A stretch of DNA of 48,110 nucleotides from an uncultured Lachnospiraceae bacterium. Lineage in GTDB: Bacteria; Bacillota; Clostridia; Lachnospirales; Lachnospiraceae. Below the pieces are notes generated by a model. It saw only the letters and a list, made by a program, of their open reading frames with translations. It was not told the DNA's origin and made no database searches. Shown here one piece after another: positions 1 to 48,110 of this stretch (positions within the stretch are counted from its first letter, which is position 1; each line of letters starts with the position of its first letter). Where the stretch lies: the NCBI GenBank assembly GCA_902761225.1, contig CACWJQ010000016.1, forward strand, positions 1 through 48,110, read 5' to 3'. The position numbers and the translations under genes are program-made.

Positions 1-567
1 GTGGGATGCTTCTCCTTCTATCCCTCCAAGAATATGGGTGCATTCGGAGATGCGGGCGCATGCATATCAAGAGATCCCGAACTGATAAAGAAGATCAAGG
101 TGCTGAGGAATTACGGCTCCGGCAGGAGATACTATAACGAGGTGGTGGGAGTCAACAGCAGACTCGATGAGATGCAGGCAGCCCTCCTTTCCGTAAGGCT
201 CAAGTACCTTGATGAGATCACGGAAGAAAGGGAAAGGATCGCTGCCGTTTATGACGGGAAGATCACCAATCCGGACATCATAAAGCCCGAACAGATCCCC
301 GGGGGAAATGCGGTTTATCATCAGTATGTCATCCGCAGCAGCAGGCGTGATGAGCTGATAGAGTATCTGAAGGATAATTATATCGGAACGATAATACACT
401 ACCCCGTACCCCCTCACCTTCAGGAGGCATATGCTTATCTCGGGTACAAAAAGGGAGATCTTCCGATATCGGAAAAGTATGCGGATGAAGTACTGTCTCT
501 CCCGATATATAACGGCATGACACGGGCAGAACAGAACTACATTATTGATGTACTGAACGCCTTTTAA
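1..567 (+). CDS. DegT/DnrJ/EryC1/StrS-family aminotransferase, C-terminal part (5' end outside window)
   Basis: The reading frame is open from the first base, so the gene begins upstream and only the last 188 residues are visible. They match the C-terminal half of PLP-dependent sugar aminotransferases (DegT/DnrJ/EryC1/StrS). The segment [15 protein letters not shown] near the left edge carries the lysine expected to bind PLP, and the following [19 protein letters not shown] and LDEMQAALL are typical of the family. Members convert keto-sugar nucleotides to amino sugars for surface polysaccharide. It ends with TAA and is followed at once by a terminator, so it is the last gene of its operon. 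The exact sugar substrate cannot be read from this fragment. Confidence 0.9.
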
Positions 568-597
568 CAGCTTCACAATAAATCAATAGATTATATT

Positions 598-640
598 AAA
601 TCAGGTCAATTTTGCCACCGGGCAGAGTTGACCTGATTTT
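598..640 (+). terminator. Rho-independent terminator after the DegT gene
   Basis: A 12-bp stem (598-609 with 627-638) encloses a 17-nt loop, and the right arm runs into TTTT. It lies 30 bases after the stop codon and separates the aminotransferase gene from leuA. Confidence 0.85.
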
Positions 641-679
641 ATGCATATTTTCAGCATTTTCGGGCAGTCTATATATGAT

Positions 680-713
680 TACATTAAAATTAATCAATAA
701 AATACATTAAAAT
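680..713 (+). repeat. 11-bp direct repeat upstream of the leuA promoter
   Basis: TACATTAAAAT occurs at 680-690 and again, identical, at 703-713, so the period is 23 bp, about two helical turns. The second copy ends five bases before the proposed -35 element. Direct half-sites about 21 bp apart next to a -35 box are the usual arrangement for AraC-family activators. The downstream gene encodes an AraC-type domain, so an autoregulatory site is plausible; that link is inference. The region is AT-rich, so chance repetition is possible. Confidence 0.6.
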
Positions 714-718
714 CGCTC

Positions 719-747
719 TTGATTTTCAAATATCATAGTGCTATGGT
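719..747 (+). promoter_or_regulatory. Candidate sigma-A promoter of leuA
   Basis: TTGATT at 719-724 and TATGGT at 742-747 are 17 bp apart. The match to consensus is moderate (4 of 6 in each box), as expected for an activator-dependent promoter. It is the best-spaced pair between the upstream terminator and the leuA start. Confidence 0.4.
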
Positions 748-766
748 TGCTTTATCAAAAAGCAAA

Positions 767-785
767 GCGAAAGATTAATCTTCGC
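767..785 (+). promoter_or_regulatory. 19-bp inverted repeat just before the leuA ribosome site
   Basis: GCGAA-AGATT / AATCT-TCGC forms a near-perfect palindrome with no loop, ending 14 bases before the ATG and just before the GGAG ribosome site at 791-794. It could be an operator in DNA or a small hairpin affecting ribosome access. No regulator can be named from sequence. Confidence 0.4.
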
Positions 786-799
786 GGTTAGGAGTAGAA

Positions 800-2665
800 A
801 TGAGCAAGGTAAAGGTCAGTGAAAAATACAAGCCGACATATCACATGCCTCCGGTATGTGAGCATAACTGGGTAAAGAAGGATCGCATTAAGAAGCCCCC
901 CATCTGGTGCAGCGTAGACTTAAGAGACGGCAACCAGGCACTTATCGATCCCATGAGCCTTGAGACCAAGCTCGAGTTCTTCAAGCTGCTGGTGGACGTG
1001 GGATTTAAGGAGATCGAAGTCGGATTCCCCGCTTCATCCGATACCGAATTCGAGTTCATCAGGGCGCTTATCGAGAAGGATATGATCCCCGATGATGTCA
1101 CCATCCAGGTGCTGACCCAGGCAAGAGAGCATATCATCCGCAAGACCTTCGATGCGGTAAAGGGATGCCCCAAGGCCATAGTTCACCTTTATAATTCAAC
1201 CTCCGTCGAGCAGAGGGAGCAGGTATTCAAAAAGGAGAAGTCGGAGATCAAAAAGCTTGCCGTTGACGGGGCTAAGCTCCTCAAGAAGCTCGCTGATGAG
1301 ACCGACGGAAACTTCATGTTTGAGTACAGCCCCGAGAGCTTTTCACAGACAGAGCCGGAGTTTGCACTCGAGGTATGCAATGCGGTCCTGGATGTATGGA
1401 AGCCCACACCGGATAATAAGGCCATCATCAATCTTCCCTCCACCGTACAGGTTGCAATGCCCCATGTTTTTGCGGATCAGATCGAGTATATGTCCGATAA
1501 CCTGAAGTACAGAAAGGGAGTTGTGGTATCCGTTCATCCCCACAATGACAGAGGCACCGGCGTTGCGGATGCCGAGCTGGGCGTTCTTGCAGGTGCAGAC
1601 AGAGTTGAGGGAACACTTTTCGGAAACGGTGAGAGAACAGGTAACGTGGACCTGGTGACCGTTGCACTCAATATGACCACACACGGAGTGGACAGCGGCC
1701 TTGATTTTTCCAATATAATGAAGATCCGTGCAGACTACGAGAGATTCACCAATATGAAGGTGCACGAGAGAACTCCTTACGGCGGCGACCTTGTATTTAC
1801 CGCATTCTCGGGTTCACACCAGGATGCCATCAGCAAGGGAATGAATTACCGCGCAGAGGGCAAGACCGGAAAGCGCTGGGATATCCCCTATATTCCCATC
1901 GATCCTTCGGACGTCGGAAGAGAGTATGAATCCGATGTCATCCGTATCAATTCCACCTCGGGTAAGGGAGGCGTTGCATTCGTGCTCAAGCAGCAGTTCG
2001 GCTTCAGCCTGCCCGCTGCCATGAAGGAAGAGGTGGGATACCTGATGAAGGGCGTATCCGACAGAAAGCACAAGGAACTCAAGCCCGATGAGATGTTCCA
2101 GATATTCGAGGATGTATATATCACATCCAGACCTGTTTTCGATGTCTCAGCAGTTCACTACAAGCAGCTTGGAGAGGGCGGCATCGAGGCATCGGTAAGC
2201 TTTAAGGATAAGGGCGGAGAGATGGATGTCTCCACCATCGGAAACGGAAGACTCGATTCCGTGAGCAATGCCCTTAAGCTGTATCTGGGAGTTGATTACG
2301 AACTCACCGGATATGAGGAGCATGCGATCTCTAAGACCAGCTCCTCCAAGGCGGCATCCTATGTGAGCGTTGTCTCTGAAGGCAAGACCTACTGGGGCGT
2401 CGGAGTGAACGAGGATATCATCAAGGCTTCAACTGCGGCACTTGTCAGCTGTGTCAACAAGGTAGCCACCGACCAGCATGTCAACAGGGGACGTGAGGAG
2501 AGGCTTGTGGAGATCCTCACATACATCCAGAGGAATTCCATCTGTCCAGGCCTTATCTGTCAAAATACATCAAGGATAAAGCAGGCGAGACCTTCCAGGA
2601 TGTGGTCCGCATCGAGAGACTTAAGCGTGCCAAAACACTGCTCAAGGATACGGGTAAGAGCATAG
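800..2665 (+). CDS. leuA: 2-isopropylmalate synthase with frameshifted AraC-type C-terminal extension
   Basis: First committed step of leucine synthesis: condensation of 2-ketoisovalerate with acetyl-CoA. The ATG at 800 follows a good GGAG site. Residues 1 to about 552 cover a whole enzyme of the longer LeuA type: DLRDGNQ (40-46) at the start of the TIM barrel, the metal motif HPHNDRG (about 246-252), GNGERTGNVD (about 275-284), then the dimer/regulatory domain ending near CVNKVA. The chain then continues into REERLVEILTYIQRN (to residue 579), which looks like the start of an AraC-type HTH. After that the frame is wrong: 28 further residues are nonsense up to the stop at 2665, while the rest of the HTH is encoded one frame away. 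The catalytic part looks intact, so the enzyme may still work. Confidence 0.88.
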   Translation: MSKVKVSEKYKPTYHMPPVCEHNWVKKDRIKKPPIWCSVDLRDGNQALIDPMSLETKLEFFKLLVDVGFKEIEVGFPASSDTEFEFIRALIEKDMIPDDVTIQVLTQAREHIIRKTFDAVKGCPKAIVHLYNSTSVEQREQVFKKEKSEIKKLAVDGAKLLKKLADETDGNFMFEYSPESFSQTEPEFALEVCNAVLDVWKPTPDNKAIINLPSTVQVAMPHVFADQIEYMSDNLKYRKGVVVSVHPHNDRGTGVADAELGVLAGADRVEGTLFGNGERTGNVDLVTVALNMTTHGVDSGLDFSNIMKIRADYERFTNMKVHERTPYGGDLVFTAFSGSHQDAISKGMNYRAEGKTGKRWDIPYIPIDPSDVGREYESDVIRINSTSGKGGVAFVLKQQFGFSLPAAMKEEVGYLMKGVSDRKHKELKPDEMFQIFEDVYITSRPVFDVSAVHYKQLGEGGIEASVSFKDKGGEMDVSTIGNGRLDSVSNALKLYLGVDYELTGYEEHAISKTSSSKAASYVSVVSEGKTYWGVGVNEDIIKASTAALVSCVNKVATDQHVNRGREERLVEILTYIQRNSICPGLICQNTSRIKQARPSRMWSASRDLSVPKHCSRIRVRA

Positions 2666-2766
2666 AGACCGTAGCGGGTGAGATCGGATATGAGAATGTT
2701 GAGCACTTCAACAGGCTCTTTAAGAAGACCTACGGAATAACCCCTGCCCAGTATCGTAAGAGCTGA
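2539..2766 (+). pseudogene. Out-of-frame AraC/XylS-type HTH remnant belonging to the 3' end of leuA
   Basis: Reading from base 2539 gives 75 residues beginning HLSRPYLSKYIKDKAG and ending GITPAQYRKS before TGA at 2764-2766. This is the C-terminal two thirds of an AraC-family DNA-binding domain, including the signature GYENVEHFNRLFKKTYG. It has no start codon or ribosome site of its own. The missing first HTH helix begins in the leuA frame as ILTYIQRN. Comparison with the usual spacing between YI.EN and FHLS in AraC domains suggests about 13 codons plus one base are absent at the junction near 2536-2538. Either a deletion broke a leuA-araC fusion gene or the sequence has an assembly error here. 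Confidence 0.85.
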
Positions 2767-2788
2767 GGCATCCGGGCAGCTGCAGTTT

Positions 2789-2833
2789 ACAGACATGTCT
2801 GATTGAAGTATCATCAGACATGTCTGTGTTTTT
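2789..2833 (+). terminator. Rho-independent terminator after leuA
   Basis: ACAGACATGTCTGAT at 2789-2803 pairs with ATCAGACATGTCTGT at 2813-2827, a 15-bp stem with a 9-nt loop, followed by GTTTTT. It comes 22 bases after the stop of the AraC-like frame, not after the premature stop at 2665, so the original gene probably ended at 2766. Confidence 0.85.
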
Positions 2834-2885
2834 ATTGAGGTCTCCTGATAAGGGAGACATATGTGATTTGAATGTGAGGGATCAA

Positions 2886-3758
2886 GTGAAGGGCTGGTTG
2901 ATAGTTAATTCATTCGTTAAGTGGGACAAGTTCAGCGAGATATACGAGCTTCTCCTTGAAGCCGGTTTCTCCAAGGGCATAGACCTTGAGATGAAGTCTT
3001 CCACGGATATATTCTGCAGCGTGCAGAGCGGATTTGAGGGAATGGAGCTTCCCGATTTTGTAATATTCTGGGACAAGGACATACTTCTTGCAAGGCGTCT
3101 CGAACAGGCGGGCCTCAGATTATTCAACCCCTCAGAAAGCATCGAGGTGTGTGACGATAAGGGGCAGACTGCCATAGCCCTTCAGGCAAAGGGAATAAGG
3201 ACTCCGCTGACATTCCTGTCACCAAAGGCCTATCCCAGCTTCGGATGCACCGATCTGTCATTTCTCGATAAAGCGGAAAGCGTTCTGGGATATCCCATGG
3301 TGATCAAGGAAAACAGGGGTTCCTTCGGAAAGCAGGTACATCTTGCACATGACAGAAGGGAAGCGGAGGAGCTTATTGAAGGCTTTAAGGAGCATCCCTT
3401 TATCATGCAGGAATATATCGCGGTATCAGGCGGCAGGGATGTAAGGATCAATGTTGTAGGGGGCAGGGTAGTAGCCTCCATGTACCGCTACAATGACAAT
3501 GACTTCAGGTCCAATATCACAAACGGCGGAAGCATGAAGAAATATGATGCGGATCCCGCCCAGGCCGAGATAGCGGTAAAGGCATGTGAAGCCATAGGGC
3601 TGGACTTTGCGGGAGTGGATGTACTGTTCGGAGAGGACGGTCCGATCATATGCGAGGTCAATTCCAACCCTCATTTTAAGACCACCCTCGAATGTACGGG
3701 GATCAATATGGCAGAGCATATAATGGCTCATATTCTTAAGGTTATGAACGGGGAATGA
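2886..3758 (+). CDS. RimK-like ATP-grasp ligase (first of a tandem pair)
   Basis: A 290-residue protein of the ATP-grasp fold, closest in appearance to RimK-type ligases that join an amino acid to a carboxylate using ATP. Visible features: an N-terminal strand GWLIVNSFV, the ATP-binding lysine region VIKENRGSFGKQ (about 138-149), PFIMQEYI, and the metal-binding end CEVNSNPHFK (about 256-265). The frame stays open to an ATG at 2820, but that codon lies inside the leuA terminator hairpin. I chose GTG at 2886, preceded by GAGGG and giving the usual MKGWLIV start. The next gene follows closely and is a diverged paralogue. The substrate is unknown; ribosomal protein, cofactor tail or peptide modification are all possible. 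Confidence 0.82.
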   Translation: MKGWLIVNSFVKWDKFSEIYELLLEAGFSKGIDLEMKSSTDIFCSVQSGFEGMELPDFVIFWDKDILLARRLEQAGLRLFNPSESIEVCDDKGQTAIALQAKGIRTPLTFLSPKAYPSFGCTDLSFLDKAESVLGYPMVIKENRGSFGKQVHLAHDRREAEELIEGFKEHPFIMQEYIAVSGGRDVRINVVGGRVVASMYRYNDNDFRSNITNGGSMKKYDADPAQAEIAVKACEAIGLDFAGVDVLFGEDGPIICEVNSNPHFKTTLECTGINMAEHIMAHILKVMNGE

Positions 3759-3790
3759 ACCCGGACAGTACTGACGGTATAGGACCTATG

Positions 3791-4657
3791 ATGAAGAATA
3801 AGGCTCTCCTCATCTATGCGCATGAGGATATGGAAAAGAATAAATGGTTCACCGGGCGCCTTACAGAGCTTGCAGGAAAGCAGGGCACGGAGCTTAAGCT
3901 TGTTACGCCGGAAGATATCGGGTCGGGAATGTCCGGAACCGGTAATGCTGATCCGGAAAGCCTGTGGGAGGGCGTGTCATATATCATCAACAGATCGAGG
4001 AATGCGGAGATCTCAAAGCTGTCGGAAAAACACGGCATCCCTTCCTTTAATAATTCAGCCACTGTGCTGATGGGAAATGACAAGCTTTTTGAGTATGATC
4101 TTTTCAGGGAAATGGGACTGCCTGTCATGGAGACGGTCCGGGGAGATGCTTTCGAAGAAGAGATACCCTTTGATCCTCCCTTTATCGTAAAGCACAGAAG
4201 GGGACACGGCGGCAGCAGGGTGCTTATGGCTTCCTCCCATAAGGATGCTCTTGATAAAATGCAGGGCACGGAGCCTTCGGAGTGGATCATACAGAGAATG
4301 TGTGATGAACCCGGATGCGACATGAGGCTGTACATGCTGGGCGGAAAGGTTCTGGCCGGCGTGCTCAGAAGGTCCTTTGATGACTTCAGGAGCAACTTCA
4401 GCCTCGGAGGCAGAGCGGAGTCTGTGATGCCTGATGGGGAGATATGTGAAAAGGCCTGCAGGATCTCGGAGCGGCTTGGTGCTGATTATATAGGGATAGA
4501 CCTGATACGGCACGGAGGAGGATTTGTTTTCAACGAGATCGAGGATGCGGTAGGCGCAAGGATGCTCTATGAAGTATCGGATCTTGATGCGGCCGCTTTG
4601 CTGATGGACCACATTTATGAAAAAACTTTTCAAATAAAAGAAAATGGGATAAAATAG
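3791..4657 (+). CDS. RimK-like ATP-grasp ligase (second of a tandem pair)
   Basis: A 288-residue ATP-grasp protein related to its upstream neighbour. It starts with a beta strand (KALLIYAHED) and shows FIVKHRRGHGGSRV (about 131-144) as the ATP-binding segment, WIIQRM, RLYMLGGKVLAGVLRR, and a C-terminal metal region NEIEDAVGARMLYE (about 248-261). This last motif differs from the CEVNSNP form of the neighbour, so the two enzymes probably do different ligations. The start is uncertain: ATG 3791 has AGGA six bases upstream, but an earlier in-frame ATG at 3755 overlaps the previous stop (ATGA), which would couple translation. No peptide or protein substrate gene is evident nearby. Confidence 0.8.
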   Translation: MKNKALLIYAHEDMEKNKWFTGRLTELAGKQGTELKLVTPEDIGSGMSGTGNADPESLWEGVSYIINRSRNAEISKLSEKHGIPSFNNSATVLMGNDKLFEYDLFREMGLPVMETVRGDAFEEEIPFDPPFIVKHRRGHGGSRVLMASSHKDALDKMQGTEPSEWIIQRMCDEPGCDMRLYMLGGKVLAGVLRRSFDDFRSNFSLGGRAESVMPDGEICEKACRISERLGADYIGIDLIRHGGGFVFNEIEDAVGARMLYEVSDLDAAALLMDHIYEKTFQIKENGIK

Positions 4658-4704
4658 GCAATTGTTCGGGGCTTAAGGAAAGCCCGTTTTGAAAGGAGAT
4701 TCAC

Positions 4705-6237
4705 ATGTCCGATAAGAAGGAAAGTGCTGCAAAGGCAGAAGAAAGCAAAAAGGGTTCAGCCAAGACGCACTATGATAAGAAGATGGAACAGCGCGCAAGG
4801 GACAGAAAGCGCGAGAAGAGAGAGCAGAGAGCATGGAAGATCGCAGGCGTAGTCATACTTGCCGCTATCTGTGCGTTCATCCTCTCATTCCCTGTCAGAA
4901 AATACCTTGCGATACATGAGACCGTATGCACCATCGGCGGCCATAATGTCAGCAGGGTCGAGTTCGATTATAACTACAACATGATCAAGAACGCATACAT
5001 GAACAGCTACGGTCAGTATCTGTCCTATTACGGAATGGACAGTGCAAATATCGAAAATGAGATGTATGACGGAAGCCTTACATTCAGGGATTATTTCGAG
5101 AAGGAAGCTGTTGAGCGTATCAAGCAGACCGTTGCTCTCAAGGAAGAGCTTGAAAGAGAAGGATTCACAGCAGATATCACTTCCGACTATCAGGATTATG
5201 TCGATACCATGAAGGAGAGCGCAGATGCTGCAGGCATCAGCATTGGCGAGCTCTATACCCAGTCCCTCGGTATCTATGCAACTCCCAGGAGACTTGAGCC
5301 CTTCGTAAGAGAGTCTCTTCTCGTTTCAAGGTTCACGGACAGCAAGCAGGATTCATTTGCTCCCGATGATGCTGCAATAGATGCACGTTATGCAGAGGAT
5401 GCAGATGAATATGATCTCTTCGACTACAGACTTACCAGGATAGATGCAGAGCTTCCCACCGCTCCCACAGAGCTTGCGGATGAAGGCGCTGCAGTCGCGG
5501 AAGACGGAAGCTATACCCCTTCCGAGGCAGAGACCGAAGCTGCAATGAAGGAAGCCAGGGAGCTTGCAGATGCGGCTGAGGCTAAGGTTATGCAGGATGG
5601 AGATCTTCACGAGGGAGAGACATCCGCATCCGTTGTTTACCAGATCCGCAACTGGCTTCTCGACAGTTCCAGAAAGAACGGAGATACCACCGTTGTGGAA
5701 TCCGATACCATCAATTGCTACTATGTTGTAGGATTCATCGGAAGATATGTTGATGATAAGGAGACCGTAAGCCTCAGGATAATCTCAACATCGGAGGACA
5801 ACGGAGCAGCCATTGTTTCCGAGTATAATGCGGCAGGAAGCACAGAGGCAGCCTTTATCGATCTTGTCGGTAAGTATTCCGATTCGGATAACGGCAAGGG
5901 AGGACTTTACGAAGGTCTTTCAGGTGCCGAGCTTCCCGGTGATGTAGGTACATGGATGAGGGACAGCGCCCGCAAGATGGGTGATGTGACCTACTACTAT
6001 GATGAGTCCATATCTCTGACATATGTATGTTATTATGTAGGCGGAGGAAAGCCTTCGTGGTATTATACTATTAAGAATCTCATCGCATCGGAGACTATGG
6101 AAGATTATCTGTCAGGACTTACAGCTGACATGACTGTTGCAGATCCCAAGGGAAATCTCGAGTACATAGCACTTGAAGCCGCATCACTTCAGCTTCAGGA
6201 AAGCGTGGAGAATGTCGCAGCTACCCCTGCCGAGTAA
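4705..6237 (+). CDS. Membrane-anchored SurA/PrsA-like peptidyl-prolyl isomerase family protein
   Basis: A 510-residue protein with a very basic Lys/Arg-rich cytoplasmic tail (1-43), one membrane helix (about 45-63) and a large outer domain. The part after the helix (TIGGHNVSRVEFDYNY) resembles the SurA N-terminal chaperone region. The segment around LVGKYSDSDNGKGGLYEG fits a parvulin rotamase domain, and an earlier region (about 225-355) may be a second, degenerate one with a low-complexity acidic and Ala-rich insert. Such proteins help secreted proteins fold outside the membrane. The start has AAGGAG nine bases upstream. It is transcribed alone: a terminator lies at 6287. Confidence 0.75.
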   Translation: MSDKKESAAKAEESKKGSAKTHYDKKMEQRARDRKREKREQRAWKIAGVVILAAICAFILSFPVRKYLAIHETVCTIGGHNVSRVEFDYNYNMIKNAYMNSYGQYLSYYGMDSANIENEMYDGSLTFRDYFEKEAVERIKQTVALKEELEREGFTADITSDYQDYVDTMKESADAAGISIGELYTQSLGIYATPRRLEPFVRESLLVSRFTDSKQDSFAPDDAAIDARYAEDADEYDLFDYRLTRIDAELPTAPTELADEGAAVAEDGSYTPSEAETEAAMKEARELADAAEAKVMQDGDLHEGETSASVVYQIRNWLLDSSRKNGDTTVVESDTINCYYVVGFIGRYVDDKETVSLRIISTSEDNGAAIVSEYNAAGSTEAAFIDLVGKYSDSDNGKGGLYEGLSGAELPGDVGTWMRDSARKMGDVTYYYDESISLTYVCYYVGGGKPSWYYTIKNLIASETMEDYLSGLTADMTVADPKGNLEYIALEAASLQLQESVENVAATPAE

Positions 6238-6286
6238 GGAGAAATGCACAGCCGGACACAGGCTCCGGGTAAAAAGTATGTAATAT

Positions 6287-6336
6287 ACGGCCGTGAGATC
6301 AGAGGTACTTACCGGGATCTGCGGCCGTTTTGTTTT
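6287..6336 (+). terminator. Rho-independent terminator after the foldase gene
   Basis: ACGGCCG at 6287-6293 pairs with CGGCCGT at 6322-6328. An inner AGATC/GATCT helix and a GGTA/TACC tip extend the stem, which ends in TTTTGTTTT. It lies between the foldase stop and the ATG of the CCA-adding enzyme, and inside the frame that could otherwise extend that enzyme to 6244. Confidence 0.75.
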
Positions 6337-6363
6337 GCGGATACGCCGGCACTTTGGCAATAT

Positions 6364-7701
6364 ATGAAGATAGAGATACCCGAAAAAGTTAACAGGATAC
6401 TTGATAAGCTGTCCGAAGCCGGATTTGAAGCTTATGTTGTGGGAGGCTGTGTAAGAGACAGTCTTCTTGGGATAGTTCCCAATGACTGGGATATTACCAC
6501 CAACGCTCTTCCCATGCAGGTCAAGGAGCTTTTCAGACGTACCGTGGATACCGGTCTTCAGCATGGAACGGTGACTGTCATGATCGGAGATGACGGTTAC
6601 GAGATCACCACATACCGCACCGACGGCAACTACACAGACGGGAGACATCCCGATAATGTGACCTTCGTTCCGGATCTTAAAGAGGATCTGGCAAGAAGGG
6701 ATTTTACCATCAATGCCATGGCTTACAATGACCGTGACGGGCTGGTGGACCTCTTTGGCGGAACGGAAGATCTGAAAAACGGCATTATCAGATGCGTGGG
6801 AAAAGCCGATGAGAGATTTACGGAAGACGCCCTGAGAATGATGAGGGCCATCAGGTTCTCCGCAAGGTTCGGATTTGCCATGGATAAGGAGGTCAGAGAC
6901 TCCATAACAAAACTTTCCCCAACTCTGTCCAGGGTATCGGCAGAGAGGATCACATCGGAATTTTTGGGACTTCTTACATCGGATCACCCCGAGATGATCA
7001 AGGATATGTATGAGACCGGACTTACGGCGGTATTTTTCCCTGAGTTCGATGAGGCTGTAAAGACACCCCAGAATCACCCGCATCACTGCTTTAATGTGGG
7101 CGATCATCTTGTTGAGTCCGTCAGGGTATCCAAAAATGACAGGATCGTCAGGCTGACGATGATACTCCATGACATAGGAAAGCCCGGTACACTTAAGATC
7201 GACGAGGAAGGTATAACCCACTTTCACGGACATCCGGGACTCAGTGCCGATATGGCAGATGAGATCCTGAAGAGGTGGAAGCTTGATAACGATACCATAA
7301 GAAGAGTGTGCAGACTGGTAAGGTACCACGATCATGCCAACAGTGAATGTACCCCCGCGAAAGTCCGCAGGGCGGTGTCGGTGTTGGAGGATGATGTGCC
7401 GCTGTTTTTCGAGGTAAAGAGGGCGGATATCCTTGCACAGAGCGATTATCTGAGAAATGAGAAGCTGCAGATACTGGCGGATTACATGGCGGCATACGAG
7501 GATGTTATCGCAAGGAAGGAATGCTGCAGCCTGAAAAGCCTTGCCATAAGCGGTGCGGAGCTTAAGGAGATCGGCATAAAGCCGGGGCCTGATATGGGCA
7601 GGATACTGAAATCCCTCCTTGAAATGGTGATAGAAGATCCGGCTATAAACGAAAAGGGCAGACTTTTAGAGCTTGCCGGGACCATGACGGAAAATGAATA
7701 G
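6364..7701 (+). CDS. cca: CCA-adding tRNA nucleotidyltransferase with HD domain
   Basis: Adds or repairs the 3' CCA end of tRNAs. The 445-residue product has the class II nucleotidyltransferase head with VVGGCVRDSLLG (about 23-34) and DWDITTNA (about 41-48) holding the metal-binding aspartates, then RRDFTINAMAY and the tRNA-binding region, then an HD phosphohydrolase-like domain with LHDIGKPGT (about 268-276) and RYHDHANS. The frame extends to an ATG at 6244 with a close GGAG, but that extension would run through a terminator hairpin and has no family resemblance; ATG 6364 gives the normal N-terminus and length. The ribosome site at 6364 is weak. It overlaps the next gene by eight bases. This organism needs the enzyme, since the tRNA gene at 16314 does not encode CCA. 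Confidence 0.93.
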   Translation: MKIEIPEKVNRILDKLSEAGFEAYVVGGCVRDSLLGIVPNDWDITTNALPMQVKELFRRTVDTGLQHGTVTVMIGDDGYEITTYRTDGNYTDGRHPDNVTFVPDLKEDLARRDFTINAMAYNDRDGLVDLFGGTEDLKNGIIRCVGKADERFTEDALRMMRAIRFSARFGFAMDKEVRDSITKLSPTLSRVSAERITSEFLGLLTSDHPEMIKDMYETGLTAVFFPEFDEAVKTPQNHPHHCFNVGDHLVESVRVSKNDRIVRLTMILHDIGKPGTLKIDEEGITHFHGHPGLSADMADEILKRWKLDNDTIRRVCRLVRYHDHANSECTPAKVRRAVSVLEDDVPLFFEVKRADILAQSDYLRNEKLQILADYMAAYEDVIARKECCSLKSLAISGAELKEIGIKPGPDMGRILKSLLEMVIEDPAINEKGRLLELAGTMTENE

Positions 7702-9052
7702 TTCACACCTTTATAACAGAATATCAGGGGTAGCAGGCGCCGTGCTTCTTCCGGTGCTGGCTGTTTTGATCTGCCTGATCATCTGCTCCGGATGCTCCGG
7801 TGATCCGGGACTTTCCTCCGGACAGGAGACGCAGGTTCCCGATACGGGATATGTGCTGTACGGCACATATGATTACGATTCCGTTGATACCGCAGTCCTT
7901 GTGGACAAGAATACGGAGGAGATGACCCTTACATTCCTGAATACCCGGATCGGCAGGAGATATACCCTCGGGTATGACGGGACTACCGGCTTTTATGACA
8001 GGTACGGACAGCTCATCTCCATAGGCCAGATAAGCGAAGGGGATATCCTGGATCTTAAGTTCGTAAAGGCCAAGAGACATCTGACATCCATGTCGCTTTC
8101 CGCCTCGGCCTGGATCAAGACATCAACCGACCAGTATCTGTTCGACAGTGTAAAGCAGGAAGTGACCATAGGAAGCGATGTCTATAAGCTGGCAGATCCG
8201 CTCTTTTGCTATTCCGGGAGCGAGGAACTCTTTTACCAGGAACTGAACAGTGTGGATATCCTTACTTTTCACGGGATAGACACAACCGTGCTGAGCGTTA
8301 ATGTGGATAAGGGCCACGGATATCTCAGGCTGTCGGGCCAGGAATATTTCGTCGGCGGATGGATAGAGATCGGTACGAAATACATAAGGAAGATCACTGA
8401 TGATATGCTCCTTACGGTTCCCGAAGGAACCTACAACATAGCGGTCTCCGGGAGCGGGATGACGGTTGACAGGGTTGTGGAGATAAAGAGAGGCCTTGAG
8501 ACCGTACTAGATCTGTCGGATGTAGTGCCTGAAGCTCCCAAGGAAGGCCTGGTGCTGTTTTCACTTACACCCTCCGATGCGACGCTGTTCATCGACGGCG
8601 AGAAGGTGGATACTTCCTCGGGAATATCCCTTACATACGGACTTCATCAGCTTATGGTCGAATGTGAAGGATATAGGACTCTTACCAGATACCTGAGCGT
8701 GGGAGAGGAAAACGCAGGCATCAGCATCACCATGGAGAAGGAGGACAGGACCGTATCCGGCAATGATACGCCTGCTGCTTCCGAAGAGCCCCCTGTTACG
8801 ATACCTGCTCCGGATGATATAACCACATCTTCATTCTACAAGGTATATATCAATGCCCCTGCGGGTGCGGAGTGCTATATAGACGGCTATTATACAGGAG
8901 TTGTGCCCTGCTGGTTCAAGAGGACAACGGGCTCCCATGTGGTGACATTAAGTCTTGCCGGATACAACACAAGGAGCTACACCGTGACCGTGGAAGAGGG
9001 CACCGGAGACCTGTCATTTTCCTTCACGGATCTCGAGCCGCAGATTCCGTAA
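7694..9052 (+). CDS. PEGA-domain lipoprotein
   Basis: A 452-residue surface protein. A hydrophobic segment (about 13-33) ends at ICSGC, so Cys34 is a likely lipid attachment site, though a cysteine at -3 makes the lipobox unusual. Two PEGA domains sit at the C-terminal end: one at about 277-350 (SDATLFIDGEKV, then YGLHQLMVECEGY) and one at about 372-447 (AGAECYIDGYYTG, then TGSHVVTLSLAGY). Between them is a Pro/Glu/Thr-rich linker. PEGA domains are beta-rich modules of cell-surface proteins, often next to kinases or wall enzymes; their ligand is generally unknown. The start overlaps the end of cca, which suggests co-transcription. The middle region (60-270) is not one I recognise. Confidence 0.8.
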   Translation: MNSSHLYNRISGVAGAVLLPVLAVLICLIICSGCSGDPGLSSGQETQVPDTGYVLYGTYDYDSVDTAVLVDKNTEEMTLTFLNTRIGRRYTLGYDGTTGFYDRYGQLISIGQISEGDILDLKFVKAKRHLTSMSLSASAWIKTSTDQYLFDSVKQEVTIGSDVYKLADPLFCYSGSEELFYQELNSVDILTFHGIDTTVLSVNVDKGHGYLRLSGQEYFVGGWIEIGTKYIRKITDDMLLTVPEGTYNIAVSGSGMTVDRVVEIKRGLETVLDLSDVVPEAPKEGLVLFSLTPSDATLFIDGEKVDTSSGISLTYGLHQLMVECEGYRTLTRYLSVGEENAGISITMEKEDRTVSGNDTPAASEEPPVTIPAPDDITTSSFYKVYINAPAGAECYIDGYYTGVVPCWFKRTTGSHVVTLSLAGYNTRSYTVTVEEGTGDLSFSFTDLEPQIP

Positions 9053-9066
9053 AAGCCCTAAAAACC

Positions 9067-9095
9067 TTGACAACCTTGCATAAACTGTATATATA
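9067..9095 (+). promoter_or_regulatory. Strong sigma-A promoter of hup
   Basis: TTGACA at 9067-9072 and TATATA at 9090-9095 are separated by exactly 17 bp. The -35 box is perfect and the -10 box matches five of six positions, fitting the high expression expected for HU. The leader to the ATG is about 55 nt and contains the GGAGGAG ribosome site. Confidence 0.8.
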
Positions 9096-9157
9096 TATTT
9101 GTAGCGGTTTCCGGCGGAAACCACGTTAATATTCATCTATACAGGAGGAGTTATATC

Positions 9158-9430
9158 ATGAACAAGACCGAATTGGTTGCTGCTATCTCAGATGCTACCA
9201 ATCTTTCCAAGAAGGATTCAGAGGCAGCAGTTAAGGCTTTCACTGATGTTATCACCAAGGCACTTAAGAAGGGCGACAAGGTTCAGCTTGTAGGCTTCGG
9301 AACTTTCGAGGTTGCTAAGAGAGCAGCAAGAGAGGGAAGAAATCCTCAGACCGGTAAGGCTATGAAGATCAAGGCTTCCAAGGCTCCCAAGTTCAAGGCA
9401 GGTAAGGCTCTTAAGGACGCTCTGAACTAA
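9158..9430 (+). CDS. hup: DNA-binding protein HU
   Basis: Histone-like nucleoid protein of 90 residues, the full family length. It starts [14 protein letters not shown], has the conserved VGFGTFEV and the DNA-clamping arm [13 protein letters not shown], and ends [11 protein letters not shown]. It bends DNA and acts as a dimer. It has its own strong promoter, a good GGAGGAG site before the ATG, and its own terminator, so it is mainly monocistronic. Downstream genes follow the order seen in many Firmicutes (hup, rqcP, divIC, tilS, hpt, ftsH). Codon use is strongly biased, as expected for an abundant protein. Confidence 0.97.
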
Positions 9431-9448
9431 TAGTAAGTTATTTATTCG

Positions 9449-9486
9449 GTGCACCCGTCCTGCAGTCAGGCCGGGTGCACTTTTGT
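9449..9486 (+). terminator. Rho-independent terminator after hup
   Basis: GTGCACCC at 9449-9456 pairs perfectly with GGGTGCAC at 9473-9480, followed by TTTTGT. It separates the abundant hup transcript from the rqcP-ftsH group. Confidence 0.9.
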
Positions 9487-9527
9487 ATAGGGGAGCTTAA
9501 GGTGTGCTCCCAAGGGGTATTTTCTGT

Positions 9528-9767
9528 ATGAGACTCGATAAGTATCTCAAGGTATCAAGGCTGATCAAGAGAAGAACCGTGGCCAATTCAGCATGCGATG
9601 CCGGAAGAGTCACCATAAATGACAGACCCGCCAAGGCATCCACCGATGTCAAGGCCGGGGATGTGCTGTGCATTTCCTTCGGAAACCGCGAACTGAAGGT
9701 AAGGGTTACCGATGTGCGCGAAACGGTTAAGAAGGAAGAAGCTGACGCGATGTACGAGGAACTGTAA
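9528..9767 (+). CDS. rqcP: S4-domain RNA-binding protein RqcP
   Basis: A 79-residue S4 protein that starts MRLDKYLKVSRLIKRRT, the classic S4 fold sequence. RqcP (formerly YabO) works with RqcH in ribosome-associated quality control, helping to add alanine tails to peptides stuck on 50S subunits. I chose ATG 9528, which has AAGGGG ten bases upstream and gives the conserved start; an earlier in-frame ATG at 9504 adds eight atypical residues. The stop overlaps the divIC start by one base. In spore formers yabP and yabQ usually follow; here divIC follows directly. Confidence 0.9.
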   Translation: MRLDKYLKVSRLIKRRTVANSACDAGRVTINDRPAKASTDVKAGDVLCISFGNRELKVRVTDVRETVKKEEADAMYEEL

Positions 9768-10102
9768 TGGCAGAAGCAAGGTCATCCAAAAACAGAATGA
9801 CTGCTATGGAAAGAAGACGCAGAAGATCCGGTGCTTCGGGTTATATCCTGATCGCTGTGATCGTCAGTCTTATTACTGCTGTTGTTATGATACAGATCCA
9901 CGACGTCAAGACCAGACTTAAGGTTTACGAAGAACAGGATCAGGCTCTGGATGAACAGATCGCCGCAGAGCTCGAGAGGGCTGAGGAGCTCAACGAGCTG
10001 GAGAAGTATGTCCAGACCAAGGCATATGCCGAAGAGCAGGCTCACGAGAAGCTCGGGCTTGTCAACGAGGGTGAGATCATCTTCAGGTTGGAGGGGAATT
10101 AA
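9767..10102 (+). CDS. divIC: Septum formation initiator DivIC/FtsB family protein
   Basis: A 111-residue cell-division protein. It has a short Arg-rich cytoplasmic tail (10-20), one membrane helix (about 25-43) and an outer coiled coil (about 45-90) rich in Glu, Leu and Ala, then a C-terminal end with EKLGLVNEGEIIF, which is the family pattern. DivIC joins FtsL and DivIB (FtsQ) to activate septal wall synthesis. Its start overlaps the rqcP stop (TAATG), so the two are translationally coupled. The short basic tail and gene position support DivIC over an unrelated small coiled-coil protein. Confidence 0.87.
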   Translation: MAEARSSKNRMTAMERRRRRSGASGYILIAVIVSLITAVVMIQIHDVKTRLKVYEEQDQALDEQIAAELERAEELNELEKYVQTKAYAEEQAHEKLGLVNEGEIIFRLEGN

Positions 10103-10108
10103 GTACCG

Positions 10109-11566
10109 GTGGAACCCAGAGCAGAGAAGGTCTGTAAAAAATATATGGATGAACTTCTGATGACAGAGGGTGAACTTCGTGTTGTCATCGGAGTATCCGG
10201 CGGGGCAGATTCTATCTGCCTTTTATTTTTGATGAAAGATATCCTTCCCGCAGATAATATACGTGTCATACACATCAATCACATGATCCGCGGTAACGAG
10301 GCCGATGAGGACTCGGAATTCGTGGAGGAGATCTGCCGCAGGGAGGGATTGTTCTTTAAGGAGATCAGGAAGGACATTCCGGCTCTTTCCAGGGAAATGG
10401 GCTATACGGAGGAAGAGGCCGGAAGACGCATAAGGTACGAGTGCTTCGGGAAAGAGGCGGAGGACTGGGAAGCGGAGTGCGGATGTGAAAAGGGAAAAGT
10501 ACGCATTGCCGTCGCTCATCATGTTGAGGACAATGCGGAGACCGTACTTTTCAACCTGTTCAGGGGAACGGGTATACGCGGCTTGTCCGGAATAGCTCCC
10601 GAAAGAGGAAGGATCATACGTCCGCTCCTTGGTCTTACAAGAAAGGATATAGAAGATTATCTGAAGTACAGGGGCGAGACCTTCCGTACCGACAGGACCA
10701 ACGAGGATAATGACTATTCGAGGAACAGGATAAGGAATCTGATACTTCCCCAGGCCAGGGCGGTAAGCCCCATGGCTGCCGAACATATAGCGGCGGCTTC
10801 GGAAAGGCTCAGGAAGATCCTGGGATATCTTGATACCAGGGTTGATGAGAGTATCGAAAGGATAGTTACACCTGAGGACGGAGCATACAGGATAGACAGG
10901 GAGGGGCTGCGCAGTCTTGATGATGTTATAGCCTCGATGCTGATCCTTAAGCTTCTTACAGAGCTTACTCCCATGAAGAAGGATATAGGAGAGGTCCATG
11001 CATCCTCGGTACTGGAGCTGGCCCGCGGTGAAGCCGGAAAGCATGCTGATCTGCCCTACGGCATCAAGGCGGATGTATCCCATTCACAGCTGCTTTTAAG
11101 GCGTCAGTCAAGGGAAGATGAACGGAACGGACAGTCAGATGATGTTGAGGCTCTGGAGCTTTATTACAGGGCATCGGATCTTACAGAAGAGGAAGTCCGT
11201 GCCCTTACTGACAAAACCGCTGAGGGAAACAGGTACACTAAATATTTTGATTATGATAAAATATGCTACATCGCATCTAAGCAGGGGATAAGAAAGGATC
11301 CTCCCTATGAGTTCAGGGCAAGACGTGACGGGGACTTTCTGAGGATCAGGAAAAGTGACGGAACTCCGGCCACGAAGGCTCTCGGGGATTATCTTACGGA
11401 TCTCAAGCTCCCTGTGGATGAGAAGGAAAAAATAAGGGTCTGCGCGGTGGGAAGCGAAGTGCTGTGGGTCGTTGGATACCGCATGGGCGATTCTGCCAAG
11501 TTATCACCGGATACCGGATATATTTTGAGATTAGAGGTAAAAGGGCATGAAGGAACATCACATTGA
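10109..11566 (+). CDS. tilS: tRNA(Ile)-lysidine synthase
   Basis: Converts C34 of the tRNA-Ile CAU anticodon to lysidine so that it reads AUA. The 485-residue product has the PP-loop ATP motif SGGADS (30-35), the conserved HHVEDNAETVLFNLFRGTG region, RPLLGLTRKDIEDYL and the NRIRNLILP segment, followed by the C-terminal TilS domains. The start is GTG at 10109 with GGAGGGG twelve bases upstream, a slightly long gap; ATG codons at 10145 or 10160 would leave too little before the PP-loop. It overlaps hpt by 20 bases. The spoIIE gene that lies before tilS in many spore formers is absent. Confidence 0.93.
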   Translation: MEPRAEKVCKKYMDELLMTEGELRVVIGVSGGADSICLLFLMKDILPADNIRVIHINHMIRGNEADEDSEFVEEICRREGLFFKEIRKDIPALSREMGYTEEEAGRRIRYECFGKEAEDWEAECGCEKGKVRIAVAHHVEDNAETVLFNLFRGTGIRGLSGIAPERGRIIRPLLGLTRKDIEDYLKYRGETFRTDRTNEDNDYSRNRIRNLILPQARAVSPMAAEHIAAASERLRKILGYLDTRVDESIERIVTPEDGAYRIDREGLRSLDDVIASMLILKLLTELTPMKKDIGEVHASSVLELARGEAGKHADLPYGIKADVSHSQLLLRRQSREDERNGQSDDVEALELYYRASDLTEEEVRALTDKTAEGNRYTKYFDYDKICYIASKQGIRKDPPYEFRARRDGDFLRIRKSDGTPATKALGDYLTDLKLPVDEKEKIRVCAVGSEVLWVVGYRMGDSAKLSPDTGYILRLEVKGHEGTSH

Positions 11567-12074
11567 AGTAATGTATACCGAAGAGGAAGTGGATCGCAGG
11601 ATCCAGGAGATCGGAGACCGGATCACCAGGGACTACGAAGGAAAGCAGATCCACATGGTATGTGTGCTCAAGGGCGGAGCCTTTTTTATGTGTGAGCTCG
11701 CCAAGCGTATCAAACTGGATGTGTCACTTGACTTTATGAGTGTTTCCAGCTACGGCTCCGGTACCGAGTCCAGCGGACTTGTTAAGATAGTAAAGGATCT
11801 TGATGAATCTCTTAAGGATAAGGATGTAATAGTTGTGGAGGATATAGTTGACAGCGGAAGAACTCTCAGCTATCTTCTCAAGATGCTCGCGGAGAGAGGT
11901 CCCAGGTCACTGAAGCTCTGCACTCTTCTGGATAAGCCTTCCAGACGTGTGACGGATGTTGATGTGACATATACGGGATTTCAGATCCCCGATGAATTCG
12001 TGGTGGGTTACGGACTTGATTACGACCAGCTGTACAGAAACCTTCCCTATATCGGTGTTGTAAAGTTTGACTGA
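11547..12074 (+). CDS. hpt: Hypoxanthine phosphoribosyltransferase
   Basis: Purine salvage enzyme that makes IMP or GMP from hypoxanthine or guanine and PRPP. The 175-residue product has VCVLKGGAFFMCELAKRI near the N-terminus, the flexible-loop segment SVSSYGSGTESSG, the PRPP-binding motif VVEDIVDSGRTL (about 96-107), and the C-terminal VGYGLDYDQLYRNLPYIG. Length and motifs are complete. It starts inside the end of tilS and is followed 28 bases later by ftsH, the same trio and order found in Bacillus and Clostridia. Confidence 0.96.
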   Translation: MKEHHIEVMYTEEEVDRRIQEIGDRITRDYEGKQIHMVCVLKGGAFFMCELAKRIKLDVSLDFMSVSSYGSGTESSGLVKIVKDLDESLKDKDVIVVEDIVDSGRTLSYLLKMLAERGPRSLKLCTLLDKPSRRVTDVDVTYTGFQIPDEFVVGYGLDYDQLYRNLPYIGVVKFD

Positions 12075-12102
12075 TCTTTGATTTTCGGAGGAAAGAAAGA
12101 AA

Positions 12103-13914
12103 TTGGAAAAGAGTTCAAGAAGCCCTTTCAGATCGTATCTGTGGCTGATATTCATCGTGCTGATAATCGTATGGGTGGCACAGACCCTCAAGAACAATTC
12201 GTCAGGATACTCATACGGTCAGATGACTGCAGATCTTGCTGAAGGGAGGATCGTTTCGGCTAACATCACACCGGATGCTGCAGGCAGCAACGGTTATGTG
12301 GAGGTAAGGCTGAAAAACGATCTGATCCAGAGATTCTATGTAACTGATGTTAACGAAGCAGGCAATCTGTTGAGAGCTTCCGGAGTCGATCCGGTCATAA
12401 GGGACAGATCCCTTCTCAACTGGTTTACCAATATACTGCTGCCGATAATATTGCTGGCTTTTGTGATAGTGTTCCTGCTGTCGGCAATCCTTGGTCCCGG
12501 ATCCGGTCAGAGCCAGAGCAACCGGATGATGAATTTCGGCAAGATACGTATGAACCTGACCAACGGTGACGGCAAGATCACATTCGCCGATGTTGCGGGT
12601 CTAAAGGAAGAGAAGGAAGAGCTTGCAGAGATAGTTGATTTCCTTAAGGATCCCGGAAAATACTCCGCACTCGGAGCCCGCATTCCCAAGGGCGTACTGC
12701 TTGAGGGTTCACCCGGAACCGGTAAGACCCTTCTTGCAAAGGCGGTAGCGGGAGAGGCCAAGGTACCCTTCCTTTCCATATCCGGATCCGATTTTGTGGA
12801 AATGTTCGTAGGTGTAGGTGCATCAAGAGTCAGGGATCTGTTTGAAGAGGCCAAAAAGCGCTGTCCCTGCATCGTATTTATCGATGAGATAGATGCGGTT
12901 GCCAGAAGGCGCGGAACCGGACTCGGCGGCGGACATGATGAGAGAGAGCAGACTCTCAACCAGCTTCTTGTTGAGATGGACGGATTTACTGAAAATTCCG
13001 GAATAATCGTCATGGCAGCAACCAACAGAGTGGATATCCTGGATCCCGCAATATTAAGACCCGGAAGATTCGACAGAAAGGTCACTGTCCAGAGACCCGA
13101 TGTGGCCGGACGTGAGGAGATCCTTAAGGTTCATGCAAGGAACAAGAAATTCTCCGAGGATGTGGATCTTGAGAATATCGCAAGGACCACCGCAGGATTT
13201 ACCGGTGCGGATCTTGAAAACCTTCTTAACGAAGCTGCGATCGGCGCTGCAAGGAACGGCGAGCCCTATATTTCAATGAACCGTATCAATGCCGCATTTA
13301 TCAAGGTCGGCATGGGCACCGAGAAAAAGAGCCGTGTCATCTCCGAGAAGGAAAAGAGGATCACTGCATACCACGAGACCGGACATGCGATCCTGTTCCA
13401 CGTTCTTCCCGATGTGGGCCCCGTTTATACGGTATCCATCATCCCCACAGGTGTGGGAGCCGCAGGATATACAATGCCCCTTCCCGAGAGGGATGAGATG
13501 TTCATGTCAAAGGGCAGGATGCTTCAGGATATCATGGTGACCCTCGGAGGAAGGATCGCAGAGGAGATCATTTTCGGCGACATAACCACCGGTGCATCCT
13601 CTGATATAAAGCGTGCCACCAAGGAAGCGCGGAGCATGGTCACCCGCTACGGAATGAGCGACAACATCGGCGTCGTATGCTACGACAATGATGATGACGA
13701 AGTGTTCATAGGACGCGATCTTGCACATGCCAAGAATCACTCCGAGGAAGTGGCAGGCGAGATAGATAAGGAAGTCAGGGCGATAATCGATGACTGCTAC
13801 CGCAAGGCCAAAGAGATAATACTTGAGCATCAGGAAGTGCTTCATAAGTGCGCAGAGCTTCTTATGGAGAAGGAAAAGATCGGCAGAGAGGAATTTGAGG
13901 CCCTTTTCCAGTGA
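12103..13914 (+). CDS. ftsH: ATP-dependent zinc metalloprotease FtsH
   Basis: Membrane-bound AAA protease that degrades misfolded membrane proteins and selected regulators as a hexamer. The 603-residue protein has two membrane helices (about 12-25 and 106-126) around a short outer domain, then the AAA module with Walker A GSPGTGKT (about 203-210), Walker B VFIDEID (about 258-264) and the RPGRFDR arginine region, then the peptidase with HETGH (about 425-429; most relatives have HEAGH) as zinc site. The start is TTG at 12103, with CGGAGG upstream. It ends the tilS-hpt-ftsH group. Confidence 0.96.
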
Positions 13915-14001
13915 CTTTTGTGAATGCTGCACAAAAAGATTACACATCATCTGTGAAGTTTGTGAATCTTTGGCATAGTAAGACACGGGGACCGGTGTTA
14001 A

Positions 14002-14096
14002 TATAATGACCGTACCCCCAATACATTTTGTTTTGGAAATACCCCAAGAGATAGATTCTCTAGATAAAAGACAGCTTCCCCGGCTGTCTTTTTTCT
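14002..14096 (+). other. Candidate short transcript between ftsH and the GH13 gene
   Basis: A perfect TATAAT at 14002-14007 stands 16 bp after a weak AAGACA (13980-13985). Transcription from there would run about 80 nt and stop at the terminator at 14066-14096, with no open reading frame. A small hairpin AGAGA/TCTCT lies in between. It could be a small RNA, or the terminator may simply belong to ftsH and the TATAAT be chance. The preceding stretch 13935-13971 can also fold (AAAGATT with AATCTTT). Confidence 0.3.
14066..14096 (+). terminator. Rho-independent terminator downstream of ftsH
   Basis: AAAAGACAGC at 14066-14075 pairs with GCTGTCTTTT at 14083-14092 around a 7-nt loop, followed by more T. 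It closes the tilS-hpt-ftsH transcript 150 bases after the ftsH stop. Confidence 0.88.
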
Positions 14097-14124
14097 TGTG
14101 TACATAATCAAAATAGGCTACAAT
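14096..14124 (+). promoter_or_regulatory. Candidate promoter of the GH13 gene
   Basis: TTGTGT at 14096-14101 and TACAAT at 14119-14124 are 17 bp apart, directly after the terminator T-tract. The start codon at 14175 follows about 45 nt after the expected transcription start. Confidence 0.5.
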
Positions 14125-14174
14125 ATTTTGTGGTTTTTGGCGGCAAACATGTCGGAAACGGCCGGAGGTTTTAA

Positions 14175-16286
14175 ATGTTCGTGGGTCTTGAACATCGGAA
14201 AAAGGTTCTTGGGGATCAGAAATATATCCTCACAATGCGTCCTGTATTTAATATCAGGGCACTCTATTCCGATACAACTTCAAATTATCTCAGTCCCGAA
14301 GAACCCATGCCCGGTGATAAGGTTACGGTAAGATTCCGTACTGCCAAGAATAATGTGGATGTCGTTATCCTGGTATCCGGCGGAAGACGCCATGTGCTGA
14401 GGAAGGCAGAGACAGAGAGACATTTTGATTATTACGAAACGGAGCTGGAGCTTTCCGGCGGAAAGTTTTCTTATCATTTCGAGATCTGGTCGGGGTCTCT
14501 TAAGGTGTTCTTCGATGCGAGGGGAGTTGTTACCGATCCCAATGAATATTACGATTTCGTTGTATTTCCGGGCTTCAGTACCCCCGACTGGAGCAAGGGC
14601 GCCGTCATGTACCAGATATATGTGGACAGATTCTGTGACGGAGACCCGTCCAATAACGTCTTAGAAGGTGAATACGCATATATAGGTCAGCCTGTTCACA
14701 GAGTGGAGGACTGGAATGCTCTTCCCGCCCAGATGGACGTCAGGAATTTCTATGGCGGAGATCTGCAGGGCGTGCTGGATAAGATGGATTATATTCAGAG
14801 CCTCGGAGTTGAGGTCATCTATTTTAATCCTCTTTTCGTATCCCCCTCCAATCACAAGTATGATATCCAGGATTATGACCATATAGATCCCCACTTCGGC
14901 AGGATAATCGACGACGGCGGGGAGGTTCTTCCTCCGGACCGGAGGGAGAACAGATTCGCCACCAGATATATACGCAGGGTTGCGGGAAGAGCCAATCTGA
15001 CCGCAAGTGATGAACTGTTCATCAAGGTTGTCAGGGAAGCCCATAAGAGAGGGATGAAAGTCATCCTTGACGGTGTGTTCAATCACTGCGGCTCCTTCAA
15101 CAAGTGGATGGACAGGGAACGGATCTACGAAAATGAAGACGGCTACGAGAAGGGCGCATATATAAGTCCTGCGAGCCCTTACAGGAACTATTTTTCATTC
15201 AACAATGAAAACGGATGGCCGTACAACGGCTCCTATGACGGATGGTGGGGACATGATACCCTTCCAAAGCTCAATTACGAAGGGTCGGAACAGCTCCTTG
15301 AGTATGTGCTGAGCATAGGTGCAAAGTGGGTATCAGAGCCTTTCTGCGCAGACGGATGGAGACTGGATGTTGCCGCAGACCTCGGACACTCACAGGATTT
15401 TAACCACTACTTCTGGAAGAGATTCCGCAAGGCGGTAAAGGAAGCTAATCCCGATGCCCTGATACTTGCGGAGCATTACGGCGACAAGAAGGCATGGCTG
15501 CAGGGTGACGAATGGGATTCGGTCATGAACTATGATGCGTTCATGGAGCCTGTCACCTGGTTCCTTACAGGCATGGAGAAGCATTCGGATGATTTCCGCG
15601 AGGATCTTCTGGGAAATGCAGACAGCTTCTGGGGCGCAATGAGACATCACAGTGCAACCTTCTCCGCTCCCAGCATGCAGTCCGCCATGAACGAGCTGTC
15701 CAACCATGACCATTCAAGATTCCTTACAAGGACCAACCATATGGTGGGAAGGACCGGAACTCTGGGTCCCGAGGCTGCTTCGAGGAACATCAACAAGGCA
15801 GTTTTCAGGGAAGCTGTTGTGATACAGATGACCTGGGTGGGAGCGCCCACAATATATTACGGCGATGAAGCGGGTGTCTGCGGATTTACGGATCCGGACA
15901 ACAGACGTACCTATCCCTGGGGACACGAGGATCAGGAAATGATCTCTTTTCACAGGGACCTGATAGCACTGAGGCGCGAACATCCCGTGTTCAGGACCGG
16001 CTCCATCAAGATGGTGGACAGCGATTATAATTTCATCGCATACGGAAGATTCGACCGGTCGGAACAGTTTTTGATCCTTATCAACAATAACGACCATGAG
16101 ATATACAGAAATCTTACGGTCTGGGAGATAGGCACCACCAGATCCGGAATGATGAGAACCGTGTTCAGAAGTGACAGAAACGGATATACACTCACGGGAG
16201 AGGAATACAAACTAAACGGCGGATTGCTGGATATAGCCATACCTCCCGAGTCTGCTACCATTCTTGCTTTTTATAAACCCCTGTGA
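14175..16286 (+). CDS. Glycoside hydrolase family 13 enzyme (neopullulanase / cyclomaltodextrinase type)
   Basis: A 703-residue alpha-glucan hydrolase. The N-terminal part (about 20-130) looks like the starch-binding domain found before the barrel in neopullulanases. The TIM barrel shows all the family regions: DGVFNHCG, DGWRLDVA with the nucleophile Asp (about 393-400), LAEHYG with the acid/base Glu (about 431-436) and NHDHSR with the third acid (about 509-514), then GAPTIYYGDEAG. There is no signal peptide, so it acts on imported maltodextrins in the cytoplasm. ATG 14175 has GGAGG six bases upstream. It stands alone, but galK and glgB in the window also serve carbohydrate metabolism. Confidence 0.92.
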   Translation: MFVGLEHRKKVLGDQKYILTMRPVFNIRALYSDTTSNYLSPEEPMPGDKVTVRFRTAKNNVDVVILVSGGRRHVLRKAETERHFDYYETELELSGGKFSYHFEIWSGSLKVFFDARGVVTDPNEYYDFVVFPGFSTPDWSKGAVMYQIYVDRFCDGDPSNNVLEGEYAYIGQPVHRVEDWNALPAQMDVRNFYGGDLQGVLDKMDYIQSLGVEVIYFNPLFVSPSNHKYDIQDYDHIDPHFGRIIDDGGEVLPPDRRENRFATRYIRRVAGRANLTASDELFIKVVREAHKRGMKVILDGVFNHCGSFNKWMDRERIYENEDGYEKGAYISPASPYRNYFSFNNENGWPYNGSYDGWWGHDTLPKLNYEGSEQLLEYVLSIGAKWVSEPFCADGWRLDVAADLGHSQDFNHYFWKRFRKAVKEANPDALILAEHYGDKKAWLQGDEWDSVMNYDAFMEPVTWFLTGMEKHSDDFREDLLGNADSFWGAMRHHSATFSAPSMQSAMNELSNHDHSRFLTRTNHMVGRTGTLGPEAASRNINKAVFREAVVIQMTWVGAPTIYYGDEAGVCGFTDPDNRRTYPWGHEDQEMISFHRDLIALRREHPVFRTGSIKMVDSDYNFIAYGRFDRSEQFLILINNNDHEIYRNLTVWEIGTTRSGMMRTVFRSDRNGYTLTGEEYKLNGGLLDIAIPPESATILAFYKPL

Positions 16287-16313
16287 TAAAATTCACACTT
16301 GCAGATTGCAAAC

Positions 16314-16397
16314 GCGGGTATGGCGAAATAGGTAGACGCAAGGGACTTAAAATCCCTCGGGGGCGACTCCGTGCCGGTTCGAGTCCGGCTACCCGCA
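16314..16397 (+). tRNA. tRNA-Leu (anticodon UAA)
   Basis: An 84-nt class II tRNA. The acceptor stem GCGGGTA (16314-16320) pairs with TACCCGC (16390-16396), with A as discriminator base. The D-arm has GGTAGAC, the anticodon stem AGGGA/TCCCT surrounds loop CTTAAAA with anticodon TAA at 16348-16350, a long variable arm follows, and the T-arm holds GGTTCGAGTCC. CCA is not encoded (TTT follows). It reads UUA and, with wobble, UUG leucine codons. It lies 27 bases after the GH13 stop and 34 bases before the next gene, with no obvious promoter of its own. Confidence 0.97.
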
Positions 16398-16430
16398 TTT
16401 TGTTGTGTCTGTTAATGGAAAGTAAACGGT

Positions 16431-17666
16431 ATGAAATATCGATCATTGAGAAAAAAGTGCATAATGCTGGGACTTGCAGTGGCACTGACACTGACCGCAT
16501 GCGGTCCGGATGCTGACGCATACAAGCCTGCCGGTTATGAAGTGCAGGATATTCCTACCGGTCAGAACGGATCGGTGAGCGATAACAGCACTACCGCGCC
16601 TCCCCAGGGCCTTATGGCGATAGGTGAGAGATACGAGCTTAACGGCAAGATGGAGAGCTATCTTACAGGTGAATGGATAGATACCGAGATAGCAACAAGA
16701 CGTCCGATGGCCGTTATGATCCCCAATAACAGGAACTGCCTTCCCCAGTACGGCGTGTCATATGCCGACGTCATCTACGAGGCTCCCATGGAGAAGTGCA
16801 GCTGTACCAGACTGATGGGAATATTCCAGAACTACGGTGATCTGGAATTCATCGAGCCCATACGAAGCTCCAGACACTATTTCCTGCTTGAAGCCCTGAG
16901 CTATGATGCCATCTACTGTAACTGGGGTCTTGCCGCAGCATATGTAGGACCGCTCATCAACAGTGATCTTGTTGACAATGTAAGCGCATCCGTTGCAGGC
17001 ATCAATGTGGGTGCGGATGAAGCTTTCTCCAGAGACAAGGAGAGACAGGCCCTCGGATATTCCCTTGAGTACACGGGTATCATGACTCTGTCCGGATATA
17101 ATGCGGCAGTGAGCAGACTCGGATACAGTACCGAATATCCCACCAGGAATTACACCTTCCCGCTTCAGTTCGCCACAGATGCATACCTTGCAGAGTATGA
17201 GGATTATCAAGACATAACCACCATCTATCCCGGAGGAAACGGCAACCAGACATCTCCCAACGGATACAGTGAGCTTAATCCATACTTCGTATATAACCCT
17301 GAGGATCATCTGTACTACAGATACCAGAACGGCGGTCCCCATATCGATGAGACAAACGGTGAGCAGCTTGCCGTTACCAATGTCATTATCAAGTATGTAT
17401 CGGGCAATGCGCTTGATGATTCCGGATACATGAACTTCGACACATTCGGATACGGTGAGGGCGTACTTTTCACAAACGGCAAGGCTGTCGAGCTTACATG
17501 GAAAAGAAACCTTCCCTTCAATGAAGACATGGACTACGATGCCGGTGTATATTCACAGACAAGGTTCTATGATGCCCAGACAGGTGATGAAGTGATACTC
17601 AACAAAGGCAAGACATGGGTATGCCTGGTATGGGATCAGTACAAATCATTTACCACATACAATTGA
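16431..17666 (+). CDS. DUF3048 (YerB-like) lipoprotein
   Basis: A 411-residue secreted lipoprotein: basic N-terminus, hydrophobic core and lipobox LTACG with Cys24, then a short linker. The body has the hallmarks of the DUF3048 family: RRPMAVMIPNNRNCLPQYG, ADVIYEAPMEKCSCTRLM and EPIRSSRHYF in the first half, and a C-terminal domain with VIIKYVSG and GEGVLFTNGKAVELTWKR. The biochemical role of the family is not established. It follows tRNA-Leu by 34 bases and has its own terminator, so it may be transcribed with the tRNA. Confidence 0.88.
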   Translation: MKYRSLRKKCIMLGLAVALTLTACGPDADAYKPAGYEVQDIPTGQNGSVSDNSTTAPPQGLMAIGERYELNGKMESYLTGEWIDTEIATRRPMAVMIPNNRNCLPQYGVSYADVIYEAPMEKCSCTRLMGIFQNYGDLEFIEPIRSSRHYFLLEALSYDAIYCNWGLAAAYVGPLINSDLVDNVSASVAGINVGADEAFSRDKERQALGYSLEYTGIMTLSGYNAAVSRLGYSTEYPTRNYTFPLQFATDAYLAEYEDYQDITTIYPGGNGNQTSPNGYSELNPYFVYNPEDHLYYRYQNGGPHIDETNGEQLAVTNVIIKYVSGNALDDSGYMNFDTFGYGEGVLFTNGKAVELTWKRNLPFNEDMDYDAGVYSQTRFYDAQTGDEVILNKGKTWVCLVWDQYKSFTTYN

Positions 17667-17708
17667 TCTGCATAAGGCCAGATTCTGTGTTTTCCATGAC
17701 ATGAGATC

Positions 17709-17740
17709 AAAGAGGATCCGGAAGGGTCCTCTTTTATTTT
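17709..17740 (+). terminator. Rho-independent terminator after the DUF3048 gene
   Basis: AAAGAGGA (17709-17716) pairs with TCCTCTTT (17727-17734), followed by TATTTT, 42 bases after the stop codon. Confidence 0.85.
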
Positions 17741-17766
17741 GACAGGATAATGCTCCCATTATTCCC

Positions 17767-17795
17767 TTGCATACAAGAAACGTGGGGGCTACAAT
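17767..17795 (+). promoter_or_regulatory. Promoter of the O-acetylhomoserine sulfhydrylase gene
   Basis: TTGCAT at 17767-17772 and TACAAT at 17790-17795 have a 17-bp spacer. The leader to the start codon is only about 25 nt, leaving no room for an S-box or T-box riboswitch, unlike many methionine genes in this group of bacteria. Confidence 0.6.
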
Positions 17796-17825
17796 AAGAA
17801 AAGGTTTTACGGTTAAGGAGGAATT

Positions 17826-19091
17826 ATGAGACAGGAAACAAAATGCATCCAGGCGGGATATGAACCGAAGAACGGTGAGTCCCGTATGATCCCCATTATT
17901 CAGAGCACTACATTCAAATATGATACCAGTGAGGATATGGGTAAGCTCTTCGATCTTGAAGCAAGCGGCTACTTCTATACCAGACTGCAGAATCCTACCA
18001 ACGATTATGTTGCAGCCAAGATCGCAGCACTTGAAGGTGGAACCGCGGCAATGCTCACAAGCTCGGGACAGGCAGCTAATATGTTCGCCGTGTTTAATCT
18101 TGCAAACTGCGGAGATCATGTCATCGCATCATCTTCGATCTATGGCGGAACCTTCAACCTTTTCAATGTCACCATGAGAAAGATGGGCATTGACTTTACA
18201 TTCATCTCTCCCGATTGCACCGAAGAGGAACTGAATGCGGCATTTAAGCCTAACACCAAGGCGGTATTCGGAGAGACCATCGCAAATCCTGCTCTTACAG
18301 TTTTTGATTTTGAGAAGTTCTCAAAGGCAGCACATGAGCACGGTGTACCTCTCATTGTAGACAACACCTTCGCAACTCCCATCAACTGCAGACCCTTCGA
18401 GTGGGGAGTCGACATAGTAACTCATTCCACCACCAAGTACATGGACGGACACGACGTGGCTGTAGGCGGATGTATCGTTGATTCCGGCAAGTTCGACTGG
18501 ATGGCTCATGCCGACAAGTTCCCCGGACTCTGCACTCCCGATGAAAGCTATCACGGTATCACTTATGCCGAGAGATTCGGAAAAGAGGGTGCCTTCATCA
18601 CAAAGTGTACAGCACAGCTCATGAGAGACCTGGGTTCCATCCAGTCACCTCAGAACGCATTCTATCTGAACCTCGGACTTGAGTCACTTGCTGTAAGAAT
18701 GCCCAGACATTGCGAGAATGCACTTAAGGTAGCACAGTTCCTCAAGGATAACGATAAGGTTGCATGGGTAACCTATCCGGGACTTGAGGGTGATAAGTAC
18801 TATGAGCTTGCAAAGAAGTACATGCCTAACGGTACCTGCGGAGTCATCTCCTTTGGCGTCAAAGGCGGAAGAGCAGCAGCTGAGAGCTTCATGAAGAAGC
18901 TTAAGGTCGCAATGATCGCCACACATGTTGCGGATGCTCATACATGCGTACTTCATCCCGCATCTTCAACACACAGACAGCTGACGGATGAGGAGCTGAT
19001 AGCAGCAGGCGTAGGTCCCGATCTTATCAGACTCAGCGTGGGTCTTGAGAATGTGGATGACATCATCTCAGATCTTGAGCAGGCACTGTGA
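17826..19091 (+). CDS. metY: O-acetylhomoserine sulfhydrylase (Cys/Met metabolism PLP enzyme)
   Basis: PLP enzyme of the gamma-family that makes homocysteine from O-acetylhomoserine and sulfide. The 421-residue chain has YTRLQNPTNDYVAAKIAALEGG, SSGQAANMFA, DNTFATPINCRPFEWG and HSTTKYMDGH (about 200-209), in which the lysine binds PLP. The long segment with PGLCTPDESYHGITYAE after the lysine is typical of the sulfhydrylase branch, not of cystathionine synthases; methionine gamma-lyase is a less likely alternative. AAGGAGG stands before the ATG. It has its own promoter and no methionine-gene neighbours. Confidence 0.88.
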   Translation: MRQETKCIQAGYEPKNGESRMIPIIQSTTFKYDTSEDMGKLFDLEASGYFYTRLQNPTNDYVAAKIAALEGGTAAMLTSSGQAANMFAVFNLANCGDHVIASSSIYGGTFNLFNVTMRKMGIDFTFISPDCTEEELNAAFKPNTKAVFGETIANPALTVFDFEKFSKAAHEHGVPLIVDNTFATPINCRPFEWGVDIVTHSTTKYMDGHDVAVGGCIVDSGKFDWMAHADKFPGLCTPDESYHGITYAERFGKEGAFITKCTAQLMRDLGSIQSPQNAFYLNLGLESLAVRMPRHCENALKVAQFLKDNDKVAWVTYPGLEGDKYYELAKKYMPNGTCGVISFGVKGGRAAAESFMKKLKVAMIATHVADAHTCVLHPASSTHRQLTDEELIAAGVGPDLIRLSVGLENVDDIISDLEQAL

Positions 19092-19165
19092 TCTGAAAAG
19101 GATCGTTTTTCTTCCGGGTACATCGGTCCTGACATGCGGCGGACCACATTAAAATGGGGTATTTT

Positions 19166-20353
19166 ATGGATAAATCACATGAGATCAAAGAGAAGGTGCT
19201 TGAAGTATTTGCAGAAAAATACGGATCAAGCGAGGGCGCAAGGGTTTTCTTTGCACCCGGAAGAGTCAATCTGATCGGTGAGCATACGGATTATAACGGG
19301 GGACATGTTTTTCCGTGTGCGCTTACGATCGGAACATACGGTGCCGTGAGAAAGCGCGATGACAGGAAGCTCAGGTTCTATTCCATGAATTTCGAGGAAG
19401 AGGGTGTCATCGAGTCTTCTCTTGACGATCTGAAGCCGCTTAAGGATGAGGGATGGACAGCATATCCCAAGGGCGTGATATGGGCTTTCGGACAAAAAGG
19501 GCATCCCATAGACAGCGGATTCGATCTGGTGCTCTTCGGTAACATACCCAATGGATCAGGACTCAGTTCATCCGCATCCGTTGAGGTTCTCACCGGATAT
19601 TTTATGAGATCTCTGTACAGGCTTGAGGGCGTCACCAATATCGATATCGCTCTCATCGGACAGTATTCCGAGAACAATTACAACGGTGTAAACTGCGGTA
19701 TCATGGATCAGTTCGCCATAGCGATGGGCAAGAAGGACCAGGCTATCTTCCTGGATACTTCAACTCTCCAGTATACCTATGCTCCCGTAAAGCTTGATAA
19801 AGCAAAGCTTGTTATCGCATGCTCCAACAAAAAGCGCGGACTCGGAGATTCCAAGTACAATGAAAGACGTGCGGAGTGTGAGAAGGCTCTTTCCGAGATA
19901 CAGACACTTGTTGATGTGAAGAGCCTCGGAGAGCTTGACGAGCCCACCTTCGGAAAGGTCGAGTCCCTTATCAGGGATGATGACCGCGCAAGGAGAGCGC
20001 GTCATGCCGTATATGAAAACAGAAGGACCATCTCAGCTGCCAAGGCATTAAAGGCAGGCAATATCACTCTTTTCGGACAGCTGATGAATGCTTCCCATGA
20101 ATCCCTCAGGGATGATTATGAAGTTACCGGTAAGGAACTCGATACACTGGTTGATGCGGCAAGAAAGATACCCGGTGTCATAGGTTCGAGGATGACCGGT
20201 GCGGGCTTTGGAGGATGTACGGTCAGCATAGTCAAGGACGAGAGCATCGATGAGTTCATAGAAAAGGTCGGTAAGGAATATCTGGAGAAGATAGGATACG
20301 CGGCTGATTTCTATGTTGTTGAGATCGGAGACGGGCCTCAGGAAATCGTATAA
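19166..20353 (+). CDS. galK: Galactokinase
   Basis: Phosphorylates galactose to galactose-1-phosphate (Leloir pathway). The 395-residue GHMP kinase has all three signatures: GRVNLIGEHTDYNGG near residue 30-44, the ATP-loop IPNGSGLSSSASVE, and GSRMTGAGFGGCTVS near the C-terminus. I chose ATG 19166, preceded by GGGG at 7-base spacing; an in-frame ATG at 19154 has no clear ribosome site. No other gal genes are adjacent, so regulation by a galactose operon repressor cannot be seen here. A clear terminator follows. Confidence 0.95.
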   Translation: MDKSHEIKEKVLEVFAEKYGSSEGARVFFAPGRVNLIGEHTDYNGGHVFPCALTIGTYGAVRKRDDRKLRFYSMNFEEEGVIESSLDDLKPLKDEGWTAYPKGVIWAFGQKGHPIDSGFDLVLFGNIPNGSGLSSSASVEVLTGYFMRSLYRLEGVTNIDIALIGQYSENNYNGVNCGIMDQFAIAMGKKDQAIFLDTSTLQYTYAPVKLDKAKLVIACSNKKRGLGDSKYNERRAECEKALSEIQTLVDVKSLGELDEPTFGKVESLIRDDDRARRARHAVYENRRTISAAKALKAGNITLFGQLMNASHESLRDDYEVTGKELDTLVDAARKIPGVIGSRMTGAGFGGCTVSIVKDESIDEFIEKVGKEYLEKIGYAADFYVVEIGDGPQEIV

Positions 20354-20360
20354 TATCAAG

Positions 20361-20389
20361 AATGCACCCCTTCCGGGGTGCATTTTTTG
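20361..20389 (+). terminator. Rho-independent terminator after galK
   Basis: AATGCACCCC (20361-20370) pairs perfectly with GGGGTGCATT (20375-20384) around a TTCC loop, followed by TTTTT. The galK gene and the minus-strand gene converge here. Confidence 0.93.
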
Positions 20390-20413
20390 TATGGTGCGCA
20401 AAAGTAGCGTATC

Positions 20414-21016
20414 TTACGCCTGATCAAGGGATCTGAGTATTGAGGCTTTGCTGGCGGAGTTAAGGCTTTCCGCACTTTTTCTGAGCTCATCTATCTTCTC
20501 CGGCATTCCGTTATCCCTGTAGTACGCTGCAAGCTTCCGGTACACCGAGGATATATCGGCATGTATCCGTATCTGTTCTTCGAGGATCGGGATGGAATCT
20601 TCCACATATCCGTTGTCCCACAGACGGTCGGCCCATTTCTGGAGATTCTGGACAAGCAGGGTAAATCTTTCGTCATATTCCATGAGCGTGGGAAGGTTGG
20701 CCGCTCCGTAACGGAACTTAAGATCCGTGTTGGTCTGACCTGTCAGATTGACGATCTTCTGGGCTGACAGCTCCTCCACCATTCTCCGGCAGTCCCTTAC
20801 GATCTCGTCATCCTCCATTACGGAAAGGGGAAACCGGCTCATGTCGGGGACCACGAATATAAGATCGTCCAGAGGTTTTCTGCGGACTTCGTTGGCAGCA
20901 CGCTCTATGTCCCAAAAGGAATGCCTGGAGTTTTCATCCAGACGTCTGTTCCTCCTGATGGCGTGTCTGATGACGAGCGTGAGTATTATGAAACTTGCAA
21001 ATATTGGGTATTTCAT
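20414..21016 (-). CDS. Uncharacterised membrane-anchored protein
   Basis: The only convincing minus-strand gene. The 200-residue product has an N-terminal hydrophobic segment (about 1-18) followed by RHAIRRNRRLDENSR, so it is probably anchored with the bulk in the cytoplasm. The remainder is soluble and mostly helical. The last third (NGYVEDSIPILEEQIRIHAD, then YRKLAAYYRDNG) looks like TPR-type helix pairs. I do not recognise a named family. The start at 21016 has GGGAAG upstream. Its promoter region is shared with the divergent 21061 operon. A small GCGTA/TACGC hairpin plus T-run just after its stop could end its transcript. Confidence 0.7.
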   Translation of the reverse strand: MKYPIFASFIILTLVIRHAIRRNRRLDENSRHSFWDIERAANEVRRKPLDDLIFVVPDMSRFPLSVMEDDEIVRDCRRMVEELSAQKIVNLTGQTNTDLKFRYGAANLPTLMEYDERFTLLVQNLQKWADRLWDNGYVEDSIPILEEQIRIHADISSVYRKLAAYYRDNGMPEKIDELRKSAESLNSASKASILRSLDQA

Positions 21017-21024
21017 ACTATAAT
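20995..21024 (+). promoter_or_regulatory. Promoter of the 21061-24232 operon
   Basis: TTGCAA at 20995-21000 and a perfect TATAAT at 21019-21024 are separated by 18 bp. It overlaps the first codons of the divergent minus-strand gene, so the two transcription units may interfere. The expected transcript starts near 21031. Confidence 0.65.
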
Positions 21025-21060
21025 ACTTCCCGATATCTCACAAATGAGGAATATTCGGAT

Positions 21061-21168
21061 ATGATGAATTTTCATAGTCGTAAAACAAAAAAGACTCTCG
21101 CCGCGGTAATAGTGATATTACTTGCTATTGCAATGATAGTACCGATTATAGCATCTGCATTTGGCTGA
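21061..21168 (+). CDS. Small single-pass membrane peptide (35 aa)
   Basis: An ATG at 21061 (or 21064) opens a 35-codon frame ending in TGA at 21166. The product has a basic N-terminus (HSRKTKKT) and one strongly hydrophobic helix of about 22 residues (AAVIVILLAIAMIVPIIASA). GAGGA lies about ten bases before the start, and a good promoter lies 37 bases upstream. It is the first frame of the operon with the AIR-synthase-like gene. Similar short hydrophobic peptides are common in Firmicutes; function unknown. A non-coding leader is the alternative. Confidence 0.6.
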   Translation: MMNFHSRKTKKTLAAVIVILLAIAMIVPIIASAFG

Positions 21169-21222
21169 TTCAATCGGCACACTTTACAGCGGACGTTTAT
21201 CATTGGGGCGGAGGCCTGCAGG

Positions 21223-21702
21223 ATGAATAATGATAAAGGCGCAGCTGCAGACTGCGCCTCTTTTGCTATCATGGTCAGAGGTTATGCCGGATCCTACGGA
21301 GCTGCGGCGAAGTGTCTGGAGCTGCCGGGAGCACCTGAGGGTATCAGGGATGATCTGTGGAAGAGACTGAGGGCATGGTCTGAAAAGAAGATGGATGAGT
21401 ATGCCTCATCGGAGCCGGTTCCCTGCATTCACAGAATGCTCTGGGATATCGGAAGCGGAGGCTGCGGATTCAGGGTCCGGGTCAGGGATATTCCCCTGGA
21501 GCAGGAAGCGGTGGAGATATGCGAAGCCCTGGGGCTTAACATATACGAGACCCTGTCGGCGGATCTTAAGATAAGTCTTGAAAAATATCCCTATCCGGAG
21601 GATGCTGTGCTCATAGGCTATGCATCGGAGGGAAAGGATAAATTGCTGATCAACGGGGATGATGTATCATTTTTGAACAGACCTGCTGAACAGTGTATGT
21701 AA
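21223..21702 (+). CDS. Shortened AIR-synthase/HypE-like protein
   Basis: A 159-residue protein with GGAGG eight bases before its ATG. Its C-terminal half (IGSGGCGFRVRVRDIPLEQE, then AVEICEALGLNIYETLS, and a final LINGDDVSFLNRP) resembles the C-terminal domain of the PurM/HypE-like AIR-synthase-related proteins that are typically about 330 residues long. The N-terminal ATP-binding domain of that family is missing and replaced by about 75 residues with no recognisable motif. Catalysis therefore seems unlikely. It lies before an Lrp regulator and an aminotransferase, so a sensing or partner role is possible, as is decay. Family assignment is by eye and moderate. Confidence 0.6.
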   Translation: MNNDKGAAADCASFAIMVRGYAGSYGAAAKCLELPGAPEGIRDDLWKRLRAWSEKKMDEYASSEPVPCIHRMLWDIGSGGCGFRVRVRDIPLEQEAVEICEALGLNIYETLSADLKISLEKYPYPEDAVLIGYASEGKDKLLINGDDVSFLNRPAEQCM

Positions 21703-21720
21703 AACCGGAGGTAATAAGAT

Positions 21721-22209
21721 ATGGAATTCAGAGAAGAACTGCTTCGCATCATTGAAAAGAACAGCCGCATGAACACCAAGGAACTGGCGGTGATCCTTGG
21801 AGTGGCGGAAGATGTAGTGGCGGAAGAGCTTAAGACTCTTGAAGATGAAGGTACTATCTGCGGTTACCATACAATGGTCAATTGGGAGAATGTATCTACA
21901 GAAACCGTTACCGCTCTTATCGAGGTCAAGGTCACTCCCCAGAGAGGACAGGGATTCGATAATATAGCGGAACGCATATACAATTATCCTGAGGTTGAGA
22001 GCGTATACCTTATGGCGGGCGGATACGATCTGATGGTCATACTTGAGGGAAAGACGATCAGGGAGGTATCCGGATTTGTATCGGAGAAGCTTTCCGGACT
22101 TGAGACAGTAACCGGAACGGCGACACATTTCATCCTCAAGAAATATAAGGATCACGGTACAGTACTTGGTAAAAAGAAAGAAGATACGAGGGAGATAGTA
22201 ACGCCATGA
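21721..22209 (+). CDS. Lrp/AsnC-family transcriptional regulator
   Basis: A 162-residue regulator: N-terminal winged HTH (about 1-50, NTKELAVILGVAEDVVAEEL) and C-terminal RAM domain that binds amino acids and forms dimers or octamers (VEVKVTPQRGQGF, then YPEVESVYLMAGGYDLMVI). The start has GGAGG with good spacing. Its stop overlaps the aminotransferase start (ATGA), so it probably controls, or responds to products of, that enzyme. A short degenerate Lys-rich tail follows the RAM domain. The ligand is unknown. Confidence 0.93.
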   Translation: MEFREELLRIIEKNSRMNTKELAVILGVAEDVVAEELKTLEDEGTICGYHTMVNWENVSTETVTALIEVKVTPQRGQGFDNIAERIYNYPEVESVYLMAGGYDLMVILEGKTIREVSGFVSEKLSGLETVTGTATHFILKKYKDHGTVLGKKKEDTREIVTP

Positions 22210-23384
22210 GAGAACCGCTAGCAAAAAAGGTAGTAGATATAAAGCCGTCGGGCATAAGAAAATTTTTCGATATAGTAAGTGAGATGAAGGATGCCATATC
22301 TCTTGGTGTGGGAGAACCCGATTTCGATACTCCCTGGCACATAAGAGATGAGGGTATATACGCCCTTGAAAAGGGAAGAACATTCTATACATCAAACGCA
22401 GGACTTAAGGAACTCAGGGTAGAGATCGCGAATTACATGAAGCGCTCACAGGACCTTGAGTACCATCCTCTTGACCAGATACTCGTAACGGTAGGCGGAT
22501 CGGAGGGTATCGATATGGCTCTCAGGGCCATGTGCGATCCCGGAGATGAAGTTCTCATTCCCCAGCCCAGTTATGTATCCTATGAGCCCTGTGCCATTTT
22601 AGCCGGAGCCGTTCCCGTGATAATAGACTTAAAGCCCGAGAATGAATTCCGTCTCACCGCACAGGAAATAGAGGATGCGGTGACCGATAAGACCAAGGTG
22701 ATCGTTCTTCCGTTCCCCAACAATCCCACTGGCGCCATAATGGAAAAGAGCGACCTCGAGGCTGTTGCGGAGGTTATCGCAAAGCACGATCTATATGTTA
22801 TTTCCGATGAGATATACGGAGAGCTGACCTATAAGGGAAAGCACATTTCCATCGCAACCATGCCGGGAATGCAGGAAAGGACAATACTCATCAACGGCTT
22901 TTCCAAGGCATATGCAATGACGGGATGGAGACTGGGATATGCATGCGGTCCCGCTAATATCATCGCCCAGATGACCAAGATACATCAGTTCGCCATCATG
23001 TGTGCTCCCACTACAAGCCAGTATGCTGCTATAGAAGCCATTAAAAACGGCGATGCGGATATTGCGAGAATGCGCGAGAGCTACAACATGAGAAGAAGAT
23101 TCCTTCTGAACTCCTTCAGAGAGATGGGGATCGAATGCTTTGAGCCCTACGGTGCATTCTATGTATTCCCCTGCATCAAGGAATTCGGCATGACCAGTGA
23201 TGAGTTCGCCACCAGATTCCTCAAGGAAGAGAAGGTAGCAGCAGTTCCCGGTACAGCCTTCGGAAACAGCGGTGAAGGATATCTGAGAATATCCTATGCA
23301 TATTCACTGGAAAGACTTGAGGAAGCAATGAAGAGATTCGCACACTTTGTCGAAACTCTCCACAGTGAAAAGAAAGAAGATTGA
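22206..23384 (+). CDS. Class I/II pyridoxal-phosphate aminotransferase
   Basis: A 392-residue fold-type I aminotransferase. Visible features are GVGEPDFDTPWHI near the N-terminus, GGSEGIDMALRAM, PFPNNPTGA, SDEIYGELTY, the PLP-lysine segment NGFSKAYAMTGWRLGY (about 229-244), and the C-terminal RISYAYSLERLEEAM with the substrate-carboxylate arginine. The overall pattern matches aromatic or aspartate aminotransferases of Firmicutes; the preferred amino acid cannot be fixed from sequence. It is coupled to the Lrp regulator upstream and overlaps rsmA by one base downstream. Confidence 0.92.
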   Translation: MREPLAKKVVDIKPSGIRKFFDIVSEMKDAISLGVGEPDFDTPWHIRDEGIYALEKGRTFYTSNAGLKELRVEIANYMKRSQDLEYHPLDQILVTVGGSEGIDMALRAMCDPGDEVLIPQPSYVSYEPCAILAGAVPVIIDLKPENEFRLTAQEIEDAVTDKTKVIVLPFPNNPTGAIMEKSDLEAVAEVIAKHDLYVISDEIYGELTYKGKHISIATMPGMQERTILINGFSKAYAMTGWRLGYACGPANIIAQMTKIHQFAIMCAPTTSQYAAIEAIKNGDADIARMRESYNMRRRFLLNSFREMGIECFEPYGAFYVFPCIKEFGMTSDEFATRFLKEEKVAAVPGTAFGNSGEGYLRISYAYSLERLEEAMKRFAHFVETLHSEKKED

Positions 23385-24232
23385 TGTCTGCAAATTCCAA
23401 GAGCGCCACGATGAACATCGTGCGCCGGCACAATATAAAAGCGCAGAAGAAGTTCGGGCAGAACTTCCTGACGGATGATAATGTTCTTGACGAGATAGTT
23501 GAGGCAGCAGGCGTGGGCAGCAGTGACCATGTTATCGAGATAGGCCCGGGACTCGGTACTCTCACAAAGAGACTGGCTGAAAAAGCAGGCCATGTAACGG
23601 CTATCGAGATAGACAGACAGATGATCCCTGTCCTGGATGAAGTTCTCTCGGAATATGAGAACACCAGGGTGATATGTGCGGATGTACTTAAGACCGATAT
23701 GCAGGAGATCGCAGGGATGTACCCTGATGAGAATGTCAAGGTCGTGGCAAACCTCCCGTACTACATCACAACTCCCATCGTGACGGGGCTCCTTGAAAGC
23801 GGAGTACGCTATAAGAGCATTACCGTGATGGTTCAGACAGAGGTTGCCGAAAGGATGCAGACAGGCCCCGGTTCAAAGGAATACGGTGCACTGTCCCTTG
23901 CGGTCCAGTACTATTCAAAGCCCCGGATCATAGTGGATGTTCCTCCGGAGTCGTTCTATCCCATGCCCGGTGTGGACAGCAGCGTGATCAGGCTCGATCT
24001 CTATGAAGAGCCCCCTGTCAGGGTAAAGGATCCGGACAGGATGTTCCGCATAATAAAGGCTTCCTTCATGCAGAGACGCAAAACCCTGTCCAATGCGCTC
24101 CAGAATAACCCGGATACTCACATTCCCAGGGAAAAGACGGAGGAGATCCTGGGATCCCTCGGACTGGACCTGAAGATCAGGGGCGAGGCTCTTACGCTGG
24201 AGCAGTTCGCGGCTTTCTCGGATCTTGTTTAA
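23384..24232 (+). CDS. rsmA: 16S rRNA dimethyladenosine transferase
   Basis: Dimethylates two adjacent adenines near the 3' end of 16S rRNA during 30S maturation. The 282-residue enzyme has the N-terminal KKFGQNFLTD, SAM motif IEIGPGLGTLTKRL, acidic DVLKTD, the catalytic motif NLPYYIT (about 122-128) and the C-terminal domain FMQRRKTLSNAL. ATG 23384 shares one base with the previous TGA; TTG at 23381 is a possible alternative. It ends the operon and is followed by a terminator. Confidence 0.96.
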   Translation: MSANSKSATMNIVRRHNIKAQKKFGQNFLTDDNVLDEIVEAAGVGSSDHVIEIGPGLGTLTKRLAEKAGHVTAIEIDRQMIPVLDEVLSEYENTRVICADVLKTDMQEIAGMYPDENVKVVANLPYYITTPIVTGLLESGVRYKSITVMVQTEVAERMQTGPGSKEYGALSLAVQYYSKPRIIVDVPPESFYPMPGVDSSVIRLDLYEEPPVRVKDPDRMFRIIKASFMQRRKTLSNALQNNPDTHIPREKTEEILGSLGLDLKIRGEALTLEQFAAFSDLV

Positions 24233-24282
24233 ATGAAACCGCGAAATTCAGACATTTTTACGCAAAAGATGATCATGAAAGG

Positions 24283-24317
24283 CTGTCACTCCAATATATT
24301 GGGGTGACAGTTTTTTT
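24283..24317 (+). terminator. Rho-independent terminator after rsmA
   Basis: CTGTCACTCC (24283-24292) pairs with GGGGTGACAG (24301-24310), with one G-T pair, followed by seven T. The T-run leads straight into the first DnaA box. Confidence 0.92.
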
Positions 24318-24479
24318 ATCCACAAGGCATCGGACAATATTTGGGGATTATCCACAAAATAAGCACAAAATGTGGATAGTATTATAGACAAGACAACACT
24401 AGTTATGGTACAATTTCGAAGATTGGATTAATAGATATTGTGGTCATTTTCTGTTTATCAGGGGTGGAACTGTGGATAG
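24316..24479 (+). promoter_or_regulatory. Cluster of DnaA-box-like sites
   Basis: The consensus DnaA box TTATCCACA occurs exactly at 24316-24324 and 24348-24356, as direct repeats 32 bp apart. TGTGGATAG, the reverse complement of CTATCCACA (one mismatch), occurs at 24371-24379 and again at 24471-24479, the latter covering the GTG start codon. Four such sites in 164 bases are well above chance for a 9-mer. They surround the promoter of the downstream gene, so DnaA may regulate it, or the cluster may titrate DnaA. There is no dnaA, dnaN or clear AT-rich unwinding element here, so an origin is not claimed. Confidence 0.65.
24385..24414 (+). promoter_or_regulatory. Promoter of the 24472-29186 operon
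   Basis: TAGACA (24385-24390) and TACAAT (24409-24414) are 18 bp apart. The -35 box begins six bases after the third DnaA-box-like site, so bound DnaA would touch RNA polymerase. Confidence 0.5.
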
Positions 24480-27144
24480 GTACGAATATAAGGTCAAATT
24501 TCAGGAAATCAACAATCTGATCGACGAGAAGGAATACTTCGAGGCCGCTGCGATAGCAGATACCATAGACTGGGAGAAGAAGCCGGTTGAGACTCTGGTA
24601 CGTATAGGTGATCTCTACAGAAAGGTCATGAGATATGATGACGCTATCGAGCTTCTCAGACTTGCATATCGCAAGAGCCCCGAGAACAGGAATATCTGTT
24701 ACTATCTCTGCAAGCTTTACATCAAGAAGGAATACATAGTTCAGGCTGTATATGCCTACAATGAATTCGAGAGGATAGCAAGACCCAACGATCCCAGAGT
24801 CTACAAGCTCAAGTACATGCGCGATCAGATGCTGCATGTTGAGATGGCCCAGAAGATCGCCACTCTCGAAACTCTCAAGAACATAGAATATACGGAGAAA
24901 TGGGCATACACTCTGGCATACCAGTATTATCTGGATGGCAGGGAAAGTGACTGCGTGCGTGAATGTGATGAGCTCATCGCCGCATTCGGTGACGGTAAGT
25001 ACGTCTATGCCGCAATGCGCCTTAAGAAAAAGTATACCGAGCTTACCCCCGAACAGCAGAAGATATTCGATAACTGGAAGGAAGAGACAGAAGAGACCGA
25101 TAGTACCGCCGGGACAGAAAATGCCGAAAGCAATGAAAGTACTGAAGCCGGTCAGTCTTATGAGTATGCGACCAGAGAGATCCCCGGTGATGATACTCGC
25201 AGGATCTCCCAGGAGGAAGCAGGTTCCACAAGAAATATCACCGCAGAGGAGATCGATCAGATAAGAGGAGCCACTGCTCCCGAAGAGACCATTGTCTACG
25301 ATCCCGCACAGGTTATGATGGCTCTCGAGAAGACCAATCTTTCCGATGAGACCAGGATATTTAAGGGGATCAATATTCCGGAAGAGCCCGAGATCAAAGT
25401 CAAGACTGTTGACGTTGGCCAGTTTAATACCATCGATCTTCAGAAGGCGCTGTCAGCTTCCGTGCGTGAGGTGGTCGGAGTGACCGCTGATGCTGCGGGC
25501 ACCGATGTTACCAAGGCCATTATGGCACCGATGCTGGATCCCGATACCGGAAGTCTTGATGATCCCGAGTATGCAGAGGCCAGCGAGAAGGAATACGAAT
25601 ATAACACTGATGAGATAATCGCGGACGAGGCTCCGGATACATTCGCCGAGACCTCCGAGATGAGTGCGGAGCAGATTGCTTCCGACAGGGACGATTCCAT
25701 TGAGACCGCACCCGACGCCACTACCTTCATCAGCTTTAATACAGGGGAATATCCCGCTTTTGATGCCGTTTCCGGGGATACTGCAAATGACCTTGATGAG
25801 AAGGACCGCCTTGTAACAGAGGAGGGAAGTATTAAGTCCTATTATCCCAAGGATATGTCGGTATATGAGCAGCTGTCCGAGACCCAGATGATCAGGGTAC
25901 AGGAAGCTATCCAGGCTCAGCCCCCCGAATCCATCGCAACCGAGCTGTCCCAGGGTAACGACGGACAGATCAGTCTTGTTCTTCCCGATGATGCGGAGAT
26001 CACAAGACAGATCACCGGACAGATGGACATTGAGCAGTTGATGGAAGAGTGGAACAGGAGAACCGCAGAGCTCGGAGACAAGCTCCAGCAGGAAATGCAT
26101 GATCAGGTCAAGGTTCAGACCGGAGAGCTTTTCGATCATTTTGAAACAGAGATACTCAATTCCCTTCTCGAGGTTCTCGAGAGAGAATCAGAGGAAGAAG
26201 CTGCCGCAAGTCAGGCGGTATATGAAGGAAGTGTCAGGGAATTCGACGATCTTCCCGATGAGGCCAGACTTGAGACCGGACTTATCCCCGTACAGACCAT
26301 TGCGGAGATCACCGAGAAGAACGCAGACGAAGAGGCTGCAAAGCAGCACATCCGCGAGAATCAGGAGAGGATCCGTCTCGTCGGAGAGGATGAGAGCATC
26401 AGAGATCTCACCAAGGAAGAGAAGGAGCTGTTCGGACCCTATATACAGAGCAGGGCTGCAAAGCGTCAGCTGGCTGTTCTTCTGGATTCTCTCAGTATGG
26501 CTTCCTATACCGGAAATGCAATACTTGCAGGTGACGACGGAATAGATGTGGAGAACCTTGCGGTCAGGATCCTCAAGGAAGTAAGGAACAGCGATCATAA
26601 TCTTTCAGGTAAGGTGGCCAAGATCAAGGGTGAGAACCTGAACGGCAAGAACATGGATGCCACCATGAAGCTTCTTGCGGGCGGCGGACTTATCATAAGC
26701 GATGTTGCAGCCATTACCGAAGAGACCGTTGAGAATCTCAAGACATCCCTGATGAAGGAAGATCAGGGCATGATAGTGATACTTGCCGACAGAAAGAGGA
26801 ACATAGAGAAGTTCATGGACAGCTTCCCTACTCTTTGTGAGATGTTCACCGCATACATGGAGGTAAGGGCTCTCAGTGAGAAGAAGCTGGTCGCTTTTGC
26901 CAAGAAGTATGCACGTGAGAGAGAATATGTGATCAATGAGATGGGCGAACTTGCACTTCATACCCAGATCAGTCTCAGACAGTCCAACGATCATGCAGTC
27001 ACCGTAATGGAGGTAAAGCAGATCGTGGATGATGCCATCAAGAATGTCGAGAAGAAGACTCCTTCACATTTTTTTGATATCCTTCTCGGGAAGCGTTATG
27101 ATATAGAGGATATGATAATTCTCGGTGAGCGTGATTTCGCTTAA
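24472..27144 (+). CDS. Large TPR-containing protein with AAA-like C-terminal region
   Basis: An 890-residue cytoplasmic protein. The N-terminal ~200 residues are TPR-like helical repeats (EYFEAAAIADTIDW, then YDDAIELLRLAYRKSPENR). Residues about 210-650 are acidic, rich in Glu, Asp, Thr and Ala, and probably disordered, with a short coiled stretch near 530-600. The C-terminal ~240 residues (FGPYIQSRAAKRQLAVLLDS, then GGGLIISDVAAITEETVENL and EKFMDSFPTLCEMFTAYMEV) resemble a CbxX/SpoVK-type AAA module, but I see no Walker A GxxGxGK[T/S] motif, so ATP binding is doubtful. GTG 24472 has AGGGG upstream and lies within a DnaA-box-like site. It precedes glgB by 23 bases. Function unknown. Confidence 0.72.
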   Translation: MDRYEYKVKFQEINNLIDEKEYFEAAAIADTIDWEKKPVETLVRIGDLYRKVMRYDDAIELLRLAYRKSPENRNICYYLCKLYIKKEYIVQAVYAYNEFERIARPNDPRVYKLKYMRDQMLHVEMAQKIATLETLKNIEYTEKWAYTLAYQYYLDGRESDCVRECDELIAAFGDGKYVYAAMRLKKKYTELTPEQQKIFDNWKEETEETDSTAGTENAESNESTEAGQSYEYATREIPGDDTRRISQEEAGSTRNITAEEIDQIRGATAPEETIVYDPAQVMMALEKTNLSDETRIFKGINIPEEPEIKVKTVDVGQFNTIDLQKALSASVREVVGVTADAAGTDVTKAIMAPMLDPDTGSLDDPEYAEASEKEYEYNTDEIIADEAPDTFAETSEMSAEQIASDRDDSIETAPDATTFISFNTGEYPAFDAVSGDTANDLDEKDRLVTEEGSIKSYYPKDMSVYEQLSETQMIRVQEAIQAQPPESIATELSQGNDGQISLVLPDDAEITRQITGQMDIEQLMEEWNRRTAELGDKLQQEMHDQVKVQTGELFDHFETEILNSLLEVLERESEEEAAASQAVYEGSVREFDDLPDEARLETGLIPVQTIAEITEKNADEEAAKQHIRENQERIRLVGEDESIRDLTKEEKELFGPYIQSRAAKRQLAVLLDSLSMASYTGNAILAGDDGIDVENLAVRILKEVRNSDHNLSGKVAKIKGENLNGKNMDATMKLLAGGGLIISDVAAITEETVENLKTSLMKEDQGMIVILADRKRNIEKFMDSFPTLCEMFTAYMEVRALSEKKLVAFAKKYAREREYVINEMGELALHTQISLRQSNDHAVTVMEVKQIVDDAIKNVEKKTPSHFFDILLGKRYDIEDMIILGERDFA

Positions 27145-27167
27145 TAGTCCAAGGAGGGTACCGGAAT

Positions 27168-29186
<2,019 letters not shown>

Positions 29187-29202
29187 GGAACTTAAATGGG
29201 GT

Positions 29203-29229
29203 TAAGAAAACGTATAAAATGACCGAAAT
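29203..29229 (+). promoter_or_regulatory. Sigma-28-like (flagellar) promoter
   Basis: TAAG at 29203-29206, then 15 bases, then ACCGAAAT at 29222-29229. Compared with the flagellar sigma consensus TAAA-N15-GCCGATAT this matches 3 of 4 and 6 of 8 positions. It precedes the 959-aa flagellar-locus gene, flagellin and fliS. Transcription would start near 29236, inside the left arm of the glgB terminator. Confidence 0.5.
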
Positions 29230-29233
29230 TATA

Positions 29234-29262
29234 GGTGAGTGCACGGATGCACTCACCTTTTG
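29234..29262 (+). terminator. Rho-independent terminator after glgB
   Basis: GGTGAGTGCA (29234-29243) pairs perfectly with TGCACTCACC (29248-29257) around CGGA, followed by a T-rich run. An RNA begun at the sigma-28-like promoter would start within the left arm and so could not form the full hairpin. Confidence 0.85.
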
Positions 29263-29322
29263 CTTTCTTTTTTCCGGGACGGATCCCGCATTACACAGTT
29301 AAATGGATACGGGAGAAATGCC

Positions 29323-32202
29323 GTGAAGATCACATTCGAAGGACAGGAAAATCTTACCCCATTCAGATACATCACAGGTAATCAGCAGACGGGAAAGCAG
29401 GCCGCGGAAGAGGCATCTTTTAACGCAGGCGATGCCCTTACGCTGGTTGATATAGGAAATAACATACAGGGAGCTTCCGATAATGCTCCCAAGCATACCC
29501 TGCTTGCAGGAGCCCAGAGAGACTCCCTCATGCAGGAGAGCGGAGTATTGTCGGATTACCGTGTTGTCATGGCGCATACCCTCTCCGGCGAAGACCTTCG
29601 CAGGGCAAATGAAGAGGGATTTGACCTTAAGAACATGTCACCCGAAGAGAGTGTCACCATCCTTGATAAGGTCAAGGCTGAGATGGCAAAGGGCGGAACC
29701 GTCATAAGAGGATATAATGACGATCTTGACGGCGGTATTCTCGAGGATGCAGGGAATGCGGGTCTTAAGCAGATGATCACAAAGGCACTGGAATCCCAGG
29801 ACCTTCCCGTCACAGATGAGAACATCTCCGCAGTACAAAATACCGTGACTCTTGCGGGAGAACTTGATAAGCCCACAGAGAGCAGGATCGCATATATGAT
29901 CGAAAATGACCTCGGGACTACCGTGAGGGATTTTTATGTTGCCAAAAGTGCCGCTCCGGATAAGTTCTTTACCGGAGGGAGCGTACAGGATCTCGATTCT
30001 CCCGGAATGAAGTATGTGAGAGAGAGCATGATAGAGGCCGGCAGGGTCCTTGCAGATCCGGAAGAAGGGTACAGGAAGGCGGAATGGCTCTTTGACAGGA
30101 ATCTGCCCGTCACTCCGGAGAATATCCTGAAGGAAAAGGAAATATCAGGGATCGCATTTCCCGTTTCTGCCGCAGATGCTGTCTATGCCGCAGCGCGCGC
30201 CATCGCCGGCGGTAAGGAAGCTGCAGACGGCGATCTTGGAAGCATCGGAAGCGTATATGAAAGAGCAGCGGAGCTTTATGAGGAGTATTTTTCCGATGAT
30301 AAGATGACCGCAGGCAACATTGCGCTGCAGAGGAAGGTCCAGGAGATAAGACTTTCCATGACCGCAGAGGTTAATGTGGAGCTTATAAGGAGCGGATTTG
30401 CAATAGATACCGCACCCATCGAGGAGCTCTTAAACGAACTCAAGATAGCCGAACAGGCCGTTGCTCTCAAGTATTTTCCGGAGACAGCCGGTGTTACGGC
30501 CCACGGCGATAATGCACCGGGAATGAGCATAGGTTCACCTGAGGATGCGGTAAAGGCGTACAGACTTTATAACGAGGTAACATCCTCCGTCAGAGAGATA
30601 TCCGCAAGTCCCGCATCTTCACTTGGTGTTTTCATACAGAGAACCCCTGCCGAAGTGGCATTCAGGGAATTCGAGGAGATCGCTCTGGGCGAGAAGGACA
30701 GGCTGCGCAGGGCGGGCGAGAGCTATGAAGCACTGATGACCGAGGTCAGGACAGACCTTGGGGACAGCATCAGGAAGGCTTTCGGCAGTGTTGACGGCAT
30801 CGTCACCGGGCTGGGACTTGAGCTTAATGATGAAAACAGAAGACATGTCAGGATCCTTGCCTATAATCATACTGAGATGACTGCAGAAAACATGGAAAAG
30901 ATCGCCGAAGCAGACAGGCTGGTCACCGGAGTGATAGGTAAAATGAAGCCTGCAGCGGTGCTGGATATGATCCGTAACGGTGTCAATCCTCTTGAAAGAA
31001 CCTTTGAGGAGATCGAAGCTTTCCTTGACCGCAGGAACGGGGAAGAAAGCGGATACGGGAAGGCATCCGAGGATTATGCGCAGTTCCTTTATTCCCTTGA
31101 CCGGAAGAAAGAGATAACCGCTGAGGAAAGGGAATCATTTATCGGCATATACAGGATGATAGACAAGATCGAAAGGCGGGACGGGGCAGCCATCGGAGCC
31201 GTTCTTGAAACAGGAGCGGCACTGCAGTTTTCGAATCTGCTCACCGCCGTAAGAAGTTCCGGCTTTAAGGGAATGGATGTAAAGGTTGATGAAAATACCG
31301 GACTTGCCGAGATCGCAAGGTACGGAAGATCGATAACGGACCAGATAATGTCATCCTTCACAAAGGAGAGCAGGGAATATTACGAAGAGCAGGCCGCGCA
31401 GATAAGACAGGCCGCTCAGTCCGGGAAGGATGCAGCTGCTTTTGCGGCAAAGGCCGGCGTTCCGGATAGTTATGAGAACATCATCGCTTCAGAAAATCTT
31501 CTCAGTTCGGAGGATGACCTCTACAGGACGCTTTTCGGTGGAAAAGAAAAAAAGCAGCTTCTTAGGGGAGAGTCAGACAGACTTAAGGAACTTGCATCCG
31601 GAATGATGGATGATATTGCAGAAGCTGAGGACGGAGCGGAAGTCTACAGTGATATCCTTGATGAATTCAGGGCTGTTACGGAGGAGATGACCATAGGTGC
31701 GGACTCTGTGATAGATGTAAGGGCAATGCAGCAGATAAACAGGCAGCTTTCTGTCGCGGTAAAGGCCGCAGAGGAAGGCAATGAGGAATACTTTGTTCCG
31801 GTAGAGATAGAAGGAGAACTGACCAAGGTCAGACTTTCATTCAGAAAGTCGGAAGACGGGACAGCCGGAACCGATATCACATTCAGGACTCCGGATGAGG
31901 GCACCTGTACAGCCCATTTTGAGACGGACGGAAAGGCTGTCAGAGGGTTTATCAGCACCGGCCCTGACTTTGAGGTAAAGAAAATCGTATCAGCTGTCGA
32001 TATATTTACTGCAGAGTTAAAAAATCGTGGCCTGGATGTCACGGACATCAGGATCCTTACCGCGGAAGTGAGCGCGGGAACATATAGTATCTCCGGCAAG
32101 GAAGCCGGTGAAGATAGACAGGAGGGAGCCGGTCGAAGAGAACTGTTCGGGATTTCAAGAGATTTCCTGAAGGCAGTCAAGGAGAGCTTCTATGAGGATT
32201 AA
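29323..32202 (+). CDS. Large uncharacterised flagellar-locus protein
   Basis: A 959-residue, acidic, mostly helical protein without signal peptide or membrane helix, lying directly before flagellin. I do not recognise catalytic motifs. Repeating elements such as LPVTDENI and LPVTPENI (near residues 165 and 265), MTAENMEKI and EITAEERESF suggest a chain of similar helical modules. The C-terminal ~130 residues (YFVPVEIEGELTKVRLSFRK, then TCTAHFETDG) look like a beta-rich domain resembling those of flagellar hook-length proteins. It may match DUF6240, from memory only. The frame extends to GTG 29239, which lies in a terminator; GTG 29323 with GGGAG at seven bases is better. It overlaps flagellin by 11 bases. 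Confidence 0.7.
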   Translation: MKITFEGQENLTPFRYITGNQQTGKQAAEEASFNAGDALTLVDIGNNIQGASDNAPKHTLLAGAQRDSLMQESGVLSDYRVVMAHTLSGEDLRRANEEGFDLKNMSPEESVTILDKVKAEMAKGGTVIRGYNDDLDGGILEDAGNAGLKQMITKALESQDLPVTDENISAVQNTVTLAGELDKPTESRIAYMIENDLGTTVRDFYVAKSAAPDKFFTGGSVQDLDSPGMKYVRESMIEAGRVLADPEEGYRKAEWLFDRNLPVTPENILKEKEISGIAFPVSAADAVYAAARAIAGGKEAADGDLGSIGSVYERAAELYEEYFSDDKMTAGNIALQRKVQEIRLSMTAEVNVELIRSGFAIDTAPIEELLNELKIAEQAVALKYFPETAGVTAHGDNAPGMSIGSPEDAVKAYRLYNEVTSSVREISASPASSLGVFIQRTPAEVAFREFEEIALGEKDRLRRAGESYEALMTEVRTDLGDSIRKAFGSVDGIVTGLGLELNDENRRHVRILAYNHTEMTAENMEKIAEADRLVTGVIGKMKPAAVLDMIRNGVNPLERTFEEIEAFLDRRNGEESGYGKASEDYAQFLYSLDRKKEITAEERESFIGIYRMIDKIERRDGAAIGAVLETGAALQFSNLLTAVRSSGFKGMDVKVDENTGLAEIARYGRSITDQIMSSFTKESREYYEEQAAQIRQAAQSGKDAAAFAAKAGVPDSYENIIASENLLSSEDDLYRTLFGGKEKKQLLRGESDRLKELASGMMDDIAEAEDGAEVYSDILDEFRAVTEEMTIGADSVIDVRAMQQINRQLSVAVKAAEEGNEEYFVPVEIEGELTKVRLSFRKSEDGTAGTDITFRTPDEGTCTAHFETDGKAVRGFISTGPDFEVKKIVSAVDIFTAELKNRGLDVTDIRILTAEVSAGTYSISGKEAGEDRQEGAGRRELFGISRDFLKAVKESFYED

Positions 32203-33328
32203 TTACAACGTATCGGCAATGATAGCCAATAACTCCCTTAAGAACAATGACGATCTTCTCAGCGCATCGCTGCAAAAATTATCATCGGGATTCAAAATAA
32301 ATAATGCCAAGGATAACCCGGCAGGTCTTGCAATGGCCAAGAGGATGAATGCCCAGATCAAGGGCACCTCCACTGCCGACGATAATACCATGGACGGCAT
32401 CTCTGTCATCGAAACCGCTGACGGAGCTCTTGCTGAGGTTACGGCAATGCTTCAGAGGATGAACGAGCTTGCCGTGCAGGCATCCAACGGAACCCTGAAC
32501 GATGACGACAGGGAGCTTATCCAGAAGGAGGTCTCTGAGCTTAAGGATGAGATAAACAGAGTGTCAAAGAGCACGGAGTTCAATTCCCAGCCGCTCCTTG
32601 ACGGTTTTTATGACCTTAAGGCATACACCGATAATATAGATTACAAGTGCCTTACCTACTCAAGGGAAGTTCCCGCTGACAAGTATAATTTCTCATCCAT
32701 TAGCTGGACAACGGATGCGGATGGCAATTATGAAGTGAGCGTGGCAGGCGGAAATGCCAGTGCAAATAAGTACAGCCCCTTCAATGCCGCCCTTGTGGAT
32801 GATGTGATAACCATAACCGGAGCCCAGGATTTTTCAATGAAGATCAAGGTCAATGATGCCGCAATGAAGGATGCGGAAGGCCGTATGAACGATTCCGGAA
32901 CGATCTCGAACCTTACGGTTGAGTGCACCGGCATCGGAGCCATGAGACTTCAGGTCGGCTCCAATGAGGGACAGGTCATCGAGATGGCAATACCTGCGGT
33001 AAATCTTGATAATATGGGACTTACCGGTCTTGACCTCAGCACCGAGGACAGTGCAAGGGAAGGTATCGACAGGATCAAGGAAGCTCTCACCTTCGTCAAC
33101 ACCGTAAGAGGCCAGCTTGGAGCATATCAGAACAGACTCGAGAATACCGACAGAAGGCTCGATATCACTGAAGAGAACATGACCGCGGCATATTCCAGGA
33201 TAATGGATGTGGATATGGCTGAGGAGATGACGAAATATTCAACATATACGGTAATGACCCAGGCCGGAACCTCGGTTCTTGCACAGGCCAACGACAGACC
33301 TTCAACAGTTCTTCAGCTGCTCCAGTAA
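32192..33328 (+). CDS. fliC: Flagellin
   Basis: Filament subunit, 378 residues. The N-terminal D0/D1 helices (MRINYNVSAMIANNSL, then LSSGFKINNAKDNPAGLAMA) and the C-terminal pair (RIMDVDMAEEMTKYSTYTVM, ending STVLQLLQ) are typical; the central variable domain (about 150-250) is short. AAGGAG stands ten bases before the ATG, inside the end of the upstream gene, so expression comes at least partly from the sigma-28-like promoter 3 kb upstream; I see no clear promoter next to the flagellin gene. FliS follows 28 bases later. Confidence 0.95.
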   Translation: MRINYNVSAMIANNSLKNNDDLLSASLQKLSSGFKINNAKDNPAGLAMAKRMNAQIKGTSTADDNTMDGISVIETADGALAEVTAMLQRMNELAVQASNGTLNDDDRELIQKEVSELKDEINRVSKSTEFNSQPLLDGFYDLKAYTDNIDYKCLTYSREVPADKYNFSSISWTTDADGNYEVSVAGGNASANKYSPFNAALVDDVITITGAQDFSMKIKVNDAAMKDAEGRMNDSGTISNLTVECTGIGAMRLQVGSNEGQVIEMAIPAVNLDNMGLTGLDLSTEDSAREGIDRIKEALTFVNTVRGQLGAYQNRLENTDRRLDITEENMTAAYSRIMDVDMAEEMTKYSTYTVMTQAGTSVLAQANDRPSTVLQLLQ

Positions 33329-33356
33329 TGCCGGGTGATACAGGGAGGAATGACAG

Positions 33357-33830
33357 ATGACGGATAATCTCAAGCAGGAATTTACCAGAAGAATAAGCGT
33401 TGCCAATTCTACCGATCTGATAGTGATCCTTTATGATATGGTGCTCAGCTATGCAGATGATGCCGAAGAGGCTCTGAAGACCGATGAGGATCATGAGTTC
33501 TATGCGGCAATCTCGCGTATGAGAAACTGCATCAATGAGCTTATGTGTTCGCTCCACATGGAATACGAACCCGCTCAAGCACTTCTTGCTCTTTACAGAT
33601 ACTGCATCAGAAAGCTTTCAACAGCAGGGATCAGAAGAAATATAGAACCTCTCGATGAGATCAGAAAGATCATCCGCCCCTTACGTGACTCTTACGCGGA
33701 TCTGGCACAGACCAATACATCAGGTCCCGTGATGGGCAATTCGGAATCTGTCGTTGCAGGCCTTACCTATGGTAAGAACGATATTAACGAGAGCCTTGTC
33801 AACAGCACAAACAGAGGAATGCTGGTATGA
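33357..33830 (+). CDS. fliS: Flagellar protein FliS (flagellin export chaperone)
   Basis: A 157-residue, mainly helical protein that binds the C-terminus of unfolded flagellin and keeps it from polymerising before export. The first half (KQEFTRRISVANSTDLIVIL, then YDMVLSYADDAEEAL) fits the FliS four-helix bundle, although the sequence is divergent. The C-terminal ~35 residues (NTSGPVMGNSESVVAGLTYG...) are an extension. AGGGAGG is close to the ATG. Its position right after flagellin supports the call. A terminator follows. Confidence 0.82.
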   Translation: MTDNLKQEFTRRISVANSTDLIVILYDMVLSYADDAEEALKTDEDHEFYAAISRMRNCINELMCSLHMEYEPAQALLALYRYCIRKLSTAGIRRNIEPLDEIRKIIRPLRDSYADLAQTNTSGPVMGNSESVVAGLTYGKNDINESLVNSTNRGMLV

Positions 33831-33874
33831 TCCGGTAACCGGACAAAGCCGATTGGTAAATATGCACATGACTA

Positions 33875-33907
33875 AAGAACCCTTAACATTAAGGGTTCTT
33901 TTTTATT
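33875..33907 (+). terminator. Rho-independent terminator after fliS
   Basis: AAGAACCCTTA (33875-33885) pairs perfectly with TAAGGGTTCTT (33890-33900) around ACAT, followed by a T-run. It closes the flagellar unit. Confidence 0.93.
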
Positions 33908-33973
33908 TGTGACACGCATGTCGTAAATTATTTGTTCAGTACTTACGAAAATCATTTTATTCGCAAAAAGGTA

Positions 33974-34002
33974 TTGCAATTGTATTTTGCAGGTCATATA
34001 AT
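33974..34002 (+). promoter_or_regulatory. Promoter of the Tad pilus operon
   Basis: TTGCAA (33974-33979), a 17-bp spacer and a perfect TATAAT (33997-34002). Transcription should begin near 34009, leaving a leader of about 175 nt before the first gene. Confidence 0.7.
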
Positions 34003-34008
34003 CGCCAT

Positions 34009-34182
34009 TACACGAAAGCACATTACGGGATCTGTCTTGATCCCGGGTGCGGGCGGAGGGTTCGAAAGAGCCTGTTTGCTGAAGGGATGTTCTTCCCGCT
34101 TTATTCCATGATATGGATCTGTTGCAGATGTATCTGTCTGAGAACAGCTCCTGAAAATTTAATGTTACTTACGGAGAAAGAG
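34009..34182 (+). ncRNA. Structured 5' leader of the Tad operon (candidate cis-regulatory RNA)
   Basis: The 353-base gap between fliS and the first pilus gene holds a terminator, a promoter and this leader. It can form: hairpin 1, CGGGATC/GATCCCG (34026-34032 with 34039-34045) lengthened by GCAC/GTGC (34018-34021 with 34047-34050); hairpin 2, GGGTTC/GAGCCT (34058-34063 with 34068-34073) capped by a GAAA tetraloop; hairpin 3 near 34081-34097; and an outer GCGGG/CCCGC helix (34049-34053 with 34095-34099). The outer helix and the GCAC/GTGC helix share bases 34049-34050 and exclude each other, as in a switch. It does not match the cyclic-di-GMP, T-box or S-box patterns I know. No anti-terminator or terminator is obvious. 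Confidence 0.45.
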
Positions 34183-34686
34183 ATGCTGATAATGACTGCT
34201 TTTCTGGCAGCCGCAGGCCTCTTTGATCATCTGACACACCGTATTCCCAATATCCTTACGGGACTGATGCTTATCAGCTGTATCGCATGCTGTATATGGG
34301 ATAAGGGTCCTGCCGGGGTCCCGCCTGCAATTATCAGGATGGTCCTCACCGGAGTGATCTTCTATCCGGTATTTTCCATCGGGGCACTTGGCGCCGGAGA
34401 CATAAAGCTCATGGCTGTATGCGCGGGATTTTTTGAAGGAGGAAGAGCCCTCTGTTTCATATTCTTTTCGCTGCTTATGGCAGCGGTATCGGGAACAGCG
34501 GTGATGATCATGAAGGGACAGATGAAGAAGAGGATATACAGGCTGCTCATATACATAAAAAGATTATTGGAAACAGGCAGACCGGAGCGCTATCACGCGG
34601 ATAAAAAAGCTGAGAGAGAATCCGGGGTTGTCCTGGCAGGCGCAATGTTTGTGAGTGCCGTTCTGGGTATGGGAGGTTTGTATTAG
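34183..34686 (+). CDS. tadV: Prepilin peptidase, A24 family (TadV/CpaA type)
   Basis: Membrane aspartyl protease that cuts the leader from Flp-type prepilins. The 167-residue product has FDHLTHRIPN with the first catalytic Asp (15) and GALGAGDIKLMA with the second (GAGD, 70-73), set among several membrane helices. I chose ATG 34183, which has GGAG at six bases and places the first helix normally; in-frame starts at 34087 and 34162 would lengthen the N-terminus. It is the first gene of the Tad operon. A Lys/Arg-rich cytoplasmic stretch precedes the last helix. Confidence 0.85.
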   Translation: MLIMTAFLAAAGLFDHLTHRIPNILTGLMLISCIACCIWDKGPAGVPPAIIRMVLTGVIFYPVFSIGALGAGDIKLMAVCAGFFEGGRALCFIFFSLLMAAVSGTAVMIMKGQMKKRIYRLLIYIKRLLETGRPERYHADKKAERESGVVLAGAMFVSAVLGMGGLY

Positions 34687-34688
34687 GG

Positions 34689-35723
34689 ATGAAGAATGAG
34701 AGGATACTTGTTCTTTATGACAAGGATGAGGAATATGCACGACTTATGTGCGAGTATCTCATGGGCTGCAGAAACCTTCCATGGAAGATAACCGCATGTA
34801 CTGCCGAGACGGATCTTATGAATATATGTGGCCGCGTATCACCCGCCGTACTGGTCACAACTGACAGCTGTTACAGCGCAGCTGTAGAACGGATGGGTGC
34901 GGAGAAGCTGGTGATCTTAAGTGACGGCAGCGGAAAAAGGAATCCCACGGATATCAGCAGGGATGTGTGCACTGAGCACAGCATGGCGGTGATCGAGAAA
35001 TATCAGCCTGCCGATGAAACCCTCCGCGCGATCCTGGAGATATATGCGGGAGACCTTGCCGGTGATGAGGATCTGTCTCTTATCCCCTCCGGGGAAAGAA
35101 CCAGGGTCATAGGAGTCTTTTCACCCATAAGAAGATGCTATCAGACAACTTTCTCGGTGCTTATGGGAAGGATGCTCGGTCCAAAGGGGAAGGTACTGTA
35201 TCTGAGCTTTGAATTCTGTGAAGGCTGTGATGAACTGATACCTCCCGAGGGAGCAGGGAATCTGTCAGATCTTATGTACTTCATAAAAAGCCCTCCCGGA
35301 GTATTTTCACTTAGGTTCAGATCCATGGTGAGAAAGCTGGGGGACCTGGATTATATTCCGGGTGCCGTTTCCGGAACGGAATTGCAGGAGATACCGGAGG
35401 AAGAGTGGAAGACATTTATCAAAAGGATATGTGCGGTGGAAGACTACTCCTATGTGATACTCGATCTTTCGGAAAGTATCAGGGGAATATTCGGGATACT
35501 CAGGATGTGCGACAGGGTATACACCCTGACACGTAACGACAGAGTGGCAGTAAGAAAGCTGGAGAGCTATGAGAATATCCTTGCCATGTATGAATATTCG
35601 GATGTGATGGAAAAAAGTATAAGATGCAGTCCGCCTTCCGTAAACAGGGTGCCTCCTTTCTCAGGAGATATCCCGGGAGGGGAACTGATCGATTACATCA
35701 GGGAACAGATAGGGGGAATCTGA
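34689..35723 (+). CDS. tadZ: TadZ/CpaE-like ParA-superfamily protein
   Basis: A 344-residue protein in the place of TadZ, which localises the pilus machine at the cell pole. The N-terminal ~120 residues form an atypical receiver-like domain (RILVLYDKDEEYARLMCEYL). The ParA/MinD-like domain follows, but at the Walker A position it has GVFSPIRRCYQTTFS with no KGGxGKT signature, so ATP binding is probably weak or lost, as reported for some TadZ proteins. Other ParA-like features remain (VLYLSFEFCEG, YVILDLSES, RVYTLTRNDRVAVRKL). It overlaps tadA by one base. Confidence 0.78.
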   Translation: MKNERILVLYDKDEEYARLMCEYLMGCRNLPWKITACTAETDLMNICGRVSPAVLVTTDSCYSAAVERMGAEKLVILSDGSGKRNPTDISRDVCTEHSMAVIEKYQPADETLRAILEIYAGDLAGDEDLSLIPSGERTRVIGVFSPIRRCYQTTFSVLMGRMLGPKGKVLYLSFEFCEGCDELIPPEGAGNLSDLMYFIKSPPGVFSLRFRSMVRKLGDLDYIPGAVSGTELQEIPEEEWKTFIKRICAVEDYSYVILDLSESIRGIFGILRMCDRVYTLTRNDRVAVRKLESYENILAMYEYSDVMEKSIRCSPPSVNRVPPFSGDIPGGELIDYIREQIGGI

Positions 35724-36949
35724 TGAATACGGATGAAGCCTTGGCTAAATTGAAGGATACCGTAAGGGAAAGACTGGGATACGGAAATGAATATTCGGAC
35801 GAAGAAGTGGAATCAGTGATCGCTGACTGCATAATGGCATCACCTGAAATGAGGATACTTCCTGTGGCTGACAGAAGGCGGATAGGCAAGGAGGTATTTG
35901 ATTCCCTGCGAAGGCTCGACATACTGCAGAGCTTTATCGAAAACAGGGATGTTACGGAGATCATGATCAACGGTCACAGGAACGTATTCGTAGAAAGGGC
36001 CGGTGCCCTCACAAGGCTGGACAGGGGCTTTGATTCCGAAGAGAAGCTGATGGATGTGATACAGCAGATCGTAGCCGGATGCAACAGAACCGTGAACGAG
36101 GCATCCCCAATAGTTGATGCAAGACTTAAGGACGGTTCCAGAGTGAATATAGTACTTCCTCCCGTTGCATTGTCCGGGCCAACTGTAACGATCAGAAGAT
36201 TTCCCGAAAAGCCGGTGACCATGGAAGGACTGCTCAGGTTCGGTTCCATAACGGAAGAGGCAGCTGTTTTTCTGAAGACACTGGTGAGGGCAGGATACAA
36301 CATTTTCATAAGCGGCGGTACCGGAAGCGGAAAGACAACATTCCTTAATGTTCTGTCAGGCTTCATCCCTTCGGATGAAAGGGTGATAACCATCGAAGAC
36401 AGTGCCGAGCTTCAGCTTCAGGGAATAGAGAACCTGGTAAGTCTTGAAACCAGGAATGGAGGTAACGGAACAAATGAGATAAGCATCAGAGACCTCATAC
36501 GTTCATCACTGAGAATGAGACCTGACCGTATCGTTGTAGGCGAGGTCAGGGGAGGCGAGGCTCTTGATATGCTGCAGTGTCTCAATACGGGACACGACGG
36601 TTCAATGTCTACGGGACATGCCAACTCTTCAAAGGATATGCTCTCGAGACTTGAAAATATGGTGCTTATGGCGGCTGAACTCCCCCTTGCCGCCATAAGA
36701 CAGCAGATCGCATCGGGGCTTGATATCATCGTTCATCTCGGGAGACTGAGGGACAGATCGAGAAAGGTTTTGGATATATCGGAGGTGTGCGGATATGAAA
36801 ACGGAGAGATATCCATCAGAAATCTCTACAGCTTTGTCGAAGAGGGTTTTGAAGACGGCAGGGTCTGCGGCAGGCTCAGAAAAACAGGTGAGCTTGAAAA
36901 CAGGGAAAAGCTCATGCGTGCGGGACTATCACTCGATACGGTGGGATAG
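35723..36949 (+). CDS. tadA: Tad secretion ATPase TadA/CpaF
   Basis: Hexameric ATPase that powers Flp pilus assembly. The 408-residue protein has ITNGHRNVF-like region INGHRNVFVERAG, DGSRVNIVLPP, Walker A SGGTGSGKTTFLN (about 197-209), the Asp box DSAEL, RMRPDRIVVGEVRGGEALDM (Walker B, about 268-287) and GHDGSMSTGHANS with the catalytic-site histidines. ATG 35723 shares a base with the tadZ stop and has AGGGGG upstream. It overlaps tadB by 32 bases. Confidence 0.95.
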   Translation: MNTDEALAKLKDTVRERLGYGNEYSDEEVESVIADCIMASPEMRILPVADRRRIGKEVFDSLRRLDILQSFIENRDVTEIMINGHRNVFVERAGALTRLDRGFDSEEKLMDVIQQIVAGCNRTVNEASPIVDARLKDGSRVNIVLPPVALSGPTVTIRRFPEKPVTMEGLLRFGSITEEAAVFLKTLVRAGYNIFISGGTGSGKTTFLNVLSGFIPSDERVITIEDSAELQLQGIENLVSLETRNGGNGTNEISIRDLIRSSLRMRPDRIVVGEVRGGEALDMLQCLNTGHDGSMSTGHANSSKDMLSRLENMVLMAAELPLAAIRQQIASGLDIIVHLGRLRDRSRKVLDISEVCGYENGEISIRNLYSFVEEGFEDGRVCGRLRKTGELENREKLMRAGLSLDTVG

Positions 36950-37667
36950 ACAGAACCTGCTTAAACCGTTTCTGCAGTCTTTGCTCAGTGTGGTCATACT
37001 TGCGTACTTTTTCTACAGGTCTGCACTGGCGATCATCCCTTTATCATTTATAGGTATCCTTATGTTCCGGAAAAAGACAGAAGAACTTGCAGCCCGTGAC
37101 AGGATGGAACTGGAGTCACAGTTCGGTGAAGCGATAAGGGGTGTGGAGACTGCACTGAAATCCGGATATTCGGTGGAGAATGCTTTTTTACAGAGCGGCA
37201 GGGATATGGGAAGACAGTTCGGTGAAAGGTCAATGATCTACGAGGAAATGGAAGTGATCCGCAAAGGGATCGTAATGAACATAACTCTGGAGGAAAGTCT
37301 TTCGGATCTTGGAAGGAGGAGCGGAAGTGAGGCAATAGAAGATTTTGCAAGGGTATTTGCCATTGCAAAGAGATGTGGCGGAAGCATGCCGGAAGTCATC
37401 TCCTCTTCGGTGTCCACCATATCGCTTCAGATAGAGACGAGGGAGGAGATAGCAGCGTCTCTTTCAGGCAGAAGGATGGAACAGAACATAATGAAGATCA
37501 TGCCCTTCGGGATACTGGCTTATGTGGGGATGAGCAGTCCGGGGTATTTTGATCCCCTGTATGGAAATGCGACCGGGATCATGATCATGACAGTTCTGCT
37601 CATAGTGTACCTGGCAGCTTTTTACCTCGGTGACAGGATCCTCGGAAAGCTTGAGGAGGGAACCTGA
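36918..37667 (+). CDS. tadB: Type II secretion F-domain protein TadB
   Basis: Inner-membrane platform protein. A 249-residue chain with an N-terminal helix pair region (about 17-50), the cytoplasmic T2SSF helical bundle (FGEAIRGVETALKSGYSVEN, then EDFARVFAIAKRCGGSMPEV), and two C-terminal helices with PFGILAYVGMSSPGYFDPLY between them. The start is GTG at 36918, inside the end of tadA, giving the usual RDYHSIRW-type N-terminus; the frame is open further upstream inside tadA but that part is a shadow. Stop and next start overlap (TGATG). Confidence 0.85.
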   Translation: MRDYHSIRWDRQNLLKPFLQSLLSVVILAYFFYRSALAIIPLSFIGILMFRKKTEELAARDRMELESQFGEAIRGVETALKSGYSVENAFLQSGRDMGRQFGERSMIYEEMEVIRKGIVMNITLEESLSDLGRRSGSEAIEDFARVFAIAKRCGGSMPEVISSSVSTISLQIETREEIAASLSGRRMEQNIMKIMPFGILAYVGMSSPGYFDPLYGNATGIMIMTVLLIVYLAAFYLGDRILGKLEEGT

Positions 37668-38998
37668 TGTTTGAAAGGTCTTCGGAATTCATATTTGAAA
37701 GAGTGTATGGAAGGACAGGGAAAAAGCCGGATCCGAATGTGATCAGAAAGCTCAGATTCCTCAATCCATCCGGTGATATAGGTGCCCTGTACAGGGAATT
37801 CTGTATCCGCAGGATAAAGTTATCCATGGTCACTTTGATCGCAGGGATCATCCTTGCTCTATTGATGAAGATATCCGCCGTGACGGAAAGCAGGGTTCCT
37901 TCCGAGGGGTTCGAAAGAGAAGAATGGAACGGCAGGAAGCAGGGAATAGAGCTGTATGCCGTTACGGACAGTGAGAGATTTGAGATGGATCTCAGCATCT
38001 GGCCGTTAACTCTTACCGATCGGGAACTTGATGTTTACAGGGACAGATTTCTGGAGGAGATCACGGATATCATCGGCGGTGAGAACAGTGATCTTATGAA
38101 TGTGAACCATGATCTTGTCCTCAGGGAGAGGTATGAAGGATATCCCTTTAAGTTCACATGGAGGTCGTCGGATTACGGACTGGTGAGCGCATATGAGGGA
38201 AAGATAAGAGAAAAAAAATCTGAGGGAGATGCGGTTCTGACAGTGACGTATTCATACGGTGAATACAGCGGGGAAGCCGGAATCTCCGTTCATGTGGCAA
38301 AACCCGTCATGACCGATGAAGAGATGCTGGCCTCAGATATAAGAACCTATCTTGAAGAGAGTGAGAAAACCGGAAGGTATGAGCGGATATGGGATCTGCC
38401 TGACGAGATAAACGGACATCGGATCAGATGGGAATTCAGATCGGAGGATAACAGCGGGTTGATCCTGGGACTGTTTGTACTGGTAACCGTCATCATATAT
38501 GCGGCTGCGGGAAGGGATCTGACATCCCGGACAGACAAAAGGGCCGATGAAATGAGAAGAGCCTACCCGAAGATACTCAGACAGATATCTCTGTACGTGG
38601 GTGCCGGAATGACAACAAAGGCAGCCTTTATGAGGATCGTGTCCGATGCTTCTTCATCCGGAAGCACGGATGCTGTGTACGAGGAAATGAGATCGGCCTG
38701 CCACGAGATGGAGCAGGGAATAGGCGAGGCGGAATGCTATGAGCGGTTCGGAAACCGCACCGGTCTCGGAGAATATATAAAGCTTGCCGGAATGCTGTCA
38801 CAAAACCTTAAGAGAGGAGATATGAAATTCCGGTCAAGGCTTAAGACTGAAGCGGACATGGCAATGAAGGAGAAGATACTCAGGGCCAGAAAGACCGGCG
38901 AAGAGGCACAGACGAAGCTTCTTGTGCCGATGATCATGATGCTGGCTGTGGTGATGGTGATGATAATGATCCCGGCATTTACCGGAATGAACATATGA
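37667..38998 (+). CDS. tadC: TadC-like pilus platform protein with large extra-membrane insert
   Basis: A 443-residue partner of TadB. Membrane helices lie at about 51-69, 265-285 and 418-440. The T2SSF bundle sits in the C-terminal part (RAYPKILRQISLYVGAGMTT, then YERFGNRTGLGEYIKLAGML and KTGEEAQTKLLVPMIMMLAV). Between the first two helices there is an insert of about 195 residues, outside the membrane by simple topology, with beta-rich segments (YGEYSGEAGISVHV). Typical TadC proteins of about 300 residues lack it. It is coupled to tadB by a one-base overlap. Confidence 0.8.
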   Translation: MFERSSEFIFERVYGRTGKKPDPNVIRKLRFLNPSGDIGALYREFCIRRIKLSMVTLIAGIILALLMKISAVTESRVPSEGFEREEWNGRKQGIELYAVTDSERFEMDLSIWPLTLTDRELDVYRDRFLEEITDIIGGENSDLMNVNHDLVLRERYEGYPFKFTWRSSDYGLVSAYEGKIREKKSEGDAVLTVTYSYGEYSGEAGISVHVAKPVMTDEEMLASDIRTYLEESEKTGRYERIWDLPDEINGHRIRWEFRSEDNSGLILGLFVLVTVIIYAAAGRDLTSRTDKRADEMRRAYPKILRQISLYVGAGMTTKAAFMRIVSDASSSGSTDAVYEEMRSACHEMEQGIGEAECYERFGNRTGLGEYIKLAGMLSQNLKRGDMKFRSRLKTEADMAMKEKILRARKTGEEAQTKLLVPMIMMLAVVMVMIMIPAFTGMNI

Positions 38999-39012
38999 AA
39001 GGAGTAAAGATC

Positions 39013-39189
39013 ATGAAAAAACTGAAAGGATTTAAAGAATTCTTACGTGAGGAAGACGGTATGGGAACGGTGGAGATCATACTTATAATCGTTGTCCTTG
39101 TGGGGCTGGTCATTATTTTTAAAGGCCGGATCACTGCGATAGTCGAGAATCTCTTCGATAAGATCACCACCCAGACGGATTCCGTATGA
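39013..39189 (+). CDS. flp: Flp-type pilin (type IVb major pilin)
   Basis: A 58-residue prepilin. A short basic leader with LREEDG is followed by MGTVEIILIIVVLVGLVIIF; cleavage after Gly would leave Met at +1 and Glu at +5, exactly the type IV pilin rule, and a hydrophobic helix follows. ATG 39013 has AAGGAG at eight bases. A second in-frame ATG at 38995 overlaps the tadC stop. It overlaps the next gene by four bases. The mature pilin would be about 43 residues, usual for Flp. Confidence 0.9.
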   Translation: MKKLKGFKEFLREEDGMGTVEIILIIVVLVGLVIIFKGRITAIVENLFDKITTQTDSV

Positions 39190-40733
39190 TGAAGAGTGGT
39201 TCAGGCGGTTACCTTACGGTATATATGACCATGACCCTTGCCGTGCTCCTTTCGCTTTGCATGACCATGATCGAAGGTGCAAGGAGAAGTGCCATGAGGA
39301 TGGAAGCAGAGCTTATAACGGATACAGCCATGAGGAGCACATTTGCCGAATACCACCGTGAGCTGATGAGACAGTACAACATCTTTGCCATCGATTCGTC
39401 CTATGGGCAGATGGTATCCGGGGTTGAGCAGACTTCAGGGCATTTCAGGGAATACATGGAGAAGAACTACTCGTGTGATGTTGCGATGCCCTGGCTTAAC
39501 TACCGGGATCTGATAGGAGCATATCCGGAAAATGCGCAGGTTGACAGGGTGACTTATCTTACCGATAACGCAGGAAGAGTGTTCAGGGACTGTGCCATAG
39601 AGGCAGTAAAGGATGATCTGGGGATTACGGCAGCTGAGGAACTGCTTGACTGGGCTATGTCTTCCGAAGTTATTTCCGCGGATTCAATGGATGTGAGTTC
39701 TGAGATGAATGCGGAGGCATCAAGCGTATCCGGTGCTGCATCATCCGAAAGGGACAGGCGTGAATCCGAAAGAGCGGGCCAGGAGGAAGAATACAGGCAG
39801 GAGTGTCTTGCTGCTGAGGAAGCCGGAGAAGAGATGCCGGAAGAGCCTGACCTGACAGAGCTTCCGGATGAGTATCATTCCCCTGTTTCGAGTGTAGCTG
39901 AAACTGCCAATACGGGAATACTCGGGCTTTTGTTGGATGATACCGAGAATCTTTCCAGGAGACAGCTTAATACGGATGCTGTCATATCCGGCCGCATGCA
40001 GGCAGGGAATGTAAATGCCGGGCTTCTGGAATATGAACCGGAAGATGAGAGAGTGTATGAGCAGGCTCTGGATAAAGCACTGTTTGTCGAATATCTGATG
40101 AGGTATATGGGAAGGTACGGAGATACCGATGAAGATGATGCCATGTGGTATCAGATCGAATATGTGATCGCAGGCGGAAGCTGCGATGCGGAGAATCTTA
40201 ACTCTGTTGCAATGAGGATAATGGGAATACGTGCAGGACTGGACATGATCTATCTGGAATCCGACCAGAGCAAAAAGGCGGAGGCACAGATACTCGCAGC
40301 TGCCATATGTGCGGCATGCATGATCGAATGGATGGCACCGGTGCTCACTCACGTTATCCTTCTGGCCTGGGCACTGATAGAAGCAAGATATGATACCGCA
40401 ACCATTCTGTCAGGGGGAAAGATCCCTCTTATGAAGAATTCCGCTACGTGGCACTGTGATCTGGACAGCGCTCTTTCCGGGGCGTGGTCCGGATGCGGCG
40501 ATGATTCCGGCAGCGGTCTTTCGTACAGGGATTATCTGAGGCTCTTTCTTTACTTAGCTGATACGGATGAGATCACAAAAAGAGCCATGGACATCATTGA
40601 GTCGGACATACGGCTAAGCGGAGGCAATGCCGGTTTCAGAATGGATGCCTGTATAGAGGCAGCTGAGTGCAGCGCAGTGATATGCAGTTCCTTCGGAAGC
40701 AGGATAAGCATTAAGAGAAGATTTAAATACTGA
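39186..40733 (+). CDS. Large Tad-locus pseudopilin-like protein (TadG/DUF5702 type)
   Basis: A 515-residue protein starting with GSGGYLTVYMTMTLAVLLSL, a prepilin-like N-terminal helix but without Glu at +5, so it may not be processed by the peptidases. The long outer region is acidic and rich in Ala, Glu and Ser (about 175-230 is low complexity, SSVSGAASSERDRRESERAG), followed by helical segments and one hydrophobic stretch (AAAICAACMIEWMAPVLTHV). Proteins of this form recur in Tad loci of Clostridia; DUF5702 is my best guess from memory. It probably acts with the other TadE/F-like proteins at the pilus base or tip. Confidence 0.65.
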   Translation: MMKSGSGGYLTVYMTMTLAVLLSLCMTMIEGARRSAMRMEAELITDTAMRSTFAEYHRELMRQYNIFAIDSSYGQMVSGVEQTSGHFREYMEKNYSCDVAMPWLNYRDLIGAYPENAQVDRVTYLTDNAGRVFRDCAIEAVKDDLGITAAEELLDWAMSSEVISADSMDVSSEMNAEASSVSGAASSERDRRESERAGQEEEYRQECLAAEEAGEEMPEEPDLTELPDEYHSPVSSVAETANTGILGLLLDDTENLSRRQLNTDAVISGRMQAGNVNAGLLEYEPEDERVYEQALDKALFVEYLMRYMGRYGDTDEDDAMWYQIEYVIAGGSCDAENLNSVAMRIMGIRAGLDMIYLESDQSKKAEAQILAAAICAACMIEWMAPVLTHVILLAWALIEARYDTATILSGGKIPLMKNSATWHCDLDSALSGAWSGCGDDSGSGLSYRDYLRLFLYLADTDEITKRAMDIIESDIRLSGGNAGFRMDACIEAAECSAVICSSFGSRISIKRRFKY

Positions 40734-40781
40734 TAATGCCATTCGGGCATAAAACCATTAATGAAGGGGAACAGGGCAGAG

Positions 40782-41840
40782 ATGTCTTTTTTATGTGGGA
40801 TGCACTGGGGCTTACTTAAGAAACGTGCAGGTATCCTTCTTAAGCTCATAAAAATATTTCCTTCTCCGGGACAGCATCTTAAAGGTGTATCCCGCATAGA
40901 GAGGACATCTCTGCTGCGTGGCAGTATGACAGTAGAAGCAGCGGTCGTGCTTCCATGCTTTCTGTTCTTCTTCATTAATCTCTCCTCTTCGCTGGAAATG
41001 ATAAGGCTCTGTGGCAATCTGGAATACGCCCTGCACAATGCGGGAAATGAGGTGTGTCTTTACGGAAGTCTTCTGACTGATGAAATGAGAAGTCTGGGCA
41101 GTACCGGGCATGTATCTGCTGCCGAGACAGAAAGCTCATCAGACAGCGGTGTTCCATCCGGCGGAGGACCATCCTCCGGATCTCAGAGCATCCCTGAATC
41201 CGGGCAGGCCGGTACAGGGAATGCGGATCTTTCCCGGCTGGCAGGCGGAGCGGTGCTTTCATACACATATATTAAGTATCGTATGGTGGATTCTCTCGGT
41301 GAGGAGTATCTGTCTTTATCGCCACTCAGTAACGGATCTTCCAGTCTTAACTTTTTCGGAAGCAGTATCGGAGAACAGGAAGATATTGTTGATATCAAAC
41401 TGTCTTATTCCGTTAAAACACCTCTTGATACCATTGGCGCCGGTCCCATATTCATGGCGGGACGATATTATGGCCATCTGTGGAACGGATATGAGATAAG
41501 CGGGACTGCCGAAGATCTTAACCAGGAGACGATCGTATATATAACTGCGGACAGTGAAGTATATCACCGTACCACTGCCTGTACTTATCTGAGACTGTCT
41601 GTAAGAGGAGTGGAGTATACGAATCTGGAAAATGAGAGAAATTCAGGCGGAGGCAGATATTCTCCATGTGAGGTGTGTGCACATGGAGAGGCACCGGAGA
41701 TCGTATATGTATGTAACCAGGGTGACCGATATCATTACAGCTTTGAATGTTATACCCTTACAAGGCAGTATTCCCCGGTTCCGTTATCCGAGGTGGAAGA
41801 CAGTCACAGACCGTGTTCAAGGTGCGGAGGTGCCGGATGA
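40782..41840 (+). CDS. TadE-like pseudopilin with two C-terminal His/Cys modules
   Basis: A 352-residue protein. A ~46-residue basic leader ends in LLRG, then SMTVEAAVVLPCFLFFF: cleavage after Gly47 leaves Glu at +5 and a hydrophobic helix, so it is a substrate for prepilin peptidase. A Ser/Gly-rich linker (about 115-145) and a TadE-like outer domain follow. The last ~100 residues hold two copies of a module with the same spacing: YHRTTAC...SPCEVC and YHYSFEC...RPCSRC, that is H-x4-C and then C-x2-C. These could bind zinc. The start is uncertain (40761, 40782 or 40800); 40782 has AGGG at eight bases. Confidence 0.72.
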   Translation: MSFLCGMHWGLLKKRAGILLKLIKIFPSPGQHLKGVSRIERTSLLRGSMTVEAAVVLPCFLFFFINLSSSLEMIRLCGNLEYALHNAGNEVCLYGSLLTDEMRSLGSTGHVSAAETESSSDSGVPSGGGPSSGSQSIPESGQAGTGNADLSRLAGGAVLSYTYIKYRMVDSLGEEYLSLSPLSNGSSSLNFFGSSIGEQEDIVDIKLSYSVKTPLDTIGAGPIFMAGRYYGHLWNGYEISGTAEDLNQETIVYITADSEVYHRTTACTYLRLSVRGVEYTNLENERNSGGGRYSPCEVCAHGEAPEIVYVCNQGDRYHYSFECYTLTRQYSPVPLSEVEDSHRPCSRCGGAG

Positions 41841-42283
41841 TGTTTATATACCTTTCCATACTTTCGGTGTGGGATGTGAAAAAGAGGGAACTGCCTGTTT
41901 TTCTGCTGATATGCGGAGGGCTGGCGGTAATCCTTTACAGGATCATGTTATCCATAATCTGCGGGCCTTCATCGGAACAGCTGAAAGCATGGATCGCTGC
42001 TCTGCTGGGGGCCCTCCCGGGACTGCTCCTGACCGTGCTCTCATATTATACAGACAAGATCGGAAGAGGCGACGGAATTGTGATCATGATAGTGGGTGCA
42101 TGTGAAAACTGCACTTTTGCCGCAATACTGATATGTATGGCATGCATTTTTCTGACAGTGGTGTCGGTAATCCTTATGTTGTTCCGAAAGGTGACGAGGA
42201 ATACAAGAATGCCATACATCCCCTTTGTGGCTTTGGCATATGGTCTTATGAAGATATATGAAGGGAGTTATATAAGATTATGA
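41837..42283 (+). CDS. Second A24-family prepilin peptidase
   Basis: A 148-residue polytopic membrane protein. It has SVWDVKKRELP with the first Asp at residue 13 and GRGDGIVIMIVGA with the second (GRGD, 76-79), the paired aspartates of A24 peptidases. It differs strongly from the peptidase at 34183, so it is not a recent duplicate. GGAGG stands six bases before ATG 41837, which overlaps the stop of the upstream pseudopilin; ATG 41840 is equally possible. The preceding in-frame ATG at 41747 is inside that gene. It overlaps the next gene by four bases. Confidence 0.83.
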   Translation: MMFIYLSILSVWDVKKRELPVFLLICGGLAVILYRIMLSIICGPSSEQLKAWIAALLGALPGLLLTVLSYYTDKIGRGDGIVIMIVGACENCTFAAILICMACIFLTVVSVILMLFRKVTRNTRMPYIPFVALAYGLMKIYEGSYIRL

Positions 42284-42753
42284 GCATTGCGAAAAATGAC
42301 TCGGGATACTTTACCCTGGAAGCCTCACTCATACTGCCATTTGCCCTGGGGATCATCCTGATGGTCATACGAATATGGTTTTTCAGATATGACAATGTTC
42401 TCCAGGATATGGATACGGGAGCCGTTGTGGTAAGAGCATCTCTTCAGAGAAATCTTACGCCGGATGAAAGGGCGGATTATGTGGTTTCCCAGATGCAGGG
42501 AAGATACAGGGATTCCTATATAGCATGGAATTTCGGTGAATTGAACGTAAGGTGTGGTGCGGACAGCGTTTTGTGTGAGACGTCAGGAAGTATCGGTTCC
42601 ATCGCATCCATCGATGTGATCGGAGGAACTTCGGCATTTAGTTCCTGCATTTCGGTAAGAAGCAGGACTTCGCCCGAAGAAGTCTTTGTAATAAGGACAT
42701 ACAGAAAGGTCCTCGGAGCCGGTGAGGCAATGGAAGGTATTTTTAGTGAGTGA
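42280..42753 (+). CDS. TadE/TadF-like pseudopilin
   Basis: A 157-residue minor pilin. The N-terminus AKNDSGYFTLEASLILPFALG has the prepilin site: after Gly9 the residues YFTLE place Glu at +5, followed by a hydrophobic helix. The outer domain (about 45-157) has two cysteines (VRCGADSVLCE) that may form a disulfide. It starts inside the stop of the second peptidase (ATGA), suggesting the two are made together. Confidence 0.8.
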   Translation: MSIAKNDSGYFTLEASLILPFALGIILMVIRIWFFRYDNVLQDMDTGAVVVRASLQRNLTPDERADYVVSQMQGRYRDSYIAWNFGELNVRCGADSVLCETSGSIGSIASIDVIGGTSAFSSCISVRSRTSPEEVFVIRTYRKVLGAGEAMEGIFSE

Positions 42754-42780
42754 TCATACAGAGAGGAGTATGTTAGTCAG

Positions 42781-44067
42781 ATGATCGTAAGCGAGTATGT
42801 AAGAGGGATCAGGAATAATTACGTCAGGATAAGGGAGCTGGCACTGCCTGATGAGAGGAAATACCAGTACTGCATTATGAAGAGAGGAGGTATTTCAGGC
42901 TTTCTCCCCTTTGAGATAAGGTACATTGATTCGGATGCCTACATGTATTATGACATTACATCCAGACAGAATATAAGCACACTGTATTCCAAGAAGCCTT
43001 TGGACAGGAAATGGATAGCGGCATTTTTCTCATCAATGAAAAATATCAGAAATGAAGCGGTCAGGTTTCTTCTTGATCCTGCGAATCTGATATGGAATCC
43101 GTCCAATGTATATCAGGACCTTAGAAACGGCAAATTCGGATATCTGTATGTTCCTTATCTGGATGAAGACAACGGGATGTCAGAGATGATGGACTTTCTT
43201 GTCAGTCATGTGGATTATACGGATGAAGAACTGGTCAGATGCATCTATTCGGTTGCTGAGCAGTACAAATCCGGAGGGGATGCCTATATCAGGGAGAAGA
43301 TCTATCTTGATATCGAGGCAATGTCCGAAGCAAAGGATCAGACCGATCCTGCAGCCATGCCGGAATCCGGGGCTGTGGCACGGACTCAGGATGTGGTTTC
43401 GGATGCCGGTGATACCCGGAGCAGAGTACTGCCCGCCGATGCGGATCAGAGGAAACCATCTGACGGGATCAACATGGATGATATATACGAGCAGGCGGAA
43501 AAGATAGGGCAGGAGTTCGATGGAGCATCAAGAAGACCCAGACTGAAACCGATACGTTTTCCTTCCGGAAAGAACAGATCATCCGATGGAACAAAGACAG
43601 GAGGGATACTGTCATTCTTTGAACGTCTCCGTTACGGGGACAGACAGCTTCGCGAAGAATATGATTTCGGTATGGGGTCCGCAGAAACGGCAACGGTTGC
43701 CGAAGAGACCAGATACAGTGATGCAGAAAGATCAGAAGGATCCGAGGGCACCGTTTATGTTGATCTTACATCAGAGGAAAAACTCAGAAGGCTGGAGAAT
43801 GAAAGCGGTAAAGTTATATACGAACTGAAAGACGATTCATGCATCATAGGAACAAAACAGGAGGATGCGGATCTTGTTATCGACGAAAAGGGCATAAGCC
43901 GTATGCATGCAAGGATCTTCAGTAAGGATGAGGACTATTTCCTCGAAGACCTCAATTCCACAAACGGAACCTTTAAGAACGGAATAAAGCTCAAACCCTA
44001 TGAGCAGAAGAAGCTCAGCAAGGGAGATGAGATAAGACTGGCCGCCAGTAAGATATATTTTATGTAA
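42781..44067 (+). CDS. FHA-domain protein with N-terminal DUF6382-like domain
   Basis: A 428-residue cytoplasmic protein. Residues 1 to about 185 form a domain common in this position in Lachnospiraceae (DUF6382, from memory). A disordered linker (about 190-330) follows. The C-terminal ~80 residues are a clear forkhead-associated domain: CIIGTKQEDADLVIDEKGIS, then RMHARIF, EDLNSTNGTF and GDEIRLA, including the Ser, His and Asn residues that bind phosphothreonine. It probably links pilus assembly to Ser/Thr kinase signalling; no kinase gene is in the window. The GAGGAG site lies twelve bases before ATG 42781. It is the last gene of the Tad group. Confidence 0.82.
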   Translation: MIVSEYVRGIRNNYVRIRELALPDERKYQYCIMKRGGISGFLPFEIRYIDSDAYMYYDITSRQNISTLYSKKPLDRKWIAAFFSSMKNIRNEAVRFLLDPANLIWNPSNVYQDLRNGKFGYLYVPYLDEDNGMSEMMDFLVSHVDYTDEELVRCIYSVAEQYKSGGDAYIREKIYLDIEAMSEAKDQTDPAAMPESGAVARTQDVVSDAGDTRSRVLPADADQRKPSDGINMDDIYEQAEKIGQEFDGASRRPRLKPIRFPSGKNRSSDGTKTGGILSFFERLRYGDRQLREEYDFGMGSAETATVAEETRYSDAERSEGSEGTVYVDLTSEEKLRRLENESGKVIYELKDDSCIIGTKQEDADLVIDEKGISRMHARIFSKDEDYFLEDLNSTNGTFKNGIKLKPYEQKKLSKGDEIRLAASKIYFM

Positions 44068-44085
44068 AAGGACTCCTTGGGGTTA

Positions 44086-44094
44086 TGATATAAT
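44086..44094 (+). promoter_or_regulatory. Extended -10 promoter (TGATATAAT)
   Basis: TGATATAAT, within the ten bases ATGATATAAT (44085-44094), with no good -35 box at the right distance. It stands 22 bases before the ATG of the 68-aa gene. The same ten bases occur before two later genes. Confidence 0.6.
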
Positions 44095-44115
44095 GCCCCT
44101 ATGGAGGTGACAGGT

Positions 44116-44322
44116 ATGGAAGAAGAAATGAGTACGTTGTTTACCTTTTTGGAGAATTTTGATACTGAGAATAATATCAAGATCTATGATGAATCAGGTG
44201 AGCTCCTATATGAAGGAAAGATGGGAGACGTTCCCCAGAGAATATCAAACATGATGAGCGTCATAAGGGGAACGGTTGTCAACAAGGGATCTTATCTGAC
44301 AGTGAAGGTTAAAAAGTGCTGA
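44116..44322 (+). CDS. Small uncharacterised protein (68 aa)
   Basis: ATG 44116 has GGAGGT at seven bases and its own extended -10 promoter. The soluble, charged product begins EEEMSTLFTFLENFDTENN and contains IKIYDESGELLYEGKMGDVP, which looks like a beta hairpin, and ends VKVKKC. I recognise no family. An in-frame ATG at 44101 lies before the ribosome site and is unlikely to be used. Confidence 0.7.
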   Translation: MEEEMSTLFTFLENFDTENNIKIYDESGELLYEGKMGDVPQRISNMMSVIRGTVVNKGSYLTVKVKKC

Positions 44323-44349
44323 TATTTTGGAAATAATTATCATGATGGT

Positions 44350-44451
44350 ATGGAATTGATAATTCTGCCGGTCGTAACAACAATCGTGCTGATTCTGAGG
44401 ATACTGGTATCTTATAAGAAGCTAAATGGAATTTCCATTGGAGGCCCCTAA
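44350..44451 (+). CDS. Possible 33-aa hydrophobic peptide
   Basis: A short frame that reads a 20-residue hydrophobic helix (LIILPVVTTIVLILRILV) and then SYKKLNG, ending two bases before the next start codon. The ribosome site is poor. The composition would suit a membrane peptide, but a chance frame is just as likely. Confidence 0.25.
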   Translation: MELIILPVVTTIVLILRILVSYKKLNGISIGGP

Positions 44452-44452
44452 A

Positions 44453-44905
44453 ATGACGGACTATGCACTAATTATAAAGCAGGCAGAGGCACTGGCCGAA
44501 GGCGGCTTATGGGATATCACGCTATATTCCAATATTTCCGCTCTTCTGTTTGAAAGCCTTACTGATATAAACTGGGCAGGGTTCTATCTGATACGGAATG
44601 GTGAACTGCAGCTCGGACCTTTTCAGGGTAAACCGGCTTGCACACGCATTCCCATAGGAAAGGGCGTCTGCGGTACGGCTGTAAAGGAAAAATGCATTCA
44701 GCGTGTTGCGGATGTTCATGCATTTCCGGGACATATAGCATGTGACAGTGCATCCGCATCCGAGATAGTTCTTCCCATATGTCATGACGGAGAGATCATT
44801 GGAGTATTGGATATAGACAGTCCCGTAACCGGGAGATTCAGTTCTGATGACGAAGAAGGATTGAAGCAGATCGTGCGGGTCATCGAAGATCATATAGGTA
44901 ACTAA
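44453..44905 (+). CDS. Free methionine-(R)-sulfoxide reductase (GAF-domain fRMsr)
   Basis: Reduces free methionine-R-sulfoxide with thioredoxin. The 150-residue GAF protein has WAGFYLIRNGELQLGPFQG, then PACTRIPIGKGVCGTA and HIACDSASASEIVLPI. Its cysteines at 63, 73 and 97 have the same spacing (10 and 24) as Cys84, Cys94 and Cys118 of the E. coli enzyme, so the active site is complete. GGAGG precedes ATG 44453. It is followed 19 bases later by an unknown gene and may share a transcript with it. Confidence 0.93.
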   Translation: MTDYALIIKQAEALAEGGLWDITLYSNISALLFESLTDINWAGFYLIRNGELQLGPFQGKPACTRIPIGKGVCGTAVKEKCIQRVADVHAFPGHIACDSASASEIVLPICHDGEIIGVLDIDSPVTGRFSSDDEEGLKQIVRVIEDHIGN

Positions 44906-44924
44906 CTACCGGGGGATATTTGCT

Positions 44925-45476
44925 TTGCTGTTATACCATTACTATGAAGAATCTAACGGTCCCTTCCGAAGTATATCCGATCTGCCGGATGATAAGGCGG
45001 AGGAAGTGCTGAAGAGGATCCGTACAGAGAAGCCGGATATTTTTATCGCAAAAAGGCCTGATGATTATCTGGAGAAAAGAAGACGCTTCGAAGGGATCCT
45101 CCGGGAGGAGTTCCGGAAGAAGGGCGGATCGATAGAACGTGATACTCCTCACTATCTGGTTGTGGAGGCAGTTCCGTTTTTTGAAAAATGGTACGAACAC
45201 CCGTCACATATAGAGATTGACACAGCAGACCTCGATATCAGGACACTTTCATTTACATACGGTGATTCACATCCTACATTCAGCGGCAGGATAAATGATG
45301 GTAAGGAATACCGTAACAGACTTTACACATATGATGAGATCCAGGCTATTATAGACAGGTACGGGCTGCCACAGATATGGAATCCCGACTTTAAATTCGG
45401 TCCTGAGTGCTATGTGGAGGTTCAGATGTGGACCGATCGGGGGCTTGAAAAATATAGGAATACGGAGGAACTATAA
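44925..45476 (+). CDS. Uncharacterised protein (183 aa)
   Basis: A soluble 183-residue protein with TTG start at 44925 and GGGGG nine bases upstream. It begins LLYHYYEESNGPFRSISDLP and has conserved-looking elements HYLVVEAVPFFEKWYEHPSH, HPTFSGRINDGKEYRNRLYT and YTYDEIQAIIDRYGLPQIWN, typical of a compact alpha/beta protein rather than a random frame. I do not know its family. The stop abuts the next start (TAAATG), so the two genes are coupled. Confidence 0.72.
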   Translation: MLLYHYYEESNGPFRSISDLPDDKAEEVLKRIRTEKPDIFIAKRPDDYLEKRRRFEGILREEFRKKGGSIERDTPHYLVVEAVPFFEKWYEHPSHIEIDTADLDIRTLSFTYGDSHPTFSGRINDGKEYRNRLYTYDEIQAIIDRYGLPQIWNPDFKFGPECYVEVQMWTDRGLEKYRNTEEL

Positions 45477-45845
45477 ATGTCAAAGAAACTGATAGCTGTA
45501 GTATTGCTTATGTTTGCACTGTGCCTTGCAGCCTGCGGGGATTCTACAGATACCACTGCCCAGGCGGACAGTACCGAACAGACATCCGCTGCCGATCTTG
45601 TAGGCACGTGGAAGGGAACTGCCGGTGAGATATCTACATTGACTCTCGGAAGTAATGGATCCTACATGGATGATGCCGGAGATGTATATATTAAGGGAAC
45701 CTATACCGTCAACACATCCGACAGAACCATCACAGTCAATGAAAGCGAATATGGTCTGGTATTTGTCTACAGTTATGAGTTGGCAGATGATACCCTGACG
45801 ATCCAGACAAATGGCGGACTGCCCAGGAAGTTCATAAGACAGTGA
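45477..45845 (+). CDS. Small lipoprotein with lipocalin-like fold
   Basis: A 122-residue lipoprotein: signal segment KKLIAVVLLMFALCLAACG with lipid-modified Cys at the LAAC box, then a Thr/Ser/Ala-rich linker, then a beta-rich domain opening with LVGTWKGTAGEISTLTLGSN. The pattern VGTW...L.F/L..DG.Y...G.Y...G..L is usual for small secreted lipocalin-like domains in Clostridia (DUF5640-like). Function unknown. GGAGG is in the end of the upstream gene. A terminator follows. Confidence 0.8.
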   Translation: MSKKLIAVVLLMFALCLAACGDSTDTTAQADSTEQTSAADLVGTWKGTAGEISTLTLGSNGSYMDDAGDVYIKGTYTVNTSDRTITVNESEYGLVFVYSYELADDTLTIQTNGGLPRKFIRQ

Positions 45846-45902
45846 GGAAGCTGCAGTTGCCCGGGATAGATATCAGAATTAAGAAGTAATTGAACATGAA
45901 TG

Positions 45903-45930
45903 AGCTCCGGTGGTGATGCCGGAGCTTTTC
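45903..45930 (+). terminator. Rho-independent terminator after the small lipoprotein gene
   Basis: AGCTCCGG (45903-45910) pairs perfectly with CCGGAGCT (45919-45926), followed by TTTC. Confidence 0.82.
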
Positions 45931-46004
45931 TTATGATAAAATAACCCTGTGTGTATTCCCTGAACGAAAAGATCATGCGTCCTGACAGGTATTTTGATAA
46001 GCAT

Positions 46005-46847
46005 ATGAAGAAGATCCTATTGAGCATATTGATAATATGTATGGCACTGGCGGGATGCGGTAAAAGCCCGGAACAGGAAAATGCGGGTAACGCCGAAGTG
46101 TCCGCTGCCGAGTTTTCATCTGAAGATATAAATAAGACCATTAACGCGATGATATCGGCCTGCGCCTCCTCCGGAGCGGGAGCGGATGTTAAGGCGGATG
46201 CGCTCTTAAGTGAACTTATGCAGATGGATGAGGATGCCGGCATCAGATGGGGAATGGTTATGGATCTGTGGCGCTTTCCGGAGCTTGGAAGGCCCCTGCA
46301 TTATGATGTCCTGCCTGACGGATTGCCGGATACGGATGCGCTCTGCATAGTTGTCCTGGGCTTTCAGCTGAACCCGGACGGTACGATGAAGGATGAGCTC
46401 ATTCAGCGCCTGAAGGTTGCCCTGAGCAGTGCCCTGAAATATCCCAACGCATATATCGTATGTACCGGAGGCGGCACCGCCGCCAAAAACATATCTGCCA
46501 CCGAAGCCGGAGAAATGGCGGAATGGCTCGAGGAACAGGGAATAGATAAAAGCAGGATCATTGTTGAGGACAGGTCTCTTACTACCGCGCAGAATGCAAT
46601 CTTCACCTACGAGATCCTGACTTCCGGGTACCCGATGGTCAGGAGTATCGCCATAATTTCAAGCGATTATCATATTGCAACCGGGGAGCTTTTGTTTACA
46701 TCAGAGGCAATACTGCGTGCGGAGTCACCTGATGATGCAGCACCTGCAGTGATCTCCAATGCGGCATGGGATGCTCCCGCAGGGGAACTGTCAAAAGCAT
46801 TCCAGGCTGGGGGATTACAGGAACTTGCACAATATATGTCTTACTGA
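46005..46847 (+). CDS. DUF218 (YdcF/SanA-like) lipoprotein
   Basis: A 280-residue lipoprotein. The signal peptide KKILLSILIICMALAGC places the lipid Cys at 18. The C-terminal ~170 residues are a DUF218 domain: ALCIVVLGFQLNPDG, YIVCTGGGTA, EAGEMAEWLEEQGI, EDRSLTTAQNAIFTYE and SDYHIATGELLF. Relatives are linked to cell-envelope functions, but the reaction is unproven. I chose ATG 46005 because it gives a normal signal peptide; the ribosome site is weak, and GTG 45951 or ATG 45975 would add a charged extension. Confidence 0.8.
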   Translation: MKKILLSILIICMALAGCGKSPEQENAGNAEVSAAEFSSEDINKTINAMISACASSGAGADVKADALLSELMQMDEDAGIRWGMVMDLWRFPELGRPLHYDVLPDGLPDTDALCIVVLGFQLNPDGTMKDELIQRLKVALSSALKYPNAYIVCTGGGTAAKNISATEAGEMAEWLEEQGIDKSRIIVEDRSLTTAQNAIFTYEILTSGYPMVRSIAIISSDYHIATGELLFTSEAILRAESPDDAAPAVISNAAWDAPAGELSKAFQAGGLQELAQYMSY

Positions 46848-46871
46848 ATCAGGACGGATATTGTGGATCGA

Positions 46872-46880
46872 TGATATAAT
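46872..46880 (+). promoter_or_regulatory. Extended -10 promoter (TGATATAAT)
   Basis: Second occurrence of ATGATATAAT (46871-46880), 39 bases before the next start codon, again without a clear -35 box. Confidence 0.6.
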
Positions 46881-46919
46881 CTGATCATATGAGATTTTTC
46901 AGTAATGGGGTGGAGAGAA

Positions 46920-47984
46920 ATGATAGAAATAAAAAACGGTAATAAAGTAGAAAGATATCAGGAAGTTGCTGAAGATTTTGATTCATTTGTCGTTAAAGGC
47001 GTTGATAAGGAGATCAAAGGCGGCTTCACATATACCAACGTATACACTAACGAGCCTTCATGCATGGTCATAAAGAAGGATCAGGTCACCTCCCATTATA
47101 ATGACTGGGAAGATACATTTGATCTGTACAAGGGTATACGCGTTTATTGCAGGAAAGACAAAGAGACCGGGAAGATAACGATAAAAGCCGATAATGTGCC
47201 TGATGAGCTGGCCGGTGAATTCACAAGGGAAGAGTATCTGGATGATGCCAGAGGTGAAAATTATCCGCCGTTTAAGAATGTAAGATTCCTCAAAACGATC
47301 GAAGCAGACGATCCCGATCTTAAATTGGAAGTAACGAAACATTATCACAGGGATTTCAAGGTGGACAGGTATGGAGTGGTTCCCGGAATGGGCAGGTCCG
47401 AATATGACAGGCTTCATGCGGAATATCTTGCAGACCGGATTAAGGATTATGAAGGTCTGGAGAGTGATCCGATATACAGACTTTTTATCGGAAGCTACGG
47501 CTTTGATTATCTTGATGATAAAGGTCTCGTGGATCTTGATACAGTATTTGAAAAGATAATACCCGCAGCCTATCAGATGCTGCTTGATGAGGGAACTCCC
47601 TACGGTGCACGTAATTTTGTAGATGACCTGGAAAGATGTGTCTTCAGAGGAAAGCATTTCCCGGGATTCCATAATAAAGAAGAATATACCGTGATCAGAG
47701 ATGGCAGGAGAGCAGATCTTTCACCGGAGTATATATACTATTTATATCTGCAGCGTGCCCTGAGGGTAAAGAAATACCATGCAGAGGGCGTGGCTCCCTA
47801 CAGCCTGTTGGAGCTTTCATTCGTATGGTACAGTTTTGAGGAGAATTACGAGGAATACAGTAATGATCATAATCCGGTGGAATTTGACGGCGTGAGGCTG
47901 TGCGATGACCTCGGGGAATACGTGAAGAGCATCAGAGCCGAAATGGAATATTACATTCCTTTTGATACCCTTACGGAAAAATAA
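46920..47984 (+). CDS. Uncharacterised soluble protein (354 aa)
   Basis: ATG 46920 lies just after GGGGTGGAG. The product has no signal peptide or membrane helix. It is charged and Tyr-rich, with KDKETGKITIKADNVPDELA and FTREEYLDDARGENYPPFKN in the first half and a helical second half (SPEYIYYLYLQRALRVKKYH, then YSLLELSFVWYSFEENYEEY). I recognise no family. It is probably monocistronic, between two similar promoters. An earlier ATG at 46905 has no ribosome site. Confidence 0.7.
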   Translation: MIEIKNGNKVERYQEVAEDFDSFVVKGVDKEIKGGFTYTNVYTNEPSCMVIKKDQVTSHYNDWEDTFDLYKGIRVYCRKDKETGKITIKADNVPDELAGEFTREEYLDDARGENYPPFKNVRFLKTIEADDPDLKLEVTKHYHRDFKVDRYGVVPGMGRSEYDRLHAEYLADRIKDYEGLESDPIYRLFIGSYGFDYLDDKGLVDLDTVFEKIIPAAYQMLLDEGTPYGARNFVDDLERCVFRGKHFPGFHNKEEYTVIRDGRRADLSPEYIYYLYLQRALRVKKYHAEGVAPYSLLELSFVWYSFEENYEEYSNDHNPVEFDGVRLCDDLGEYVKSIRAEMEYYIPFDTLTEK

Positions 47985-47996
47985 GATCACAGAAAA

Positions 47997-48005
47997 TGAT
48001 ATAAT
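47997..48005 (+). promoter_or_regulatory. Extended -10 promoter almost touching a start codon
   Basis: Third occurrence of ATGATATAAT (47996-48005). The next start codon is at 48012, six bases after the -10 box, which is where transcription would begin. No ribosome site fits in between. Confidence 0.5.
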
Positions 48006-48011
48006 CAATCC

Positions 48012-48110
48012 ATGTCTGAAAACAAATATTTTGAAAAAGCGCTCTCCGATATGAAGGACAGCTTCGCGGGAACTGACGGGATCAAGCATCTTGCGGACCT
48101 CGGCTATTCC
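48012..48110 (+). CDS. Start of an uncharacterised gene (3' end outside window)
   Basis: ATG 48012 opens a frame that remains open to the window end (33 codons). It begins SENKYFEKALSDMKDSFAGT, helical and charged. The family cannot be told from this fragment. The start has no ribosome site but sits at the predicted transcription start. Confidence 0.6.
   Translation, partial: MSENKYFEKALSDMKDSFAGTDGIKHLADLGYS

Follow-up and report, generated by a model that had tools for sequence, protein, structure and literature searches.

One published account (PMC6978683) presents PutA and BirA as enzymes that double as transcription regulators of their own genes. The protein described here, LeuA-HTH, likewise carries an enzyme and a DNA-binding domain in one chain, and control of its own pathway genes is predicted for it; it differs from PutA and BirA in enzyme, pathway and DNA-binding fold, and its likely switch is the feedback-inhibition pocket of the enzyme. 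NadR and Ada are also enzymes that act as transcription regulators; Ada has an AraC-type HTH too, but is a DNA-repair protein. AraC itself has a sugar-binding half, and members of the AraC family vary in the sensor half. LeuA-HTH shares with the AraC/XylS proteins the C-terminal double HTH (HTH_18) and direct half-sites, the lower of which overlaps the −35 element, whereas a whole biosynthetic enzyme stands in for the sensor half, the sugar-binding part known from AraC is missing, and the half-sites are spaced by 22–23 bp. Compared with long-form LeuA (NF002991; PDB 1sr9, 3fig), it has the same enzyme domains, catalytic motifs and regulatory domain, and adds an AraC-type HTH of ~100 residues after the leucine domain. 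The T-box leader (RF00230) controls the same gene, but is an RNA element after the promoter; the box described below lies before it and occurs also where a T-box is not seen, as at the present locus. That enzymes regulate their own genes is already known (PutA, BirA), and what is new is the box upstream of fused leuA; among the literature matches listed (titles and abstract beginnings, with most subscription papers outside this scope), a LeuA–AraC fusion is not described.

In the window (the whole stretch of 48,110 nucleotides that we analysed), an open reading frame at 800–2665 (+ strand, 621 aa) encodes a full-length 2-isopropylmalate synthase (LeuA), which the remnant of an AraC-type HTH, ending at 2766, follows out of frame. 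Its Pfam domains are HMGL-like (residues 35–310), IPMS_D2 (330–397) and the leucine-binding LeuA_dimer (426–555); it scores 791.5 bits with NF002991, the NCBIfam model of long-form LeuA (cut-off 455), and is the sole leuA match in its genome. The positions 800–2536 (+) hold leuA and the first helix of the fused HTH (REERLVEILTYIQRN); past the break, the LeuA frame reads a tail out of frame (2537–2665, +), and the HTH_18 remnant, recognized by Pfam, continues in the other frame at 2533–2766 (+), stop included, with 61.4 bits over 2602–2763. After the HTH stop lies a likely terminator, a hairpin followed by a U tract at 2788–2828 (+), which stands out by its folding energy (−25.1 kcal/mol, z −5.6) and was not listed by a simple terminator scan of 500–3000. 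The first-pass annotation had read this region as a complete synthase, then an AraC HTH one frame away, then a terminator after the HTH stop at 2766; the reading frame and the HTH lie where it had put them, Pfam confirms both, and the hairpin with its U tract agrees with the third point.

The intact form of the gene is widespread in relatives. LeuA and the HTH are encoded in one frame (~667 aa) in 28 of the 30 other genomes of the genus, too regularly for a chance join: the LeuA C-terminus was matched in 29 of the 31 genus genomes, its own included; all 28 other matching genomes read in frame through the full HTH (one locus, L008, being cut at the start by a contig end); and the two genomes with no match are 79% and 83% complete. 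Across the family, 67 of 299 genomes contain the one-frame fusion, counted where residues 1–4 to 138–140 of a 140-residue LeuA–HTH query were matched within one open frame of at least 660 aa. These single-frame fusions bear out two earlier proposals, namely that one gene once spanned LeuA and the HTH and that relatives would have a LeuA of ~650–660 aa with a C-terminal AraC domain; neither of the findings that had been named as contrary to them (no relative fused, or a separate araC gene in all relatives) was made. A collection of named genomes holds at least 80 fused loci (the best 80 of 290 qualifying stretches), with Coprococcus comes MSK.16.63, Petralouisia muris and Lachnospiraceae bacteria GAM79 and 3-1 as named carriers among the matches listed. 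The order sample gave matches in 17 of 295 genomes, every one from the same family and its own genome among them; the class sample in 13 of 391, three from other families (G1154, G1284, G1286); and the phylum sample in 4 of 398, with G875 outside the class. By these counts the fusion appears rare outside the family, and the four distant carriers possibly obtained it by gene transfer. A plasmid collection gave zero matches to window positions 2300–2900.

In four of four intact proteins, Pfam finds HMGL-like, IPMS_D2, LeuA_dimer and HTH_18 in that order, the last with 74.6–80.7 bits (cut-off 33.6); the LeuA domains alone stand N-terminal to the HTH in these four proteins, and a sugar-binding sensor half like that of AraC was not found in them. 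Both the catalytic motifs and those of the leucine domain align with the M. tuberculosis enzyme of known structure (1sr9), and RDGNQ, HPHND and others, which we take to be the catalytic motifs of LeuA, are invariant columns in 65 proteins. Both HTH units have many positions that are invariant or nearly so; the nearest PDB kin of the HTH by sequence are 3oou, 6swi, 3lsg and AraC (2k9s). In 11 pairs of relatives, dN/dS over the last 97 codons is 0–0.055 in every pair, compared with 0.004–0.046 for the enzyme part; in 7 of these pairs the HTH exceeds the enzyme part, but both values are very low, and the codon comparison shows strong purifying selection on the HTH. The span between N553 (LeuA) and Y598 (HTH) has the same length, 46 residues, in each of 65 proteins; therefore, the join tolerates no insertions or deletions there, and a fixed-length join of this kind would fit rigid coupling better than a loose tether. 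The best NCBIfam model ends before the HTH, so that the fused proteins are likely named just 2-isopropylmalate synthase and the regulator is easily missed.

The gene of the window departs from this pattern at the junction, 2530–2538 (+), where 37 bases of the intact relatives are absent, the exact point being ambiguous owing to a short repeat. Compared with the intact relative L187, the missing bases lie between near-identical short repeats (AGAGGAATT / AGATGAATT in L187), and their absence removes ~12 residues and shifts the frame; the first-pass annotation had suggested a loss near 2537, or else a wrong assembly, and put it at ~40 bases and ~13 residues. The HTH remnant of the window has dN of 0.012 and dS of 1.26–1.41 against two relatives and therefore was apparently under selection until very recently; it follows that the break is either recent or an assembly error, i.e. 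a recent slippage deletion in the strain or a wrong assembly. We put the chance that it is a mere assembly or sequencing error, and that the strain has an intact gene, only a little below even: the remnant looks selected to the present, and the source genome is in 106 contigs, but the absent stretch lies exactly between two short near-repeats, as a slippage deletion would leave it, and two other genomes are also frame-broken at the junction, though these may be errors as well. In these two, the HTH is intact in another frame (G091, locus L354, +1; G108, locus L355, −1 at a run of eight A), and boxes of 18.8 bits (G091) and 13.5 bits (G108) lie upstream of the broken leuA. Error, fresh mutation and programmed slippage would look alike in these two sequences; at the run of eight A in G108, slippage could even yield both forms. 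If the break in the window is real, the enzyme of this strain should still function and its regulator should not, and the operator remains.

The candidate operator was recognized in aligned upstream regions of the genus, which contain repeated TTAAAAT boxes. An EM motif built from 99 upstream regions and seeded with TTAAAAT converged on ATTAAAATAARTCAATAA, a conserved box in front of the fused genes; the gain was 770 bits, compared with 99, 108 and 110 bits for three shuffled sets. Within 260 bp, 71 of the 99 training regions had a site above 5 bits, and most of the others had one further upstream. With a line of 11 bits, fixed before the controls were run, the box was present within 900 bp of the start at 94 of 96 fused training loci, the window included (L095 and L165 fell below it); six repeat loci and five with less than 250 bp upstream had been left out before this count (of the five, L163 has a site, L077, L117 and L118 are without one, and L134 was unscanned). 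Held-out fused loci had the box in 25 of 29 cases (17/20 and 8/9), the remainder scoring 9.5 (L381), 7.7 (L386), 8.7 (L393) and 7.6 bits (L401); this set excludes L388, a copy of the training locus L097, and counts L375, L391, L392 and the truncated L360 as fused by their C-termini. The held-out carriers from other families of the class, G1154, G1284 and G1286 (L394–L396), have boxes of 24.7, 13.1 and 19.1 bits, and G875 (L189) has one of 17.5 bits.

None of 40 distinct unfused leuA genes has the box: the best score was 10.9 bits in 24 rows, of which 15 are a distant LeuA type, and 6.7 bits in 16 new ones; L372 repeats L300, and L308 ends early, so that its unfused label is unsure. The 24-row control and the scores for ilv and other targets use a different background that runs ~2 bits higher (the window site has 23.6 versus 21.5 bits), an inflation that works against the box claim in the 24-row control and for it in the ilv scores. 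Both strands were scanned in the training set and the 24-row control, and the + strand only in the held-out set and the 16 new unfused genes. At 78 loci, the 65.6 kb preceding fused leuA contain 76 sites of more than 15 bits and the other 794.9 kb contain 1, a contrast that is in part one of composition, the DNA elsewhere being mostly coding. The box is thus present and absent together with the HTH, and the link between operator and leuA is well supported by sequence. This candidate operator, which follows the HTH across genomes, lends support to the earlier suggestion of a second role for the intact protein, in transcriptional regulation.

At the window locus, half-site 1 (ACATTAAAATTAATCAATAA, 681–700, +, 21.5 bits in the EM motif scan) is followed 23 bp downstream by half-site 2 (704–723, +), located by alignment of relatives with its position read from the sequence, which overlaps the −35 element of a likely promoter at 719–747 (+). 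This promoter, assigned by eye and aligned in relatives, consists of TTGATT, a 17-nt spacer and TATGGT with a preceding TG (extended −10); the scan list for 500–3000 does not contain the TTGATT/TATGGT pair. The tandem layout recurs: 49 of 92 loci have a second TTAAAAT-like half-site 22 or 23 bp downstream, and 56 of 92 have one at spacings of 19–28 versus 7 of 92 at control spacings of 40–49; at the 4-bit line, 36 of 92 have none. In the aligned loci, the second half-site runs into the −35 region; judged by eye, one clade has −35 elements that are weak or almost missing, and the −10 looks extended. A further box lies 73–75 bp below the first in L112, L135, G115, G220 and G325. An inverted repeat at 594–643 (+), 88 bp above half-site 1 and with a box-like left arm (593–612, 13.5 bits), could be either a distal operator pair or the terminator of the upstream gene; in several relatives, an inverted repeat lies 87–88 bp above the promoter box, and by eye its arms co-vary between subclades.

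In long-form LeuA, leucine occupies pockets where the two regulatory domains meet, and a loop closes over it (PMC11057210). In the fused protein, a full 2-isopropylmalate synthase has its leucine-binding, dimer-forming C-terminal domain joined by the fixed-length linker to an AraC-type double HTH that probably binds the box at its own promoter. Because leucine binds at the regulatory-domain interface with loop closure and the HTH directly follows that domain, leucine binding may reposition the two HTHs of the dimer; the binding that inhibits the enzyme would then also alter DNA binding, and a single leucine pocket would govern both the activity and the synthesis of the enzyme. We propose with good confidence that one chain serves as enzyme, leucine sensor and AraC-type regulator at its own promoter, the fused enzyme probably controlling its own gene. 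The leucine-free form is more likely an activator, switched off by leucine, because the lower half-site overlaps a weak −35 element before an apparent extended −10; AraC at araI1-I2 is the model for an activator with a half-site at −35.

The main rival to the activator reading is that the fused protein represses its own gene, sitting on the −35-overlapping site with leucine as co-repressor and shutting out RNA polymerase while leucine is abundant. Amino-acid pathways are usually repressed by their end product; the overlap of the lower half-site with −35 would suit such a repressor, and the further box 73–75 bp below the first, present in some loci, could lie near or past the start site. A weak or near-absent −35 and an apparent extended −10, as judged by eye, are more typical of an activator-dependent promoter, and we regard autorepression as possible, though less likely than not. 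Of a wider model we are less sure than of the main reading: it is somewhat doubtful, though by no means improbable, that the locus forms a homeostat in which the leucine pocket that shuts off the enzyme also switches the protein in its role as transcription factor, both at the leuA promoter and, in some species, at ilv genes, with the frame breaks here and in G091 and G108 perhaps uncoupling the two. If true, leucine synthesis would join the short list of pathways whose enzyme regulates its own gene, and the logic would be readable, the allosteric pocket of the enzyme doing the work of the AraC sensor half; direct tests of the model are offered by the operator, by sister genomes in which the HTH was lost and by the frame-broken copies.

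Its spread through genus and family and the selection on its HTH show the fusion to be real and old. Its history was followed in two quick trees, both made without bootstrap. In the first, built from 120 LeuA cores, all 96 fused rows group in a single clade (SH-aLRT 100) that also contains an unfused row, L300; in the second, of 97 rows, all 70 fused rows fall on one side (support 99, a short branch at the midpoint root), together with the unfused rows L356, L359 and L372 (L300 again) and the split gene L354. The three nested unfused rows are without the box (−6.8, −1.9 and 2.5 bits); therefore, the HTH and the box seem to have been lost together, a statement to be taken with caution for L359 and L372, which are on long branches. 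The split gene of G108 has box and HTH yet groups with unfused rows in the second tree, which means that this row is wrongly placed or that the fusion predates the main clade; a single origin of the fusion is accordingly not certain.

The same losses bear on whether the HTH still binds DNA. Enzymes can retain domains for structure, and the HTH might have become a structural or oligomer-forming tail, the box belonging to another regulator; we consider this improbable, given that the box occurs in 0 of 40 unfused leuA genes, that the three nested unfused rows are without both box and HTH, and that both HTH units are invariant or almost invariant at many positions. The idea that relatives carry the HTH as an araC gene of its own, with the junction peculiar to the present locus, deserves practically no credence, for although G091 and G108 have the HTH in another frame directly 3′ of leuA, nothing in the genus speaks for it, and the single-frame fusions already counted in genus and family refute it, ruling out a separate HTH gene in the genus.

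Searches for further targets of the fused regulator gave few candidates. An exact half-site search of the window genome returned 4 matches, one of them at leuA, versus 1 for the reversed pattern, and 50 versus 25 over eight genomes; single half-sites elsewhere therefore mean little. A tandem pattern with up to 3 mismatches matched 32 times versus 13 for the control in 18 other genomes; 15 of the 18 were matched, and 12 had their top match (10 genomes) or one tied for the top (2 genomes) above leuA. On the ~2-bit-high scale, boxes above ilv genes score 20.8 (G013), 17.5 (G006), 11.9 (G008) and 10.6 bits (G021), and 9.6–9.7 bits in G009, G019 and G022; in some sister species, the fused protein thus probably controls ilv genes as well. 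Directly above ilvB and ilvN, the box is absent in the window genome and its near kin, so that leuA is the only convincing target here. Across genomes, self-control thus appears to be what recurs, with ilv genes now and then as a second target. For the window genome, we rejected a large regulon in view of the four half-site matches versus one in the control and the bare ilvB/ilvN upstream regions.

We also considered whether the box could be part of a T-box RNA, and rejected this: of the 96 fused loci, 20 show the bulge motif of a T-box, and in 19 of these 20 the box lies 273–477 bp above the bulge motif, i.e. before the RNA leader, the exception being L095, which has the bulge motif and no box. 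The Rfam model RF00230 matched at three of eight loci tested (L105, L125, L141); L108 and L114 have a bulge motif below the Rfam threshold, and in L135, L173 and L187 the bulge motif was not found. In the window, no T-box was found at the RF00230 gathering threshold.

Several minor observations accompany these results. In G022 (L194, 1405–1517), two boxes of 24.8 and 24.7 bits (~2-bit-high scale) face each other before a gene for a peptide-binding transporter protein, a possible extra target; in G018 (L284, 3022–3041), a reverse-strand box of 15.6 bits on the same scale lies 71 bp before an 837-aa gene that heads an ilv cluster. By family, four places of pattern matches are a peptide-binding protein beside a GGDEF protein, a HAD hydrolase with an acyltransferase, a rubrerythrin and an ion channel; among the other pattern matches, no gene family was noticed twice. 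The window genome has tandem acetolactate synthase small subunits (165 and 166 aa) before ilvC (L280, 7177–8255), and relatives have genes of similar length in their place. A tRNA-Leu gene (anticodon TAA) at 16314–16397 shares the window with leuA, probably by coincidence. Directly 3′ of leuA lies a tandem pair of RimK-like ATP-grasp genes (2820–4657), the first of which is also found 3′ of leuA in the relatives L008 and L031.
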